Both the position numbers and the translations under genes were made by a program. This document shows, piece by piece, positions 1-64,000 of a stretch of 64,000 bases of DNA. Positions within the stretch are counted from its first letter, which is position 1. Each line of letters starts with the position of its first letter. Origin of the DNA: Prevotella sp. (GTDB lineage Bacteria; Bacteroidota; Bacteroidia; Bacteroidales; Bacteroidaceae); NCBI GenBank assembly GCA_017428925.1, contig JAFRPY010000046.1, positions 1 through 64,000 on the forward strand. Reading direction: 5' to 3'. The notes under the pieces were generated by a model. It was not told the DNA's origin and searched no databases. It saw only the letters and a list, made by a program, of their open reading frames with translations.

Positions 1-132
1 TATTATGTAAAGTCGTTATGTAAAGTCTTACGCGCATCTTTTTGATTCACAATAACATTTTTTATTATTTGTTGCAGAACTTGACATAATGTGGAACTTG
101 ACATAATCGATTTTATGTAAACATTTACATAA
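1..132. repeat. Repeat-rich junction with direct repeats and a palindrome
   Basis: TTATGTAAAGTC occurs twice (3-14, 16-27). ACTTGACATAAT occurs twice (79-90, 96-107) in the opposite sense and is related to the first motif. A 20-bp palindrome, TTATGTAAA-CA-TTTACATAA, occupies 113-132. The palindrome ends exactly one base before homology to the neighbouring ATP-binding gene stops (133). This suggests the end of an inserted or rearranged element, but no transposase is visible and the rest lies outside the window. Confidence 0.6.
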
Positions 133-1023
133 GATGGCATTCATTAGCAACTCACGAGTAGCCCAATCCGGATAGTCCACAGTATAGTATTCGCGCAATG
201 CGCTGACTGGGATAGGTCTTCGATTAGCTATCGTGGTCGTAATAAACGTTTCAAGTTCTGGAAGTATTGTACAGAGATTCTCCTTGAACTCATGCTCTGT
301 CATAATATCACCAGCACGATCCTTACCTGCAAAACGCACATATTGAACATAGGCTCCAGGAATAAACCTTCGGAGATTCTTTGCAAAAAACAACATACCT
401 GCGTTAGTTGGACAATCATAGCGAGTATCAAAGAATCCAAACGAACTCAACTGAAGTTTCACATCTCTGTTATCCTCTTTTATCTCCTCGTCAGTCATCG
501 CCTTGGGCAGATAATAATGATTGAACTTCTGCATGTCCAAATCATCGATAGTAGCATTAAGACAAGGAGCAGAGTCGAACGAGATAACATTAGCACGACG
601 TTTCTCCATCAGGATATGTTCATCCTCCTCATTGGCAACTCCTTTGCGAGGGCCTACTCTAATCCAGATACGTCCTTTGTACCTGACAGGCGGAAATATC
701 GATGGCTCAACTTTTACCATAACGATATCGCCTTCTTCCATTGCTACTTTTTCAACAGTCATGGATGGCTGAGGTTGGATATTACCATCAGTTCGGATGG
801 CTGCCACATTCTTTAGTAGTTCATCCGTAACGTTAGCACCCTTCACTTCGCCATCATCCTCTACTCCCAGAAATAGATATCCAGGCACTCGATGATCAGG
901 CAGGTCATTAGCAAATGCGCAAATGGCCTGTCCAAATTTATCTGTATTAGTGGTCGAGACAGTTCGCTCCACTCTGTCGCTTTCAATGTCGTTGAGCAAT
1001 GCTCTTATTTCATCTTTTGTCAT
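28..1023 (-). pseudogene. Truncated AlbA_2/Schlafen-type ATP-binding protein
   Basis: The start is set at the ATG at 1023; a near-leaderless promoter lies just upstream. The N-terminal half matches the AlbA_2 (Schlafen AAA_4) putative DNA-binding domain, with the FANDLPDHRVPGYLFLGVED block near residues 40-60. The middle matches the linker of the usual 450-550 aa family, ending in a WATRELLMNAI block where the GHKL-type ATPase domain normally begins. After NAI the frame reads into repeat DNA and stops about 35 codons later. The C-terminal ATPase domain is therefore missing and the product is probably non-functional. Family members are often accessory or defence-linked transcription-associated proteins; no role is assigned here. 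Confidence 0.75.
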
Positions 1024-1032
1024 ATCTGTCTG

Positions 1033-1063
1033 CAAATATAATCATTTTATTTTAATCACCAAA
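1033..1063 (-). promoter_or_regulatory. Bacteroidota-type promoter for the truncated ATP-binding gene
   Basis: On the minus strand, TTTG (1060-1063) is followed after 19 bp by TATATTTG (1033-1040), matching the Bacteroidota -33/-7 consensus. The start codon at 1023 lies about 10 bases downstream, so the transcript would have almost no leader. Confidence 0.6.
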
Positions 1064-1128
1064 CATTCTTCTCGCGTTAATTATCCGTAAATAATTGGGG
1101 ATGCAGCGGATTTGTGGGGCAAATTGAT

Positions 1129-1136
1129 TAATTTTG
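1129..1136 (+). promoter_or_regulatory. -7 element upstream of dut
   Basis: TAATTTTG matches TAnnTTTG and lies 30 bases before the dut start. No correctly spaced TTTG is visible upstream, so only the -7 element supports the call. Confidence 0.45.
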
Positions 1137-1166
1137 CACAATTATTGACGAAAAAGTTATTCGAAT

Positions 1167-1604
1167 ATGCTGAAAATAAAAGTTGTGAACCGTGGACATC
1201 AGCAACTTCCGGCTTATGCCACACCGCAAAGTGCAGGTATGGACCTGCGCGCCAATCTTGACGAACCGCTGACGCTCCATCCGTTTGAACGCAAACTGGT
1301 GAAAACTGGCCTTTTCATCGCTCTTCCTGAAGGGTATGAGGCCCAGGTTCGTCCACGCAGCGGATTGGCACTCAAGCACGGCATCACGGTGTTGAACACA
1401 CCGGGCACCATCGATGCCGACTATCGCGGCGAGGTGGGTGTGCTGTTGATCAATCTTTCACAGGAAGATTTTGTCATCGAGGACGGAGAGCGTATTGCCC
1501 AGATGGTCATTGCCCGACATGAACAGGGCGAATTTGTGGTGGTTGAGGAACTTGACGAGACAGTGCGCGGTGCCGGTGGCTATGGTCATACGGGCGTGAA
1601 ATGA
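1167..1604 (+). CDS. dut: dUTP diphosphatase
   Basis: Trimeric dUTPase that hydrolyses dUTP to dUMP and pyrophosphate, keeping uracil out of DNA and feeding thymidylate synthesis. All five family motifs are visible in 145 residues: AGMDLR (23-28), RPRSGLA (62-68), TIDADYRGE (81-89), GERIAQMV (107-114) and the C-terminal [10 protein letters not shown] (134-143) that closes over the active site. The final motif has Tyr and His where FGSTG is more common, a conservative variation. Length is typical. The next gene starts 16 bases after the stop, so dut may lead the envelope-protein operon. Confidence 0.97.
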
Positions 1605-1620
1605 TAAAAAATTGAACGAA

Positions 1621-3411
1621 ATGAAAAAAGGCGGATTCAGATTTTGGAGCGTTACATTCGTTGTACTTCTCATGGCTGCAATGGTTTCGTGCGGTTCACA
1701 CGTTGCCTCCACGAAGAAGTCAAACGCCAATAGCCGGAAACAAATTGCTCCGGTTGCCCGTCGGGTGCTTTCCCAGAACGACGAGCAGCGCTTCAAATAT
1801 TTTTATCTGGAAGCCATCAACCAGCAGACGAAGGGGAACTATGCCGCTGCCTTCGATTTGCTGAATCACTGTCTGGAAATCAATCCCACTGCTGCCGAGG
1901 TCTATTTCATGCGTTCGGCCTATTATTCGTTGTTGAACAATGATTCGCTGATACTTGCCAACATTGAGAAAGCCGCCGAACTGAATCCGCAGAACAGCGT
2001 GTTCGTGGAACGTTTGGCCGGTGTCTATATCGGGGCAGGCAGATACGACGAGGCCATCGAGGCCTACGAGAAAATCTATGCCAACAATCACGACCGCGAC
2101 GATGTGCTCAACGTGCTCATCCGACTTTACGGGCAACAAAAAGACTACGACAATGTGCTTCAGACCATTGACAGGCTGGAGAACCTGGAAGGAAGCAGCG
2201 AGGAAATCACGCTGGCCCGTATGCGCGTCTATTCGATGAAAGGCGACAAACAGGCTGAGCTTGCCGAACTGAAAAATCTCTCGAAGAAGCATCCCAACGA
2301 CATGAACTATCACGTGATGATGGGCAATTGGCTGTTGCAGAATGAACTTCCTGCCGACGCACTGAAGGAATATGAGCTTGTGCTGGCCCAGGAACCCGAC
2401 AACCTGATGGCACAGATGTCGATGCTCGATTATTACAACGTGATGGGCCAGGATTCACTGGCCGCCGAACTTCAGGAAAAACTCGTCGTCAGTCCGACTA
2501 CGCCACTAAACAGCAAGATAACCCTGATGCGCACGGTGGTGAACAACAACGAGCAGCAGGGCGGCGACTCCACCGAGGTGCTCAACATTTTCCGCCATAT
2601 CCTTGCACAGCCGCAGAAAACTTCCGACATGTGGGAATTGCAGGCTGCCTATATGTCACTGAAGAAGATGCCCAAGGACAGCATCAACAATTCGCTCAGA
2701 GGGGCCCTGCAAGTGTCACCTGACAATGCCGGGGTGCGCCTGCAGCTGATACAGTCGATGTGGACGGACAAACTGTACGACGAGGTAATCGGCCTGTGCA
2801 AGTCCGCCCTCGAGTATAACCCCGACGAGATGGCCTTCTACTATTTTCTCGGACTTGCCTATTTCCAGAAAGACGAAAAAGACAAGGCGCTGCACACTTT
2901 CCAACTCGGCGTGAGTCAGATCAATAGCGAGAGCAACAAAGACATCGTCAGCGATTTCTATGCGATCATGGGCGACATCCTGCACGAGAAGAACCGCGAG
3001 CAAGAAGCCTTTGCCGCCTACGACAGTTGTCTGCAATGGAAAGACGACAATCTGGGGGCGCTGAACAATTACGCCTATTATCTCAGTGAGAAGGGTACCG
3101 ACTTGCAGAAGGCGGAAAAGATGAGCTATCGCACCATCAAGGCAGAACCCAAGAACAGCACGTTCCTCGACACCTACGCATGGATTCTGTTCATGCAGGG
3201 CCGCTACGAGGAGGCCAACATCTATATCGAGCAGGCCGTCGAGAACGATTCCACGCCAAGCGACGTGATTCTGGAGCATGCAGGCGATATCTCGGCCAAA
3301 CTGGGCGATATGAAGAAAGCTGTAGACTGGTGGGAGAAAGCCCGCGAGGCTGGTGGCAATTCGAAAGTGTTGATACGAAAGATAAAAATAAGAAAATACA
3401 TCAAGCAATGA
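1621..3411 (+). CDS. TPR-repeat outer-membrane lipoprotein
   Basis: The ATG at 1621 is preferred over the in-frame TTG at 1612 because it gives a clean lipoprotein signal peptide: MKK, a hydrophobic stretch and the lipobox MVSC near residue 23. The mature protein (about 570 residues) is built of tetratricopeptide-like helical repeats, for example AEVYFMRSAYYSLLNN, DEAIEAYEKIY and ADALKEYELVLAQEPDN. TPR lipoproteins usually scaffold protein complexes; no catalytic motif is seen. The gene overlaps the next by four bases (ATGA), which suggests translational coupling with the DUF4292 lipoprotein. An envelope-assembly role is inferred from the neighbours. Confidence 0.85.
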   Translation: MKKGGFRFWSVTFVVLLMAAMVSCGSHVASTKKSNANSRKQIAPVARRVLSQNDEQRFKYFYLEAINQQTKGNYAAAFDLLNHCLEINPTAAEVYFMRSAYYSLLNNDSLILANIEKAAELNPQNSVFVERLAGVYIGAGRYDEAIEAYEKIYANNHDRDDVLNVLIRLYGQQKDYDNVLQTIDRLENLEGSSEEITLARMRVYSMKGDKQAELAELKNLSKKHPNDMNYHVMMGNWLLQNELPADALKEYELVLAQEPDNLMAQMSMLDYYNVMGQDSLAAELQEKLVVSPTTPLNSKITLMRTVVNNNEQQGGDSTEVLNIFRHILAQPQKTSDMWELQAAYMSLKKMPKDSINNSLRGALQVSPDNAGVRLQLIQSMWTDKLYDEVIGLCKSALEYNPDEMAFYYFLGLAYFQKDEKDKALHTFQLGVSQINSESNKDIVSDFYAIMGDILHEKNREQEAFAAYDSCLQWKDDNLGALNNYAYYLSEKGTDLQKAEKMSYRTIKAEPKNSTFLDTYAWILFMQGRYEEANIYIEQAVENDSTPSDVILEHAGDISAKLGDMKKAVDWWEKAREAGGNSKVLIRKIKIRKYIKQ

Positions 3412-4280
3412 AGAAAATATTGTTAGCAGCAGTGGTTGTTCTTGTTGTGGCATCATGCGGCACCAAGAAAACTGCCGTCACGGGGCCTGCAGGTCCGGTC
3501 ACGGAAACTGTGGAAACCAATACTGAGCAGCAACGCATCAATTATCTCCGCAAGGTATATGATAACGCCGTATATACGAAAAATATCGTCAGCAGCATCG
3601 ACTTTACCATCAACACAGGCTCGAAAAACATTTCTGTGGGCGGTTCGATTCACATGAGGAAAGACGACGTGATGCGCATTCAGCTCACGGCCCTCGGACT
3701 GATGGAGGTGGGCCGGCTTGAGTTCACCAAGGACTATGTGATGATAGTCGACCGCATTCACAAGGAGTATATCAAGGCCGACTATAACAAAGTGGACTTC
3801 ATGAAGCGCAACGGGCTGAATTTCTATACACTTCAGGCCTTGTTCTGGAACATGCTTTTTGTGCCAGGAGAGGCAAATATGACCGACCGCCTGCTCGAGA
3901 AGTTTACTGTAGACTTGGCTACAAAGGGGACAATGGTACCCTTGAGCCTGAAAAACGGAAACATGGATTATGTATGGCAGACGGAATCCAAGACAGGACT
4001 CATCCGTCAGACCGACGTCACCTATAGCGACAAGGCCAACGGCACGACCAAGCTGACCTGTAAATACGATAATTTCAAGTCGCTTGGCACCAAGCAATAC
4101 CCTCATCTGCTGACACTTAACGGCCAGTCGGTGATTTCGAAGCAACCTCGGAATGTCACGATTACCATCAAGATGGACGGTGCGAAAATGAGCAGCGACT
4201 GGGAAACGCGTACGACACTTTCGTCGAAATACAAGGAGGTGAGTGCCGATGAGGTGTTGGAAAAAATCATGAACATGTAA
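3408..4280 (+). CDS. DUF4292-type lipoprotein
   Basis: The 290-residue protein starts inside the ATGA overlap with the TPR gene. MKKILLAAVVVLVVASCG is a lipoprotein signal with lipobox VASC. The sequence resembles DUF4292, a Bacteroidota family with a LolA/LolB-like fold: the SIDFTINTGSKNISVGGSIHMRKDDVMRIQL-type strand pattern and the block where LEFTKDYVMIVDRIHKEYI follows. By fold analogy it may bind lipid or lipoprotein in the periplasm, but this is inference. It abuts the EnvC-like gene directly (stop at 4280, start at 4281), so the TPR, DUF4292 and EnvC-like genes look like one operon. Family assignment is from memory. Confidence 0.8.
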   Translation: MKKILLAAVVVLVVASCGTKKTAVTGPAGPVTETVETNTEQQRINYLRKVYDNAVYTKNIVSSIDFTINTGSKNISVGGSIHMRKDDVMRIQLTALGLMEVGRLEFTKDYVMIVDRIHKEYIKADYNKVDFMKRNGLNFYTLQALFWNMLFVPGEANMTDRLLEKFTVDLATKGTMVPLSLKNGNMDYVWQTESKTGLIRQTDVTYSDKANGTTKLTCKYDNFKSLGTKQYPHLLTLNGQSVISKQPRNVTITIKMDGAKMSSDWETRTTLSSKYKEVSADEVLEKIMNM

Positions 4281-5966
4281 ATGAACAGAATATTCACCAT
4301 ACTAATAGCGCTGCTGCTGATGGTGCCTGCTGGTGCTCAGCAGCAAAGAAAAACGACTACCCGAAAGGCTCCCACAACGCAGAAATCGGCGAAAACGGCT
4401 TCTCAGGGCAAGAAGCAGGCCGCAACTACCACCCAGAAGAAGACGGCTGCGACTTCTGCCAAGAGTACCCAGAAAGGCAAGGGCAAGAAGGGTTCCAAGC
4501 AGTCGGCAAAGACCAAGAACACCCCTGTATACACTAATTCCGAAATCCGCGGCTTGCAGAATCAGCGCGCACAGATTAAGAAGAAAATCCAGGAACAGGA
4601 GCGTCTGCTCAAGGCCAACAAGGCAGATGTGAAACAGCGGCTCAGCAACCTGCTGGTCATCAACAGTGAAATTGATGAACGGAAGAAGAGCATTGAGGGC
4701 ATTCAGCGCGAAATCACCCACATCGAAGGCAATATCGACTTGCTGAAGGCTCAGCTCTCCTCGCTGGAGCAACAGCTGAACGAGCGCAAGGAAAAATACG
4801 TGAAAAGTCTTCGCTATATGGCCCGACACAGAAATGTGCAGGACCAGCTGATGTTTGTGTTCTCAGCCAAGAACCTCGGACAGATGTACCGTCGTATGCG
4901 TTTTGTGCGCGAATATGCCGCTTTCCAGCGGGCTCAGGGCGAGTTGGTGAAGGCCAAGCAGGATCAGATAACGGCCAAGCAGAAGGAACTGCAAAAAGAG
5001 AGAGGAAACAAGAACACCTTGTTGCGGAAAGACCAGCAGGAGCATGACAAACTGCAGACAAAACAGGCAGAGCAGCAGGAGGTGGTCACTTCGCTGCAGA
5101 AGCAACAGAAGACCATCCAGGGCATCATCGACGACCAGCGTAAGAAAGACCAAGAACTCAATGCCACTATCGACCGGCTGATTGCCGAGGAAGTGGAGAA
5201 GGCTCGTGCCCGTGCTGCCGAGGAAGCCCGCAAGAAAGCTGCCGCCGAGGCCGCCGCAAAGAAGAAAAGAGCAGAGGAACTGGCCCGCAAAAAAGCTGCC
5301 GCCGAGGCTGCTGCCCGCGAGAACCAACGGCGTATTGCAGAGGCTCGTGAACGTGAGGCTCGTGCCAAGCGTGCCGCCCGTGAAGCTGCCCGCCGGGATG
5401 CTGCTGAACGTGAACGTGCCGAGCGTGAGGCTCGTCAGGCACAGGCTGAGCGCGAGGCCGCCGAGCGCAAGGCCGAAGTGGAGAAACGTCGCCATGAACG
5501 TGAAGTTGCCGAGGTGAAAAAAGAAGAATCGGAGGCAACGCTCTACAGCAGTGTCGACCGCAAGCTGAGCAATAATTTCGTGAACAACAAGGGGCGCCTG
5601 CCCATACCCATAACAGGCAAGTATCGCATTGTGAGCCATTACGGGCAGTATAATGTGGAAGGACTGAAGAATGTTCGTCTCGACAATAAAGGCATCAACA
5701 TTCTTGGTTCGCCTGGTGCCCAGGCACGTGCTATCTTCGATGGTGAAGTGACCGCCGTGGCCAACGTGGCAGGCACCAACATGGTGCTGGTACGCCATGG
5801 CAGTTACATTTCGGTCTATTGTAATCTGAGCAGTGTGCTGGTACACCGGGGACAGCGGGTAAGTACCCGTCAGGTGCTGGGCACGGTAGGAGCCGAAAAT
5901 ATCCTTCAGTTCCAGCTTCGCCGGGAAACGTCGAAGCTCAATCCTGAAGTCTGGTTAGGGCGTTAA
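4281..5966 (+). CDS. EnvC-like murein hydrolase activator with degenerate M23 (LytM) domain
   Basis: The 561-residue protein has a signal peptide (MNRIFTILIALLLMVPAGAQ) and a basic Lys/Thr-rich stretch (residues 20-85). Long coiled coils follow (about 90-270), then an Ala/Arg/Glu-rich helix (about 295-410) and a C-terminal LytM fold (about 440-561). The fold is clear (GINILGSPGAQARAIFDGEV, NMVLVRHGSYISVYCNL, GQRVSTRQVLGTVG), but the zinc-ligand positions are lost. GINI replaces the GxDI site, CNL the usual HL, and LQFQL the HLHFE-type motif. This matches EnvC-type proteins, which activate amidases and do not cut peptidoglycan themselves. A role in daughter-cell separation is inferred. Confidence 0.88.
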   Translation: MNRIFTILIALLLMVPAGAQQQRKTTTRKAPTTQKSAKTASQGKKQAATTTQKKTAATSAKSTQKGKGKKGSKQSAKTKNTPVYTNSEIRGLQNQRAQIKKKIQEQERLLKANKADVKQRLSNLLVINSEIDERKKSIEGIQREITHIEGNIDLLKAQLSSLEQQLNERKEKYVKSLRYMARHRNVQDQLMFVFSAKNLGQMYRRMRFVREYAAFQRAQGELVKAKQDQITAKQKELQKERGNKNTLLRKDQQEHDKLQTKQAEQQEVVTSLQKQQKTIQGIIDDQRKKDQELNATIDRLIAEEVEKARARAAEEARKKAAAEAAAKKKRAEELARKKAAAEAAARENQRRIAEAREREARAKRAAREAARRDAAERERAEREARQAQAEREAAERKAEVEKRRHEREVAEVKKEESEATLYSSVDRKLSNNFVNNKGRLPIPITGKYRIVSHYGQYNVEGLKNVRLDNKGINILGSPGAQARAIFDGEVTAVANVAGTNMVLVRHGSYISVYCNLSSVLVHRGQRVSTRQVLGTVGAENILQFQLRRETSKLNPEVWLGR

Positions 5967-5970
5967 TTTT

Positions 5971-7035
5971 TTAGCGGAGAGAAGCCCCGTCGAACAGTTT
6001 GATGTAGGTGTCTATCGCCTGGTCGATTTCCGATATGCGGATAAATTCATCGGCACTGTGAGAACGGGATGATTCGCCAGGGCCTAACTTAAACGAGGGG
6101 AATGACATCAGCGCCTGGTCGCTAAGTGTGGGCGAACCGTAGGGCACCATTCCCATCTCTTTGCATCGTTTCACCAAGGGGTGATTAGGGTCGATATGCG
6201 ACGAATGCAGGCGGAATGAGCGTGCCGTAACTTCACTCTTCAGGTGCTTCTTGATGAATTCATACACAAATTCGTTCTGGTAGAATTCGTTTGTTCGCAC
6301 GTCTACCACCATTTCGCATTTGTCGGGCACGACATTGTGCTGGGTGCCGGATTTGATGACCGTCACGTTCATCACCGTCGGACCTAAGAACTCACTGTCT
6401 TTCTTGAACTTGTGGCTGCGTAGCCAGCAAAGGTCATCGATGGCTTCGTAGATGGCGTTGACACCCTCGCCGCGGGCAGCATGACCAGAGACGCCATGCG
6501 TCACCACATCGAGCACCATCAACCCTTTTTCGGCGATGGCCGGCTGCATTCCCGTAGGTTCTCCAACCACTGCCACGTCGATGGGTGGCAGCATCGGCAA
6601 GGCCCTTGATATACCGTCCTTTCCTGACACTTCCTCTTCGGCTGAAGCAAGATATACAACGTTGAACGACTGCTCGTGAGTTGTCAGCCAGGCATATACC
6701 TGCAGTAGTGAGACCAGTCCGCCACCACAGTCGTTGCTGCCCAATCCGTAGATGATGTCGTCTTCCTGCATGGGGTAATACGGATTCCGTGTCCAAGTGG
6801 CCACGGGCTTTACCGTGTCGATATGGGCGTTGAGCAGCAGGGTGGGGCGGTTCTCATCGAAATGGGGATCGACCGTCCACACATTGTTGGCCTCCCTTTG
6901 TGGCTGGAAGCCCAGTTCGCGTATGGCCTGTTCCATCACGTTGGCAGCCTGTTCCTCATTACGGCTAACCGATGGCGTGGCAATGAGGTGCTTCAGCAAT
7001 TCCACGGCGCTGTTTGTCAGTTGTTCGTACTTCAT
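5971..7035 (-). CDS. M20-family deacylase/peptidase, acetylornithine deacetylase-like
   Basis: A 354-residue metallohydrolase; the ATG at 7035 is used in place of the upstream TTG. M20 zinc motifs are visible: LLLNAHIDTVKPV, the GLGSNDCGGG block and ASAEEEVSGKDG with the catalytic Glu. Later come GEPTG and a dimerisation-domain segment around HGVSGHAARGEG. The closest recognisable set is ArgE/DapE-like, and Bacteroidota often use such an enzyme in arginine synthesis. No other arg genes are nearby, so substrate is uncertain. The gene converges on the EnvC-like gene with only four bases between stops and no clear terminator. Confidence 0.85.
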   Translation of the reverse strand: MKYEQLTNSAVELLKHLIATPSVSRNEEQAANVMEQAIRELGFQPQREANNVWTVDPHFDENRPTLLLNAHIDTVKPVATWTRNPYYPMQEDDIIYGLGSNDCGGGLVSLLQVYAWLTTHEQSFNVVYLASAEEEVSGKDGISRALPMLPPIDVAVVGEPTGMQPAIAEKGLMVLDVVTHGVSGHAARGEGVNAIYEAIDDLCWLRSHKFKKDSEFLGPTVMNVTVIKSGTQHNVVPDKCEMVVDVRTNEFYQNEFVYEFIKKHLKSEVTARSFRLHSSHIDPNHPLVKRCKEMGMVPYGSPTLSDQALMSFPSFKLGPGESSRSHSADEFIRISEIDQAIDTYIKLFDGASLR

Positions 7036-7203
7036 ATACAATTGAAGATTAAGTGTTTTGCAAAAATAATCAGAATCTGCCGAATTATTTCATTCTCCCA
7101 CCAAACTTCGCTCCATTAATATGATTTTTTAACTTTTATGACTGCCGTTGGTCACCTCAACTTTGCCATAAAAAGGCCTGAAATGGTTTTTTTTGCCAAT
7201 TTT

Positions 7204-7235
7204 TTTGTTTTTTTTGAAATTTATTTGTACTTTTG
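7204..7235 (+). promoter_or_regulatory. Promoter of the acyl-CoA synthetase gene
   Basis: TTTG (7204-7207), a 20-bp spacer and TACTTTTG (7228-7235) match the Bacteroidota consensus. The start codon is about 26 bases beyond the -7 box. Confidence 0.7.
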
Positions 7236-7261
7236 CGTTTTATTAAGTAATAAATGCGTGT

Positions 7262-9085
7262 ATGCAAACAAGATGTCATTTTTCGGTGCTTATTCATAAG
7301 CAGGCTGAGAAGTACGGTGACCGTACGGCTCTAATCTATCGTGACTTCGGCAGTCTGAAGTGGAAGGAATGCTCGTGGAATGAGTTCTCGAAACAGGTTC
7401 GCGAGGTCAGTAATGCCATGCTCAACCTGGGCGTCAAGGTGCAAGAGAACGTCGGTGTTTGTTCGCAGAACACGGTGCAGTATCTCTTCACCGATTTCGG
7501 TGCCTTTGGCATCCGTGCAGTGACTGTTCCTTTCTATGCGACGAGTTCGGAGCAGCAGATTCAGTATATGATTGCCGATGCTCAGATCAGGTTCCTTTTC
7601 GTGGGCGAGCAGGAACAGTATGAGAAGGCCTATAGGGTGTTGCCACTTTGCCAGACGCTTGAGAAAATCATCATTTTCGACCGTTCGGTGCGAAAGGCTC
7701 CCCATGATACGAGCAGTATCTATTTTGACGAGTTCCTGAAGCTGGGTGAGGGCTGTCCGCGACAGAGTGAAGTTGAGTCGCTTTATGCCCAGGCCAATGA
7801 TGAAGACATCGCAAACATTCTCTATACAAGCGGAACGACAGGCGATTCTAAAGGTGTTGTCCTGACTCACGGCCAGTATAATGCAGCAATGATTGCCAAC
7901 GACGAGAATCTTCCCGTAGGTAAGGATGACCGCATTATGTGTTTCCTGCCGCTGACGCATATTTTTGAGCGTGGATGGTGCTTCCTCTGTCTTACTGAGG
8001 GCGCAAAGATTATTGTGAACACTTATCCGAAGGAGGTGCAGCAGTCGCTCTGTGAGACGCATCCCACATGTATGAGCAGCGTGCCCCGTTTCTGGGAGAA
8101 AGTCTATATTGGCGTAAAAGAAAAGATTGAGAATTCCGGTGTCGTTCAGCGCAAGATGTTCAAGCATGCTTTGGCCGTCGGTCATAAGCACAACGTTGAA
8201 TACCTGAGCCGGGGCAAGCGTCCGCCATTGGCCTTGCAGATGGAATATAAGATGATTGACAAGACGGTGTTCTCGTTGCTGCGCAAGCAGTTAGGACTGG
8301 AGAATCCTAATTTCTTCCCGACGGCCGGCTCTTACGTGTCGCCCGATGTGGAGGAGTTTATACTCAGTGTCGGCATCTTCATGATGGTGGGCTATGGACT
8401 GACAGAGAGTCTGGCCACGGTGAGCAATGTGCACAAGGACAAACCGTTTACTATCGGTTCGGTGGGGCGTCCCATTTCTGGTCTCGACATCAAGATTGGC
8501 GAGAACGATGAGATTCTGCTCAAAGGTCCGACCATTACTCGCGGATACTACAATCGGGAGGCCCTCAATAAAGAGAGCTTTACGGAGGACGGCTATTTCC
8601 GTACGGGTGATGCCGGATATCTGCAGAACGGCGAGTTGTTCCTGAAGGAACGCATCAAGGAACTCTTCAAGACTTCCAACGGCAAGTACATTGCACCACA
8701 GATGATTGAGTCGAAACTGTTGGTTGACCTGTTCATCGAGCAGTTGGCCGTCATCGCCGACCAGCGTAAGTTCGTCAGTGCACTTATCGTGCCGAACTTT
8801 GCTGCCCTCGAAGAATATGCGAAGGATAATGACATCGATTTCAAGACCAATGAAGACCTCTGCCACGACAAGCGCATTATCCAGATGATGGAAGAGCGCA
8901 TCAACACGCTCCAGCAGCAGTTGGCCAACTATGAGAAAGTGAAGAAATTCACCCTGCTGCCCAAGCCTTTCACGATGGAATCGGGCGAATTGACCAATAC
9001 GCTGAAGATTAAGCGCCGCGTGCTGAACAAGAACTATGCCAAGGAAATCGAGGCCATGTATGATGAATCAATTAGCAAAATGTAA
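7262..9085 (+). CDS. Long-chain acyl-CoA synthetase (AMP-forming)
   Basis: A 607-residue ANL-superfamily adenylate-forming enzyme expected to activate fatty acids with ATP and CoA. The phosphate-binding motif YTSGTTGDSKGV lies at about residues 187-199, GYGLTE at about 377-382, and the hinge region with FRTGDAGYL and KELFKTSNGKYIAP at about 445-480. The length and the NFFPTAGSYVSPDVEEF segment fit the FadD15/long-chain group of Bacteroidota. A consensus promoter precedes it. Its stop overlaps the prfB start by one base, so the two genes are probably co-transcribed. Confidence 0.92.
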   Translation: MQTRCHFSVLIHKQAEKYGDRTALIYRDFGSLKWKECSWNEFSKQVREVSNAMLNLGVKVQENVGVCSQNTVQYLFTDFGAFGIRAVTVPFYATSSEQQIQYMIADAQIRFLFVGEQEQYEKAYRVLPLCQTLEKIIIFDRSVRKAPHDTSSIYFDEFLKLGEGCPRQSEVESLYAQANDEDIANILYTSGTTGDSKGVVLTHGQYNAAMIANDENLPVGKDDRIMCFLPLTHIFERGWCFLCLTEGAKIIVNTYPKEVQQSLCETHPTCMSSVPRFWEKVYIGVKEKIENSGVVQRKMFKHALAVGHKHNVEYLSRGKRPPLALQMEYKMIDKTVFSLLRKQLGLENPNFFPTAGSYVSPDVEEFILSVGIFMMVGYGLTESLATVSNVHKDKPFTIGSVGRPISGLDIKIGENDEILLKGPTITRGYYNREALNKESFTEDGYFRTGDAGYLQNGELFLKERIKELFKTSNGKYIAPQMIESKLLVDLFIEQLAVIADQRKFVSALIVPNFAALEEYAKDNDIDFKTNEDLCHDKRIIQMMEERINTLQQQLANYEKVKKFTLLPKPFTMESGELTNTLKIKRRVLNKNYAKEIEAMYDESISKM

Positions 9086-10206
9086 TGATAACACAAGATC
9101 AATTGAAAGATGTGATGCAACGCGCAGATGACCTGCATCGCTATCTCGACATCGACCGCAAACAGATAGAATTTGAGGAAGAAGACCTTAGGACACAGGC
9201 ACCTGATTTCTGGGAAGATCCCAAGCGGGCACAGGTCCAGATGAAGAAGGTGAAGGATATCAAACGATGGATCGATGGCTATCAGCAGGTGCGGACACTT
9301 GCTGACGAACTGCAGTTGGCTTTCGATTTCTATCACGAGGACATGGTGACGGAAGAAGAGGTTGACGAAGACTATAGCAAGGCCATCAAGGCCATCGAGG
9401 ACCTGGAACTGAAGAACATGCTGCGGCAAAAGGAAGACCCGATGGACGCCGTGCTGAAAATCAACTCGGGTGCTGGTGGCACCGAGGCTCAAGACTGGGC
9501 AGGCATGCTGATGCGTATGTATATCCGCTGGTGTGAGGCTCATGGCTACAAAGTGACTATCGCCGACTTGCAGGATGGTGACGAGGCTGGCATCAAGAGT
9601 GTGACGATGGAAATCGAGCATGGCGAATATGCTTACGGCTTCTTGAAGAGCGAGAATGGTGTACACCGTCTGGTTCGCGTCTCGCCGTTCAATGCCCAGG
9701 GCAAGCGTATGACTTCGTTCGCATCGGTGTTTGTGAGCCCCCTTGTCGACGATACCATCGAAGTTTACGTGGATCCGGCCAAACTTTCATGGGATACGTT
9801 CCGCAGCAGTGGTGCCGGAGGTCAGAATGTGAACAAGGTGGAGTCGGGCGTGCGCCTTCGCTATTGGTATACAGATCCCGATACAGGCGAGGAAGAGGAA
9901 ATTCTCATCGAGAATACAGAAACCCGCGACCAGCCGAAAAACAAGGAAAAGGCGATGTTGCTTCTGAAGTCTCAGCTCTACGACCGCGCCATGAAAAAAC
10001 GTCTTGAGGCTCAGGCCAAGATTGAGGCAGGCAAGAAAAAAATCGAGTGGGGCTCGCAGATTCGTTCGTATGTGTTCGATGATAGGAGGGTGAAAGACCA
10101 CCGCACCAACTACCAGACCTCTGACGTAGATGGGGTAATGGACGGTAAAATCGACGATTTCATCAAAGCCTATCTCATGGAGTTCCCCGTTGCCGACGAG
10201 AATTAA
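9085..10206 (+). CDS. prfB: Peptide chain release factor 2, encoded in one frame
   Basis: RF2 recognises UGA and UAA and triggers peptide release. In 373 residues the stop-codon tripeptide SPF is at 200-202 and the catalytic GGQ at 245-247 (SSGAGGQNVNK). In many bacteria prfB needs a +1 frameshift at a CTTTGA site near codon 26. Here the equivalent stretch (RYLDIDRK) reads straight through as CTCGAC with no UGA, so no autoregulatory frameshift is present. The start overlaps the stop of the acyl-CoA synthetase gene. Confidence 0.97.
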   Translation: MITQDQLKDVMQRADDLHRYLDIDRKQIEFEEEDLRTQAPDFWEDPKRAQVQMKKVKDIKRWIDGYQQVRTLADELQLAFDFYHEDMVTEEEVDEDYSKAIKAIEDLELKNMLRQKEDPMDAVLKINSGAGGTEAQDWAGMLMRMYIRWCEAHGYKVTIADLQDGDEAGIKSVTMEIEHGEYAYGFLKSENGVHRLVRVSPFNAQGKRMTSFASVFVSPLVDDTIEVYVDPAKLSWDTFRSSGAGGQNVNKVESGVRLRYWYTDPDTGEEEEILIENTETRDQPKNKEKAMLLLKSQLYDRAMKKRLEAQAKIEAGKKKIEWGSQIRSYVFDDRRVKDHRTNYQTSDVDGVMDGKIDDFIKAYLMEFPVADEN

Positions 10207-10239
10207 GCATTTGTCAAAACCAAAATAAAGTGTAATATT

Positions 10240-10383
10240 ATGAGTCAGAAAAGAAAAGTACAGCGTGCGCGTCATGCCGCACAGGAAGAGCAAAAAGGCA
10301 AGAGCATTGTAAAGTGGATTTTCGGAGCTCTCATCGTTCTTGCCATTATCTATGCCATCTGGGCAACCATTATGATTTCCTAA
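10240..10383 (+). CDS. 47-residue single-pass membrane peptide
   Basis: A short frame from ATG 10240 to TAA 10381 encodes 47 residues. A basic N-terminal half (MSQKRKVQRARHAAQEEQKG) is followed by one hydrophobic helix (IFGALIVLAIIYAIWATIMI) at the C-terminus. It sits tightly between prfB (34 bases upstream) and the CYTH gene (three bases downstream), so it is very likely translated as part of the operon. The topology suggests a cytoplasmic N-terminus with the helix in the inner membrane. The function is unknown. Confidence 0.7.
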   Translation: MSQKRKVQRARHAAQEEQKGKSIVKWIFGALIVLAIIYAIWATIMIS

Positions 10384-10386
10384 AGC

Positions 10387-10908
10387 ATGAGCGGACTGGA
10401 AATTGAGCGGAAATTTCTGGTACGAGGAGAAGGTTATCGCCAGAAGGCGACCTCGAAAAGCCGTATCAGGCAGGGTTATATCATGAGCAAGAACGGACGC
10501 ACCGTAAGGGTTCGCGTCCGCGATGCTCATGGCTACCTCACCATCAAGGGCCCGTCTGTAAACGGCGGATTATCACGCTATGAGTTTGAGAAGGAAATCA
10601 CACTCGACGAGGCTGAACACCTGATGGAGATGTGCGAGCCTGGAGTCATTGACAAAACCCGCTACTTGGTGCCCAGTCCTGACGGTCAGCATACGTTTGA
10701 AGTAGATGAATTTTATGGTGACAATGCCGGGCTGGTGATGGCTGAGGTAGAACTCAAAAACGAGGAAGAATCGTTCAAAAAGTCCGATTTCATCGGTGAT
10801 GAGGTGACTGGCGACCGTCGTTTCTATAATTCCCATTTGCGCCAGATGCCTTACATTGTATGGCGCGGAACGATTCCCCGCGAATTCCGGCATCTGGAAC
10901 TTGAATGA
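10387..10908 (+). CDS. CYTH-domain (triphosphate tunnel) protein
   Basis: The 173-residue protein begins with the signature ExExK motif (E5, E7, K9 in MSGLEIERKFLV). It continues with alternating basic and acidic strands typical of a triphosphate tunnel metalloenzyme: RTVRVRVRD, YLTIKGP, RYEFEKEI, HTFEVDEFYG and MAEVELK. Bacterial homologues of this length (YgiF-N/CthTTM/NeuTTM type) act as inorganic triphosphatases or related phosphohydrolases; adenylate cyclase activity is less likely. It follows the small membrane peptide by three bases. Confidence 0.9.
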   Translation: MSGLEIERKFLVRGEGYRQKATSKSRIRQGYIMSKNGRTVRVRVRDAHGYLTIKGPSVNGGLSRYEFEKEITLDEAEHLMEMCEPGVIDKTRYLVPSPDGQHTFEVDEFYGDNAGLVMAEVELKNEEESFKKSDFIGDEVTGDRRFYNSHLRQMPYIVWRGTIPREFRHLELE

Positions 10909-10962
10909 AGAACCGATAAAGACATCTGTACGGAGTAATAAAACTAAATTTTAATCAAAACG

Positions 10963-12318
10963 ATGCGTGAAAGAGGAAACTTCGGAACCAAGTTAGGTGT
11001 CATTTTGGCTACTGCTGGAGGAGCCGTCGGACTGGGAAATGTCTGGCGATTTCCCTACGTGACGGGCCAGAATGGCGGTGCTGCATTTATCCTTATCTAT
11101 ATCGTCTGTGTGCTGTTGATGGGAATTCCCGTCATGCTATGCGAGATGGTGATAGGCCGTCATGCTCAGGCCAACACTGCCCGTGCCTATTCCATCATAG
11201 GAAATGGTTCTGCCTGGAAACTGGTGGGTTATCTGGGTGTGCTCACCTCAGCGCTCATTCTGGGATATTACAGTGTAGTGAGCGGTTGGACTTTGCAGTA
11301 TGTTTTCTCTTCAGCAATGGGCAATATTCATGGCACTCCCGAATTCTTCAAGGATTATTTCACCGAATTTTCCAACCACCCGATAAAACCAATCATGTGG
11401 GCGGCCCTGCTCGTTGGCATCACTCATTTCGTGATTGTCCATGGTGTACAGGACGGTATCGAGAAGGCTTCGAAGATTATGATGCCCGTGCTGTTTCTGC
11501 TTCTTCTTATCCTGATGGTTTGCTCGCTGACGTTGCCCAATGCCTGGAAAGGTGTGGAATTTCTGCTGAAGCCTGATTTCTCGAAGGTTACGAGCAAGAC
11601 ATTTCTTGAAGCCCTCGGCCAGTCGTTCTTCTCGCTCAGCATTGCCATGGGGTGTCTGTGCACCTATGCCAGTTATTTCAAGCGCGAAACCCGTCTGTTG
11701 TCGTCGGCAGTCCAGATTGCCACTATAGACTCTTTGGTGGCCATTCTCGCAGGGTTGATTATTTTCCCTGCTGCGCTTTCCGTCGGCGTTCAGCCCGACA
11801 GCGGTCCTTCGCTTATTTTTATCACGCTGCCCAATGTCTTTGAGCAGGCTTTCGGTACGATGCCCATTGTGGAATATGTCGTGAGCATTATGTTCTACCT
11901 GCTGCTTACGATAGCAGCACTGACTTCCAACATCTCTATCCACGAGGTGAGCACTTCGTTCCTCAGCGAGGAATTGCGCATTGGCCGCCGTCAGGCAGCA
12001 CGGATGGTCACGTTCTATGCCATTGTCTCGGGTGGAATTTGTTCGCTTTCATTGGGTATGTGGGACTGGTGCTCCGTTTTCGGGATGCCCCTGTTTGAGT
12101 TCCTCGACTGGTTCACGGCAAATTGCTGTCTGCCTCTCGGAGCTTTTCTTACCTGTATTTTCATCGGCTGGTATGTTGACCACAAGGTGGTTCACGACGA
12201 AATCACCAACTGGGGAACATCCGATCTTCGGTTTGTCCATGTGTTTGTTTTGTTGGTGAAATACATCTGTCCGCTGTTCATCATCGGAGTCTTCCTCCAT
12301 CAGATAGGATGGATTTGA
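10963..12318 (+). CDS. NSS-family sodium-dependent transporter, copy 1
   Basis: A 451-residue neurotransmitter:sodium symporter. The N-terminal signature GGAVGLGNVWRFPYVTGQNGGAAF (about residues 18-42) carries the unwound TM1 and its sodium and substrate ligands. About 11 hydrophobic helices follow, fewer than the 12 of eukaryotic members, as in bacterial tyrosine and tryptophan transporters. It probably imports an amino acid with sodium. The next gene, 20 bases downstream, is a paralogue of the same length and layout. Confidence 0.92.
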   Translation: MRERGNFGTKLGVILATAGGAVGLGNVWRFPYVTGQNGGAAFILIYIVCVLLMGIPVMLCEMVIGRHAQANTARAYSIIGNGSAWKLVGYLGVLTSALILGYYSVVSGWTLQYVFSSAMGNIHGTPEFFKDYFTEFSNHPIKPIMWAALLVGITHFVIVHGVQDGIEKASKIMMPVLFLLLLILMVCSLTLPNAWKGVEFLLKPDFSKVTSKTFLEALGQSFFSLSIAMGCLCTYASYFKRETRLLSSAVQIATIDSLVAILAGLIIFPAALSVGVQPDSGPSLIFITLPNVFEQAFGTMPIVEYVVSIMFYLLLTIAALTSNISIHEVSTSFLSEELRIGRRQAARMVTFYAIVSGGICSLSLGMWDWCSVFGMPLFEFLDWFTANCCLPLGAFLTCIFIGWYVDHKVVHDEITNWGTSDLRFVHVFVLLVKYICPLFIIGVFLHQIGWI

Positions 12319-12337
12319 TAGGGATTTTTTATTTGGT

Positions 12338-13681
12338 ATGGAGAATAGGGGAAAATTCGCATCTAAGATAGGCATTGTGCTGGCTACGGCAGGTTCGGCT
12401 GTGGGTTTGGGCAATATCTGGAGGTTTCCATACGAGACCGGAGAAAATGGCGGTGCGGCATTTCTTATCATTTATATTGTTTTCCTCTTCCTAATCGGTC
12501 TTCCAGCGATGCTCTGCGAGTTCATCGTAGGACGTAATGCCCAGAAAAATGCCACACAGGCATACGGCGGTTGGCCGTGGCGGTTTGTCGGATTCATGGG
12601 CGTATTCACCGGTTTCATCATCATGGGATTTTATTCCGTCGTTGCCGGGTGGACACTTCAGTATGTCTTTGCCTCTGTAGCCGGTCATCTGATGGGTGAT
12701 CCGCAGTATATCCAGCTTTATTTCGACTCCTTTACCAACAATCCCGTCAAACCCGTGATGTGGACGGTGATATTCCTGCTCATCACCCATTACGTGATTG
12801 TCCATGGCGTGCAAAGCGGAATTGAGAAGGCTTCAAAATTGATGATGCCTATACTCTTTGTGCTTTTGCTGCTGCTCGTGGTATGCTCACTCATGCTGCC
12901 TGGCAGTTGGAAAGGCGTGGAGTTCCTTTTCTATCCCGATTTCTCCAAGGTTACGCCGTCTACTTTCTTTGACGCTTTGGGACAGACATTCTTCACGCTG
13001 TCCACGGGAATGGCTTGCCTAGCCACCTATGCCAGCTATTTCGGGCGTGATGTCAATCTTGCCCGGTCGGGTATTCAGATTGCAGCCATCGATACGTTGG
13101 TGGCCTTGCTTTCCGGACTGATCATCTTTCCAGCGGCGTTCTCGGTGGGTGTAGAGCCCGATGCCGGACCCTCACTTATTTTCATCACGCTGCCCAATGT
13201 GTTCCAGCAGGCATTCATGTTCATGCCTTTCCTGGGATATATCATCAGCATCATCTTCTATGTGCTCTTGGTGCTTGCAGCACTTACCAGTATAATTTCC
13301 ATGCACGAGACGCCGACAGCTTTCGTCAGCGAGGAATTCAGGCTTGGCCGTAAGACAGGTGCCCGCATTGTTACCTTTTTGGCCATGATTACTGGCGCAC
13401 TCTGTTCCCTGTCGTTGGGACCAGTACCCCAGTTGCAGATATTCGGTCAATCGTTGTTCGGTTTCTTCGATTTTCTTTCTGCTAATGTCCTGCTTACGCT
13501 TGGCGGTTTCCTCACGTCGGTCTATGTGGGATGGGTAATGCCTCATCAGACGGTACGCGACCAAATGACCAACTGGGGCACGCTCTCACCGCGCTTCTTC
13601 CCGTTGTTCGTCTTTGTCGTGAAATACGTCTGTCCTATTGGAATGCTCTGCATTTTCCTCCATCAGTTCGGATGGGTGTAG
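12338..13681 (+). CDS. NSS-family sodium-dependent transporter, copy 2
   Basis: A 447-residue paralogue of the upstream transporter with the same TM1 signature (GSAVGLGNIWRFPYETGENGG). It shares long matching segments, including ITLPNVF and the ALTSxISxHE block in the second half. The changes near TM1 (S for G, E for V) and elsewhere suggest a different substrate range. Tandem duplication followed by divergence is the simplest explanation; both copies appear intact. It is followed closely by the HhH-domain gene. Confidence 0.92.
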   Translation: MENRGKFASKIGIVLATAGSAVGLGNIWRFPYETGENGGAAFLIIYIVFLFLIGLPAMLCEFIVGRNAQKNATQAYGGWPWRFVGFMGVFTGFIIMGFYSVVAGWTLQYVFASVAGHLMGDPQYIQLYFDSFTNNPVKPVMWTVIFLLITHYVIVHGVQSGIEKASKLMMPILFVLLLLLVVCSLMLPGSWKGVEFLFYPDFSKVTPSTFFDALGQTFFTLSTGMACLATYASYFGRDVNLARSGIQIAAIDTLVALLSGLIIFPAAFSVGVEPDAGPSLIFITLPNVFQQAFMFMPFLGYIISIIFYVLLVLAALTSIISMHETPTAFVSEEFRLGRKTGARIVTFLAMITGALCSLSLGPVPQLQIFGQSLFGFFDFLSANVLLTLGGFLTSVYVGWVMPHQTVRDQMTNWGTLSPRFFPLFVFVVKYVCPIGMLCIFLHQFGWV

Positions 13682-13702
13682 ATGAAAATAAATACCTGAA
13701 CC

Positions 13703-14620
13703 ATGAATCTTAGGGATTTCTTTTATTTGCAGAAATCAGACCGCATAAGCATTCTTTTTCTGGTGTTTGTCATCCTGTTTGTCGGGGCTGCCATTTGGTT
13801 TCTCGGTGAACACGAGACTTCCACTCCGCTCACCGCAGAAGACTCGCTGGCCATGGCGAATATTCGCGACACGGTATACCGACGTTCATACGGTGGTTAT
13901 GCTTCCCGTTCCCACCAATACTACAATGTTCCGGAGCGAAAGATAGAGCGATTCGCCTTCGATCCGAATACTGCCGACAGCACGCAGCTACTTCGTTTAG
14001 GACTCAGTCCCTACATTGTTCGCAACATCTATCGTTATCGGGCAGCAGGCGGAATTTATCGCCGTCCTGAGGATTTCGCCAGGATGTACGGAATTACGCG
14101 CAAGCAGTTCGATGAGTTGAGGCCTTATATCCATATCAGTGCCGATTATCAAGAGGCCCGTTCTTTTTACAAAACCAACCATACCGAAGTCAGTCCGCGC
14201 GACACGATAACTTACCCCGTCAAATTGGTTCCGGGCGAGACCGTTCAGCTGAACACTGCTGACACTTCTGCGCTGAAGCATGTGCCAGGAATCGGTTCAG
14301 GTTTTGCGCGACGCATTGTGCGTTATCGTCAGCAGTTGGGCGGTTTCGTCAGTATCGACCAGCTGCGCGAGATTAACAATTTCCCAGAGTCTGCCCTTGC
14401 TTATTTCCAGTTAGGAAAAGTCCAGGTCAGCCGACTGAACGTCAATCAATCTACGCTGAATCAGCTGAAAGCCCATCCCTATCTGAATTTCTATCAGGCA
14501 AAAGCCATCACCGACTACCGCCGTTTGCACGGTCCGTTGCAAAACATTCAGCAACTGCGACTGTTGGAAGAATTCACGCCAGAAGACCTCTCGCGCCTTG
14601 CTCCATATCTTGCGTATTAA
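13703..14620 (+). CDS. Membrane-anchored helix-hairpin-helix protein (ComEA-like)
   Basis: The 305-residue protein has one N-terminal transmembrane helix (RISILFLVFVILFVGAAIWFL, about 15-35). An extracytoplasmic part follows with several helix-hairpin-helix units: DPNTADSTQLLRLGLSPYIVRNI, VQLNTADTSALKHVPGIGSGFARRI and a third near the C-terminus (NVNQSTLNQLKAHPYLNFYQAKAI). HhH units of this sort bind DNA in ComEA proteins. A role in DNA uptake or binding at the envelope is inferred only. Confidence 0.88.
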   Translation: MNLRDFFYLQKSDRISILFLVFVILFVGAAIWFLGEHETSTPLTAEDSLAMANIRDTVYRRSYGGYASRSHQYYNVPERKIERFAFDPNTADSTQLLRLGLSPYIVRNIYRYRAAGGIYRRPEDFARMYGITRKQFDELRPYIHISADYQEARSFYKTNHTEVSPRDTITYPVKLVPGETVQLNTADTSALKHVPGIGSGFARRIVRYRQQLGGFVSIDQLREINNFPESALAYFQLGKVQVSRLNVNQSTLNQLKAHPYLNFYQAKAITDYRRLHGPLQNIQQLRLLEEFTPEDLSRLAPYLAY

Positions 14621-14662
14621 TACGCCGGCAGCACAAAAAATTGAAAAAAATACCCCTTTTAT

Positions 14663-14693
14663 TTTGATTTCTGTCTAAATCTCATTACCTTTG
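14663..14693 (+). promoter_or_regulatory. Promoter of tRNA-Pro
   Basis: TTTG (14663-14666), 19 bp, then TACCTTTG (14686-14693) fits the Bacteroidota consensus and lies about 105 bases upstream of the tRNA 5' end. Confidence 0.7.
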
Positions 14694-14798
14694 CAGTCAG
14701 TTTTCAGAACTGACTGCGATATTTGGCTGCATTCGGCCATTTGAAAGTGAACTTTCATGGCGCTCATTTGCACAAATATTGCACGATCTTAAAAAGAT

Positions 14799-14871
14799 CG
14801 GGATGTAGCGCAGTTGGTAGCGCACTACGTTCGGGACGTAGGGGTCGGGCGTTCGAGTCGCCTCATCCCGA
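14799..14871 (+). tRNA. tRNA-Pro (anticodon CGG)
   Basis: A 73-base cloverleaf. The acceptor stem pairs CGGGATG (14799-14805) with CATCCCG (14864-14870), with discriminator A at 14871. The D arm is GCGC/GCGC. The anticodon stem is CTACG/CGTAG around loop TTCGGGA, giving CGG with G37, typical of proline. The T arm is GGGCG-TTCGAGT-CGCCT. The 3' CCA is not encoded. Confidence 0.96.
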
Positions 14872-14954
14872 CAACACGGGAACCGTTTGTCGCTGGAGTT
14901 GAAACGGTAAAAGTTGATGCTGAGCTGATAATAGTTCCCTGCTGTAAGTTGAAA

Positions 14955-14986
14955 AAAAAAGTGGCCGATTACTCGACCGCTTTTTT
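14955..14986. terminator. Bidirectional terminator between tRNA-Pro and murF
   Basis: An A-rich/T-rich hairpin pairs AAAAAAGTGG with CCGCTTTTTT around an inner CGA/TCG pair and a TTAC loop. The A and T runs on both sides let it serve the tRNA on the plus strand and murF on the minus strand. Confidence 0.75.
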
Positions 14987-15017
14987 GTTTTTTTCAGGAA
15001 GTCTTTCTAAAAGTTGC

Positions 15018-16433
15018 CTACAACAGTGGAGGCAGTTCGAAGAGTTTCATGTAGTTGCTGCCCTTGATGAGGATGTATCGGTCGTGTGGATTTTCTTGTT
15101 CGATGGCCTGTTTCACTTCTTCTACATTCTGGAATTTACGGAAGCTGCAGTCGGTTGCCTGGAACTCTTTTCCGACGAGCCAAACATCGATGAAATGGGC
15201 GTTTTTTAAATATTCTACCACTTTTTGGTGCTCTTCGTGACTCACTTCGCCCAACTCTCCCATGTCGCCGATAATCACCATTTTCGAGGGAACGTCCATC
15301 AGGCTGAAGTTCTGTAGAGCGGCCGTCATCGATGTTGGGTTGGCATTGTAGGCATCCACAACCAGTTTGTTCCGTTCTGTGACGGTCAATTGTGAGCGGT
15401 TGTTGCTGGGAATATAACTTTCTAAAGCATGGCTGATGGCTTTTGCGTCGACATTGAAATGCAGTCCGATGGTGATGGCTGCCAGCATGTTGTCGAGATT
15501 GTAGGCGCCTATGAGGTGAGTGGTGACGGACTGGGGCTGATTGATGCCGAAGGATTCGGCCTGCCACTCGAAGTTAAGAAACGGATCGCATTTCCTTATT
15601 GTTCCACGCACTTCGGCATTTTCCGCCTTCTGCCCGTATTTAACGAGCTCTTTCATACCGCGTTCGGCGGCCATCTGCATCAGGTGCTCATTATCAGCAT
15701 TGATAAACACAGTGCCATCAGAACATTCTTCACTCTTCACTCTTAACTCTTCACTTTTAAGGTAGTCGTAGAGTTCGCCCTTTGTGCTTTTCACCCCCTC
15801 GAACGAGCCGAATCCCTGCAAGTGGGCCCGGCCTACGTTGGTGATGAGTCCGCAGGTGGGCTCAGCCGTTTCCACCAGCGTTTTGATGTCACCGGGATGT
15901 GAGGCTCCCATCTCAATGACGGCAATTTCGTGTTCGGGCCGTATGTTCAGCAGCGTTTTTGGAACCCCCACGTCGTTGTTGAAATTTCCCTGTGTGTAGA
16001 GCACGTTGTATTTCTCTGAGAGCACGCGCGATATCAGTTCCTTGGTGGTTGTCTTACCGTTTGTGCCTGTAATGCCAACGACGGGAATGTGGAACTGGCG
16101 GCGGTGTTCGCGAGCCAGGTCCTTGAAAGTCTGCAGGCAGTCGTCCACCTTGATAATTCTCTCTTCCATACCTTTACCCCCCAAAAAATCTTCCGAAATG
16201 GAAGGCGTCTCGGCCGTCGTCAGACTCCCCTCCCTTAGGGAGGGGCCGGGGGTGGGCTCCTCATCCACAATGGCGTATGCACAGCCCTTCTCCAGCGCCG
16301 AAATTGCGAACTGGTTGCCGTTGAACGAAGCGCCTTTCAGGGCAATGAAAATACTTCCGGCAGGGCAATCGCGGCTGTCGGTAGTGATGACCGGATGTTG
16401 CTGATACAACTTATAAAGTTCCTTGGTGTCCAT
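15018..16433 (-). CDS. murF: UDP-N-acetylmuramoyl-tripeptide--D-Ala-D-Ala ligase with repeat-derived insertions
   Basis: The last cytoplasmic Mur ligase, adding D-Ala-D-Ala to UDP-MurNAc-tripeptide. The ATP-binding motif GITGTNGKTTTKEL is near residues 118-131, with EMGASHPGDI, INADNEH and the C-terminal DAYNANPTSM. At 471 residues it carries two insertions made of repeat DNA. One is a stretch around TPGPSLREG (about 57-90), encoded by a GC-rich palindrome, before the core resumes at ERIIKVDDC. The other is KSEELRVKSEE (about 226-236). Both keep the frame and lie in surface-loop positions, so the enzyme is presumably active. Ddl, which makes its substrate, is at 38.8 kb. Confidence 0.95.
   Translation of the reverse strand: MDTKELYKLYQQHPVITTDSRDCPAGSIFIALKGASFNGNQFAISALEKGCAYAIVDEEPTPGPSLREGSLTTAETPSISEDFLGGKGMEERIIKVDDCLQTFKDLAREHRRQFHIPVVGITGTNGKTTTKELISRVLSEKYNVLYTQGNFNNDVGVPKTLLNIRPEHEIAVIEMGASHPGDIKTLVETAEPTCGLITNVGRAHLQGFGSFEGVKSTKGELYDYLKSEELRVKSEECSDGTVFINADNEHLMQMAAERGMKELVKYGQKAENAEVRGTIRKCDPFLNFEWQAESFGINQPQSVTTHLIGAYNLDNMLAAITIGLHFNVDAKAISHALESYIPSNNRSQLTVTERNKLVVDAYNANPTSMTAALQNFSLMDVPSKMVIIGDMGELGEVSHEEHQKVVEYLKNAHFIDVWLVGKEFQATDCSFRKFQNVEEVKQAIEQENPHDRYILIKGSNYMKLFELPPLL
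15725..15759 (-). repeat. In-frame GAGTTAAGAGTGAAGAG tract in murF
   Basis: The minus strand reads AAGTGAAGAGTTAAGAGTGA and continues with GAAGAGTGAAGAA. The same degenerate tract recurs at 32109-32140 and 61831-61860. It is translated as KSEELRVKSEE inside MurF. Confidence 0.75.
16227..16245. repeat. GC-rich interspersed palindrome inside murF
   Basis: CCCCTCCC-TTA-GGGAGGGG is a perfect 8-bp-arm palindrome, flanked by GGGGGTGGGC. A near copy in the same relative context (ACCCACCCC next to CCCTCCCT-ATG-AGGGAGGG) occurs at 60302-60328. The two copies define one repeat family. Confidence 0.8.
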
Positions 16434-16455
16434 TTTCTATGTAAAATTTGTTGTG

Positions 16456-16487
16456 CAAAGATACGATTAAGCGAGCACAATTGCAAA
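16456..16487 (-). promoter_or_regulatory. Promoter of murF
   Basis: Minus strand: TTTG (16484-16487), 20 bp, TATCTTTG (16456-16463), ending 23 bases from the murF start codon. Confidence 0.7.
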
Positions 16488-16562
16488 TAAAACTTGTTTT
16501 AATTTGTTTTGCCAGGCGTAGGTATCTTATTTCATTTTTGTTTTAATCTAAACTGAAAATAT

Positions 16563-16666
16563 AATTTAGACTAAAACGCAAATTAATTTAGACTAAATTG
16601 CAAAGTAATTTAGACTGGATTAAAAAGTAAATTAGACTAAATTGCAAAGTAAATTAGACTAAATTA
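16563..16666. repeat. 22-bp tandem repeat array in the murF-folP intergenic region
   Basis: Units start at 16563, 16585, 16607, 16629 and 16651 with an exact 22-bp period and consensus AATTTAGACTAAATTGCAAA plus GT. The third unit is diverged and the fifth is partial. The array lies between the divergent murF and folP promoters in a 450-base gap; the rest of the gap shows only the two promoters. Confidence 0.85.
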
Positions 16667-16870
16667 CTTTTCGGCGGATAATTGATTGAAAATCAACGGA
16701 TGGGCGGAGCCGTTATATAAAGGAAATGGATTTCTTTCCAGCCAATGTCTCTGCTTTATAGCCGTCCCTTATCAAGGGGCTCAAAATGTTTTTTCGCTCA
16801 TTTATATAATTTTCTCTCGCTCAAGAATACAAATTCATTTGTGTTCTTTCGCTAAATCGAAATTTTATGC

Positions 16871-16878
16871 TATCTTTG
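16871..16878 (+). promoter_or_regulatory. -7 element upstream of folP
   Basis: TATCTTTG lies nine bases before the folP ATG. A weaker TTTC occurs 20 bp upstream (16847-16850) in place of TTTG. It implies a very short leader. Confidence 0.5.
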
Positions 16879-16886
16879 CAAGCGAT

Positions 16887-17672
16887 ATGGAATACACACT
16901 GAATTGCAACGGACGACTGCTGAACCTGTCGGAACCGCAGGTGATGGGTATCATCAACCTGACTCCCGACTCCTTTTTCGCCGCCAGCCGCAAACAGGCT
17001 GACGATGAGATCGTTTCGCGTTGCCATCAGATTCTTCTTGAAGGGGCCTCGATTATCGATGCCGGTGCATGTTCTACAAGGCCGGGCGGCGAGCTGGTTT
17101 CGGAGGAAGAAGAGATGAAGCGACTTCGAAATGGACTTTCCCTGATCAGGAAAGAACTGCCCAATGCCATACTGAGCATCGACACTTTCCGCCCCGATGT
17201 GGCACGGATGTGTATCGAGGAGTTCGGGGCTGACATCATCAACGATGTTGAGGGAAGCGAAGAGATGTTCCAGACGGTTGCCCGGCTTGGTACACCTTAT
17301 ATATACATGTCGCGCAAGGCCACGGTCCACGATGTGCTCATCGATTTTGCCCAGACGGTTCAGCGCCTGTGCGACCTTGGTCAGAAAGACATTGTCCTCG
17401 ATCCGGGATTCGGTTTCGGCAAGACGTTGAATCAGAATTTCATGCTGTTGGGTGAATTGGAGAAACTTCTGGTGATGGAATTGCCGCTGCTCGTGGGTGT
17501 TTCGAGGAAACGCATGGTATGGCAGACATTGGCCATTACGCCCGACGATTCGCTCAACGGGACGACCACGCTGAACACCGTTGCCCTGCTGAAAGGAGCG
17601 TCCATCCTGCGTGTGCATGACGTCAAAGAAGCTGTTGAAGCAGTCAAACTAACCTTAAACCTGCAAACCTAA
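16887..17672 (+). CDS. folP: Dihydropteroate synthase
   Basis: A TIM-barrel enzyme that joins 4-aminobenzoate to dihydropterin diphosphate in folate synthesis and is the sulfonamide target. The ATG at 16887 is chosen because the reading frame upstream crosses the promoter. The 261 residues contain VMGIINLTPDSFF (about 21-33), DAGACSTRPGG (about 63-73), IINDVEG, VLDPGFGFGKT and the C-terminal GVSRKRM. Length is standard. The stop is four bases from the cdaA start, suggesting co-transcription. Confidence 0.96.
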   Translation: MEYTLNCNGRLLNLSEPQVMGIINLTPDSFFAASRKQADDEIVSRCHQILLEGASIIDAGACSTRPGGELVSEEEEMKRLRNGLSLIRKELPNAILSIDTFRPDVARMCIEEFGADIINDVEGSEEMFQTVARLGTPYIYMSRKATVHDVLIDFAQTVQRLCDLGQKDIVLDPGFGFGKTLNQNFMLLGELEKLLVMELPLLVGVSRKRMVWQTLAITPDDSLNGTTTLNTVALLKGASILRVHDVKEAVEAVKLTLNLQT

Positions 17673-17675
17673 GAT

Positions 17676-18449
17676 ATGTTCGCATTTGGAATAAAGGATA
17701 TCATCGACATTGTCCTCGTGGCCTTGATGCTCTACTACATCTACAGGCTCATGAAGGAATCCCGTTCACTGAATGTCTTCATCGGCATCATGGTGTTCAT
17801 CGTCATGTGGCTGTTTGTGTCGCAGATTCTGGAAATGAAGCTTCTGGGCAGCATCATGGACAAATTGGTCAGTGTGGGTGTGCTTGCGCTGATTGTGCTT
17901 TTCCAGGAAGAGATTCGCAAGTTTCTTTACAACCTTGGTGCCAACCGGCGCATGAGGAGCCTGATGAAGTTTTTTTCGGTTAGCGGGCACCGCAAGGAGA
18001 AGGTCGAGAAAGAGAACATCATGCCCATCGTGATGGCCTGCATGAGCATGGGCAAGCACAAGGTGGGCGCGCTTATCGTGATTGAGCGCAATGATCCTTT
18101 GGACGACATTGTGGCTACCGGCGATGTCATCGATGCCAGCATCAACCAGCGGCTCATCGAGAATATCTTCTTCAAGAACTCGCCCCTGCACGACGGCGCC
18201 ATGATTATCTCGAAGAAGCGCATACGAGCGGCGGGCTGCATACTGCCCGTAAGCCACGACGTCGACATTCCCAAGGAGCTTGGACTCCGTCACCGGGCTG
18301 CCATGGGCATCTCGCAGGAGAGTGATGCCATTGCCATCATCGTCTCCGAGGAGACAGGCCGAATCTCTGTGGCCATCACAGGGGAATTCAAACTCAGACT
18401 GTCGGCAGAGCAGTTGGAGAGCATCCTGACGCAAGAATTGTCAAGTTAA
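17676..18449 (+). CDS. cdaA: Membrane diadenylate cyclase
   Basis: It makes cyclic di-AMP from two ATP. Three hydrophobic N-terminal helices (about 7-80) precede the DAC domain with DGA at residues 173-175 and RHR at 205-207, both needed for catalysis. At 257 residues it matches CdaA/DacA. Here it follows folP, where Firmicutes usually place the regulator gene cdaR and glmM; neither is seen nearby. c-di-AMP normally controls osmolyte transport and wall homeostasis; its targets in this organism are not visible here. Confidence 0.95.
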   Translation: MFAFGIKDIIDIVLVALMLYYIYRLMKESRSLNVFIGIMVFIVMWLFVSQILEMKLLGSIMDKLVSVGVLALIVLFQEEIRKFLYNLGANRRMRSLMKFFSVSGHRKEKVEKENIMPIVMACMSMGKHKVGALIVIERNDPLDDIVATGDVIDASINQRLIENIFFKNSPLHDGAMIISKKRIRAAGCILPVSHDVDIPKELGLRHRAAMGISQESDAIAIIVSEETGRISVAITGEFKLRLSAEQLESILTQELSS

Positions 18450-18507
18450 AAAAAGATAATTCAGCGAATTAACTCTTGCCTAATCCCGTAAAGTCGCACT
18501 TTTTTAT

Positions 18508-18515
18508 TAATTTTG
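18508..18515 (+). promoter_or_regulatory. -7 element upstream of pta
   Basis: TAATTTTG lies 44 bases before the pta start. No well-spaced TTTG is found. Confidence 0.45.
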
Positions 18516-18559
18516 CGAACTAAACAATTCAAAACAATATATTCAAAAAACAGCTAACT

Positions 18560-19570
18560 ATGGATTTATTAAGTCAAATCGTTGCGCGTGCCAAGGCAAA
18601 CAAGCAGCGCATCGTGCTCCCCGAAGCTGAGGAGGAGCGCACTCTTCGTGCTGCCGACCGTGTGCTGGCAGACGACATTGCCGACCTGATTCTCATCGGT
18701 AATCCCGACAAAGTGCATGCACTTGCCAAGGAATGCGGCCTTACCAACATCGACAAGGCCACGCTTATCGACCCCGAGAATTGCGACCGCAGTGAGGAAT
18801 ATGCCGAGAAACTTGCCGAGCTGCGCAAGAAGAAGGGCATGACCATCGAGCAAGCCCGCGAACTGGTGAAGAACCCGCTCTATCTGGGTTGTATGATTAT
18901 CAAGACCGAGGGTGCCGACGGACAGATTTCCGGAGCTCTTTCCACGACAGGCGAAACCCTTCGTCCTGCCCTGCAGATTATCAAGTGTGCCCCGGGAATC
19001 ACTTGTGTGAGCGGCGGAATGTTGCTTATCACCAAGCAGCCCCAGTTCGGTGAAAACGGCGTGCTCGTGGTTGGTGACGTGGCCGTAACACCGATGCCCG
19101 ATGCCGCCCAGCTCTCTCAGATTGCCGTCTGCACGGCTCAGACCGCCAAAAGCGTGGCCGGATTCGCCGATCCGCGTGTTGCCATGCTGAGTTTCTCTAC
19201 GAAGGGAAGTGCTTCTCATGAAGTGGTGGACAAAGTTGTCGAGGCCACCAAATTGGCAAAGGAACTTGATCCCGCCCTGAAGATTGACGGCGAACTGCAG
19301 GCTGATGCCGCCCTTGTTCCCGCAGTGGGCAAGAAAAAGGCTCCCGGCAGTGACATTGCCGGCAACGCCAATGTCCTTGTCTTCCCCTGCCTCGAAGTTG
19401 GAAACATCGCCTATAAGTTGGTTCAGCGCTTGGGTGACGCCATCGCCATCGGCCCAATCCTTCAGGGTATTGCCCGTCCGGTGAACGACCTCTCCCGTGG
19501 TTGCTCCGTAGACGACATCTACTACATGGTAGCCATCACCGCCTGCCAGGCAATGGATGCTAAGAAGTGA
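18560..19570 (+). CDS. pta: Phosphate acetyltransferase
   Basis: It interconverts acetyl-CoA and acetyl phosphate; with acetate kinase it yields ATP from acetyl-CoA. The 336 residues match the short Pta form: RIVLPEAEEERTLRAADRVL at the N-terminus, GCMIIKTEGADGQISGA, SFSTKGSA, ELQADAALVP and FPCLEVGNIAYKLVQR near the end. The usual partner ackA lies 510 bases downstream but is separated by a four-helix-bundle gene and repeat-like sequence. Confidence 0.97.
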   Translation: MDLLSQIVARAKANKQRIVLPEAEEERTLRAADRVLADDIADLILIGNPDKVHALAKECGLTNIDKATLIDPENCDRSEEYAEKLAELRKKKGMTIEQARELVKNPLYLGCMIIKTEGADGQISGALSTTGETLRPALQIIKCAPGITCVSGGMLLITKQPQFGENGVLVVGDVAVTPMPDAAQLSQIAVCTAQTAKSVAGFADPRVAMLSFSTKGSASHEVVDKVVEATKLAKELDPALKIDGELQADAALVPAVGKKKAPGSDIAGNANVLVFPCLEVGNIAYKLVQRLGDAIAIGPILQGIARPVNDLSRGCSVDDIYYMVAITACQAMDAKK

Positions 19571-19646
19571 AGTACGAGGTAGGAAGTAGGATTTACGAAG
19601 TTTTGCGCAAGCGCAAGGAAGAAGTATAAAGGATGATGATAAAAGT

Positions 19647-20006
19647 ATGAGTGATTTTGGCAATATCATGCTGGATAAGTGTCTGAATTTTGCCGTTAGA
19701 GTGGTTAATCTCTGTGATTTCCTGAATAAAGAGATAAAAGAATTCAAGATAGCCGACCAGCTGTATCGTAGTGGTACAAGTATAGGGGCAAACTATAGCG
19801 AAGCCCAGTGTGCCATTAGCCGAAATGACTTTTTGGCAAAAGTCTACATCTCGCTAAAGGAGTGTAACGAATCGTTATTCTGGCTTCAGTTACTGCGTAG
19901 GACAAATAAAATAAACAAAGAACAATTTGAATCCATTTATAGTGATTGCGAAGAGCTGAAACGTATGCTTACTTCTATCACTAAGACAACTCGTAGTAAT
20001 ACTTAG
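19647..20006 (+). CDS. Four-helix-bundle protein (S23/IVP-like) inserted between pta and ackA
   Basis: A 119-residue protein of the S23 ribosomal intervening-sequence/Avd-like four-helix-bundle family: RVVNLCDFL, FKIADQLYRSGTSIGANYSEAQ and KVYISLKECNESLFWLQLL. These small basic bundles can bind nucleic acid, but most stand-alone copies have no known role. No diversity-generating reverse transcriptase or template repeat is seen nearby. The gene is flanked by degenerate repeat-like tracts (19571-19646, including a TTGCGC-AA-GCGCAA palindrome, and 20007-20078), so it looks like an inserted cassette splitting the pta-ackA operon. Confidence 0.85.
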   Translation: MSDFGNIMLDKCLNFAVRVVNLCDFLNKEIKEFKIADQLYRSGTSIGANYSEAQCAISRNDFLAKVYISLKECNESLFWLQLLRRTNKINKEQFESIYSDCEELKRMLTSITKTTRSNT

Positions 20007-20079
20007 TAAATATCACTTCCTACATCAACCTTGCGTAGCAACACATCGTAATTCAAAAATCAAAATTCGTAATTATAAA

Positions 20080-21273
20080 ATGAAAATTTTAGTTCTTAAC
20101 TGTGGTAGCTCTTCCATTAAGTACGCATTGTACAATATGGACGACAAGAGTGTGATGACATCGGGCGGTGCTGAGCGCGTGGGACTCGATGGCGCATTCG
20201 TGAAAGTGAAACTCGCCAACGGCGAGAAACGGCAGATTATGCACGACATTCCCGAGCATACCGAGGGTGTGAAGTTCATATTCTCGCTGCTCACCGATCC
20301 CGAGATTGGAGTCATCAAGAGTCTCGACGAGATTGATGCCGTAGGTCACCGCATGGTGCATGGCGGAGAGAAGTTCAACAAGTCGGTGATTCTTACCGAC
20401 GAGGTGCTCAAAGCCTTCGAGGAGTGTTCAGATTTGGCTCCGCTTCATAATCCCGCCAACCTGAAGGGTGTGAATGCCGTGAAGGAACTGATGCCCGGAT
20501 TGCCCCAGGTGGGTGTCTTCGACACTGCTTTCCATCAGACCATGCCGCCAAAGGCATTCATGTATGCCATTCCCTACGAACTCTACGAGAAGTACGGCAT
20601 CCGCCGCTACGGTTTCCATGGCACCAGCCACCGCTATGTGTCTGCCCGTGCTTGTGAGTTCCTCGGCATTCCTTCTGAAGGCACCAAGATGGTGACCTGT
20701 CATGTGGGCAATGGTGGTTCTATCGCTGCTGTGAAGGATGGCAAGTGCATCGATACATCGATGGGTCTCACTCCGCTGGAAGGACTGGTGATGGGAACCC
20801 GTGCCGGTGATATTGATGGCGGTGCCGTGACCTTTATTGAGAAGAAACTCGGACTTGATGCCGACGGCATGTCAAACCTGCTCAACAAGAAGAGCGGTGT
20901 GGCCGGTCTTACGGGCGGTTCCAGTGACATGCGCGATGTGGAGAGTGCTGCAAAGTCGGGTGATGAGCGGGCAAAGTTGGCTCAGGACATGTATTTCTAT
21001 CGTATTAAGAAGTACATCGGTGCATACGCTGCCGCTATGGGCGGACTCGATGTTGTGGTCTTCACCGCCGGTGTCGGTGAGAACCAGACGAGCATGCGTT
21101 CCGAGGTTTGCAAGGACATGGAGTTCCTGGGCATCAAGTTCGATGAGTCGAAGAACAATATCCGCGGCGAAGAGGCCGTTATCTCGGCCGACGACTCTCG
21201 CGTGAAGGTTGTGGTCATTCCCACCGACGAGGAGCTGATGATTGCCACCGACACCATGAACCTGCTGAAATAA
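20080..21273 (+). CDS. ackA: Acetate kinase
   Basis: It converts acetyl phosphate and ADP to acetate and ATP. The 397 residues begin with MKILVLNCGSSSIKYAL and contain VGHRMVHGG, FDTAFHQTMP, RRYGFHGTSHRYV, CHVGNGGSIAAV, MGTRAGDIDGG and FTAGVGENQ, all diagnostic of ASKHA-fold acetate kinase. Full length and intact. Together with pta it marks an acetate-producing fermenter. Confidence 0.98.
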   Translation: MKILVLNCGSSSIKYALYNMDDKSVMTSGGAERVGLDGAFVKVKLANGEKRQIMHDIPEHTEGVKFIFSLLTDPEIGVIKSLDEIDAVGHRMVHGGEKFNKSVILTDEVLKAFEECSDLAPLHNPANLKGVNAVKELMPGLPQVGVFDTAFHQTMPPKAFMYAIPYELYEKYGIRRYGFHGTSHRYVSARACEFLGIPSEGTKMVTCHVGNGGSIAAVKDGKCIDTSMGLTPLEGLVMGTRAGDIDGGAVTFIEKKLGLDADGMSNLLNKKSGVAGLTGGSSDMRDVESAAKSGDERAKLAQDMYFYRIKKYIGAYAAAMGGLDVVVFTAGVGENQTSMRSEVCKDMEFLGIKFDESKNNIRGEEAVISADDSRVKVVVIPTDEELMIATDTMNLLK

Positions 21274-21333
21274 TTCTCCAGGAAATCTCTGAAGACATCT
21301 CTGAATGGAAGGGGCTTCAGCCATGTAACGAAC

Positions 21334-21372
21334 AATGTTCACCAGTTGGTGTTACACCAGTTGGTGAACATT
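21334..21372. promoter_or_regulatory. Large palindrome made of two CACCANNTGGTG operators
   Basis: AATGTTCACCAGTTGGTG (21334-21351) and its inverted copy CACCAGTTGGTGAACATT (21355-21372) flank a TTA spacer. Each half contains the smaller palindrome CACCA-GT-TGGTG. It could bind a regulator or act as a recombination or terminator structure after ackA. Confidence 0.7.
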
Positions 21373-21423
21373 TTATTTTGATAGTTAACCGCCTTTAAAC
21401 AAAGGGTTTTGTTAAATTACCAT

Positions 21424-21447
21424 AATGTTCACCACTTGGTGTACATT
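21424..21447. promoter_or_regulatory. Third CACCANNTGGTG operator, abutting the ATPase promoter
   Basis: AATGTTCACC-AC-TTGGTGTACATT repeats the motif of the upstream palindrome. It ends four bases before the -33 box of the ATPase gene, a position suitable for regulation. Confidence 0.65.
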
Positions 21448-21451
21448 AATC

Positions 21452-21482
21452 TTTGGCAAGTCGATTTTTATCACTATTTTTG
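21452..21482 (+). promoter_or_regulatory. Promoter of the AAA ATPase gene
   Basis: TTTG (21452-21455), 19 bp, TATTTTTG (21475-21482). The start codon is 32 bases downstream. Confidence 0.7.
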
Positions 21483-21514
21483 CATTCGTAACAGAAAACA
21501 TAATAACGGATGCT

Positions 21515-22639
21515 ATGACAAGTCCTTTTGTCTATGGAATGTCGGTTGAAGGAGAGAACTTCACCGACCGCGAGCATGAAACCAAGCGTCTTGTGCTGAA
21601 TTTTGAGCATGGGGTCAACTCTATACTCATTTCTCCACGTCGCATGGGCAAGACATCGTTAGTGAAGAAAGCGGCCAGTATGATTAATAATCCTGGCATC
21701 AAAGTTGTTTATGTGGACATCTACAAATGTCGCACGGAATACGATTTTTATGAGAAATATGCCTCTGCAGTCATTAGTTCCACCGCGACAAAGGTGGAAA
21801 AGATGATAGAAACGGCTAAGGAGTTCCTGACGAGCATCACCCCGTCAATTTCTTACAGTCCAGAACCAAATACCGATTTCTCGCTTTCTTTAGGCATCAC
21901 TCCCAAAGCCAACTCACCAGAGGAAATACTTAATCTGCCTGAACGAATTGCCCAAAAACGCGGCATTCGAATGGTGATATGCATTGATGAGTTTCAGCAG
22001 ATTGGCGAAATGCCCCAATCATTGACGGTTCAGAAAACAATCCGCAGTGTTTGGCAGCACCACCGGAATACATCATACTGTCTGTTCGGCAGTAAACAGC
22101 ATCTTATGTCTCAGCTGTTTTATAGCCGGAAGATGCCGTTCTATCAATTTGGCGACATGTTCTTCCTAAAAAGAATACCCACCGAAAAATGGGTTCCTTT
22201 CATTGTAAGCCGTTTCCAACAGGCTGGCAAAAAGATTTCCGAAGAATTGGCCGAGCAGATTTGTACCACTGTAGAAAATTACTCCGCCTACGTTCAGCAA
22301 CTCGCTTGGAACGTAATGGTGGTTTCTGGCAAAGAAGTAAATGCTCAAGATGTTGTGTCAGGCGTTCAGGCTACGTTAGACCAGGTCGTTCCATTGTTCA
22401 TCGAGCAAACTGCACCTCTTTCCACCTATCAACTTAATTTTATCAGAGCTATTTGTCATGGGTTCCATGATGATTTTGGCAAGGCCGAAGTGACCAATAA
22501 GTATAATCTTGGTACGAGGTCGAATCTCCCAAAGCTGAAGAAAGCACTAATTGAACGTGAAATAATAGAAATCACAGAAACAGGATGCTATATAGCCGAT
22601 CCACTCTTCAAATTGTGGTTCAGTCGCAAAATGATGTAA
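21515..22639 (+). CDS. AAA-family ATPase of the ATPase_2 type
   Basis: A 374-residue P-loop ATPase started at ATG 21515, downstream of the promoter. The N-terminus (FVYGMSVEGENFTDRE) is typical. Walker A is SPRRMGKTSL (about residues 44-53) and Walker B is MVICIDEFQQIGE (about 154-166). A sensor segment with FGSKQHLM follows, and the C-terminus is a winged-helix-like region ending in ADPLFKLWFSRK. The family is common and multi-copy in Bacteroidales with unclear function; a related, broken copy lies at 26.7-27.5 kb. Three palindromic operators precede it. Confidence 0.88.
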   Translation: MTSPFVYGMSVEGENFTDREHETKRLVLNFEHGVNSILISPRRMGKTSLVKKAASMINNPGIKVVYVDIYKCRTEYDFYEKYASAVISSTATKVEKMIETAKEFLTSITPSISYSPEPNTDFSLSLGITPKANSPEEILNLPERIAQKRGIRMVICIDEFQQIGEMPQSLTVQKTIRSVWQHHRNTSYCLFGSKQHLMSQLFYSRKMPFYQFGDMFFLKRIPTEKWVPFIVSRFQQAGKKISEELAEQICTTVENYSAYVQQLAWNVMVVSGKEVNAQDVVSGVQATLDQVVPLFIEQTAPLSTYQLNFIRAICHGFHDDFGKAEVTNKYNLGTRSNLPKLKKALIEREIIEITETGCYIADPLFKLWFSRKMM

Positions 22640-22654
22640 CGAGAACTGTAACTA

Positions 22655-23525
22655 ATGAACGAAATCAATACTCAGGAAGAGGCTCTAAGCCGTTTGCTCA
22701 GACGAGTAGAAGAAAAGGTAGGCAGGGAGATGAAGACCCCAAAGGACTTCGAATTCCTGTCCGCTCAAATCTTTGAGCAGACGCGTAGAACCATTAGCGT
22801 CTCTACGCTGAAGCGCGTCTGGGGGTATATAGATTCTTACAGGTCCATTCGAGAGTCAACCCTCGACCTGTTAGCGCAGTTCGCCAGCTACGATAACTAT
22901 CAGCACTTCTGTCAGCAAACGCAGTCTCAACAGGCTGTTTTTACCCCCCCCCCCGTAAAAATATTTACACAGTCGCGTTGTTTTCAGTCTTTTTCTTGCC
23001 CTTGTTGTCGGTTTCGTCATTCTACATACCTTCAAGACGTGGAGAACACCCTTCGGCAGCCGCGCCATTTTGAAAAGCGGACAAACCTTTGCTTCCTACG
23101 ACGAGTTCCTTTCGTTGTTCAACATTCATGCCACCGACTGCCAATATTTCCAGCCAGTGCCCAATTGTTCGGTGTCATACGTATGGACCCCACAATACCA
23201 ACACCCCATTTTCCATAACGAAGGCAACCCCGACAGCCTGATGCCCACCATCACCGAATACCTGTCGTTCAAGCCTCTTGACGACAGTCCCGAATCGAGA
23301 AAACTGTTGCGCGAGAAAAACCGTAAGTGGTATCTCACCGCCATCCGCAACAATCAGGTTCGCGTCGTATTCATGAAAAACCTCCCCGGCGACACTTGTT
23401 TCACTTTCACCGGCATCTATTGCGTCTCCTACTCCCTCTCCGACACCACCAAAGTGGTCTGGATGCGCATGAGTCAGGAGTGCGACCTCAACCACCTCGA
23501 AATTCTCGACCGTCTCCGCAATTGA
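22655..23525 (+). pseudogene. Frameshifted DNA-binding/membrane protein gene with a C11 tract
   Basis: The first part (from 22655) encodes about 95 residues with a helix-turn-helix-like block (ISVSTLKRVWGYID), then reads into a C11 run (22944-22954). The second part is in another frame: a transmembrane helix (VVFSLFLALVVGFVILHTF, coded around 22974-23030) and an extracytoplasmic domain ending at 23525. One missing base in the A5 run after the C tract (22957-22961) would join both into a single protein. Changing the C run alone would meet TAA at 22956. So this is a pseudogene, a sequencing error, or a +1 recoding site; the first two are likelier. Confidence 0.7.
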
Positions 23526-23809
23526 TGTAAGCGAAAAAGCTGTAAGTCGTAATTACGTAAATTACGAAAATTTCTTTCCTTTTCCAAGATTCTTTTTTGA
23601 TGTTATTTTGTTTCTGGAGGATTTCGGGATTCGTCGATGAAATGGGCGATTTCTGCCTATTCCCGAAAAAGAGCCAAAAGAAATTTGGGCTGTCCGCACT
23701 ATTTTCCTATTTTTGTAAGCAAATAAAAAATCGGATCACAATGGAGCGACTTTCAAAAAAAAGCTTATCTTGGTTCTGATTCCATCTTTTTTGAGGTTGA
23801 ATGCCTTGA

Positions 23810-24751
23810 TTATTTGCTCGGGATTGCTCCTTTTTCCTTTCTATGAATATCGTTATTCAATAGTTTTGAGAATTTCTCTGCCCCGATGTCTGATAGATGG
23901 TTGCTGTCATAGAAATCGTCAGCAACAAAGCGTTTATCCTTCATGTAATCGTAGTATAGCAAATTGTATTCTTTACGGAAACTGTCGGTAAGTTCGTGCA
24001 TCTTCGAAAACTGTCTTTGGTCTAGGTTGTCGTAATATGAATGCCAGCATGGGGTAGTTATCAATACTAATTGAATAATGTTTTTCTTACAGAAATCCGC
24101 AATGTCCTTCAGCGTGCTATAATTCCTGTTGATGTAGTTCCATGTCTTTGCGGTATGCCTCTTTACTGCTGCTTCTGCTTCAGTTCCGTTTTCCCATTCC
24201 GTCATGTTTTTCTTAGACAATTTATAGTATGTGCCCCATCCGTATTCATCATAGTCGGGTTTGTCATCCTCCTGTATTATCTTTCTTATTTTCATTTTAG
24301 CGGTACCAAAGTTAGTAAGTTCAAAATAATAAGGCAGAGACAGGAGGTACAAGTCGCAGTCCATGTAGATAGTGTAGTATCTGCAGCGATAAGACTCACG
24401 GCTATATTCCATCCCTCTCCCAAACCATGTAGAGAAGGATATGGGCACTATAATGGTTTTGAGATTCTTGTATCTTTTCGCCCAATACTTCAAAAGGAAT
24501 AGGTTTTGTTTGTTGTCCTGACTGACATTTGCAAGGCTGAACGCATTCCCCCCAAGGAATTCGGGACGTATTCCATAGAAAGTATGAGAACTGCCGAATA
24601 CGAGTGTCTCTACATTGTCGGCGTTCTTCTGCATCCACTCATACTTGTATTTATACGGATTAGAAACCTGTCGGATTCTCAACTCAACAATAACTGCCAT
24701 TGTTGCTAAAGGTATGATAAATATAAAGCAGTACAATAAAAACTTTTTCAT
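23810..24751 (-). CDS. SGNH-fold protein, partner of the MBOAT acyltransferase
   Basis: The 313-residue protein has an N-terminal membrane anchor (FLLYCFIFIIPLATMAVIVELRI). An extracytoplasmic SGNH/DltD-like domain follows, with GSSHTFYG (about 53-60) carrying the nucleophilic Ser. The C-terminal FYDSNHLSDIGAEKF carries the Asp-x-x-His pair (D and H of DSNH). Such proteins complete O-acetylation of surface polysaccharides or wall polymers in AlgI/AlgJ, DltB/DltD and PatA/PatB pairs. It lies six bases after the MBOAT gene on the same strand. If the MBOAT gene is dead, this protein may have lost its donor. Confidence 0.82.
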   Translation of the reverse strand: MKKFLLYCFIFIIPLATMAVIVELRIRQVSNPYKYKYEWMQKNADNVETLVFGSSHTFYGIRPEFLGGNAFSLANVSQDNKQNLFLLKYWAKRYKNLKTIIVPISFSTWFGRGMEYSRESYRCRYYTIYMDCDLYLLSLPYYFELTNFGTAKMKIRKIIQEDDKPDYDEYGWGTYYKLSKKNMTEWENGTEAEAAVKRHTAKTWNYINRNYSTLKDIADFCKKNIIQLVLITTPCWHSYYDNLDQRQFSKMHELTDSFRKEYNLLYYDYMKDKRFVADDFYDSNHLSDIGAEKFSKLLNNDIHRKEKGAIPSK

Positions 24752-24757
24752 CGTGAT

Positions 24758-26200
24758 TTAGAATTGAAAGTAAATAAATGTCTGACTTGTTCCGGCATAC
24801 GTTGCCATTGCAATGAAAATGATATAATAGATGCTCCAACGTACGATGCGATAATTGAAAGGTCTGATGTCGGAGAATTGTAGCGCATGTTGCTTGTTTC
24901 GTTGCAGCCATTCAATCAACATTAGTGTCAAGCAAAAGCAGAGGTACTTCTTGCCATGTAGCAAGGTAGCATCGAAGAACTTGTTTGTAAACATTGCTGA
25001 AAGGAAGTCAAAAACCTGTGCCATTGTCTCGGCTCGGAAGATAATCTAACCTATGACAGCAAGGAAGAAGGTTAAGCCGATTTGCGACATTTCCTTTATA
25101 CTGGGCAGTAATTTGCTGTATGCAGCAATGTTCTTGTACTTTGTGTTGATACCGATTATATTATATATAGCGAGCAGTGTGGCATGGAACAGTCCCCAAC
25201 AGATAAACGTCCAGTTGGCTCCATGCCACAAGCCACTGATGCCCCAGACTATGTAAACGTTGCGGATAATCTTCCACTTGTCGCAACGACTGCCGCCTAA
25301 TGGAAAATAAATATAGTCACGAAACCATGTGGTAAGCGATATGTGCCATCTTCTCCAGAACTCTGGTATGCTGCGTGAGAAATAAGGGAAGTTGAAGTTG
25401 CGCATCAGGTTGAACCCAAACAAGCGGGCACAGCCGATGGCAATGTCTGAATAACCTGAGAAATCACAGTAAATCTGGAATGTGAACAGCACACCGAGGA
25501 TAAACAGAGAGACGCATGGTAACTCAGCATAGTTGCCCCAACAGTCATTGACTACCGATGCACAGTTGTCCGCAATGACAAGTTTCTTGAAGAATCCCCA
25601 CAGCATCTGGCGGCATCCGTCAACAGCCTTGGCATAATCGAAAGAGCGTGAACGTTGGAACTGGGGCAACAGATTGGTAGCCCTCTCAATAGGACCTGCA
25701 ACCAACTGTGGGAAGAAACTGATGTAGGCGAAGAATTCTACGATGTCATGTGTGGCTGGCAGTTTCTTCTGATAGACATCAATGGTATAACTTAGAGCTT
25801 GGAAGGTGTAGAAACTGATGCCGACAGGAAGCACGATTTCCAGTGTCACCCAGTCTAGTTTCCATCCGATAGAACTACACAAAGCATCGAGATTCTCCAC
25901 GAAGAAATTGTAGTATTTGAACACTCCGAGGATAGCAAGATTTAGAACGATGTTAGAAGCGCTTGCCAACTTCTGCATTCGTCGCCGTCCCTCATAATGC
26001 TCTATCAGAATACCGCTGCCAAAACTACATAGAGACGTGAATGCTATGAGCATCAGGAAACGCCAGTCCCACCATCCATAGAACACATAGCTTGCAACGA
26101 CAACGAGCAGATTTTGCCATTGCCGGCTGCGAAAGACAAACCAATAGAGCAAGAATACTATCGGTAGGAATATCAGGAACTCGAAAGAATTGAAAAGCAT
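24758..26200 (-). pseudogene. MBOAT O-acyltransferase interrupted by an in-frame TAG
   Basis: The frame begins at 26200 (MLFNSFEFLIFLPIVFLLYW) and spans 480 codons, the normal length for AlgI/DltB-type membrane-bound O-acyltransferases. The catalytic His is in GISGLWHGANWTFICWG near residue 325. After FFLAVIG a TAG (25046-25048) interrupts a frame that resumes perfectly as IIFRAETMAQVFDFLSAMF. Homologues have a Trp (TGG) at this position, so a single G-to-A change explains the stop. The truncated product keeps the active site but loses the last two or three membrane helices. Loss of function is likely unless TAG is suppressed. Confidence 0.85.
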
Positions 26201-26214
26201 ATAGCCTATTCTGT

Positions 26215-26615
26215 CATTTGTAATAAATCCGCAGAATACCCCAGAACGGACAGAATCACCTTGTAAATATCACATACATATATTAAAAGCGGGGTATCTT
26301 GCTCCTGCCCGTTCGCTATTCGAGGCCTACCACAGCCTTAGTTGTGAACAGACAGAGTGACACCCACGCCGTTGGTATATAAGAAACGTCCCGTAAAAGC
26401 GTGCTTGAGGCTCAAGAGCCCAGGCACGCCAAACGGGATAGTATATACCTACCCGCAGCACCATCCTCTGCAATGTCCTTGACAACTAATTCGAGTTGTG
26501 GTAGTTTCAAATAGCCAAAAACAAAGCGTCAGCGACGCATTTCAATAATGTAGTGCTCCCTCCAGATAGCCACTCCAACACTCTTAATAGTTTGGCTCGG
26601 CGTGAATGAGCGGTG
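26215..26615 (-). ncRNA. Long structured leader or ncRNA upstream of the MBOAT gene
   Basis: No gene is seen in this 460-base gap. On the minus strand a -7-like TAACTTTG (complement 26616-26623) precedes it. The most striking structure is a long nested stem between about 26372 and 26455. It has GGTATATA/TATATACC outside, TCCCGT/ACGGGA in the middle and GCGTGC/GCACGC inside. A second stem is GCGTCAGCGACGC near 26530. It may be a stand-alone RNA or the leader of the MBOAT-SGNH operon. The identity was not recognised. Confidence 0.5.
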
Positions 26616-26662
26616 CAAAGTTACGAAATTAATCCGAAAAATAATAGTTATTGCAGAAAAAA

Positions 26663-27480
26663 TCAGTAAACCTTAGCCAACCATTCCGAGAAAAAGCGGT
26701 CGTAAACACGATAAATATTCTCCGACTGTGTCAGTAAGTCATTTTTCAGGAGCAGTTTTACGGCAGCCTGAACAGAACTGGCTGAAGCCAGATTATATTT
26801 CTTGATAAAAATTGCCGAGGTGATATTCTTGGCATTGCCTTCTTTTGCAATTGCCTGAAGAACGATTTTTTGTTTTGGGGGCAGGTTGGATAACAAGTCT
26901 GCATAGCTGCTTTCCTGGGCCATGATAACATTCCTCCGCGCTTCAGCTATCATGGACATCTGACACTCTTCACCTGCCGGTGTTAGGGCAAAGAGTTCGT
27001 TCATCAGCATTTGCGCAAACTATGTATAGCCGTCATAGTATTGCCATACGGTTTCCGCCACCTTAGGATCGAGTCGTTTACCTCGCTGCTCAAACAGTTT
27101 TACGGCAAAATCAGCATAGACGTTCATAGGTATTGGTTGTAAACCCATGCTGACAGCACTCTGATAGAACGGTTTGGATGGAGAATTGAACATATTGGTC
27201 ATCAGATGCCTTTTGCTCCCGGAGAAAATAAACTGCGAACGACGGCATTGCTGTATCTTGGTCCGCAGTAATGCTTCAACGTTTTTCTCACCATACTCTC
27301 CTATTTGCTGAAATTCATCGATTGCAATGATACAGGGTTTGTCTGCCTGGTTGATGTATTCGAAAATCTCGTCAAGTGTTGTTCCGGGGGGTTGTATGTC
27401 ACCGAGACCCAAGTCGAAAGTGGGCATTCCATTGATGGCATCAATAAAAATGTAGTATGGATAAACGATTTTTGTAAAAA
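26663..27480 (-). pseudogene. Relic of a second ATPase_2-type ATPase with an in-frame TAG
   Basis: The frame contains CIIAIDEFQQIGEYGEKN (Walker B), FSGSKRHLMTNMFNS and a C-terminal winged-helix-like part ending YRVYDRFFSEWLAKVY, matching the intact ATPase at 21.5 kb. The Walker A half is missing: the frame starts abruptly near KIVYPYYIFIDAIN. A TAG at 27020-27022 interrupts YYDGYT-stop-FAQMLMNEL, where homologues have Trp. The gene is therefore 5'-truncated and also carries a nonsense codon. Confidence 0.8.
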
Positions 27481-27514
27481 AAACGCTTGTTGCAATAAAC
27501 TTTTAAGGGCAAAT

Positions 27515-27546
27515 TTTGGTTGTTCTAATAAACTTTTATATCTTTG
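27515..27546 (+). promoter_or_regulatory. Orphan promoter with no intact gene downstream
   Basis: TTTG (27515-27518), 20 bp, TATCTTTG (27539-27546) is a full consensus promoter on the plus strand. It overlaps a direct repeat ending in AATAAACTTTTA (near 27495-27506 and 27527-27538). Downstream (27547-27730) lies only a short coding relic. Confidence 0.55.
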
Positions 27547-27631
27547 CGCTGGAAAGTGGTGAAATTCGTGACCATACTCCCGATTTTTATATAAAATTCA
27601 GGAGTACGCTCACAAAATTTAGGGGATTTAT

Positions 27632-27721
27632 GTACAAGAGAATGACGTGCTACCTATGCTCATCCGCCATTGTGACAACGAACGCTTAAGCAACCGCGAA
27701 AAGAAGAGAATAGGATTTTGA
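27632..27721 (+). pseudogene. Short 3' coding relic
   Basis: A 29-codon open stretch after a stop reads VQENDVLPMLIRHCDNERLS and continues NREKKRIGF before TGA. It has a coding-like composition but no start codon or domain. It may be the last part of a deleted gene. The source was not recognised. Confidence 0.3.
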
Positions 27722-27732
27722 TTTAACTTCCG

Positions 27733-29091
27733 TTATTTAGGCTCAATGACTTTATATTTACCGCTGAGGTGCATGAAAGCGAATAGGCGCAACAGCCCGT
27801 CATAATAGGCATCGAAATAGCCATCTGGGAAGGGCTCGTGCTTCATTTTCCATAAGGCATCGACAAATTCCTTGCGCTTTTCGTGATGGCACATGGCTGA
27901 GGCAGCTGCGGTAGTGGCGACGAGGCCAATGCTGTGACGAAGGGTTTTGGGATAGTTGCCTGCAGGAAGAATCTCGTTTCCTTCGGGCAGTGAACCGTCT
28001 TTCCGATACTGGTCAACAAAATCGTTGATGCCTTGGGAATAGAAGAAGTTTTGAATCCGCTCGCCATACTGTTCCTGCCACTCTTTGTCGGTACCGCTCC
28101 ATTCATAGTCGAGGGTGATGTTCATGGGCACGCGCCAAGAGTCGTAGCGGAAATTGTTGTTGCCATTACGACGTGGAGCACCCTCAGGACGCTGTGGCAT
28201 ACCCGGGAAACGCGGCATCTGCATCTCAGAGCCATCGAACTGGCACTGGTCGCCGTTCAGACCTGTCTTCTCGTCGATGCAATTATGCAGTAACTCGCGG
28301 CTCTTCTGGGCACATTCCATCCAAAATTCGCTGCGACCATCGTCGGCCCACTTTGCCCATACCTCGTAGAAGGCTGGAATGTGATAACTGGGATCGGTGA
28401 AGCGCTGACCGAAACCGTCGGGCGTAAAGGTAATGAGTTTCGTCTCAGGATCAATGAGATACATCTTTTGGGTGGCAGGTGTCTGCTGTTGGTTGGAAGC
28501 CTGTTTTCCGCCGAAACCTCCGAAGCCGCCGAATCCTGCGGGACGAGGCTCGGGTTTATATTCTTTAGGCTGTATGCAGTTCAGGATGTGCTGTGCCTCG
28601 GCCTTATAGTTGATGCCGCTGGCATTGCCCCACTGGTTGGAGGCGAAGATCAGTGCGGTGATGAAATACAATTCTCCGTCGGAGGCAGCGCCTGGGGAAT
28701 TACGGGTGCCGTCGGTCTTGCAACTCCAAGCGAAATAGCCCTCGCGGATACCATCTTGGTGTTGCATGTATTTCTTTGCCCAGCGCCATAGACGGTCGAA
28801 GATTTCTTTCTTATTCAGTTGCACGGCCACCATCATTCCGTATGACATACCTTCAGTGCGCACGTCGTTGTTCTTGACGTCGGAGATGTAGCCGAGTGAG
28901 TCGCCGACCTCGAAATATACCTTGTTGGGGCCGAAGAATACATCGTTGAACACCTCATTGAGTTTCGTATTTACCTCTGCTGGCGAATATCCCAGTTCAA
29001 CAAGCACATTGCGCACGTGAGGCTGAGAGAGAGCGGGTTGCCATTGCACAGCAACCATCAGACAAGCAATGATGATACTTTTCATATTCAT
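27733..29091 (-). CDS. Glycoside hydrolase family 8 enzyme with low-complexity insertions
   Basis: About 452 residues from ATG 29091 (29085 is equally possible), with a signal peptide (SIIIACLMVAVQWQPALSQ). The GH8 core shows VYFEVGDSLGYISDVKNNDVRTEGMSYGMM, whose Glu in RTEGMSYG is the general acid. SPGAASDGELYFITAL with the catalytic Asp region follows, and then LDYEWSGTDKEW. It resembles reducing-end xylose-releasing exo-oligoxylanases, so xylan breakdown is likely. Two loops are expanded: GFGGFGGFGG near 190 and a Pro/Arg/Asn-rich stretch near 300. No xylan-utilisation locus adjoins it. Confidence 0.9.
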   Translation of the reverse strand: MNMKSIIIACLMVAVQWQPALSQPHVRNVLVELGYSPAEVNTKLNEVFNDVFFGPNKVYFEVGDSLGYISDVKNNDVRTEGMSYGMMVAVQLNKKEIFDRLWRWAKKYMQHQDGIREGYFAWSCKTDGTRNSPGAASDGELYFITALIFASNQWGNASGINYKAEAQHILNCIQPKEYKPEPRPAGFGGFGGFGGKQASNQQQTPATQKMYLIDPETKLITFTPDGFGQRFTDPSYHIPAFYEVWAKWADDGRSEFWMECAQKSRELLHNCIDEKTGLNGDQCQFDGSEMQMPRFPGMPQRPEGAPRRNGNNNFRYDSWRVPMNITLDYEWSGTDKEWQEQYGERIQNFFYSQGINDFVDQYRKDGSLPEGNEILPAGNYPKTLRHSIGLVATTAAASAMCHHEKRKEFVDALWKMKHEPFPDGYFDAYYDGLLRLFAFMHLSGKYKVIEPK

Positions 29092-29127
29092 TTTCAATGA
29101 TGATGTTTTGATAGTGGAATTTGGTTG

Positions 29128-29135
29128 CAAATGTA
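29128..29135 (-). promoter_or_regulatory. -7 element of the GH8 gene
   Basis: TACATTTG on the minus strand, 37 bases before the GH8 start. No exact TTTG is at the right distance. The remaining 200 bases up to 29331 show no gene. Confidence 0.4.
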
Positions 29136-29331
29136 CGCATATTAAGTCAGAAACCCTTTCCTCATTGTGTCAATTGTTTTGCTGGAAGTGTCACAAACCT
29201 TGGATGTTCTCATGGAAAGACAGACCATGATTCTTCAAAAATTGCCCATTTCATCGATAAAATCCATTATCGAAGAGATGGACTCGATAGAGAATTTGTC
29301 TGTTATGAACAAATGATAAGGATTTAGTTTT

Positions 29332-30102
29332 TTACAATTGGCTCTCGCCTTCTACGTATTCTTCGAGCAACAGGTGTTCGCCGTCCCAGACGACGTAGGT
29401 GAACTGCCAAATCCAGTCGCCGATGATCATCATGCGAGTTTTGCGCGTCAGCATCAAGTCAAGCTCGATGTGACGGTGTCCGTAAATGAAGTAGTCGATT
29501 TCGGAATGCTCTTTCATGTATTTCTTGGTGTAGAGCACCAGGTATTCTTTGTCTTCGCCCATATAGGCAGGTTCTTTGCCGTCGGCGCGTTTCAGCCGGG
29601 AGCGCTTGGCCCACGACAGACCAAACTTCATGGCCCAGCTTTGGGGAATGAAGTGGGTAAAGAGCCATTGGCAGGTCTTGTTGTGGAAGATGCCGCGAAT
29701 AAACTGGAAACTGCGGTTGGGGTCGCCCAACCCGTCGCCGTGTGCTAAATAGAACACCTTATTATATAGTTCTACCGTCTCGGGTTTCTTGTGCACAATG
29801 ACACCGCATTCTTCTTCCAGGTAGCCGTACATCCAGATGTCGTGGTTGCCGGTGAAATAGTGAACCTCAACACCCATGTCGGCCAGTTCAGACAGTTTCC
29901 CGAGGAAGCGCGTGTAGCCTTTGGGTACGGTGTAGCGCCATTCGTACCAGAAGTCAAACATGTCGCCTAACAGATACACGGCAGCAGCCTTTTCCTTGAT
30001 GTTATCAAGAAAACGCACCAACCGGCGCTCCTGCATCCTGCCGTGGTCGATGGCCCATGAGCCCAGGTGGGCGTCAGATAATATGTAGATGTTTTTTTTC
30101 AT
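29332..30102 (-). CDS. lpxH: UDP-2,3-diacylglucosamine diphosphatase, LpxH-like
   Basis: A calcineurin-fold phosphoesterase expected to cleave UDP-2,3-diacylglucosamine to lipid X in lipid A synthesis. The metal-binding motifs appear in order: SDAHLG (9-14), LGDMFDFW (45-52), GNHDIWMYG (about 90-98), AHGDGLGDP (about 119-127) and YGHRH (about 208-212). The 256-residue length and the SFQFIRGIFHNK segment fit Bacteroidota LpxH homologues. It is two bases from the SufT-like gene. Confidence 0.88.
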   Translation of the reverse strand: MKKNIYILSDAHLGSWAIDHGRMQERRLVRFLDNIKEKAAAVYLLGDMFDFWYEWRYTVPKGYTRFLGKLSELADMGVEVHYFTGNHDIWMYGYLEEECGVIVHKKPETVELYNKVFYLAHGDGLGDPNRSFQFIRGIFHNKTCQWLFTHFIPQSWAMKFGLSWAKRSRLKRADGKEPAYMGEDKEYLVLYTKKYMKEHSEIDYFIYGHRHIELDLMLTRKTRMMIIGDWIWQFTYVVWDGEHLLLEEYVEGESQL

Positions 30103-30104
30103 AA

Positions 30105-30425
30105 TCAGTCAAATCCCAACTCTATCCGTGCTTCTTCGCTCATCATGCTCTGGTCCCACATGGGTTCGAACACCAGATTCACGTTGGCTGTCTTTACGCC
30201 TTCAACGCTTTCCACCTTCGTGCGAACGTCTTCAAGGATGAAGTCGGCGGCAGGGCAGGACGGGGCCGTGAAGGTCATGTCCATGTCGAGGGTGCCGTCT
30301 TCCTGCATGTTGATTTTGTATATCATGCCCAAGTCGTAGATGTTGACGGGTATTTCGGGGTCGTATACTGTCTTAAGCACGTCAACAATGCGTTCCTCGA
30401 TAAGTGTCTTTTCCTCTTGTGTCAT
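30105..30425 (-). CDS. MIP18/DUF59-family Fe-S assembly protein, SufT-like
   Basis: A 106-residue single-domain MIP18 (DUF59) protein: VLKTVYDPEIPVNIYDLGMIYKI holds the conserved DPE motif (about 20-22), and MTFTAPSCPAADFILEDV holds the conserved Cys of the SCP segment. Such proteins (SufT, PaaD-like) help mature iron-sulfur proteins. It is the first gene of a two-gene unit with the LpxH-like gene. Confidence 0.92.
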   Translation of the reverse strand: MTQEEKTLIEERIVDVLKTVYDPEIPVNIYDLGMIYKINMQEDGTLDMDMTFTAPSCPAADFILEDVRTKVESVEGVKTANVNLVFEPMWDQSMMSEEARIELGFD

Positions 30426-30502
30426 CTTTATTGTTTTTATTTGCAGGCAAAGTTAGTGCAAAAAAACGATTCAACGAAGAGAAAGTATAATTATTTTCAT
30501 TT

Positions 30503-31996
30503 TCAATTAATTCTTACCACACGGAATCCGACATTGGCATAGCCAAGGGATCCGTTGCGGCTGTCGTCGGAGTATTCCGACCGGCATTGGTCGCGATTGC
30601 TGTCCCAGGCTCCGCCCTTTACGATGTACTCTCCTGTAGTGGTCAGTGTTGATGTCCACTCCCAACAGTTTCCCCAGAAATCGATTCCGCCACAGTTGCC
30701 TGTAGTCTGTGCGTAAGCATCGACAGCCGTCAGACCGTTTTCTACAAAGTTGCTGTTCATGTTGACATCCTTGGGCATGTGTCCTGCCGCCAATATCCAC
30801 TCATACTCTGAAGGCAAGCGATAGTTGTGTTTCGGATCCTGCGAACTCAGCCAGTCACAATAGCCCATGGCCTCTTGATAACTTATGTTCACGGCGGGAT
30901 AGTCGTCCTGTCCTGCCGTATAGACAAAGTCCGCCTTGTACGCCTTATATTCAGCATTGGAAACGGGTGCATAGCCAATATAGGCATTCTCCTCCCATGC
31001 ACCTTTCAGCACACACCATCGGTCGTTTGTATCATCGTCCTTACGCGAGTCTATCAGACTTAGGAACCTCTGCCAGAGCCGTTCCTCGCGGTTGGTAACC
31101 ATCTCGCTTACAATCTCTTCCATTTCGTCGATAAGCGATTGATGGTGAGCTTCGCGTTCGAGTTCACGTAGTTTTGCTTTCTTACGTGCTACCACTTTGT
31201 CGTAGCGTACACCCATCTGGTCGTATAGTGCCTGGTAGTTCTCGTCGGTGGGGTTCTGCTTGTACACCCCTAACAGTTCCTTGGTTTTCTTGTCTAACTC
31301 AGGCCGTTCTTCCTCTACCAATGGTGCATCGGGGTCGTCAAACTCCAGTTCGCTCTCGTCGAGGTCGGGCGGTGTGATATATTTCCCCTCCTCAGTCACC
31401 TGATGTACACCGAAGTAGTGCGCCACCTTTCCGTCCTTGAATATCGACAGCCGATAGCCACCGTAGAGGTCGCAGGGAAATGTTGTTACCACGTAGTCAT
31501 TACCAGACTGTAGCGTCGAGCCATCAAGAGCCTTATAAGTGATGATTGACTTGTCCTTGTTGCCAGCGATGCCGTATGCATCCACGCTTTCCACCTCCAC
31601 ATGTGTCACACCTTCCATTTGGAAGTTCAGACGGATGCCGCTGATGGATGATACGAACAGCTGATGGTTTGACGGGCTTTTATCAATGCTTCCTGCGTCA
31701 GCCCACTGCTCATCGGCAATGGTAATGGTTGGTGATTCTTCACCGTAAGTCACGTTAACGGTATTGTCCGACTTCTTGCCGCGAGCCGTCACTGCCATTT
31801 CGTCGATGTCGCCTGTAGTAAGTTCATTGCCCATGATGGTCAATGTCGAGCCATTGTTGCTATAGGACATTTCACCCGTCAAGGCTGTCGGGAACTGATA
31901 CGTCACGCAGCCTACTTTCACGTTTAGCGTTTGCGTCTGGGCCATTGTCGCTATTGTCAGTACGAGGACCGTTATGAGTGTATATACCTTTTTCAT
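30503..31996 (-). CDS. Secreted protein with a formylglycine-generating-enzyme-fold domain
   Basis: The 497-residue protein has a signal peptide (MKKVYTLITVLVLTIATMAQ) and a beta-rich N-terminal region (about 20-215). An acidic linker (about 216-250) and a helical charged part (about 250-330) follow. The C-terminal FGE/sulfatase-modifying-factor fold has VNISYQEAMGYCDWLS, RLPSEYEWILAAG, GNCWEWTST, KGGAWDSNRDQCRSEY and GFRVVRIN. The paired Cys of true FGE is not evident, so it is probably a binding or structural variant. It overlaps the preceding gene by four bases. Confidence 0.8.
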   Translation of the reverse strand: MKKVYTLITVLVLTIATMAQTQTLNVKVGCVTYQFPTALTGEMSYSNNGSTLTIMGNELTTGDIDEMAVTARGKKSDNTVNVTYGEESPTITIADEQWADAGSIDKSPSNHQLFVSSISGIRLNFQMEGVTHVEVESVDAYGIAGNKDKSIITYKALDGSTLQSGNDYVVTTFPCDLYGGYRLSIFKDGKVAHYFGVHQVTEEGKYITPPDLDESELEFDDPDAPLVEEERPELDKKTKELLGVYKQNPTDENYQALYDQMGVRYDKVVARKKAKLRELEREAHHQSLIDEMEEIVSEMVTNREERLWQRFLSLIDSRKDDDTNDRWCVLKGAWEENAYIGYAPVSNAEYKAYKADFVYTAGQDDYPAVNISYQEAMGYCDWLSSQDPKHNYRLPSEYEWILAAGHMPKDVNMNSNFVENGLTAVDAYAQTTGNCGGIDFWGNCWEWTSTLTTTGEYIVKGGAWDSNRDQCRSEYSDDSRNGSLGYANVGFRVVRIN

Positions 31997-32370
31997 TTTA
32001 CTGCCAGTTTATGAGTCCCGTGATTCGTCTTTACGATATATACCTGTCCGCTACGCATCTGCTCTTTCGTCAACTCATTTCCTTGAAGGTCGTAGATGGC
32101 GGTAGCAAATTCTTCACTCTTCATTCTTAACTCTTCACTTATACTTGTTGTCTCGTCTGACGTTGAGAAGTACATCTTCTTCAGGTTATCGAGTGTGAAC
32201 GTCTGCTTTCCCGCCGTCAGCGTCGTACTGCTGAAGGTCATTGTAAGCGACTCTACAGGAACGGATATCCACACTCCCTCCGTTGTCTCAAAGGTCAGAT
32301 ATTGATAGCCCTCGGCACTCATCGTCAGTGTCACTACCCAAGTCATGAGCATTACTGTTAGTCGTCTCAT
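31993..32370 (-). CDS. Small secreted protein with a T9SS-like C-terminal region
   Basis: A 125-residue protein from ATG 32370, with a signal peptide (MRRLTVMLMTWVVTLTMSAEG) and a short domain around VWISVPVESLTMTFSSTTL. The C-terminal region AIYDLQGNELTKEQMRSGQVY, ending in THKLAVK, resembles the T9SS/Por-type sorting domain of Prevotella. Between them lies SEELRMKSEEFAT, encoded by the same repeat tract found in murF. The overlap with the FGE-fold gene implies coupling. Confidence 0.7.
   Translation of the reverse strand: MRRLTVMLMTWVVTLTMSAEGYQYLTFETTEGVWISVPVESLTMTFSSTTLTAGKQTFTLDNLKKMYFSTSDETTSISEELRMKSEEFATAIYDLQGNELTKEQMRSGQVYIVKTNHGTHKLAVK
32109..32140 (-). repeat. GAGTTAAGAATGAAGAG tract in a secreted protein gene
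   Basis: Near copy of the murF tract; translated as SEELRMKSEEF just before the C-terminal sorting-like region. Confidence 0.7.
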
Positions 32371-32456
32371 ATTATCTTTGTTTCGCTTGTTGTATATTAG
32401 TAAAATCTGAGAAAATGTAGATAGTAAGAAATGCAATTTTCCTGTCCTTGAACAGT

Positions 32457-32487
32457 GATGCCTGTCGTCAGGAGGGCGACAAGCATC
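32457..32487. terminator. Hairpin after the Spy-like gene
   Basis: GATGCCTGTCG pairs with CGACAAGCATC (one mismatch) around a purine-rich loop, between two minus-strand genes. A T run is present only on the plus side, so termination of the sigma operon is uncertain. Confidence 0.4.
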
Positions 32488-32507
32488 AGGTTTTGTTCTT
32501 TATAAGA

Positions 32508-32996
32508 CTATTTGTTTTGAAAGGTTCTACGATGGGTTCTTGTCCCCGTGGTGCTGCCTTGGCGGTGGTGATGGCGGGCCAGCCGACGTATGGCTCGATG
32601 TTCCAGTTCGTAGGCACGCTCAATCTGCTTCTGAGTGAGGAACTTTGAGTACTCCTTGTAGTACTTCTCCCTTATTTTCAGAATCTTCTCACTTTGCTCA
32701 AAGCGAGCCTTGATAGCCTGTTCACTCTCGGCCTCACTGGCTCCAGAACTTGAATGCCGGCGTACTCGGGGCCCCAGAGCCCACACCTCCTGCTGGTATG
32801 CCTTGTAGGTGGCGACATACTTCTGCGTTGTGGCATCGTCGAGGGCCATTTCGTGAGCGATGTGAAGGGCTTGCTTCTCGGCCAGCTCTTCGCGGCTTAT
32901 GCGCTGTTTCTTACTTTGGTCGTCTTGTGCAGAGAGGTTCATGCTCACTGCCAGCATTGCGATGGTCAATACCATCATGGAAAAAATCTTTTTCAT
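32508..32996 (-). CDS. Periplasmic Spy/CpxP-like protein
   Basis: The 162-residue protein has a cleavable signal peptide (MKKIFSMMVLTIAMLAVSMNLSAQ). It is largely helical, with EMALDDATTQKYVATYKAYQ, ILKIREKYYKEYSKFLTQKQ and ending in a His/Arg-rich tail (RAIRRLARHHHRQGS). The KFLTQKQ segment resembles the LTxxQ motif of Spy/CpxP/CnrX proteins. It is the third gene after the ECF sigma factor and anti-sigma genes, an arrangement reminiscent of metal- or stress-sensing CnrYXH-type sets. The sensor role is inferred from that. Confidence 0.7.
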   Translation of the reverse strand: MKKIFSMMVLTIAMLAVSMNLSAQDDQSKKQRISREELAEKQALHIAHEMALDDATTQKYVATYKAYQQEVWALGPRVRRHSSSGASEAESEQAIKARFEQSEKILKIREKYYKEYSKFLTQKQIERAYELEHRAIRRLARHHHRQGSTTGTRTHRRTFQNK

Positions 32997-33008
32997 GTTT
33001 GTCTGGTT

Positions 33009-33389
33009 TTATGGGTTCATGAATAAATCGTCTTCTTCATATACCTGTATCAGGAAATCCTGATCATCCGTTGAGAGGTTGTTGAAAGCCATTTCTACGG
33101 ATTCGAAGTCACCCGTATTATTCTTGGGAAGCAAAGGCTTCACGACTAAGAACAATGCGACGGCGGCAGCGACTGCCCATAAGAGCCGTCTCCAACCTTT
33201 ACTAAGGAAGGGTTGTCTGATTATGTGAGGCTGTTGAGAGGTTGTGGAATGCTCTAAATTGACCTCTTCTCTTTGGGAGGGAGTTGCGAAGGCTTTCTCC
33301 ATTATGTCTTCTTCGAACTTGTCGAAGAACCCGTCGGGCACGTTGTATGGCATTCGTTTGCCTATCTGTTCAAAATCAAATTTTTTCAT
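33009..33389 (-). CDS. Single-pass membrane protein, likely anti-sigma factor
   Basis: The 126-residue protein has a cytoplasmic N-terminal part with YNVPDGFFDKFEEDIMEKA. One transmembrane helix (RRLLWAVAAAVALFLVVKPLL, about 67-87) and a short acidic periplasmic tail follow. It has the layout of a membrane anti-sigma factor, although no zinc-binding HxxxCxxC motif is visible. The gene lies four bases after the ECF sigma gene. The assignment rests mainly on context. Confidence 0.7.
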   Translation of the reverse strand: MKKFDFEQIGKRMPYNVPDGFFDKFEEDIMEKAFATPSQREEVNLEHSTTSQQPHIIRQPFLSKGWRRLLWAVAAAVALFLVVKPLLPKNNTGDFESVEMAFNNLSTDDQDFLIQVYEEDDLFMNP

Positions 33390-33393
33390 ATCT

Positions 33394-33936
33394 TTAGTCG
33401 TTATTGTTCATATATCTAATTATTTTCTCTTTGGCCAAGTGGTAGTTCATCTTGGCACTGGCTGCCGTAGAGCCTGTTACCTCTGCAATCTCGTCGTATG
33501 ACATTTCGTCGTAGTAGCGCAGGTTGAAGGTAAGTTGCTGTTTAGCAGGCAAGTGGAGTATGGCCTTCTGTAGCCGTGTAGCTATCACATCACTACTATT
33601 GTAGTAGACGTCATCCTTCGCGCTCAGTATGTCGGCAGTCACATCGTCAAGCGAGAGTATTGTGGCGTTTTTATATTTACCTAACAGTCGCAGTGCTTCG
33701 TTGGTTGCAATACGGAATAGCCATGCTTTAAAGGAATTTTCCTCTCTGTATTGACCAAATGAGCGGAAGATTCGGATGAAAGTCTCCTGTGCGGCATCCT
33801 GTGCATCATTGTGACTGACCACCAATCGACGGATATGCCAATAGATAGGTTCCTTATAGCTTGTCATCAGCAGTAGGAATCCTCTCTCTGAATCTTCTCG
33901 CATTTCACGGATAATATCTTTGTCGTTTTCGGCCAT
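33394..33936 (-). CDS. ECF RNA polymerase sigma factor
   Basis: A 180-residue sigma-70 family ECF factor from ATG 33936. The upstream part of the frame lacks sigma homology. Region 2 covers YWHIRRLVVSHNDAQDAAQETFIRIFRSF and KAWLFRIATNEAL. Region 4 covers LPAKQQLTFNLRYYDEMSYDEIAEVTG with the DNA-contacting helix (STAASAKMNYHLAKEKI). It heads a set with a putative membrane anti-sigma and a Spy-like periplasmic protein, so envelope stress control is likely. Confidence 0.93.
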   Translation of the reverse strand: MAENDKDIIREMREDSERGFLLLMTSYKEPIYWHIRRLVVSHNDAQDAAQETFIRIFRSFGQYREENSFKAWLFRIATNEALRLLGKYKNATILSLDDVTADILSAKDDVYYNSSDVIATRLQKAILHLPAKQQLTFNLRYYDEMSYDEIAEVTGSTAASAKMNYHLAKEKIIRYMNNND

Positions 33937-34127
33937 TTTCAGGGGTATAAATGTTTTGTTCGTTAAGATTTCTTTTAATGACGTTCTGTTATTAAGACCT
34001 GCTAAATATGGGGAAGTAAAATTTAAGGGGGAAAATTTTTTCTTGCATACATAAAAGAAAGCACAAGAGGACAACCCACTTGTATTTAGCAAGTGGCAAT
34101 CGGTTTTCTGGAAAAGTGAAGGACAGG

Positions 34128-34820
34128 CTACAGCCTTCCCTTTTCTCGGTAGGAATAGTAGTTGCCGTCGGTTACGATGACATGGTCGAGCAGATAGAGC
34201 CGCATCAGTTCACAAGCTTTTCTCACGCGTTCCGTCAGTCGGTCGTCTTCCTTGCTCGGATGAGTGTTGCCCGACGGGTGGTTATGACAGAAGGCCACAA
34301 TCGTGGCGTTGTTCAGCAGGGCTTCTTTCACAATAACTCTCACGTCGACAAGTGTTTCAGTGATGCCGCCGTGGGATAAGCGTTCTGCCTTGATGAGTTT
34401 GTAGTTCTGATTCATCAGGATAATCCACGCCTCCTCGGTGTCCAGGTCTTGCATCATGGGGCGCATGTATTCATAAATGGCCTGTGGAGAGCCCAAGTCC
34501 TTCCTTTCCTGAACTTTTTCCAACTGTCGGCGCTTGCCCAGTTCACAGGCGGCCAGAATACTGATGGCCTTGGCCGGTCCCATGCCATTGTATTGTTGCA
34601 GTTCGCGGATGCTCATTTTACCTAACTGGTTCAGATTGTTCTCGCAATCGTTGAGGATTCTTTTCATCAGGTCGACGGCACTTTCCTTAGGAGAGCCTGA
34701 ACCGATGAGAATAGCCATCAACTCGGCGTTGGTGAGCGCTCCGGCTCCCAGCCGCATCAGTTTTTCGCGCGGTCGGTCTTCCTCTGCCCACTGGTTAATG
34801 TTCAGTTTTTCTTCGCTCAT
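34128..34820 (-). CDS. radC: RadC-family JAB-domain protein
   Basis: The 230-residue protein has an N-terminal HhH region (LGAGALTNAELMAILIGSG, ELQQYNGMGPAKAISILAACELGKR). The C-terminal JAB/MPN+ domain carries the metal motif AFCHNHPSGNTHPSKEDD. Despite the name, a DNA-repair role is not established; homologues are often mobile-element associated, but this copy sits in a core operon with efp and a glycosyltransferase. Length and motifs are complete. Confidence 0.95.
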   Translation of the reverse strand: MSEEKLNINQWAEEDRPREKLMRLGAGALTNAELMAILIGSGSPKESAVDLMKRILNDCENNLNQLGKMSIRELQQYNGMGPAKAISILAACELGKRRQLEKVQERKDLGSPQAIYEYMRPMMQDLDTEEAWIILMNQNYKLIKAERLSHGGITETLVDVRVIVKEALLNNATIVAFCHNHPSGNTHPSKEDDRLTERVRKACELMRLYLLDHVIVTDGNYYSYREKGRL

Positions 34821-34830
34821 AACCCTTCAC

Positions 34831-35880
34831 TTATTTGTAGAAATTCTTTTCGAAGGCTGTGAACTCATCCCGTTTTTTCACACAGCGTTTCCACCATGAT
34901 TCGATGAATCCAAATCCATAACCCATTAGCTGGACGAAAGCGGCTGGTATGCTGAGCAGTCCCACTTTCAGACTTTTATTCTTAATGCTGGAATCGATGA
35001 AGATGATGAGTGAATAAAAAAATATGGGGGCAAGCGCGACTAGGCATATCCAGTACCAGGTGTGCCAGTTCGTTGCATCGTAGTAAATCATTGCACGGGC
35101 TACGGCGGCTATCAGGATGAGGGCAATAACGCCTACGGTGAATACCATCGGGAGCAGGTGTACCAGTTTGAGCGTGCCAGGATGGCGCTTTTCGAGATTG
35201 ATTCGTGCGATGCCGCTGTTATAGACTTGACGGAAAAACTTGCGGAAATCGGTGCGGCGTTTGTGCCATACCCAGGCTTCGGGAAAGAGTCGGGGATTAT
35301 AACCGGCCTCCACGATGCGGTAGGAGAAATCAATGTCCTCGCCGAAGCGCATTTTGGAGAAACCATCCAACTTGAGATAGACATCGCGGCGGATGCCCAT
35401 ATTGAACGAGCGAGGGTAGAACTTGTCGAGTTTCTTCTTTCCACCACGAATGCCGCCAGTGGTAAAGAAGGAGGTCATGGAGTAGGAGATGGCCTTCTGT
35501 ACGGGCGTAAACGACGGGTGAGACGCATCGGGGCCGCCGAAGGCGTGCGTTTCCACATTCTCCATTGATAAAGCCGTTTCAACAGCTTTCATGTACCCTT
35601 TAGGCAAGACGACGTCGGAATCTAGGATGATGAGCCATTCGCCTTGTGCCCATTCTGCTCCGTAATTGCGGGCCTGTCCAGGACCTCCGTTCTCCTTGAC
35701 GTAATAATGCAAGTCAAGGATGCCTGCGAATTTGTTGCAAACATCCTTGCAAGGTTTTTGTGAACCATCTTCCACGATGACAACCTCAAAGTCTTTCAGT
35801 TCTTGTTCCGTAAGGCTTTGCAAGAGTTCGTCCACTTCATCAGGACGATTGTAAACGGGAACGATGATACTGTATTTCAT
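34831..35880 (-). CDS. Family 2 glycosyltransferase, membrane-anchored
   Basis: The 349-residue protein has a GT-A domain (SIIVPVYNRPDEVDELLQSL, VVIVEDGS, ILDSDVVLP with the DxD metal site, and FGEDIDFSYRI with an ED acceptor-site motif). Two or three C-terminal membrane helices follow (about 232-255 and 262-325). It probably transfers a sugar to a lipid or surface glycan at the inner face of the membrane; donor and acceptor are unknown. Start and stop overlap the efp stop codon by one base. Confidence 0.9.
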   Translation of the reverse strand: MKYSIIVPVYNRPDEVDELLQSLTEQELKDFEVVIVEDGSQKPCKDVCNKFAGILDLHYYVKENGGPGQARNYGAEWAQGEWLIILDSDVVLPKGYMKAVETALSMENVETHAFGGPDASHPSFTPVQKAISYSMTSFFTTGGIRGGKKKLDKFYPRSFNMGIRRDVYLKLDGFSKMRFGEDIDFSYRIVEAGYNPRLFPEAWVWHKRRTDFRKFFRQVYNSGIARINLEKRHPGTLKLVHLLPMVFTVGVIALILIAAVARAMIYYDATNWHTWYWICLVALAPIFFYSLIIFIDSSIKNKSLKVGLLSIPAAFVQLMGYGFGFIESWWKRCVKKRDEFTAFEKNFYK

Positions 35881-36446
35881 TATTCCTTCACGCGCTGCAG
35901 GTAAGAACCGTCGCGGGTGTCAACCTGAACGAGATCGCCTTCTTCGATGAACAGGGGAACACGAATCTCGACACCTGTTTCCAGTGTAGCGGGCTTAGTG
36001 GAGTTGGTAGCAGTGTCACCCTTGATGCCTGGCTCAGAGTGAGTTACGCGCAGATTGGTCTTCACGGGCATTTCGGCAAAAAGAATAGTTGCCGTGTCAG
36101 CATCGCTAACTACTTCCACGATATCGCTCTCCTTCATGAAGTCAACACCAGTAACGAGATCCTTGGCAATCGGAGCCTGATCGTAGGTCTCCTGATTCAT
36201 GAAGATGTAGTCGTCACCGTCCTTGTAGAGGAACTGATAGGGACGACGCTCCAGACGGACGTCGTCGAGTTTGAAACCCACCTGAAAAGTGCGGTCGAGA
36301 ACGCGTCCGTCGGTCACGTTCTTCAACTTTGTGTTCATAACGGTGTTACCCTTGCCCGGCTTGCGATGCTGGAATTCGATGCAAACCCAAATGCCGCCGT
36401 CCATGCGGATGGCAGTACCCTTCTTGATGTCTTGTGAATTAATCAT
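35880..36446 (-). CDS. efp: Translation elongation factor P
   Basis: The 188-residue tRNA-mimic factor relieves ribosome stalling at proline runs. The KOW-like domain I has the loop RKPGKGNT with the presumed modified Lys at residue 32. The OB domains include the C-terminal GDTATNSTKPATLETGVEIRVP. No EpmA or YmfI-type modification gene is nearby. It lies divergent from rpmH with a TACCTTTG -7 element (complement of 36486-36493) for efp, and leads the efp-GT2-radC unit. Confidence 0.97.
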   Translation of the reverse strand: MINSQDIKKGTAIRMDGGIWVCIEFQHRKPGKGNTVMNTKLKNVTDGRVLDRTFQVGFKLDDVRLERRPYQFLYKDGDDYIFMNQETYDQAPIAKDLVTGVDFMKESDIVEVVSDADTATILFAEMPVKTNLRVTHSEPGIKGDTATNSTKPATLETGVEIRVPLFIEEGDLVQVDTRDGSYLQRVKE

Positions 36447-36544
36447 ATTACCTTATAATATTATGTATTATTCTGTTTGTGGGCGCAAAGGTACTACAAT
36501 TTTCGAAAAAATCATAAAACTTTCGATTAAAATTCGCATATTTC

Positions 36545-36575
36545 TTTGGTATTTCGAAAAATATGAGTAATTTTG
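36545..36575 (+). promoter_or_regulatory. Promoter of rpmH
   Basis: TTTG (36545-36548), 19 bp, TAATTTTG (36568-36575), 46 bases before the start codon. Confidence 0.7.
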
Positions 36576-36621
36576 CAGCCCAAAATCATTGAATCATAAT
36601 AAAATATAAAATAGAAAAGCA

Positions 36622-36777
36622 ATGAAAAGAACATTTCAGCCCCACAATCGCCGTCGCGTGAACAAGCATGGCTTCCGTGAGAGAATGGCAACAAAGAATG
36701 GCCGTCGCGTGCTGGCTTCACGCCGCGCTAAAGGCCGCAAGAAGTTAACTGTTTCTGACGAGAACCACGGCAAGTAA
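36622..36777 (+). CDS. rpmH: 50S ribosomal protein L34
   Basis: A 51-residue, highly basic ribosomal protein: it opens with [12 protein letters not shown] and contains [20 protein letters not shown]. The last 10 residues (TVSDENHGK region) form a slightly longer tail than in many bacteria, as usual in Bacteroidales. It has its own promoter and terminator, so it is probably monocistronic. dnaA and rnpA, common neighbours elsewhere, are absent here. Confidence 0.96.
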
Positions 36778-36810
36778 GTCGGGGATATTCGAAAGAAAAC
36801 TGAGAGAAGT

Positions 36811-36855
36811 AGGAAGAAGAAAAGTGAAAATCTTTTCTTCTTCCTGCTTTTTTTT
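36811..36855 (+). terminator. Intrinsic terminator of rpmH
   Basis: A perfect 14-bp stem pairs AGGAAGAAGAAAAG (36811-36824) with CTTTTCTTCTTCCT (36832-36845) and is followed by a T run. Confidence 0.85.
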
Positions 36856-36895
36856 ATCTTTTTTCTTCGTCTCGGCAAAAAAAAGAATGAATTCT

Positions 36896-36926
36896 TTTGT
36901 TTTGCTCTCGACTTTTCGTAACTTTG
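36896..36926 (+). promoter_or_regulatory. Promoter of the PASTA-domain gene
   Basis: TTTG (36896-36899), 19 bp, TAACTTTG (36919-36926). The ATG at 36936 is nine bases beyond, a near-leaderless arrangement. Confidence 0.65.
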
Positions 36927-36935
36927 AACCCGAAT

Positions 36936-37697
36936 ATGAAGGTGTCACAATTCTTCGGTAAATTCCTCAGTACATATCTCTGGGGCAATTTGTTAGCAAT
37001 GATGCTTTTGGTGGCAGGCGTTTGCTTTGCCGTCAAGTATGGTATTGACTTCTATACCCATCATGGAGAGAAGGTAACAGTTCCCAACGTAATCCACAAG
37101 TCCTATGCCGATGCTGAGCATATCTTGGAAGGGCTTGGGCTTGATGTGCAGATTGGCGATACTGGATATGTGAAGACACTGCCGCCAGACTGTGTGCTTG
37201 AACAGTCGATAAAGGCTGGAAGCATCGTCAAGTCGGGTAGAGTCATCTATTTGGTAATCAACGCCTCGAGCACACCTACTCTGGCCATCCCAGACATCAT
37301 AGACAATACTTCCTATCGTGAGGCCCGTGCCAAACTTATAGCCATGGGATTCAAGGTGGGCGAGCCGCAGATGGTGCCTGGAGAGAAGGACTGGGTGTAC
37401 GGTATCAAGGTTCGCGGAAGGAATGTCACCAATGGCTCTCGTGTGTCGATAGAAGATGTACTTGTTATCCAGGTGGGCGACGGCATGATTGACGCTGCCG
37501 ACTCTGTGGCCTTCGCCGACCCCGTATATGAAGAGGACGAGGATATGTTTGAAGTAGTGACCGAACCGACAGAGGACGTTCCCGATGATGTGCCTGCTGA
37601 TGCACCTAAGGAGACACCTGCACCAACTGCCAAGGAACCTGCTCAGACGGCTCAGCCCGAAGTGGATGATTTCGAGGAAGTCACCGGACCGGAGTAG
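36936..37697 (+). CDS. Membrane-anchored PASTA-domain protein
   Basis: A 253-residue protein from ATG 36936. One transmembrane helix (LLAMMLLVAGVCFAVKYGI, about 21-39) is followed by PASTA repeats. The first runs from VTVPNVIHKSYADAEHILEG and a later one from LAIPDIIDNTSYREARAKL. An acidic, Pro-rich C-terminal tail (about 200-253) follows. PASTA domains bind peptidoglycan or lipid II; this protein has no kinase or transpeptidase part. It precedes rluD and ddl. A cell-wall role is plausible. Confidence 0.85.
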   Translation: MKVSQFFGKFLSTYLWGNLLAMMLLVAGVCFAVKYGIDFYTHHGEKVTVPNVIHKSYADAEHILEGLGLDVQIGDTGYVKTLPPDCVLEQSIKAGSIVKSGRVIYLVINASSTPTLAIPDIIDNTSYREARAKLIAMGFKVGEPQMVPGEKDWVYGIKVRGRNVTNGSRVSIEDVLVIQVGDGMIDAADSVAFADPVYEEDEDMFEVVTEPTEDVPDDVPADAPKETPAPTAKEPAQTAQPEVDDFEEVTGPE

Positions 37698-37715
37698 GGC
37701 ACCTTCCCACTGCCG

Positions 37716-38783
37716 ATGACCATGCGATTGGAGATGATGGAAGCATACAATGACATAGAGGAACAAGAGCTGTATGAGCGTCTGCGCGTGGAAGTAGACG
37801 CTGGACAGGTACCATTACGGGTAGACAAGTATCTTGCTGAGCACATGCCCCATCAGAGCCGTAATCGCATTCAGACCGTTGCCGATGCCGGTATGCTCTA
37901 TGTCAACGAGCGACCTGTGAAAAGCAACTATAAGGTTCGGCCGGGTGATCTCATTTGTCTGATGATTGATCATGCTCCTTACGACGATAAAATTGAGCCA
38001 GAGGAGATTCCCCTTGATGTAGTCTACGAAGACGACCAGCTGCTGGTCATCAACAAACCTGCCGGTATGGTGGTCCATCCTGGTTGCGGCAACTATCATG
38101 GCACGCTCGTGAACGCCATTGCCTGGCATCTGCGCAATAATCCTGACTATGACCCCAACGACCCTGACGTGGGACTTGTCCATCGTATCGACAAAGACAC
38201 TAGCGGGTTGCTTGTGGCAGCCAAGACTGCCGACGCGAAGACAAAGCTGGCGGCGCAGTTCTTCAATAAGACCACAAGGCGCACATACAATGCCCTGGTT
38301 TGGGCAAACTTCACCGAAGATCAGGGACGTATAGAGGGAAATATCGCACGTGATCCGAAAGACCGGTTGCGCATGAGCGTGTTCCCCCCTGATTCGGGGA
38401 TAGGCAAGGCAGCTGTTACCCATTGGCGCGTGATGGAGCGGTTTGGCTATGTCACTCTGGTGGAGTGTGAACTTGAAACTGGTCGGACCCATCAGATACG
38501 TGCCCACATGAAGCACATTGGCCATCCGTTGTTCTGCGATGAGCGCTACGGGGGTAGTGAAATCCTTCGCGGCGAGCGCTCTTCTTCCTACAGAGCATTC
38601 ATCCAGAATTGCTTTCAGCTCTGTCCAAGGCAAGCCCTTCATGCCCGTACGCTCGGGTTCCAGCATCCCGTAACGGGGAAGCGGATGGATTTCACCAGCG
38701 AATGGCCCCAAGACATGAAGCAGTTGGTTGAGAAGTGGCGCGGTTTTATCAAGGGGACTACGCGCGAAGTTTATGAACAATAA
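37716..38783 (+). CDS. rluD: 23S rRNA pseudouridine synthase, RluD-like
   Basis: The 355-residue protein has an N-terminal S4 RNA-binding domain (PLRVDKYLAEHMPHQSRNRIQ). The RluA-type catalytic domain has the signature HRIDKDTSGL, whose Asp is the nucleophile. Later blocks are KAAVTHWRVMERFG and ELETGRTHQIRAHM. RluD isomerises uridines in helix 69 of 23S rRNA; the closest subfamily is D, but C cannot be excluded. The first few codons may be replaced by a later Met at 37731 or 37734. Confidence 0.92.
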   Translation: MTMRLEMMEAYNDIEEQELYERLRVEVDAGQVPLRVDKYLAEHMPHQSRNRIQTVADAGMLYVNERPVKSNYKVRPGDLICLMIDHAPYDDKIEPEEIPLDVVYEDDQLLVINKPAGMVVHPGCGNYHGTLVNAIAWHLRNNPDYDPNDPDVGLVHRIDKDTSGLLVAAKTADAKTKLAAQFFNKTTRRTYNALVWANFTEDQGRIEGNIARDPKDRLRMSVFPPDSGIGKAAVTHWRVMERFGYVTLVECELETGRTHQIRAHMKHIGHPLFCDERYGGSEILRGERSSSYRAFIQNCFQLCPRQALHARTLGFQHPVTGKRMDFTSEWPQDMKQLVEKWRGFIKGTTREVYEQ

Positions 38784-38799
38784 AGAAGAACAAGATAAA

Positions 38800-39792
38800 A
38801 TGAAAAATTTGAAAAGAAACATTGCCATCGTCTGTGGCGGTGACTCATCGGAGCACGATGTTTCATTGCGTTCCGCCCAAGGGCTTTATTCCTTTTTCGA
38901 CAAAGAACGTTACAATGTGTATATTGTCGATGTGAAAGGCATGGACTGGCGCGTCAATTTGAACGACGGCACCACGGCACCCATCGACCGTAACGACTTT
39001 TCGTTTATGGAAAACGGCAAGCTCGTGATGTTCGACTATGCCTATATCACCATCCATGGCACACCTGGCGAGAATGGCATCATGCAGGGCTATTTCGAGC
39101 TTATCCATCTGCCTTATAGCACCAGTGGTGTGCTCGTTGAGGCTATGACCTTCGACAAGTTCGTGCTCAACAACTATATGCGCGGTTTCGGTGTCAGCGT
39201 GGCCGAGAGCATGCTCATTCGCAAGGGTTACGAAGAACTTGTCAGCGATGACGAGATTGAGGAGCGCATCGGCATGCCCTGCTTTGTGAAACCTGCCGCC
39301 GACGGCAGCTCGTTTGGCGTGACCAAGGTGAAAAATAAAGACCAGTTGGCTCCAGCTATCCGCAAGGCCCTGATGGAGAGCGACGACGTGATGGTTGAAA
39401 GTTTCCTCGAGGGAACAGAAATCACCGTAGGATGCTATAAGACCAAGGAAAAGTCGGTAGTGTTCCCCATTACCGAAGTGGTTACCCACAACGAGTTCTT
39501 CGACTATGACGCCAAGTATAACGGCCAGGTGGATGAAATCACGCCAGCCCGTATTCCCGAGGAAACTGCAGAGCGTGCCCGTAAACTCACGTCGCATATC
39601 TATGACATCTTGCATTGCAATGGAATTATTCGCATCGACTATATCATCTCGAAAGACCAGAAAATCTCGATGCTTGAAATCAATACCACTCCCGGCATGA
39701 CCGCTACAAGCTTTATTCCCCAGCAGGTTCGTGCTGCCGGGCTCGACATCAAGGATGTGCTTTCCGAAATTGTTGAGAATCAGTTTTCTTAA
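38800..39792 (+). CDS. ddl: D-alanine--D-alanine ligase
   Basis: An ATP-grasp enzyme making D-Ala-D-Ala for MurF. From ATG 38800 it has 330 residues; ATG 38773 is an alternative start. Motifs include CGGDSSEHDVSLRSA, ITIHGTPGENG, CFVKPAADGSSFGVTKV, EITVGCY and the C-terminal IRIDYIISKDQKISMLEINT with TTPGMT. Intact. It lies 17 bases from the rluD stop. Confidence 0.96.
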   Translation: MKNLKRNIAIVCGGDSSEHDVSLRSAQGLYSFFDKERYNVYIVDVKGMDWRVNLNDGTTAPIDRNDFSFMENGKLVMFDYAYITIHGTPGENGIMQGYFELIHLPYSTSGVLVEAMTFDKFVLNNYMRGFGVSVAESMLIRKGYEELVSDDEIEERIGMPCFVKPAADGSSFGVTKVKNKDQLAPAIRKALMESDDVMVESFLEGTEITVGCYKTKEKSVVFPITEVVTHNEFFDYDAKYNGQVDEITPARIPEETAERARKLTSHIYDILHCNGIIRIDYIISKDQKISMLEINTTPGMTATSFIPQQVRAAGLDIKDVLSEIVENQFS

Positions 39793-39844
39793 TTGAAAAT
39801 TGATGATTGACGATTGATAATTATGATTACCAAAGCGATTCGTT

Positions 39845-41032
39845 ATGGTGCATCCGAGAAAAGAGTTCGACGAAATACGGCCTTACGAGCCAGAGGAGAT
39901 GAAGCAGGCCTTCGAGGAATTGCTCAACGACCGGCAGTTTTCCCTGTTGTTGAAAGGCTTTGTGCCTTGGATGCCTAAGTGGATGCGAAACGGGCTGCTG
40001 AAGATGGCGTTTGTGGGTGTAAAAACTCCCCTCGATTTCCAGTTACGGTTCATGAAACCCATCGTGAAGTACATCATGCGGATGAAGACCGACGGAACTA
40101 CTTTCAACGCTGAAGTGCTGAAGTCTGGCGGGGTTGTGGATACCGTGTCGAGATACACTTTCTTAAGCAATCACCGCGACATCGTTCTCGATTCGGCTTT
40201 TCTCGATGTCATGCTTGTCGACGAAGGTTTTCCCACAACTGTCGAGATAGGTATTGGTGACAATCTTCTTATATATCCTTGGATTAAGCGGTTAGTACGC
40301 ATGAACAAGGCCTTTACCGTGAGGCGTGCACTGACTCCGAAGGAGATGCTTCGCTCCAGTCAGCTGATGAGCCAGTACATCCATTTTGCTGTGAACGAGA
40401 AGAGGGAGAACATCTGGCTGGCACAACGCGAAGGACGCGCCAAGGACAGTGACGACCGAACGCAGGAGTCGGTGCTGAAGATGCTTGCCATGGGTGCTAA
40501 TCCAGATGCAACCACAAATGCCGACAAACTCCGCGACCTGAACATCACTCCGCTCACCATCAGCTATGAATATGACCCGTGTGACTACCTGAAAGCCCAG
40601 GAGTTCCAGCAAAAGCGCGACAATCCAGCTTACAAGAAAAGCCGTCAGGACGACCTTGACAACATGAGGAACGGTATCTTTGGCTATAAGGGGCGCGTGC
40701 ACTACCATTGTTCCCGGCCCATCAACGAATGGATTGACGAACTGGCCTCATTGCCCAAGAACGAGTTCTTTGCCCAGCTCAGTGCACGCATCGACCAGGA
40801 GATTCATGCCAACTACCGCCTCTTCCCCTGCAACTATATTGCCATGGACATACTCGATGACACCATGGCTCATGCTGCGGAATACACAGATGCCGACGTG
40901 AAGCGTTTCAATGAATATCTTGACACTCAGTTAGCCAAGATCATTATTCCCAACAAGGATGAGGATTATCTGCGTGAGCGCATCCTGACGATGTATGCTA
41001 ATCCTGTCAGAAATAAACTTGCCGTCCAATGA
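39845..41032 (+). CDS. PlsC-like acyltransferase
   Basis: The 395-residue protein has a central acyltransferase domain: SNHRDIVLDSAFLDV (about 108-122) is the His/Asp block. VEIGIGDNLL, FTVRRALTPKEML and IWLAQREGRAKDSDD are substrate-binding blocks of the glycerol-3-phosphate and lysophosphatidic acyltransferase superfamily. The long flanks and lack of membrane helices suggest a peripheral membrane enzyme in glycerophospholipid or ornithine-lipid synthesis. The acyl acceptor is not known. Confidence 0.82.
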   Translation: MVHPRKEFDEIRPYEPEEMKQAFEELLNDRQFSLLLKGFVPWMPKWMRNGLLKMAFVGVKTPLDFQLRFMKPIVKYIMRMKTDGTTFNAEVLKSGGVVDTVSRYTFLSNHRDIVLDSAFLDVMLVDEGFPTTVEIGIGDNLLIYPWIKRLVRMNKAFTVRRALTPKEMLRSSQLMSQYIHFAVNEKRENIWLAQREGRAKDSDDRTQESVLKMLAMGANPDATTNADKLRDLNITPLTISYEYDPCDYLKAQEFQQKRDNPAYKKSRQDDLDNMRNGIFGYKGRVHYHCSRPINEWIDELASLPKNEFFAQLSARIDQEIHANYRLFPCNYIAMDILDDTMAHAAEYTDADVKRFNEYLDTQLAKIIIPNKDEDYLRERILTMYANPVRNKLAVQ

Positions 41033-41715
41033 AGAAATTTATCCGCTTCCTGGTCATCATCAGTTCCCTGATTTCAGTCCTCAACACTTCCTGTACTCGA
41101 GAAACCTATGAGTCGGGGGACGGCAAGTATTCCTATATGCGAGCCGACTTCGTGGATGCACATACCAATGCTGAGGGAAAACTGTTCAGCGTGATGACTG
41201 ACGAGGGCGATTCCCTTTTGCTTACCGTTCCCGAAAATCGGAACTGGGCGGCAAAGGCAGATACCACTTTTCGCTCCCTATTATATTATAATAAGGTGGG
41301 AAACAAAGCCGAGCTGATAGCCATCTCCAGTGTGCCTGCACCGTTAATCCGCGAACTCAGCGACTTGGAGGAAGGCATGAAGTCCGATCCGGTGAGGTTC
41401 GTCAGCAGCTGGACAAGCGCCAATCGTCGTTACTTAAATCTTGAGCTGATGCTGATGACCGGTACCACCAGCGAAGAAGTGGCGCTGCAAAAAATAGGTT
41501 GCGTGTGTGATTCCGTTTCAACGGCGTCCGACGGATCCCATCATGTGTGGCTTAGTTTTTATCACGACCAAAGTGGTGTGCCCGAATACTACAGCTCGAA
41601 AGTCTACATGAGCATTATGACTTCCCGCCTGCCTGTTCAGATAAAGGAAGGTGACCAAGTCAGCATCCTCATCAATACCTATACAGGCAAGATTACCCGT
41701 ACTTTCAGCTTTTAG
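41029..41715 (+). CDS. NigD-like lipoprotein
   Basis: The 228-residue protein overlaps the acyltransferase stop by four bases. It has a lipoprotein signal (FLVIISSLISVLNTSC) and a NigD-type two-domain layout. The first part has FVDAHTNAEGKLFSVMTDEGD, the second beta strands such as HVWLSFYHDQSGV, ending in INTYTGKITRTFSF. NigD-like proteins are common in Bacteroides and Prevotella with no proven biochemical role. The following 200 bases (41716-41912) hold no gene. Confidence 0.82.
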   Translation: MKKFIRFLVIISSLISVLNTSCTRETYESGDGKYSYMRADFVDAHTNAEGKLFSVMTDEGDSLLLTVPENRNWAAKADTTFRSLLYYNKVGNKAELIAISSVPAPLIRELSDLEEGMKSDPVRFVSSWTSANRRYLNLELMLMTGTTSEEVALQKIGCVCDSVSTASDGSHHVWLSFYHDQSGVPEYYSSKVYMSIMTSRLPVQIKEGDQVSILINTYTGKITRTFSF

Positions 41716-41912
41716 AAAGTTGCCAAGGGCATCATGATGTTTCTTGAAATTGCACTGTTTCTGCTGTAGCCACAGCTTAACACAATAAAAACAATCCTTT
41801 CTTTGTGGGAGAGTGAAATGTAACTATTGGCGAAAAGTTACAAAAATACGTATGATTTGTATATTGTGTTAAAATTGAGCAAGAATAAAGAAAAATAACA
41901 ACAAAAACTTAA

Positions 41913-41941
41913 TTGACTTATTTAAAATTTATTTATCTTTG
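41913..41941 (+). promoter_or_regulatory. Promoter of the first SusC operon
   Basis: TTG (41913-41915), 18 bp, TATCTTTG (41934-41941). It is followed by a leader of about 220 bases. Confidence 0.55.
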
Positions 41942-42022
41942 CACATTGAAAAAATGTTTGACTTACCTAATTATTATCTAAAATATTACTCATTAAAAAA
42001 ATATGTATCAACTAAAATCTAA

Positions 42023-42094
42023 ATGTATGGGAATAGAAAGTTCAGCATGATTATTGTGACCGTGCTCTCTGACCGTCTCTGTACGTTCAGTTAG
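42023..42094 (+). other. Leader with conserved box and a 23-codon upstream ORF
   Basis: The uORF (ATG 42023 to TAG 42092) would encode MYGNRKFSMIIVTVLSDRLC plus three residues. Within it lies TAGAAAGTTCAGCATGATT (42034-42052). This nearly matches the box TAGAAGATTCAGCGTGATT in the leader of the second SusC gene (51836-51854). Translation is not proven. The shared box points to a common RNA-level or DNA-level control. Confidence 0.5.
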
Positions 42095-42167
42095 TATGTT
42101 GAGAAACCTAATTGGTAAAATCTCTTGAGAATTTTTAATTTCAAATAACCTAAGAAAATACTTAAGT

Positions 42168-45100
42168 ATGAATCAAAACTTTAGAAAGACAGCGTTGTTG
42201 GCAGGTGTCTGTGCAATCGCAGGATTGCTTTGGTCACCTCAGGCAATGGCTGAATCTGCTGTCAAATCCGTCCAGTCGGTACAGCAGACGAAGAAAGTGT
42301 CGGGTAAGGTTGTTGACGCCATGGGTCCCGTCATTGGCGCCAGCATTCTGGAAAAGGGCACAAGTAACGGTACGGTTACCGACCTCGACGGTAACTATTC
42401 TCTCAATGTCGGGCCGAACGCCACGCTGGTTATCAGCTATGTCGGCTTCCAGACCAAGGAAGTCAAGGTCGGTAACGAGTCTCTGATTGACGTTACGCTT
42501 GATGAGGACAACACAAACCTTGATGAAGTTGTGGTCATCGGTTACGGTGTCCAGAAGAAGAAACTGGTGACAGGTGCCACCGTTCAGGTGAAGGGTGAGG
42601 ATATCGCAAAGCTGAACACCACCAATGCACTTGAGGCTATGCAGTCAAGTTCTCCTGGTGTGCAGATTACCCAGAGTTCTGCCCAGCCTGGTAAGGGTTA
42701 CAAGGTTTACATCCGTGGTATCGGTACCACTGGTAACTCTACACCTCTTTATGTTATTGACGGTGTAGCTGGAGGTAGCCTTGATGACATCAACCCCGCT
42801 GACATCGAGACGATTGACGTGCTGAAGGATGCTGCATCGGCTGCCATCTATGGTGCACGTGCTGCTAACGGCGTTATCTTGGTTACTACCAAGCAGGGTA
42901 AGGCTGGTAAGATTGAGATTAGCTACAATGGTGCTGTGGGTTGGTCTAACGCCTACAAGCGTCCTCAGCTGCTCAATGCACAGCAATATATGACCATCTT
43001 TGACGAGTATAACTTCAATACCTCAGGTACTAAGTTTGACTGGGCGAAGAATGTGCCTGCCGACATTCTTGCCAAGGTCAATAAAGGTTGGGAAGGTACT
43101 GACTGGTGGGGCGTATTCGAGAACAAGAATGCCGTACAGCAGAATCATTCTGTAACCTTGACCGGTGGTTCAGACCGCAGCAAGTTCGCCATGTCTTATA
43201 CTTATACTGGTAACGAAGGTATCATGGGTGCTGATCAGGCTTCATTCTACAAGCGCCACACCATCCGTTTGAACAGTGACCATGTGCTGTTAAGGGCTAA
43301 GGACTTCGACGCCATCACCATCGGTGAGAATATTTCTATTGGTTATAACAAGAGCCACGATTTGGCTGAGGATGGTATGTATTGGAGCTATATCCACAGC
43401 TTGCTCCAGACCTGCCCGCTGTTGCCACAGTATGCTGACAATGGTGATATCTATAAATATCAGGATGCTGAAGGCAATCTTACTTATGGTACAGGTTGGA
43501 CAGCTTCTATGTTCTACAACCCATGGGAGAATCTTACGACGGGTGGTTGGAACTCTTTGGCAGAGAGCCGCAACGTCAATACCAGTGCAACTGCTTTTGC
43601 TGTTATCCAGCCTATTAAGGGCCTGAGATTCCGCTCTCAGTTCAACTACAACTGGGGTTCTGGTGCCTATCGTAACTTTAACGAGCCGCGTGCTCCTGGT
43701 GAAGGTGCTTCTATCTCAACAGCATATAGTGTAAACCAGAGTGCATGGCTGAATACTTCATACTCTATCGAGAACACCCTTACTTACGATCTTCCAATCC
43801 TTGCAGGTCACAAGATCAGCGCCATGGTCGGTCAGAGTTTCCAGAGCAGCGCATGGAGCTTTAACGTCGGAGGATCTAATAAGGTTTCTTATGGCGAGCA
43901 ACTCGCAACACTGAAGGGTTGGGATTCTGCATGGCTGTCAAACGTCAAGCTTGTTGAAGCTACTGATGCCTCCCTTACTGGTAAGCCCAATGATGAGGAG
44001 TATCTTGCTTCATGGTTCGGTCGTCTGACTTGGGACTACAAAGAGACCTATATGGCTACCGCAACTCTTCGTTATGATGGTTCAAGTATCTTCACTGATG
44101 GCAAACGTTGGGGCGTATTCCCATCTGTATCTGCAGGCTGGGTAATCACCAATGAGCCTTTCATGGAGAGCACAAAGAGCTGGATGGATTTCTTCAAGCT
44201 CCGTGCATCTTGGGGTCAGAACGGTAACTGCTCTATCTCTAAGTACCAGTATCTGGCTACTATCGCCCTTTCTGGCGATGCAAACGACAGCGGTTACAAG
44301 TTCGGTTCTGATTTGGCAACCTCTGTTTCAGGAACTCCGAACACCGGTGCTTATGCAAACATCGTTCCTAATCCTGATCTGACTTGGGAAACCTCTGAGC
44401 AGCTCGACTTCGGTTTTGATGCCCGCTTCCTCCGCAGCCGTCTGGGTGTAAGCTTCGACTGGTATAAGAAGACCACTAAGGACTGGCTTATCGGTGGTAA
44501 TCTGCTTGCTATCTATGGTACTAATCCTGCAGCCATCAATGGTGGTGACGTTCGGAACACTGGTGTTGAGCTTGCTCTCACTTGGAACGATGCTATTGGC
44601 AAGGATTTCCGCTACAATGTCGGCGTGAACTTTGCTACCAACAAGAACAAGGTTACCCGTATTGCCAATCAGAACCACTATATCAATGGTCCTGGCGGCG
44701 TGCTCTCACAGGGAACAGAATATGTATACCGCGCTGAGGAAGGCAAGCCCATCGGTTACTTCTATGGCATGTCTTACAGCGGAATCTGGCAGAACCAGGA
44801 GCAGATTGACGCTGCTCGTCAAGCCGGCAAGGCCGTTCTTGACAACGCACAGCCTGGTGACTGCATCTGGGACGACTGGAATGGTGATGGCGTGATTACC
44901 TATGCAGAAGGTGACAATTGCGACCGCCATGAGATTGGTAACCCTAACCCGGATGTTATGCTGGGTATCAACCTCGGTTTCACATGGAAAGGGCTTGACT
45001 TTGCTGTAAACGGTGCCGGCGCATTCGGTATGCAGATTATGCGTTCTTATCGTTCATTCGGTGATGATCCCGACCAGAACTACGATACCACTATCTTGAA

Positions 45101-45443
45101 CCGCTGGCATGGTGAGGGCACCTCAAACGACCAGCCGCGTATTTCTCCTTCAGGTCATCAGAACACTATCTGGATATCTAACCGCTATATGGAGAATGCT
45201 GACTACTTCAAGATTAAGACTGTAACATTGGGTTACGACTTTAAGCATCTCTGGAAGGGTTGCCCGTTCCAGCAGCTCCGCTTCTATGTACAGGCTCAGA
45301 ACCTCATTACCTTCACTGGTTATACCGGTCTCGATCCTGAGGTTGGTAACTCGGCAGGTGGTAACGGCTGGGCATCAGGTATCGACTTGGGTCTTTACCC
45401 AACCTCTCGTACTTATCTGATTGGTGCAAGTATTAAATTCTAA
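42168..45443 (+). CDS. SusC/RagA-type TonB-linked outer-membrane transporter, copy 1
   Basis: The 1091-residue protein has a signal peptide (to about residue 29). A carboxypeptidase-D-like plug-preceding domain (about 43-110) follows, then LDEVVVIGYG (118-127), the family motif before the plug. The plug domain runs to about 245 with DVLKDAASAAIYGARAANGVILV, and a 22-strand barrel ends at LIGASIKF. It forms an energy-dependent importer with the SusD lid coded 15 bases downstream, for a glycan, peptide or other large nutrient. Substrate is unknown. Its first 40 codons nearly match copy 2. Confidence 0.97.
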   Translation: MNQNFRKTALLAGVCAIAGLLWSPQAMAESAVKSVQSVQQTKKVSGKVVDAMGPVIGASILEKGTSNGTVTDLDGNYSLNVGPNATLVISYVGFQTKEVKVGNESLIDVTLDEDNTNLDEVVVIGYGVQKKKLVTGATVQVKGEDIAKLNTTNALEAMQSSSPGVQITQSSAQPGKGYKVYIRGIGTTGNSTPLYVIDGVAGGSLDDINPADIETIDVLKDAASAAIYGARAANGVILVTTKQGKAGKIEISYNGAVGWSNAYKRPQLLNAQQYMTIFDEYNFNTSGTKFDWAKNVPADILAKVNKGWEGTDWWGVFENKNAVQQNHSVTLTGGSDRSKFAMSYTYTGNEGIMGADQASFYKRHTIRLNSDHVLLRAKDFDAITIGENISIGYNKSHDLAEDGMYWSYIHSLLQTCPLLPQYADNGDIYKYQDAEGNLTYGTGWTASMFYNPWENLTTGGWNSLAESRNVNTSATAFAVIQPIKGLRFRSQFNYNWGSGAYRNFNEPRAPGEGASISTAYSVNQSAWLNTSYSIENTLTYDLPILAGHKISAMVGQSFQSSAWSFNVGGSNKVSYGEQLATLKGWDSAWLSNVKLVEATDASLTGKPNDEEYLASWFGRLTWDYKETYMATATLRYDGSSIFTDGKRWGVFPSVSAGWVITNEPFMESTKSWMDFFKLRASWGQNGNCSISKYQYLATIALSGDANDSGYKFGSDLATSVSGTPNTGAYANIVPNPDLTWETSEQLDFGFDARFLRSRLGVSFDWYKKTTKDWLIGGNLLAIYGTNPAAINGGDVRNTGVELALTWNDAIGKDFRYNVGVNFATNKNKVTRIANQNHYINGPGGVLSQGTEYVYRAEEGKPIGYFYGMSYSGIWQNQEQIDAARQAGKAVLDNAQPGDCIWDDWNGDGVITYAEGDNCDRHEIGNPNPDVMLGINLGFTWKGLDFAVNGAGAFGMQIMRSYRSFGDDPDQNYDTTILNRWHGEGTSNDQPRISPSGHQNTIWISNRYMENADYFKIKTVTLGYDFKHLWKGCPFQQLRFYVQAQNLITFTGYTGLDPEVGNSAGGNGWASGIDLGLYPTSRTYLIGASIKF

Positions 45444-45458
45444 TTCGACAAATAAGTT

Positions 45459-47357
45459 ATGAAGAAATATATATTATCAGCGTTGGCTGTTCTCTCAGCA
45501 ACAACTTTGTTTACATCCTGTAACGACATGCTGGATACTGACCCGCGTGTTACAGAGATGACTGATGCTACTTTCCCAGGCAAGCCTGCAGATGTGGAGG
45601 CATTGAATGCAGCTACCTATAGTATCATGAATACGATGGGTGGTGGCGACTGTGACACCTATAATCCTTACTATTGGTGGGAGCTTATGTCGGACAACTG
45701 CTACGGTAGTGGTGGTTTGCAGGACAACAAGACCAAGTCTCTCCATCACTTGGTTGAAATGAATGTCAACCAGTTTGAACCTCTGTTTATTGTTCTCTAT
45801 GGTGGTGTTTCTCGTGCCAATAACCAGATTGAGACCATTGATAATGTTAATTGGAAAGGTAAGGAAACACAGCGCAATCAATTGCTCGGTGAGGGCTACT
45901 TTATGCGCGGCCTCTATAATCTTTTGCTCACCCAGTTGTTTGGTGACATACCTCTGATTACCTCTACAGTTATTACCGACGAGATGCAGCAGCAGGTCAG
46001 TGCTGAGGAAGTTATCTATCCGCAGATTCTCTCAGACTTTGTCTCTGCCAAAACACTCATGAAGCCGGAACGAGCCAATGGAACTGGTCATGCTGACAAG
46101 TATACTGCAGAAGCATATATTGCACGTGCTTATATGTTCTGGGCTGGCTTCTATAAAAATGCCGGAGAACTTGCTAAAGGTTCTGTTCCTTCAATTGATC
46201 TCGTTGAACAGGAAGGTTGCACTGGAGGATCTCTTTCTAAGGAGGATGTTGTAGCAGGTCTTCAGGACATTGTTTCCAATGGCGGTTACAAACTCTGCGA
46301 GGACTTCCGTTCACTGTGGCAGTACTCCAACAGTCTTCTTTGGGATGAGGCTCACGATGGCGTAGGTCATGCATACGAGTTCATCGCTGACATGAAGCGT
46401 GAGAACTGCTTCGACCAGCCTGGCATGGGTAACGGCAACACCGAGGAGATTTTCCAGGTTCAGTTTATGAATGCTTCAAGCTGGAATATTGGTGGTACAT
46501 ATAACGCTCAACGTATGTATTCAAACTATATCTCAGTATTCTGGGGCCTTCGTAATGGTGCTTCTAACCAGAATGGTAACCGTGACCTGACTTATCCGTT
46601 CAACCAGGGTTGGGGTCAGGGTACTCCTTCTTGTAATATTTGGGATGATTGGACAGCCGCTGAGAACAATCAGGCTAATCCTTATACGGATAAGCGTAAG
46701 CTCGCTTCTATGATCGATCTTGACAATGAGTTGGCCGGCTATACATACGAGGCAGACGACAACGAGGAGTCTGGCTATGCTGTGAAGAAGTATGCTGAAG
46801 TAAATCTTGACGCTTGTAATGCCAACAACGATACATGGTGGTCAATGTGCGAGGGTTATACTAGTAGCTCACTTGAGAACAAGATGCAGGGTGACCACTT
46901 CGAGGACTTCTACCTGATGCGTTATGCTGACGTGCTGCTGATGCTTACTGAGCTCACAGGTGATGCACAGTACATGAATCAGGTTCAGCGTCGTGCTGGT
47001 GTTCCTGAGACTCCATATTCTTGGAAGGCCGTTCAGGACGAGCGTCGTTGGGAATTCTGTTTTGAGGGTCTTCGCTTCAACGATATGCGTCGTTGGACTG
47101 GTAACAATCCTACAGCAGACTCATACGCTCCTAAGGCTCTTCAGGCTCAGTCAGGCAAGAAGATTGTTTGCCTTGGCGACAAAGCCAACAAGCGCACAAT
47201 GACACACATGACCTGTTCATGGACAGAGCGTTACATTGCCACCAATGGTTTCTTGGCTAAGCCTCAGGCTCAGATTACTCTGATGAATGGTAAGATGGAG
47301 CAGAACCCAGGTTGGGATGCTTCTGATGAAAAGACACAATATAAGGTAATTTATTAA
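45459..47357 (+). CDS. SusD/RagB-type lipoprotein, copy 1
   Basis: The 632-residue protein has a lipoprotein signal (ALAVLSATTLFTSC). SusD TPR-like helices and a ligand-binding face follow, for example NQLLGEGYFMRGLYNLLLTQLFGDIPLI and HFEDFYLMRYADVLLMLTEL. ERRWEFCFEGLRFNDMRRW lies near the C-terminus. It forms the extracellular lid of the SusC transporter encoded immediately upstream. Longer than average SusD (about 520), with extra loops. Confidence 0.96.
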   Translation: MKKYILSALAVLSATTLFTSCNDMLDTDPRVTEMTDATFPGKPADVEALNAATYSIMNTMGGGDCDTYNPYYWWELMSDNCYGSGGLQDNKTKSLHHLVEMNVNQFEPLFIVLYGGVSRANNQIETIDNVNWKGKETQRNQLLGEGYFMRGLYNLLLTQLFGDIPLITSTVITDEMQQQVSAEEVIYPQILSDFVSAKTLMKPERANGTGHADKYTAEAYIARAYMFWAGFYKNAGELAKGSVPSIDLVEQEGCTGGSLSKEDVVAGLQDIVSNGGYKLCEDFRSLWQYSNSLLWDEAHDGVGHAYEFIADMKRENCFDQPGMGNGNTEEIFQVQFMNASSWNIGGTYNAQRMYSNYISVFWGLRNGASNQNGNRDLTYPFNQGWGQGTPSCNIWDDWTAAENNQANPYTDKRKLASMIDLDNELAGYTYEADDNEESGYAVKKYAEVNLDACNANNDTWWSMCEGYTSSSLENKMQGDHFEDFYLMRYADVLLMLTELTGDAQYMNQVQRRAGVPETPYSWKAVQDERRWEFCFEGLRFNDMRRWTGNNPTADSYAPKALQAQSGKKIVCLGDKANKRTMTHMTCSWTERYIATNGFLAKPQAQITLMNGKMEQNPGWDASDEKTQYKVIY

Positions 47358-47372
47358 TAATAAGTGATTAAT

Positions 47373-48107
47373 ATGAAAAAGATAATATTTTTGCTTGCTG
47401 TCGTAGTATGTGCTTTTGCTGCATGCGATCCTACGCATGAGGATATTAGCAATGCAGGACACATCACGCCTGACGAGCTGAAAGCGAAGACTACTGTCAC
47501 TGTTGACAAGGCTGCCAGTGGCCAGAATGGTAACGTTATTTCCTGTCAGACCTTAGCACCAGTCAACGCGAAGTGGAAAATTGGTGACAAGGAATTCATT
47601 GGTAACTATGCTACAAAGAAGATGAAACTTGGTGAGCATAAAGTTATTTTGACTGCTCTTTGTCCCGATGGTACCCTGCTGAAGGATAGTTTCATGATGA
47701 AATGTCAGGAAATCACTGATCCGCTGCAGAGATTCTGGATCTATGGTGAGGATCCTGAGAAGCAGCCGCCATTCCAGCCTGGTGCCTGGGATGCTGCCGC
47801 CATGCGTTTCAGTGACTATGAAGGTAAGTACCTCCGTTATCTTACTGATGATGAATATTGGGGCTTCAAGACCCTTGTCATGGATGTTCAAGAAGCAAGT
47901 GCTGATTGTGCAATGCGCATCATGAACGGTTGGTGGAGTGCTACTTACGCTGATGGTGTTCCTGTGGTAGCAGGTACGAATGAGATTCAACTCACCGAGG
48001 CTATTGCCAAGGATTGTGCTCGGGGCAATGGTGGCTCTGGCAAAGACCTGCAGCTCATGATTACTTCAGGTTCATGCACTGTCAATTCTATTTACTATGA
48101 GGAATAA
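47373..48107 (+). CDS. Operon-end surface lipoprotein of unknown fold
   Basis: A 244-residue protein from ATG 47373 with a lipoprotein signal (IIFLLAVVVCAFAAC). It occupies the SusE/SusF position after susD, so it is likely a surface ligand-binding lipoprotein. I do not recognise a domain; visible features are a beta-rich middle (IGNYATKKMKLGEHKVILTAL) and Gly/Asn-rich C-terminus. A strong terminator follows it. Confidence 0.6.
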   Translation: MKKIIFLLAVVVCAFAACDPTHEDISNAGHITPDELKAKTTVTVDKAASGQNGNVISCQTLAPVNAKWKIGDKEFIGNYATKKMKLGEHKVILTALCPDGTLLKDSFMMKCQEITDPLQRFWIYGEDPEKQPPFQPGAWDAAAMRFSDYEGKYLRYLTDDEYWGFKTLVMDVQEASADCAMRIMNGWWSATYADGVPVVAGTNEIQLTEAIAKDCARGNGGSGKDLQLMITSGSCTVNSIYYEE

Positions 48108-48134
48108 TCATTCCTTAATGGTATAATTAATAAT

Positions 48135-48165
48135 AGGCTGACTCAATCAAAAGAGTCAGCCTTTT
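48135..48165 (+). terminator. Intrinsic terminator after the first SusCD operon
   Basis: AGGCTGACTC (48135-48144) and GAGTCAGCCT (48153-48162) form a perfect 10-bp stem around AATCAAAA, then T residues. Confidence 0.9.
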
Positions 48166-48176
48166 ATAGCAAAAAA

Positions 48177-49964
48177 ATGACAAATAAAAGCAAATTATCC
48201 AGTGTCGTCCTCTATGTAAGTCTGTTGGCTTTCATTGCTTTTACCGTATACATTTTATACATCAATCTCGAGGTACTCTATACAGCACACGAGCGTTCAG
48301 AATTCATTTACGGAGCGCCGTTCTTCCACAGGCTTCTGTCGAAGCCCTTTGGGCTGATGCAGTATGTCGGAGCCTGGCTCACCCAGCTATGCTATAGGCC
48401 ATCGTTAGGTGCGGCTGTGATGATGGTTATATGGATCCTTATATTCTATGTTGGTACCAAGGCGTTCCGTTTACAGGAGAATGTCACTGCGTTGATGCTT
48501 TTGCCTATAGCCTGTCTGCTTACGTCGGTTGTCAATCAGGGCTATTGGATTTACATATCCACCATCAGGGGCTATTGGTTCTCGCAGTCGATAGGTTATC
48601 TCGTCATGCTGTTGCTCCTATGGGCCGCACGATGCACGCCGCGCAAATGGCATCTTGTATGGTATGTGTTTGCCTTTTGCATCTATCCTGTGCTTGGATG
48701 GTTTGCTTTGCTTTTCGTCCTATGTCTTGTTTTTTGCGAGAAACCCACCTGGCGTGAGTTTCTTGGCGTTGTCTTGCTCTTCTTTACCGCCAGTATCTGG
48801 CATACTCAGTTCTATTCGAATCAGAAGTTCGACGATGTAGTATTGGCTGGCCTGCCACGATTCTTAACACCATCAGACAGTGCCCAACACCTCTCCATCC
48901 CGCTCTGGGTGCTTGCAGCCGTTTCTGTGCTCATACCGTCGTTTGGTCGTTTTGGAAACAGGTCGTTTGGTCGTTTGGTTGTTCCAGTGGTTTGTGCCGT
49001 TGCAGGTATCTTCTTTATCGGTTCGCTCATGTATTATGATCGGAACTACATTGACGAAATGCGTATGGTGCGTTATGCCGAAGACGACAACTGGAAGGGA
49101 GTTCTTCAAATAGCAGAAGAGAATAAGAAGCCAACGAGCACGATGATATTTCTTAAGAATGTCGCCCTGATGAACGAAGGCGGCCTGCTCGACCAATCGT
49201 TCAAATTGGGCAACGATGCAGCAAGTATTAACAACCCCGATACGCTCCATGTCACCCTTTTGGACATTGCATCGCCTTTGGTATATTACAACTACGGTAT
49301 GATGAACGAGGCCATCCGCCTGAATTTCGAAAATGCCATACAGGCAGGCTTCTCGCCTTTCTACCTTAAGACGCTTGCCCGCTGTGCCCTGGCTGTCGGA
49401 GACAAGAAACTGGTAGAGCGCTATACGACCATATTACATCATCATCCGTTTTACGGCGATTGGCAACCGGCTCCTGTTACAGAAAAGATCAAGGAATTGC
49501 AAAAATGCTATCCCGACGAACTCACCGGTGTGGAGAACAGCGATAGTTATATTGTCAACAGTATCAGCCTTTGGTATGAATCCGACAGTAAAGTGGTTTC
49601 AGAACAGGCATTGTTTTATTCCATGCTACGCTGTGATTCACGTCGATTTTGGAATTCGCTGCGCAGTTTTGTGAAGTCGCACATGAACGAGGAGTTTCCT
49701 TTGCATGCGATGGAGGCTTATATTCTGTACATGGACAAGTCTCCCGAAGAGAAGCGGATGATGCTCCCTGTCAAGCAGGTTGTCTATGATCGTTATAAAA
49801 GGTTCTGGGAGACTCTTGAAAGTATAGCAATGCCAGGTATGACAATCGAGCAGGTTGGTGAAAAGATGAGTGGGGAATTCGGAGATACCTACTGGTGGTA
49901 CAACATCTTCGGAAGAAAACCTATTAACATAACTGGCAGTATTGGTCACGAACTTCAATCGTAA
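48177..49964 (+). CDS. DUF6057-like multi-pass membrane protein, copy 1
   Basis: The 595-residue protein has an N-terminal hydrophobic half (about residues 10-290) with eight or so membrane helices. A soluble C-terminal half of TPR-like helices follows (YNYGMMNEAIRLNFENAIQAG, FYLKTLARCALAVGDKKLVERY). The layout matches the proteins starting at 58807 and 62559, most clearly in length and hydrophobic/helical split. DUF6057 is assigned from memory and the function is unknown. It begins 12 bases after the operon-1 terminator and is followed seven bases later by the CxxCH/PD40 lipoprotein. Confidence 0.7.
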   Translation: MTNKSKLSSVVLYVSLLAFIAFTVYILYINLEVLYTAHERSEFIYGAPFFHRLLSKPFGLMQYVGAWLTQLCYRPSLGAAVMMVIWILIFYVGTKAFRLQENVTALMLLPIACLLTSVVNQGYWIYISTIRGYWFSQSIGYLVMLLLLWAARCTPRKWHLVWYVFAFCIYPVLGWFALLFVLCLVFCEKPTWREFLGVVLLFFTASIWHTQFYSNQKFDDVVLAGLPRFLTPSDSAQHLSIPLWVLAAVSVLIPSFGRFGNRSFGRLVVPVVCAVAGIFFIGSLMYYDRNYIDEMRMVRYAEDDNWKGVLQIAEENKKPTSTMIFLKNVALMNEGGLLDQSFKLGNDAASINNPDTLHVTLLDIASPLVYYNYGMMNEAIRLNFENAIQAGFSPFYLKTLARCALAVGDKKLVERYTTILHHHPFYGDWQPAPVTEKIKELQKCYPDELTGVENSDSYIVNSISLWYESDSKVVSEQALFYSMLRCDSRRFWNSLRSFVKSHMNEEFPLHAMEAYILYMDKSPEEKRMMLPVKQVVYDRYKRFWETLESIAMPGMTIEQVGEKMSGEFGDTYWWYNIFGRKPINITGSIGHELQS

Positions 49965-49971
49965 ATTAATC

Positions 49972-51570
49972 ATGAAAAGTAATTATGCATTACGCATTAA
50001 GAATTATGCATTATTAAAGTTTCTGGCAGTAGCCATATTACTTTTATCATCGTGTGTGAATCATCCCGATGTGCCTTCTTCATTCAAGGAGGCCAAGTGT
50101 CTGCCTGCCATCTTCCCTGATTATTGCGATGTCACCGTGCCGTGCAACATTGCGCCTCTCAATTTTATGCTTCCTGCTGACCAGTATGAAGCGTGTGTGG
50201 CACGTATCACCACTCCCGACGGCCAGCAGCAGACCTATGGCAGCGGTGTGAAGGTGCAGATACCCGAGCAGGAATGGCATGCCATGCTCGATGCCTCGAA
50301 GGGTAGGAGCATCAAGGTAGAGGTGTGGGGAAAGAGGAAAGAGGAAAGAGGAGAGAGAAGAGAGGAAAGAGGAGAGAGGAGAGAGGAGAGTGGAGAGGGG
50401 AAAGAGGAGAGAGAATGGCTGAAGTTCACTCCATTTGAGATATATGTAGCCAAGGAGCCTATAGATGAGTACCTTTCGTATCGCCTCATCGAACCGTCGT
50501 ATGTTGCATGGACCTTCATGGAGATAGCCCAACGCAACCTTACTACATTCGATGAATCGCAGATATTCAATAACGAAATTACCATGAACGACAGGGCAAA
50601 AGGCCAGTGCATCAACTGCCACAGCTATCAGAACTACAAGACCGACAATATGCTCTTTCACGTGCGTCTCTCTAATGCAGGTACTGTTATTGTAAACGAT
50701 GGCAAGGTCTCAAAAGTCAATATGAAGCGCGACTATACCATCTCTGGCGGCGTCTATCCCTCATGGCATCCCACAGCCAAGCTGGTTGCTTTCTCCACCA
50801 ACAAGACACGGCAGGCTTTCCATACGGCAAATCCCAACAAGATTGAGGTCTACGACCTCGCGAGCGACATGATTCTCTACGATGTGGAGACAGATTCGGT
50901 AAGCATCGTCAGTAACGATTCCACGCTTTTAGAGGTTTATCCCACTTGGTCGCCCGACGGCAAATACCTCTATTATTGCAAGTCCGTGCCGCTTCCTGAA
51001 GAGATGCGCGACAAGGACATCCGCACCACCTATCCGAAAATACAATACAACCTCGTTCGACGTTCGTTCGACATGAAGACACACAACTTTGGTGAGGAGG
51101 AACTGGTGTATGATGCTGCATCATCCGACAAGAGTGTCACCCTTCCGCGCATCAGCCCCGACGGGCGCTATCTGCTCTTTGCACTGGGGCAGTATGGATG
51201 TTTCCATAGCCGCCACCATGATGCCGACATTGTCTGCATCCCAATGGACAAGTATTCTGGCACCGCCCTTACCGCGGAAACTTCTTCGCCTTTAGATCTC
51301 ACCCTCCTCAATAGTGATGGCTATTCCGACAGCTATCCATCATGGTCGAGCAATGGGCACTGGATTATGCTGGCCAGTCGTCGCGACGACGACAACTACA
51401 GTCGAGTATATTTTTCCTATTTCAACAACGGGAAAGTTGGCAAGGCTTTCCTCATGCCGCAGGAGGATCCTGAACAGCATATCAGCCTGTTGAAGAGCTA
51501 TAACCGTCCGGAGTTCATGGTTGAGCCGGTCAGTATCAGCGTTGAAGAGTTCAGCAGGGTGTTCGAATAG
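49972..51570 (+). CDS. Lipoprotein with CxxCH motif and PD40-type beta-propeller, copy 1
   Basis: A 532-residue protein from ATG 49972. The signal peptide n-region (MKSNYALRIKNYALLKF) is encoded by an interspersed ATTATGCATTA repeat; the lipobox is LLSSC. An N-terminal beta domain starts at LPAIFPDYCDVTVPCNIAPL. A homopurine-encoded insert (GKRKEERGERREERG and more, about 119-147) precedes CINCH (213-217), a c-type heme-binding motif. PD40/TolB-like propeller blades follow, with YPTWSPDGKYLYY, LPRISPDGRYLLFA and YPSWSSNGHWIMLASRRDDD. Heme attachment is not shown; the paired copy at 60264 conserves the CxxCH at the same distance from the start. Confidence 0.8.
   Translation: MKSNYALRIKNYALLKFLAVAILLLSSCVNHPDVPSSFKEAKCLPAIFPDYCDVTVPCNIAPLNFMLPADQYEACVARITTPDGQQQTYGSGVKVQIPEQEWHAMLDASKGRSIKVEVWGKRKEERGERREERGERREESGEGKEEREWLKFTPFEIYVAKEPIDEYLSYRLIEPSYVAWTFMEIAQRNLTTFDESQIFNNEITMNDRAKGQCINCHSYQNYKTDNMLFHVRLSNAGTVIVNDGKVSKVNMKRDYTISGGVYPSWHPTAKLVAFSTNKTRQAFHTANPNKIEVYDLASDMILYDVETDSVSIVSNDSTLLEVYPTWSPDGKYLYYCKSVPLPEEMRDKDIRTTYPKIQYNLVRRSFDMKTHNFGEEELVYDAASSDKSVTLPRISPDGRYLLFALGQYGCFHSRHHDADIVCIPMDKYSGTALTAETSSPLDLTLLNSDGYSDSYPSWSSNGHWIMLASRRDDDNYSRVYFSYFNNGKVGKAFLMPQEDPEQHISLLKSYNRPEFMVEPVSISVEEFSRVFE
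49976..50016. repeat. ATTATGCATTA interspersed repeat encoding a signal-peptide start
   Basis: AATTATGCATTACGCATTAA then GAATTATGCATTATTAAA, a two-part repeat with ATTATGCATTA twice. It supplies codons 2-16 of the CxxCH/PD40 lipoprotein. Confidence 0.75.
50326..50414. repeat. Homopurine tract within the CxxCH/PD40 gene
   Basis: About 88 bases of A and G (two T's near each end), made of GAGAGGAAAGAG-like units. It encodes the Lys/Arg/Glu/Gly-rich insert absent from the paralogue at 60264, which has only CMEKDGQ at the same place. Confidence 0.8.
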
Positions 51571-51730
51571 CGGATTGCGAGAATTGTCACATCTGTTTTG
51601 TAATCTTGATGTGACAATTTTTTACATTTAATGCCAAAAATCCCCCCTTATACTTTATTGTTTGTCTTCTTTTGACAAGAAAAGTCCAAAAATGAGCAAA
51701 AAAGTATTATGATTTTTGTTTTATTTAGTT

Positions 51731-51738
51731 TAATTTTG
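51731..51738 (+). promoter_or_regulatory. -7 element of the second SusC operon
   Basis: TAATTTTG, 237 bases before the start codon. No TTTG lies at the right spacing. Confidence 0.45.
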
Positions 51739-51974
51739 CACAGCGTTAATAAACAAAACTTACAACTATAGCCGCTAACTGTCTCGAATACACTAACAAC
51801 TGATAAATTTAACTTAATAATTGTAAATATGAGATTAGAAGATTCAGCGTGATTGGCACAACCATGCCATCTGCTGTTTCCTTTTGTGGAAACAGCAGCC
51901 AGTATAGCCGTTCCTTCAGGCGGTTGTCTAATGAGAATACATTAATTTAATTAACCTAAAGAATATACTTAAGT
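51739..51974 (+). promoter_or_regulatory. Leader region of the second SusC gene with shared box and hairpin
   Basis: TAGAAGATTCAGCGTGATT (51836-51854) matches the box in the first SusC leader. A perfect 9-bp hairpin follows: GCTGTTTCC (51873-51881), loop TTTTGT, GGAAACAGC (51888-51896). The last bases before both SusC start codons (ATACTTAAGT) are also shared. No gene is seen in this gap. Confidence 0.55.
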
Positions 51975-54900
51975 ATGAATCAAAACTTCAGAAAGACAGC
52001 GTTGACAGCTGGTGTATGTGCCATGTTAGGTTTGGCATATTCGCCAAATGTCTATGCTGATGCTGCTGTGAACACCGTTCAGTCGGTACAGCAGTCGAAG
52101 AAAGTGACGGGTACCATATCGGATGCCATGGGGCCGGTAATCGGAGCCAGCATTCTGGAAAAAGGTACAAGTAACGGTACGGTTACCGATCTCGACGGTA
52201 ACTTCTCTCTCAATGTAAACCCTGGTGCCACACTGGTCATCAGTTACATCGGTTATGAGACTCAGGAGATTGCCGTGGGCAATCAGTCTGCTATCAATGT
52301 GACCATGAAGGAAGACAACACCGCCCTGGAAGAAGTGGTAGTCGTAGGTTATGGTGTGCAGAAGAAGAAACTCGTGACAGGTGCAACCGTTCAGGTGAAG
52401 GGTGAGGACATCGCCAAACTGAACACCACCAATGCGCTGACCGCCATGCAGGCGTCATCTCCGGGTGTGAACATTACACAGAGTTCTTCTCAGCCAGGCA
52501 AGGGATTCAAGGTAAACATCCGTGGCGTAGGTACCATCGGTACCAGTTCTCCGCTGCTTATCATTGATGGCATAAACGCAGGTACGGCTGATGATGGTCT
52601 GAATGGCTTGAACCCGAATGACATTGAGTCTATCGACGTGTTGAAGGATGCTGCATCGGCAGCCATTTACGGTGCACGTGCTGCCAACGGTGTAATTCTT
52701 GTGACCACCAAGCAGGGCAAGCAGGGCAAGGTGCAGTTGCAATACGACGGCTTTGTGGGCTGGTCGAACGCCTATAAGGTGCCTGGACTTGTGAACGCCA
52801 AGCAGTATATGCAACTCATCAATGAAACCAATTTCAACACTTATGGTACTGCCACCGACTGGGCTTCTCTCGTTCCTGCCGACATCCTGACTGCCGTGAA
52901 TAATGGCTGGGAAGGCACTGACTGGTTCAAGGAGTATGAAAACAAGAATGCCCTGCAATTCAGTCACGCTGTGACGCTGAATGGTGGTTCTGACCGTTCA
53001 AAGTTCTCGATAAGCTTGAATTATAGTTCCAACGACGGTGTAATGGGTGCCAGCAATGCGTCTAACTACAAGCGCTACGGCGGCCGCATCAACTCAGAGC
53101 ATGTGCTCCTGAAGGGCAAGGACTTGCTGGGAGCCGACCACGACATCATCACCATTGGTGAGAACGTGAGTTACTGGTATCACCGCAGCCACGACTTGGC
53201 CGAGGGCAATGGCTACTGGAACATCATGCAGGCTGCCTATACAGCCAGCCCTTTGGTGAAACCTTACAATTCCGACGGCTCGCTGGCCAGTTACCGTGAG
53301 AACGGCGCAGGCTACAGCACGATGATATATTCGAACCCGCTGAACCACTTCATGAACGGCGGATATAACTCTATCAATAAGAATCGCGACTTCGGCGTGG
53401 GAGCAACCATCTATTGGATTGTGGAACCCATTAAGAACCTGAAATACCGTGGTCAGTTCAACACTGGCTACAGTGCATCGAACAGCCGCAACATCTCGCT
53501 GCCTTACTCATCGAGTTTCACTGGAGCCAGTGCCAACTACTCTCTTAACATGAGCGAGAATCAGAGCAGCAGTTTCTCTCTGGAAAACACGTTGTCTTAC
53601 GCTATGTCGCTCGGTAAGCATAACATCGACATCCTGGCAGGACAGTCAATTGAGCGTTCCAACTGGAGCAGCGGTATGTCAATGGCTTTCACCGTGGGTG
53701 AAGAAAACCTCAACTCGCTGGTGCTCAACGGATGGGACTACAACATTCCGTCGAACTACGAAGGCCAGTATATAACAGGACATTCCGGCTACGACAATCC
53801 TTCAGCAGGCAGTATCGCCTCTTTCTTCGGCCGTCTGAATTACAACTTCGACGAGAAATACATGCTGACCGCTATCATCCGCGCCGATGGTAGTTCTAAC
53901 TTCGCCAGAGGCAAGCGCTGGGGCTACTTCCCCTCTGTTTCGGCTGGTTGGGTAGTCACCAACGAGAAGTTCATGGAATCTACCGCTTCCTGGATGGACT
54001 TCCTTAAACTGCGTGCCAGCTGGGGTCAGAATGGTAACTGCCAGATTGGCAACTTCTACTATCTGTCGAATATCGGCTTCTCGCCTACAGGCTATCCCGA
54101 TTATGGCTACAAGTTCTCAAGCGACATGAACTACACCGTAGGCCAAGGTAACTATACAACTGGTGCCTACGCCAAGAATGTTCCCAACCCCGACGTGACT
54201 TGGGAAACCTCTGAGCAGATCGACCTTGGTATCGATGCCCGCTTCCTGAAGAGCCGCCTGGGCCTTGCTTTCGACTGGTATCAGAAGAAGACCAAGGACT
54301 GGCTGGTACAGGCTCCGATGAATGAGATACTCGGTTATGAGGAGCCGGCTATGATTAATGGCGGTGACATCAAGAACACAGGTATTGAGGTGGCTCTTTC
54401 ATGGAACGACAATATTGGCAAGGATTTCCGCTATCATGCCAATGTGAACTTTGCTACCAACAAAAATAAGGTGACACGTCTGGCCACATCGTCGCCCATC
54501 GGTATCGACACCAATAAGTATGGCAGTACGCTGTTCCAGAACTCTTCATACGTATCTGTAGTGGAGGAAGGCCACCCTGTGGGCTACTTCTCTGGAATGT
54601 CTTACAGTGGTATTTGGCAGAATCAGGCTCAGATTGACGCTGCCCGTGCAGCAGGCCAGGCCGTACTTGACGGTGCACAGCCCGGCGATCCCATCTGGGA
54701 TGACTACGATGGCGACGGCACTATCAACTACGACAACGACCGCCATGAGATTGGTCAGCCCCATCCGAAGGTAACCCTTGGCGTGAGCCTCGGTTTCGAG
54801 TGGAAGGGACTTGACTTCGGTGTGACCGGATTCGGTGCTTTCGGACAGCAAGTGATGCAGTGCTACCGCACAGCCCTTCTGGCCAATGCCTACAACAACT

Positions 54901-55271
54901 ACACTGTTGACGCATTCGACCGTTGGCATGGCGAGGGAACGAGCAACACTATGCCGCGCCTGACCGTGGGTCACACTAACGACCAGTGGGTAAGCACCCG
55001 CTACATGCAGGATGCCGACTACTTCAAGATTCAGAATATTACGCTGGGCTACGACTTCAGCAAACTGTGGAAGAGCAGCCCGTTCTCGCAGCTCCGCCTC
55101 TATGTACAGGCCCAGAACCTCTATACCTTCACCGGCTACACGGGTGTTGATCCCGAGTGCAGCTCCGACGGTGGTAAGTCTCAAGACAGCATGAACTTCA
55201 TCCGTGGTATCGACGTAGGTCTCTATCCGAGTGCCCGTACCTTCATCATCGGTGCAAGCATCAAGTTCTAA
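51975..55271 (+). CDS. SusC/RagA-type TonB-linked outer-membrane transporter, copy 2
   Basis: A 1098-residue paralogue of the copy at 42168 with the same domain order: signal peptide, carboxypeptidase-D-like domain (GPVIGASILEKGTSNGTVTD), LEEVVVVGYG, plug, barrel ending GASIKF. Runs of near identity include MNQNFRKTAL, the GASILEKGTSNGTV block and the KGEDIAKLNTTNAL segment. The barrel diverges in its loops, so substrates may differ. Pairs with the SusD gene 31 bases downstream. Confidence 0.97.
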   Translation: MNQNFRKTALTAGVCAMLGLAYSPNVYADAAVNTVQSVQQSKKVTGTISDAMGPVIGASILEKGTSNGTVTDLDGNFSLNVNPGATLVISYIGYETQEIAVGNQSAINVTMKEDNTALEEVVVVGYGVQKKKLVTGATVQVKGEDIAKLNTTNALTAMQASSPGVNITQSSSQPGKGFKVNIRGVGTIGTSSPLLIIDGINAGTADDGLNGLNPNDIESIDVLKDAASAAIYGARAANGVILVTTKQGKQGKVQLQYDGFVGWSNAYKVPGLVNAKQYMQLINETNFNTYGTATDWASLVPADILTAVNNGWEGTDWFKEYENKNALQFSHAVTLNGGSDRSKFSISLNYSSNDGVMGASNASNYKRYGGRINSEHVLLKGKDLLGADHDIITIGENVSYWYHRSHDLAEGNGYWNIMQAAYTASPLVKPYNSDGSLASYRENGAGYSTMIYSNPLNHFMNGGYNSINKNRDFGVGATIYWIVEPIKNLKYRGQFNTGYSASNSRNISLPYSSSFTGASANYSLNMSENQSSSFSLENTLSYAMSLGKHNIDILAGQSIERSNWSSGMSMAFTVGEENLNSLVLNGWDYNIPSNYEGQYITGHSGYDNPSAGSIASFFGRLNYNFDEKYMLTAIIRADGSSNFARGKRWGYFPSVSAGWVVTNEKFMESTASWMDFLKLRASWGQNGNCQIGNFYYLSNIGFSPTGYPDYGYKFSSDMNYTVGQGNYTTGAYAKNVPNPDVTWETSEQIDLGIDARFLKSRLGLAFDWYQKKTKDWLVQAPMNEILGYEEPAMINGGDIKNTGIEVALSWNDNIGKDFRYHANVNFATNKNKVTRLATSSPIGIDTNKYGSTLFQNSSYVSVVEEGHPVGYFSGMSYSGIWQNQAQIDAARAAGQAVLDGAQPGDPIWDDYDGDGTINYDNDRHEIGQPHPKVTLGVSLGFEWKGLDFGVTGFGAFGQQVMQCYRTALLANAYNNYTVDAFDRWHGEGTSNTMPRLTVGHTNDQWVSTRYMQDADYFKIQNITLGYDFSKLWKSSPFSQLRLYVQAQNLYTFTGYTGVDPECSSDGGKSQDSMNFIRGIDVGLYPSARTFIIGASIKF

Positions 55272-55301
55272 TCATAAATTCATAACAGATACTAAGAAAA
55301 T

Positions 55302-57152
55302 ATGAAAAAGATATATTTAATGGCAATCGCGGTGGCCTTCACCTTCGGTCTCACGTCGTGTGAGGACTTCCTCGATTCTTCGAACTATACTGAGGCCAAT
55401 ACCAGCAACTATCCTGCATCGGCAAACGACCTTAATAAGGAACTGGCCGCTCTCTATGGCGTGATGAACCAGTATTGTACTGACCCACTGCAGACCCCTT
55501 GGTTTGTGAACTATATAATGTCTGACGATGCCAATGGCGCTGGCGGTACTGGCGACGTGGAGAGCCACGCTATCGGCCACCTGATGGTCAATAAAGAAGG
55601 TATATTCGACAATGCCTGGCATAGCACATACGTAGGTATTGCCCGAGCCAACGCTATCATATATGCTGTTGATGCCTTCGACTGGACTGGTAAGGAGAAA
55701 ACACGTAACCAGTTGCTCGGTGAGGCTTACTTCATGCGTGGTTTGTTCTATCTGTGGGGTTCACAGTTCTGGGGCAACATCCCCGCCTACTGGGCTTCGG
55801 CTGCTCCCGACCCCTGCCCACAGCAGGATGCCGAGACCGTTATCTATCCACACATCTTGGCTGACTTCTACAGTGCCTATAATCTGATGCAGAACGGAGC
55901 CACTACCATTGGCGACGGACATGCCACACGTGGAGCTGCTGCCGGTTATCTTGCACGCGCTTATATGTTCTATCAGGGCTTCTACAAGAAAGCTGGCGAA
56001 CTGGCCAAGGCCAACCTGGCCGATGTGGAATTGCCCGAACAGGAAGGCGTAAGCGGTCCTCTGACCAAAGCCCAGGTGGTTGCTGCTCTTGAGGATGCCA
56101 TCAACAATGGCGGTTATAAACTCGTTGAAGACTTCCGTCTGCTCTGGCAGTACACCAACGAACTGACGGCTCCCGACTATCCTTTCGTGAAGGACTTGGC
56201 CGATGCCAAGAAATTCTGGGCTGGAAACGGCAACTCTGAGGAAATGTTCCAGGTGCAGTTTGGTAACTTTGCCCAGTGGTCTGGAAATACGGCAATGGGT
56301 TTCACCAACATGACTTCACTCTACTGCGGCCTGCGCTGTGACGACAATGGAGCAGGTGTGGCCAATGGCGACTTGGCTTCGCTGCCCTTCGGACAGGGTT
56401 GGGGCCAGGGCACTATCAATGAAAACCTCTGGAACGACTGGAGCGATGCTGACCCACGCAAGAAGGCAACCATTCTCGACGCTCCCACCGAACTGGGACT
56501 TGGAACGGGCTTCGTGTTCACCACCAGCTGCTCTGAAGACGCTGGCTACTACAATAAGAAGTGGATGCCGATAACGGCATCGGGAACAACTTGGGATGAC
56601 CACAACGACGCCTATACTTGGTGGGGTGTTTACCGCAAGGCTAATACGGATGCAGCCAACAACAACGGTAACTCCTTCCAAGGCGACCATTTCGCTGACA
56701 TCATTCTGCTGCGTCTGGCTGACGTGATGCTGATGCACTCCGAACTGACGGGTACCGCCGACCAAATGAACAAGGTACGTAAACGCGCCGGTCTGGGTGA
56801 TACTTCCTATTCATGGTCGAACATCAAGAATGAACGCCGTTTCGAACTCGCTGGCGAAGGTCTGCGCTTCAACGACCTGCGCCGCTGGTCGGGCAAGGAC
56901 GGTGGCGAAAATTGTGAGGCTGCCGTGGCACTTGAACGCCAGAATGGTTCGCGTGTGAACTACACGGGCACATGGACAACCATGCACCATGCCTCTTCGT
57001 CTTGGGCAAAGCGCTATGCTGCTACCGACGGCTTCTTGCAGATTCCTCCCGCACAGATTAAGATTGCAGCCGACGAGAACGTGCTGAAGCAAAATCCGGG
57101 CTGGGGTTCCAACGTTGCCGATGCCAACATGTCGGGTACGCCTGTATATTAA
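55302..57152 (+). CDS. SusD/RagB-type lipoprotein, copy 2
   Basis: The 616-residue protein has a lipoprotein signal (AVAFTFGLTSC). It shares the SusD helices with copy 1: NQLLGEAYFMRGLFYLWGSQFWGNIPA, HFADIILLRLADVMLMHSEL and ERRFELAGEGLRFNDLRRW. Ligand-binding loops differ from copy 1, consistent with a different substrate. Forms the lid of the second SusC transporter. Confidence 0.96.
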   Translation: MKKIYLMAIAVAFTFGLTSCEDFLDSSNYTEANTSNYPASANDLNKELAALYGVMNQYCTDPLQTPWFVNYIMSDDANGAGGTGDVESHAIGHLMVNKEGIFDNAWHSTYVGIARANAIIYAVDAFDWTGKEKTRNQLLGEAYFMRGLFYLWGSQFWGNIPAYWASAAPDPCPQQDAETVIYPHILADFYSAYNLMQNGATTIGDGHATRGAAAGYLARAYMFYQGFYKKAGELAKANLADVELPEQEGVSGPLTKAQVVAALEDAINNGGYKLVEDFRLLWQYTNELTAPDYPFVKDLADAKKFWAGNGNSEEMFQVQFGNFAQWSGNTAMGFTNMTSLYCGLRCDDNGAGVANGDLASLPFGQGWGQGTINENLWNDWSDADPRKKATILDAPTELGLGTGFVFTTSCSEDAGYYNKKWMPITASGTTWDDHNDAYTWWGVYRKANTDAANNNGNSFQGDHFADIILLRLADVMLMHSELTGTADQMNKVRKRAGLGDTSYSWSNIKNERRFELAGEGLRFNDLRRWSGKDGGENCEAAVALERQNGSRVNYTGTWTTMHHASSSWAKRYAATDGFLQIPPAQIKIAADENVLKQNPGWGSNVADANMSGTPVY

Positions 57153-57184
57153 TATAAGTATTGAGAATTAAGAATTGTAAAGAA

Positions 57185-58687
57185 ATGAAAAAATCAATAT
57201 TATTGTTCGCAGTAGCGTTGGGCATGCTGACATCCTGCGACCCTATCAAGGAAGATAAGGACTTTGACGTGACCAATATCACGGCTGAAGCATTGCTGAA
57301 TGGCGCAACGTTCTCGCAATATTCAGACGAGGCCTGTACTACGGCAGCGGCTGACGGAAACTATGTTAAGTTCAATATTCCTAATGTATCATCTGTAAAC
57401 ATCTACTATATTAGAGATGAAAAGGAGATAACTCTGCTTACTGGCAAGGCTGGCGGCGTGTTCAAGTTTATACCCAAGCGTGGATCCAATCCCAACCAGA
57501 CCGTTTATTTCCGTTACATTAACCAGGAAGGTAAGGAAGTTGTTGCCAGCAAGGACTTCACGCTTCAGGTGGCGGCTGACCTTGATCCGGAGGTTGCATT
57601 CCTTGCCAGCGACGCTGGAACGAAAAAGTGGATGTGGGACCTGAGCGTGAACAAGCAGGCATGGGGAAATATGGCCTATTGTGTGGGTGACGGTGCTGAC
57701 TTTGCTGCCAACGGTGCCAACCAATGGTGGGGCTGTGAGCCCGAGATGCTTTGGCTTGATGGTGAAGGTGGCCAGTATGGCCATACCGATAAAGACGATG
57801 CCAAGGCTGGTGAAGGTGACATCTATGCCTACATGACATTCGACGAAGATGGAAATATCAAGACCTTTGATGCTCAAGGAAACACGCTGCGCTCTGCTAC
57901 CTATAAGGTGGAAGGATACGACGGCACACGCCATAACGTAGGCGATACGCCATGGTCTTTAGGAACACTGAAAACATCGGCACCTGCTGTGATGTATCCT
58001 TATAAAATCAACGGTGGTGGTACGACTGTAACTGAGTTCGAGATTCTTGGTCTCGACAAAGACCAACTCGTGCTTGTCTATCCTGGCACTGCAACCGCAG
58101 GCTCATGGAGCGAGGCAACCTTCTGGCGCTTTACAGCAAAGGAAAATGAAGAGCTCCTGTTCAAATCATGGACGTGGGATACCTCTGTCAACGACGGGCA
58201 GGCTTGGGGAAATATGGCCTACTGCGTGGGTGACGGAGCAGGCTTCGCTCTAAAGGCAGAAAACCAGTGGTGGGGATGTATGCCTGAGTTGCTTTGGGAA
58301 CAAGGTGAAGGTGGTCAGTATGGCCACACCGACAAGGATGACTCCAAGGCAGGCGAGGGCAACTCCAACGCTTACATGACTCTTGACGATATGGGTAAGA
58401 TTACCACTTATGATGCTGACGGAAAAGTTCTCCGCTCTGCTAACTTCGAATATGAGTTGTTCGAAACGCGCAAACTTGTCGGAGAAACACCTTGGAATAT
58501 TGGTACCCTAACCACATCTGCACCTGCCGTGATGTACCCATACAAAATCAATGGTGGAGGAACGACTGTTACTCAGTTTGAGATTTTGAATCTTACTGGT
58601 ACAAGTCTTGTGCTTGTCTATCCTGGCACTGCAACGGCAGGGTCATGGAGCGAGGCAACCTTCTGGCGCTTCAAAAAGAAGAAGTAA
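57185..58687 (+). CDS. Surface lipoprotein with a duplicated C-terminal domain
   Basis: A 500-residue protein from ATG 57185 (lipobox LTSC). After an N-terminal domain (about 20-145) come two tandem repeats of about 170 residues (about 148-318 and 325-500). Each has QAWGNMAYCVGDG, ENQWWGC or NQWWGC, GEGGQYGHTDKDD and APAVMYPYKINGGGTTVT, and ends YPGTATAGSWSEATFWRF. The DNA of the last block is almost identical in both copies, which points to recent duplication or gene conversion. Trp-rich repeats suggest carbohydrate binding. It is in the SusE/F position; the family was not recognised. Confidence 0.75.
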   Translation: MKKSILLFAVALGMLTSCDPIKEDKDFDVTNITAEALLNGATFSQYSDEACTTAAADGNYVKFNIPNVSSVNIYYIRDEKEITLLTGKAGGVFKFIPKRGSNPNQTVYFRYINQEGKEVVASKDFTLQVAADLDPEVAFLASDAGTKKWMWDLSVNKQAWGNMAYCVGDGADFAANGANQWWGCEPEMLWLDGEGGQYGHTDKDDAKAGEGDIYAYMTFDEDGNIKTFDAQGNTLRSATYKVEGYDGTRHNVGDTPWSLGTLKTSAPAVMYPYKINGGGTTVTEFEILGLDKDQLVLVYPGTATAGSWSEATFWRFTAKENEELLFKSWTWDTSVNDGQAWGNMAYCVGDGAGFALKAENQWWGCMPELLWEQGEGGQYGHTDKDDSKAGEGNSNAYMTLDDMGKITTYDADGKVLRSANFEYELFETRKLVGETPWNIGTLTTSAPAVMYPYKINGGGTTVTQFEILNLTGTSLVLVYPGTATAGSWSEATFWRFKKKK

Positions 58688-58711
58688 TCCTCATTCATAC
58701 TGATTTTATAT

Positions 58712-58748
58712 ACCGCCCTGCAGCATCAGCCGCTGCGGGGCGGTTTTC
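58712..58748 (+). terminator. Intrinsic terminator after the second SusCD operon
   Basis: ACCGCCCTGCAGC (58712-58724) pairs with GCTGCGGGGCGGT (58732-58744), one G-T pair, loop ATCAGCC, followed by TTTC. Confidence 0.88.
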
Positions 58749-58758
58749 TTCTATAATT

Positions 58759-58790
58759 TTTGGCATATTCGGATAATTGTTGTATTTTTG
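58759..58790 (+). promoter_or_regulatory. Promoter of the second DUF6057-like gene
   Basis: TTTG (58759-58762), 20 bp, TATTTTTG (58783-58790). This rules out the earlier in-frame TTG (58777) as start. Confidence 0.7.
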
Positions 58791-58806
58791 CAACGTTTTG
58801 AAAAGT

Positions 58807-60267
58807 GTGATAGTGAAATATTGGAAATGCGGGCTGTCGGTGCTTTTTGGCATCGGCGTATTCGTATTTTGGTATTTCTTCTATCCTCATGCGCTGAACT
58901 ACCAGGAGCAATATCAACTATTCCTTTGGACAGGGGATTACTTTCTGGAACGGGTAAGCGTGCCGGGGGGATTGGCTGACTGGCTCGGGGAATTCATCGT
59001 GCAGTTCTATTATGTGGAGTGGTTAGGGGCATTGCTGTTGGCAGTGCTGTTCATGGTGCTCCAACGGCTGTCGGTGGTTCCTCGTTTTTACCTGCTTTCG
59101 TTTGTCTCGCCGCTGCTGTTGCTCTGGCTGATGGGCGATCCCAGTGTGCTGTTGTCGCTGCCAGTGGCCGTCATTCTCTGCTTGCTGGCTTTCAGACTCC
59201 TGAAGGCTGTTCATGCAGCCTTCGACCTGCTGATTGTGCCCGTGCTTTACTGGCTGGTGGGGCCTGTGGCATGGTTGTATGTCGTGCTGCGTGTCATCCG
59301 TTGGGGTTGGAAACATCTGTGGTCGGCGGGCTGGTTGGTGGCTGTGCAACTGACGGCATACGCCTTCCTGCTGCCGCAGTGGCCGCTCCAGACGGTAATG
59401 GCAGGAAACGGGTATTACCGCATTCCCCTGCACTGGCCGAGCCTAAGCGGCTACGACCGTGAGATGTACGAACTGATTCGCGAGGATTATCTGGTGCGTT
59501 ATGAGCGTTGGGATGAGATTGTGAAGCGGGCACAGGAGTATCAAGTGCATACGCCTTTCAGTTCGGTCTGCGTTAACCTGGCCCTGTCCCAACAGCGGCA
59601 ATTGGCAGAACGGATGTTCGAATTCTATCAGAGCGGTGAGGATGCACTGATCATGCCCCGCATACGCGACCTGACCTCCATGTTGCCCTCTGCCGAGGCT
59701 TTCTGGCGATTAGGCATGGTAAACTCGGCCCAGCGCTATATGTTCGACACGCAAGAGTCTATTCTGAATGCCCGCAAGAGCGGACGTTGCACCAAGCGCA
59801 TTGCTGAGTGCATGATGGTGAACGGTCATTATCAGACCGCCCGTAAACAAACCAGTCTGCTGAAGAAGAGCCTTTTTTACCGCACGTGGGCCAAGGAGGC
59901 AGAGACAATGATGAAAGACGAGGCACAGATGAATGCCCACCCGGTATATGGGAAACTGAGAAAACTGAGATACAAGGAGGATTTCCTCTACAGTTACGAA
60001 GAGATTGACAAGATGTTCGGACTGCTGTTCATGAACAACAAGGAGAACCGCATGGCCCTCGACTACTTTATGGCCCAGATGCTGCTGAAGGGTGATATGC
60101 AGGGCGTCATGCAATATATGCCGATGGTGCAGCAGTATGGCGGCTATCGTTATATGCCCGTGGGCTATCAGGATGTAGTGAAATGCATCCAGCAGAAGGG
60201 AAATGTTCCCGGTTCGCCCTTTGCGGCATACGCTAAACGGATGATGCAGAAAGGAGGTGGGGAATGA
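58807..60267 (+). CDS. DUF6057-like multi-pass membrane protein, copy 2
   Basis: About 486 residues. No ATG is available after the promoter; GTG 58807 or GTG 58813 is the likely start. The N-terminal half has six to eight membrane helices (GLSVLFGIGVFVFWYFFYP and others). It shares with the third copy the block YQEQYQLFLWTGDYFLERVS, PGGLADWLGEFIVQFYY and VLQRL. The C-terminal half is TPR-like (MVNSAQRYMFDTQESILNARK, CTKRIAECMMVNGHYQTARK). It overlaps the next gene by four bases (ATGA), so the pair is coupled. Function unknown. Confidence 0.75.
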   Translation: MIVKYWKCGLSVLFGIGVFVFWYFFYPHALNYQEQYQLFLWTGDYFLERVSVPGGLADWLGEFIVQFYYVEWLGALLLAVLFMVLQRLSVVPRFYLLSFVSPLLLLWLMGDPSVLLSLPVAVILCLLAFRLLKAVHAAFDLLIVPVLYWLVGPVAWLYVVLRVIRWGWKHLWSAGWLVAVQLTAYAFLLPQWPLQTVMAGNGYYRIPLHWPSLSGYDREMYELIREDYLVRYERWDEIVKRAQEYQVHTPFSSVCVNLALSQQRQLAERMFEFYQSGEDALIMPRIRDLTSMLPSAEAFWRLGMVNSAQRYMFDTQESILNARKSGRCTKRIAECMMVNGHYQTARKQTSLLKKSLFYRTWAKEAETMMKDEAQMNAHPVYGKLRKLRYKEDFLYSYEEIDKMFGLLFMNNKENRMALDYFMAQMLLKGDMQGVMQYMPMVQQYGGYRYMPVGYQDVVKCIQQKGNVPGSPFAAYAKRMMQKGGGE

Positions 60268-61853
60268 AAAAGATAAGGAGACCAATGCTAGCCAGCAGAC
60301 CCACCCCAGCCCTCCCTATGAGGGAGGGAGTGATATCCTTTTTTAGGTCATTGTTATCGTCTTCGTTATCGTCTTCGTTATCGTCTTCGTTATCGTTATC
60401 GTTAGCGTTAACGTTAACGTTGTTATTGTCTTGTTCGTCAATGCCAGAGAACGTGAAGACGGTGGACACGCTGCCTGCGATTTATCCTGATTATATCGGC
60501 GTGACGATTCCTGAGGGCATTGCACCGCTGAATTTCAATGCGCTCGGCGAGGGCGTCGACTGCATGGATGTGGTGGTGAAGGGCTCAAAGGGCGGCGAGC
60601 TGCATGCCAACGGCGAATGGGCTGACTTTGATGTGGACGACTGGCATCAGCTGACCGCACAGAACCGTGGCGGAACGCTCACTTTTACGGTCTGCATGGA
60701 AAAGGACGGGCAGTGGACGCAATACAAGGGCTTCACGGTGACGGTGAGCAGCGATGCCCTCAGCGACTACGGACTGACCTATCGCCGCATCAAGCCCGGC
60801 TACGAGGTAGGCGGCGACATCGGTATCTATCAACGTGACATCCATAGCTTCGAAGAGACGGCCATACTGACGGAGCATATCCTGCCGGGCCGCTGTTTCA
60901 ACTGCCACACGCCCAACCACAACAATCCCAGTCTGTTCACACTGCAGATTCGCGGTGAGGGTGGCGGCACGCTGGTTCAGCGCAATGGGAAACAGACGTG
61001 GTATAACACCAAGACCGATTCTACGAAGGCGGCTGGTTCATACGCCTATTGGCACCCCGAAGGCCGCTATTGCGCCTATTCGGCCAATTCCGTCCATCAG
61101 GCATTCTTTGTGGGTAGCGGCCAGCGCATTGAGGTGTACCATCAGTTCAGTACGGTTGAAGTGCTTGACACGAAGACCAACGAACTGATTCTCTCCCCAC
61201 AGATACAGAATGGCGACCTGGCCATCCACCCCGCATTCTCGGCTGATGGACGGACGCTCTATTACAGTTCGTCGAAACCCTGTCGCGTGCCGGCAGAATT
61301 TGAACAGGTGAAATGCAGCCTGTGTGCCATTTCCTTCGATGCTGCCACGGGCACTTTTGGAGAACGTGTGGACACACTGCTCAACGGTCCGGCAACTGAC
61401 AAGAGTTATACGCTGGTTCGTCCTTCGTATGATGGCCGTTGGCTGATGTACACGGTGAGCAGCCGCAGCAATTTCCCAATAGCCCAAAACGATGCCGACC
61501 TTTGGCTGATGGATCTGAAGACCGGTGAGCACCGCGAACTGAGCGAGGTGAACAGCCGTCAGTCGGAGAGTTATCATAACTGGAGCCGCAACAGTCGCTG
61601 GTTTGTATTCAGCAGCAAGCGCGAAGACGGCATGTACACCAAGTTGTATATTGCCCATATCGACGGTAACGGCAAGGTTTCGAAGCCATTCCTGTTGCCG
61701 CAGCGTTATCCGCGAAAATATTATGGTGAACTGATGGATGCCTATAATGTTCCGGAATTCACCTCTGAAAAGGTGGTGTTCGACGCTCACGAGGCCTATC
61801 GGCAGGTGTTCCGCGACGAGCGGGTTGGGGTTAAAGTGAAGAGTGAAGAATGA
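60264..61853 (+). CDS. Lipoprotein with CxxCH motif and PD40-type beta-propeller, copy 2
   Basis: A 529-residue paralogue of the protein at 49972. Its start overlaps the DUF6057-like stop. The first 55 residues come from repeat DNA: RPTPALPMREG from the GC-rich palindrome, then a Ser/Leu run from a 12-bp tandem repeat that forms the hydrophobic core before the lipobox LLSC. LPAIYPDYIGVTIPEGIAPL follows. CFNCH (211-215) aligns with CINCH of copy 1, and the propeller has IHPAFSADGRTLYYSSS and NWSRNSRWFVFSSKREDG. The C-terminus (KVKSEE) is also coded by a repeat tract that overlaps the next start. Confidence 0.8.
   Translation: MKKIRRPMLASRPTPALPMREGVISFFRSLLSSSLSSSLSSSLSLSLALTLTLLLSCSSMPENVKTVDTLPAIYPDYIGVTIPEGIAPLNFNALGEGVDCMDVVVKGSKGGELHANGEWADFDVDDWHQLTAQNRGGTLTFTVCMEKDGQWTQYKGFTVTVSSDALSDYGLTYRRIKPGYEVGGDIGIYQRDIHSFEETAILTEHILPGRCFNCHTPNHNNPSLFTLQIRGEGGGTLVQRNGKQTWYNTKTDSTKAAGSYAYWHPEGRYCAYSANSVHQAFFVGSGQRIEVYHQFSTVEVLDTKTNELILSPQIQNGDLAIHPAFSADGRTLYYSSSKPCRVPAEFEQVKCSLCAISFDAATGTFGERVDTLLNGPATDKSYTLVRPSYDGRWLMYTVSSRSNFPIAQNDADLWLMDLKTGEHRELSEVNSRQSESYHNWSRNSRWFVFSSKREDGMYTKLYIAHIDGNGKVSKPFLLPQRYPRKYYGELMDAYNVPEFTSEKVVFDAHEAYRQVFRDERVGVKVKSEE
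60302..60329. repeat. GC-rich interspersed palindrome, second copy
   Basis: CCCTCCCT-ATG-AGGGAGGG (60310-60328), next to CACCCCAG. Same family as 16227-16245 in murF. Here it encodes part of a signal-peptide n-region. Confidence 0.8.
60352..60424. repeat. 12-bp tandem repeat encoding the signal-peptide core
   Basis: About six units of CGTTATCGTCTT and its CGTTAT/CGTTAA variants. Read as alternating TCG/TCT and TTA codons they give SLSSSLSSSLSLSLALTLT, which supplies the hydrophobic region of the lipoprotein signal. Confidence 0.85.
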
Positions 61854-61860
61854 AGAATCT
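61831..61860. repeat. GTGAAGAGTGAAGAATGAAGA tract at the copy-2/DUF4369 junction
   Basis: Near copy of the tract in murF. It codes for the last residues of the CxxCH/PD40 protein and contains the stop and start of the adjoining genes. Confidence 0.65.
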
Positions 61861-62524
61861 ACGAGATAATATGAGAAAACTGTTAGGAATGATTTTGCTG
61901 GCCGTGGTTGTGGCCGGCTGTACGCAAAAGGCTGCCAAAGGCGGCGAGTGTGTGATTAAGGGAACCGTGGCCGACAAGGCATTGGAAGGCAAGCGCATTT
62001 TTCTTGTGCCATTGTCTGGACCTCAGGATGCTGCCCATGTGGACTCTGTTGAAATCAAGGACGGCAAGTTCGAGTTCCGCAAGGATTCGGTGATGATGGC
62101 AAAAATCCTGATGGATTATCATTATCGGTTTAATACCCAGACGCTCCTGGTCGTGACAGACCCGGGTGTGGTGGAGGTTGTGATCGACTCCGTCAGTTCG
62201 GCTAAAGGTACGGCCCAAAACGACGTGCTTCAGTACTGGAAGGAAATGACCGAGGTTCACAACTCGCAGATGGGATTCTTGCGTCGCAATATGAATGAAG
62301 CAAAACAGAAAGGCGAAACCCAGCGCATGGAATCACTGAAACTGCGTAGCGACAGTATTCATCTGGCCTACAAACAGGCCACGCGCAAGTTGTCCAAAGA
62401 GATGGCTGACTGCGTGCTGAAGGATTTCCTCGCCGGTATGTTCCCCTTAACCTATAAGCGGAAGATGCCCGACGGCACTGTTGTGGAAATGGATGCTGAC
62501 ACGCATGAACCGGTTAAGAAGTGA
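61850..62524 (+). CDS. DUF4369-like lipoprotein
   Basis: The 224-residue protein starts at 61850 within a four-base overlap; Met at 61871 gives a better signal peptide (MRKLLGMILLAVVVAGC). The N-terminal domain (about 35-110) resembles DUF4369, usually found before thioredoxin-like domains in Bacteroidota (CVIKGTVADKALEGKRIFLV, VDSVEIKDGKFEF). Here the thioredoxin part is missing; a helical charged segment follows. It may work with the CxxCH protein, perhaps in redox handling; this is only inference. Confidence 0.65.
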   Translation: MKNLRDNMRKLLGMILLAVVVAGCTQKAAKGGECVIKGTVADKALEGKRIFLVPLSGPQDAAHVDSVEIKDGKFEFRKDSVMMAKILMDYHYRFNTQTLLVVTDPGVVEVVIDSVSSAKGTAQNDVLQYWKEMTEVHNSQMGFLRRNMNEAKQKGETQRMESLKLRSDSIHLAYKQATRKLSKEMADCVLKDFLAGMFPLTYKRKMPDGTVVEMDADTHEPVKK

Positions 62525-62577
62525 TGAGTGAGAAGTGATAAGTGATAAATGATAGGTGATGAGTGGTAAGTGGAAAA
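62520..62577. repeat. GTGATRAGTGAGAAGTGATAAGTG tract around a start codon
   Basis: Degenerate 8-10 bp units (GTGATAAGT, GTGATAAAT, GATAGGTGA) fill the gap after the DUF4369-like gene and contain the proposed ATG (62559) of the next gene. Confidence 0.6.
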
Positions 62578-64000
62578 TTTTGGGTAAGTCGTGGCAATGG
62601 GGATTGTCGCTGTTTTTTGCGGTGGGCGTGTTCCTGTTTTGGGCTGTGCCTTACTATAGTGTGATGTCCTATCAGGAACAGTTACAATTGTTTCTTTGGA
62701 ACACAGACTATTTCTGGGAGCGTGTCAGTCTGCCGGGCGGGTTGTCCGACTGGTTAGGCGAGTTCTTGGTGCAGTTTTATTTCATTCCCTTGGTAGGGGC
62801 AGCCATCTTGGCTGTGCTCTTCCTGCTGATGCAGCGACTGACGTTTTGCGCCATGGCATGGAGCAAAAACGGAGGAAAACCTGACGGCGAGGCATTTGCC
62901 TTCGTGCTGAGTTTTGTGCCGGCCCTGCTGATGTGGGCCTATATGGGCGACGAGAATGTCATGCTGGGCTTCGTGGTGGCTTGCATCTTCGCGCTGCTGG
63001 CTATGTGGGGTTACACCAGATTACAGTCAACGTTGATGTGCCGGTGGGTTTATCCGCTGGTGATGACCGTTGTTCTCTATTGGACGATGGGGGCCGTTGT
63101 GCTGGCCTTTGCCCTGTTTGTGGCCTTGTGGCAGTTTGTTGACCATCGCGCAGGCCGTTGGCTGACGGCCGCCGTTACCATCTTGTTCACCCTCTTTGTC
63201 GTCTTAGGTTCTTCCACATTCCTGCCTTTCCCACTGTTCCGGCTGATGGGCGGACTCTACTATTACCGTTTCCCAGCCATCATTCCGCTGCTACAGGGCA
63301 TTATTATCCTGAGCCTTGTTTTGGTTCCCTTGGTTGGGGCAGTAGTTTTGCGATGGCAACGTCAGATGGCTTTCTGGCGTTGGGGAACTGTGGTGTTTGG
63401 AGCGTTGTTGGTGATTGCTGGTTTCTTTGGAATCAGAAGTCAGTATGACGAAAAACGCTATGAAGTCATCGACTACGACTTCATGGTGCGCACCGAAAAG
63501 TGGCAGCAGATGATTTCCCAGGCAGAGAAGAAGAATCCCTCAACCCCAACCAGCGTGGCCTGTCTGAACTTAGCCCTTCAGCAAACGGGACAGATGGGCG
63601 ACCGCATGTTCGAATTTTTCCAGAACGGCGTGCAGGGACTGTTGCCCTCGTTCCAGCGTAACTTCACTACTCCCGTGCCCGTTGGAGAAATCTATCTGCG
63701 CATGGGTATGGTGAACGATGCCATGCGCTATTTCTATGAGGCTCAAGAGGCTATACCGACCTGCCGCAAGAGTGCGCGCCTGACTAAGCGTCTGGCGGAA
63801 TGTAACCTGATTAACGGTGAATACGAGGTGGCCCGCAAATACTTGCGTAAATTGCAGAGCACACTGTTCTATAGGAAATGGGCTGAGCGCATGATGGAGT
63901 TGATGAAGAGCGAGCGTGCCATCAACGAGCATCACTTTTTCGGCACAGTGCGCAAGAACATGTACAAAAAAGATTTCCTATCGAGCGACCGTGAATTGGA
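62559..64000 (+). CDS. DUF6057-like multi-pass membrane protein, copy 3 (partial)
   Basis: The frame from ATG 62559 (MSGKWKILGKSWQWGL) is open to the window end (480 codons, incomplete). Membrane helices begin at LSLFFAVGVFLFWAV. The block YQEQLQLFLWNTDYFWERVS with PGGLSDWLGEFLVQFYF is nearly the same as in copy 2. The C-terminal half is TPR-like (MGMVNDAMRYFYEAQEAIPTC, LTKRLAECNLINGEYEVARKYL). If the unit pattern holds, a CxxCH/PD40 gene should follow beyond the edge. Function unknown. Confidence 0.75.
   Translation, partial: MSGKWKILGKSWQWGLSLFFAVGVFLFWAVPYYSVMSYQEQLQLFLWNTDYFWERVSLPGGLSDWLGEFLVQFYFIPLVGAAILAVLFLLMQRLTFCAMAWSKNGGKPDGEAFAFVLSFVPALLMWAYMGDENVMLGFVVACIFALLAMWGYTRLQSTLMCRWVYPLVMTVVLYWTMGAVVLAFALFVALWQFVDHRAGRWLTAAVTILFTLFVVLGSSTFLPFPLFRLMGGLYYYRFPAIIPLLQGIIILSLVLVPLVGAVVLRWQRQMAFWRWGTVVFGALLVIAGFFGIRSQYDEKRYEVIDYDFMVRTEKWQQMISQAEKKNPSTPTSVACLNLALQQTGQMGDRMFEFFQNGVQGLLPSFQRNFTTPVPVGEIYLRMGMVNDAMRYFYEAQEAIPTCRKSARLTKRLAECNLINGEYEVARKYLRKLQSTLFYRKWAERMMELMKSERAINEHHFFGTVRKNMYKKDFLSSDREL

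Follow-up and report, generated by a model that had tools for sequence, protein, structure and literature searches.

Signal sequence of a Prevotella PD40 lipoprotein composed of a palindromic element and a short-period array

The window, a stretch of 64,000 nucleotides from Prevotella sp., comes from a draft assembly that totals 3.56 Mb over 122 contigs, with 85% completeness and 5% contamination. Near its 3' end lies a gene for a PD40 (WD40-like beta-propeller) lipoprotein, hereafter copy 2, whose ATG (60264) overlaps the stop codon of a DUF6057 membrane protein gene (ATGA). The locus also encodes a TonB-dependent receptor and a SusD protein. The nearest named relatives of copy 2 were found in uncultured Prevotellaceae/Prevotella assemblies, L206 (90% amino-acid identity) and L207 (88%). 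The gene has a paralogue in the window (copy 1) and another downstream, just beyond it (copy 3). The mature part of copy 1 contains a GGAGAGA heptamer array (12 copies, 50329-50413) read as charged RREERGERREERGE, a use of repeats like that of the signals described below, but in a hydrophilic loop. A CxxCH motif, which we take to be of haem type, was observed in PD40 lipoproteins (CFNCH, CINCH, CVNCH), both at ~60890-60910 in the window and in copies 1 and 3; the lipoproteins bearing it adjoin DUF6057 and SusC/SusD-type genes.

Table 1 Features of the copy-2 locus and of the copy-1 paralogue in the window.
Feature	Position	Strand	Basis
DUF6057 membrane protein, 5' neighbour of copy 2	58777..60267	+	ORF; PF19529 E 2.8e-118
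Shine-Dalgarno-like AAAGGAGG ahead of the copy-2 ATG	60250..60257	+	sequence; similar site in 46/80 orthologues
PD40 lipoprotein copy 2, 529 aa	60264..61853	+	ORF; PF07676 E 2e-07
Palindromic element, 34 bp, GC-rich, read RPTPALPMREG (n-region)	60297..60330	+	pattern, fold, dispersed copies
CGTTNN array, 6-bp period, containing 12-bp CGTTATCGTCTT copies	60353..60421	+	TRF, codon shuffles
Strongly hydrophobic part of the signal (LSLSLALTLTLLLS)	60390..60431	+	hydropathy
Lipobox Cys codon (LLSC)	60432..60434	+	sequence
PD40 lipoprotein paralogue copy 1, n-region NYALRIKNYAL	49972..51570	+	ORF, domain match
ATTATGC heptamer array, copy-1 n-region	49982..50014	+	TRF, 80% match

Bacterial lipoproteins that follow the Sec and signal peptidase II route carry a K/R n-region, a hydrophobic stretch and a lipobox, e.g. 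[LVI][ASTVI][GAS]C. Copy 2 has all three in its sequence (KKIRR, LSLALTLTLLL and LLSC): the N-terminus reads MKKIRRPMLASRPTPALPMREGVISFFRSLLSSSLSSSLSSSLSLSLALTLTLLLS and then CSS, giving a signal of 56 codons with Cys57 as the lipobox residue. As the initial annotation had proposed, this signal is made from two DNA repeats, of which the array leads to the lipobox LLSC, and the copy-1 paralogue indeed uses a different repeat, a heptamer array, in its n-region. The palindrome is predicted to form a hairpin with an ATG in its loop (200-base stretch folded). The array is translated as LSSS and then LSLALTLT; TRF reported 60353-60408 with a period of 12 (4.7 copies, 93% match, score 91) and the whole array with a period of 6 (77% match). 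The repeat score of the last 72 signal bases was higher than in all 300 codon shuffles. The description of the first 55 codons as repeat stands as far as both elements are present, but codons 1-11 and 23-30 lie outside them. The 12-bp units with their TTA/TCG codons were thought to create the hydrophobic core, which did not hold: they encode SSSL, which is weakly hydrophobic (best 11-residue Kyte-Doolittle mean 0.45), and the core LSLALTLTLLL (2.38) is encoded by the 6-bp end of the array. The exact 12-bp copies look like products of slippage.

The array very likely lies inside the translated signal peptide, because the only start-type codons in frame 3' of it are TTGs 4 and 2 codons before the Cys and a Shine-Dalgarno-like site stands ahead of the ATG; translation beginning after the array, an outcome considered in the initial annotation, is thus unlikely. 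A start at the internal ATG of the palindrome would still keep the array within the signal. The rule behind the count of such sites among orthologues (Table 1) also had a part in selecting the ATG; in many orthologues the upstream sequence has a GAAAGGAGG-like site. An assembly artefact or a mis-called start, by which the array would be absent from the translated protein, could be suspected in a draft this fragmented and incomplete, but the same elements occupy the same place in two other assemblies (L206 and L207) and no usable start lies 3' of the array, and we regard this explanation as highly improbable.

Both elements occupy this site in signals of 56 codons in the window, 44 in L207 and 32 in L206, a comparison between species with one genome for each. 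The L207 signal is identical to that of the window at 130/132 aligned bases, with one 36-bp gap in the array, and the L206 signal at 86/96, the array being 48 bp and the n-region 24 bp shorter. The in-frame change in array length that had been anticipated is therefore seen between species; all length differences among the three are multiples of 3, and the frame switching that marks a contingency locus was not observed among them. Both elements are also present in copy 3 of each of the three species, and in the six genes (copies 2 and 3) the stretch between the n-region and the Cys measures 28, 10, 12, 13, 16 and 19 codons. Translation runs through the first half of the palindrome in a different frame in copy 3 of L207 (THPNPPYREG), and the n-region sequence is therefore little constrained. 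The near-identity of the window and L207 signals (130/132, against 84-85% in the flanks) raised the idea that species recently exchanged the signal, but it is no more than suggestive, since other patches nearby also reach 96-98%.

Such lengths, six in six genes and differing in frame between sister species and paralogues, are what would be expected if array length were a selected, mutable rheostat for the amount or sorting of exported lipoprotein. However, the most variable units are the weakly hydrophobic ones, and across the four signal lengths measured the 11-residue core stays hydrophobic (1.72-2.38). Many orthologues, moreover, have short signals without an evident repeat, and tuning of export seems to us unlikely.

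The comparison with relatives used the best 80 of 128 from a named genome collection; a homologue was present in 89/150 sampled genomes of the same genus. Several relatives have signals built from other repeats, including CTAGT 9-mers in L209, L213 and L261 (e.g. LVTLVPLVLLVQL), TAGG 9-mers in L211, L215, L255 and L266, CTCTGTG units in L214, L222, L223 and L229 (SLCLCISV), heptamers in L212, L219, L220, L224 and L245, and, among orthologous Prevotellaceae signals, CTATAG 9-mers in G056. L219 belongs to Xylanibacter ruminicola, a cultured relative. One inverted repeat supplies both parts of the signal in L214 and L222: its arms, 26 and 25 nt long, 88% complementary and spaced by 23 nt, encode the n-region (HRDTEVQ, HRDTEIQ) and the h-region (SLCLCIS). 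In L229 the arms are 16-17 nt. Beyond what the initial annotation described, the repeats are dispersed, lineage-specific and swapped for others in relatives. L214 and L221 have near-identical mature parts (95.8% identity past the first 120 mature bases, 84% within those, 90.6% upstream) despite signals unrelated in sequence.

Repetitiveness of the signals was evaluated by codon shuffling (300 shuffles per signal, 100 per control) on 79 of 81 rows. L232, in which no ATG was found, and L263, which was short and likewise without one, were omitted, whereas nine rows without a lipobox match were included with an estimated Cys position. At p<=0.01 the signals gave 28/79, compared with 4/473 mature segments and 6/276 upstream hydrophobic segments, the latter taken from long upstream reading frames, chiefly that of the DUF6057 gene; the other 51/79 signals were above this threshold. 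At p<=0.05 the counts were 36/79, 16/473 and 23/276, a slight excess in the upstream hydrophobic segments too. Some upstream hydrophobic segments share the repeat style of the neighbouring signal (L146:4740-4789; DUF6057 of L255 and L209, LVVLDKLEKLGNLVILG; VVGKVGLVGKVGLLG). Separately, no lipobox Cys was found in L236, L228 and L226, whose N-terminus resembles a membrane anchor, followed in L236 and L228 by an HSSLFT heptamer sequence.

With classes assigned by eye and a quick tree of the mature proteins, eight repeat classes plus "none" require at least 18 changes; the labelled rows alone require 10 class changes, where the minimum possible is 7, and the class of the window forms a single clade of three. 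Within one genome, paralogues often have a class in common: copies 2, 3 and 4 of G094 (LV 9-mer), copies 2 and 3 of G035 and of G081 (LVG class), and copies 2 and 3 of G020 (SLCLC). The class of copies 2 and 3 is missing from copy 4 in G035, G081 and G020, and copies 2 and 3 of G149 belong to different classes. The identity of copies 2 and 3, compared with G020 left out, is 88% in the first 120 mature bases versus 65% later in G035, and 92.5% versus 63% in G081; near the N-terminal end it is 77% versus 66% over the whole in the genome of the window, and 73-76% versus 64% in G094. Gene conversion between copies 2 and 3 would fit these profiles in G035 and G081, less so in the genome of the window and hardly in G094.

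Both elements also occur away from PD40 genes. In stretches of the window's own genome, many of them picked around palindrome matches and with genes called as longest ORFs, 22 copies of the palindrome passed 7 mismatches, 11 of which lie in called genes (one, in L017, is a doubtful case in a likely spurious ORF and is still counted). N-terminal signals hold 7 of the 11, in both orientations: those of copy 2, copy 3, an S41 C-terminal-processing protease, GldN/PorN of type IX secretion, a GH2-family enzyme, another PD40 lipoprotein and a DUF5074 lipoprotein. Further copies lie in the N-terminal tail of a GyrB/ParE-type protein (L013:4991) and in frame within a DUF218 gene and a gene for a QueE-type radical SAM enzyme (L016:4039; the assignment scores below the NCBIfam cut-off). 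Palindrome copies were often seen as close inverted pairs ~70-170 bp apart, e.g. C71:39496/39618 and C16:52316/52415 (G000), an arrangement that resembles a MITE or a REP pair.

The 29 CGTTA arrays annotated in two sister species, in stretches chosen because they contain such arrays, comprise 17 intergenic arrays and 12 in called genes. Of the 12, three encode LSL in PD40 signals and eight encode N-D-N from the opposite strand, in linkers or C-terminal tails; one reads LSL at an ORF start, the true start being uncertain (L458). The CTAGT arrays of G094 likewise encode LVx in hydrophobic stretches, signals among them, or TSx in linkers, or fill intergenic DNA, and one array type is therefore used in differing frames according to place. 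That these repeats turn up in linkers and gaps too, places with no export to tune, is a further argument against the rheostat.

The repeats were counted genome-wide as matches on both strands, the signals themselves included. CGTTNN arrays numbered 18 in the genome of the window, 92 in L206 and 83 in L207, and 0-5 in the other ten genomes. Among 16 genomes, CTAGT arrays numbered 173 in G094, 207 and 183 in the L209 and L261 genomes, 76 in G035, 52 in G081, 51 and 43 in the L211 and L215 genomes, 22 in G149, 7 in the genome of the window and 0-1 in the remaining seven. For GTAGG there were 37 arrays in G081 and 12 in G035, both users in signals, and 0-4 in the other eight genomes; for CTATAG, 78 sites in the signal user G056, 22 in G035, 7 in G149, 1 in G081 and none in six. 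The contrast is weak for CTCTGTG (9 in G136 and 7 in G020, the signal users; 0-5 in eight others), for which reversed controls reach 6. For the five repeats counted, the genomes using each in signals hold most copies, with this one weak contrast. The palindrome was matched 32 times in the genome of the window, 17 in L206, 31 in L207, 5 in G009, 1 in G056 and not in eight others; by BLAST, ~45 of 48 rows in the genome of the window were palindromes, the other three being array or flank matches. Abundance does not equal class: G035 signals use GTAGG (12) despite 76 CTAGT arrays and 22 CTATAG sites, and G149 holds CTAGT (22) and uses a heptamer in its copy 2.

The arrays have a fixed core, a variable spacer and a constant 6- or 9-bp period, some have palindromic cores (ACTAGT, CTATAG), and many fill same-strand intergenic gaps. 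The likeness of neighbours at the free position was 0.32 in CGTTA arrays versus 0.37 from composition, and 0.43-0.50 in CTAGT arrays versus 0.28-0.50. Slippage as the sole origin of all arrays was rejected on these values, as CGTTA neighbours share the free position no more than composition predicts and CTAGT neighbours weakly. The same properties would suit arrays that act as DNA or RNA, for instance by binding a lineage-specific protein, the coding of signals being merely tolerated. Arrays and palindromes are, however, also found deep within genes, and the conservation of the core is partly a product of the search pattern, which fixed it; we think a role of this kind improbable, if somewhat less so than export tuning.

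We also asked how repeat-rich lipoprotein signals are in general. Repeat scores >=14 were found in 5/54 signals of G000 (a set partly from stretches chosen around palindrome matches), 0/21 of G045, 2/24 of G035 and 1/20 of G094, compared with ~3/785 membrane segments, 0.2-0.4% of interior coding and 3-6% of intergenic sequence. Other lipoproteins near the orthologues gave 5/84 (four of them apparently the same orthologous gene, LPFYLFTF), versus 6/826, 6/1686 and, for intergenic DNA, 39/1592. Lipoprotein signals in general are therefore about as repeat-rich as intergenic DNA, which favours weak constraint. The PD40-family signals reach 13/79 (the rows are related) versus the intergenic 39/1592; this excess over intergenic DNA would be expected if array length were selected for export, and weak constraint alone may be insufficient to account for it.

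Taken together, the signal of copy 2 is probably a composite of dispersed, lineage-specific repeats that settled at a permissive coding site, with selection keeping the hydrophobic frames. Two short dispersed repeat families, the palindrome for the n-region and the CGTTNN array for the h-region, would have come to occupy, in frame, the stretch that separates the start codon from the lipobox. This stretch would tolerate insertion, slippage and recombination because it would need only positive charge and then hydrophobicity. Selection would retain those orientations and frames that read as charged and then hydrophobic, and slippage and recombination would alter the length and spread repeats among paralogues. 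We infer that the copy-2 protein is exported and lipidated normally, that its signal changes length through slippage or recombination, and that weak constraint, not tuning, is the driver. A broader view, which we offer tentatively, is that each Prevotellaceae lineage might have its own process that makes or spreads fixed-core arrays with a period of 6 or 9 bp in permissive DNA, genes too; signals would then be disposable, swappable modules, renewed time and again from the lineage's repeats on an inherited protein body, and the frame would decide between a hydrophobic signal and a disordered linker.

The literature searched yielded no description of signal peptides made from repeats in Prevotella or Bacteroidota. 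The closest known parallel is the in-frame palindromic elements (RPEs) of Rickettsia, like which the present palindrome appears to work, by analogy and not by membership. As outlined in the review that cites Ogata et al. 2000 (PMC10969869), RPEs are palindromic elements of ~150 bp, and they are likewise short, dispersed, in frame in genes for unrelated proteins and read through. The 32 palindrome matches here include in-frame copies in S41 protease, GldN, GH2, GyrB-type, DUF218 and QueE-type genes. The present element differs in its core of ~34 bp, its frequent position in N-terminal signals, its use in either orientation and its place beside a separate periodic array.

The TAACTGA heptamers of Beggiatoaceae, Cyanobacteria and some Bacteroidetes are also short periodic repeats with a patchy distribution across lineages; the main text of that paper places them mainly in intergenic DNA, many just 5' of start codons, and uses the term "signal peptide" 0 times (PMC4679880), whereas the 6- and 9-bp arrays here keep the frame and extend into genes. 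The G-rich heptamer SSRs of Xanthomonas and Nostoc resemble the present repeats in having units of 6-9 nt genome-wide with a preference for gaps between aligned ORFs, but are described as under-represented in coding regions (PMC4692102), where coding use recurs in our case. The same paper cites Lin and Kussell for SSRs enriched near protein N-termini, a clustering near gene starts that is shared here; those SSRs are tied there to frameshift phase variation (PMC4692102), unlike the 6-, 9- and 12-bp periods here, which keep the frame, though heptamers also occur.

These signals provide a natural case in which dispersed non-coding repeats have become a protein targeting signal, repeatedly and in one protein family, the same repeat being translated in different frames depending on where it landed. 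For gene callers and signal predictors, such repeat-built N-termini resemble low-complexity noise. The system makes testable how export signals originate, what minimal sequence they need and what spreads lineage-specific arrays.
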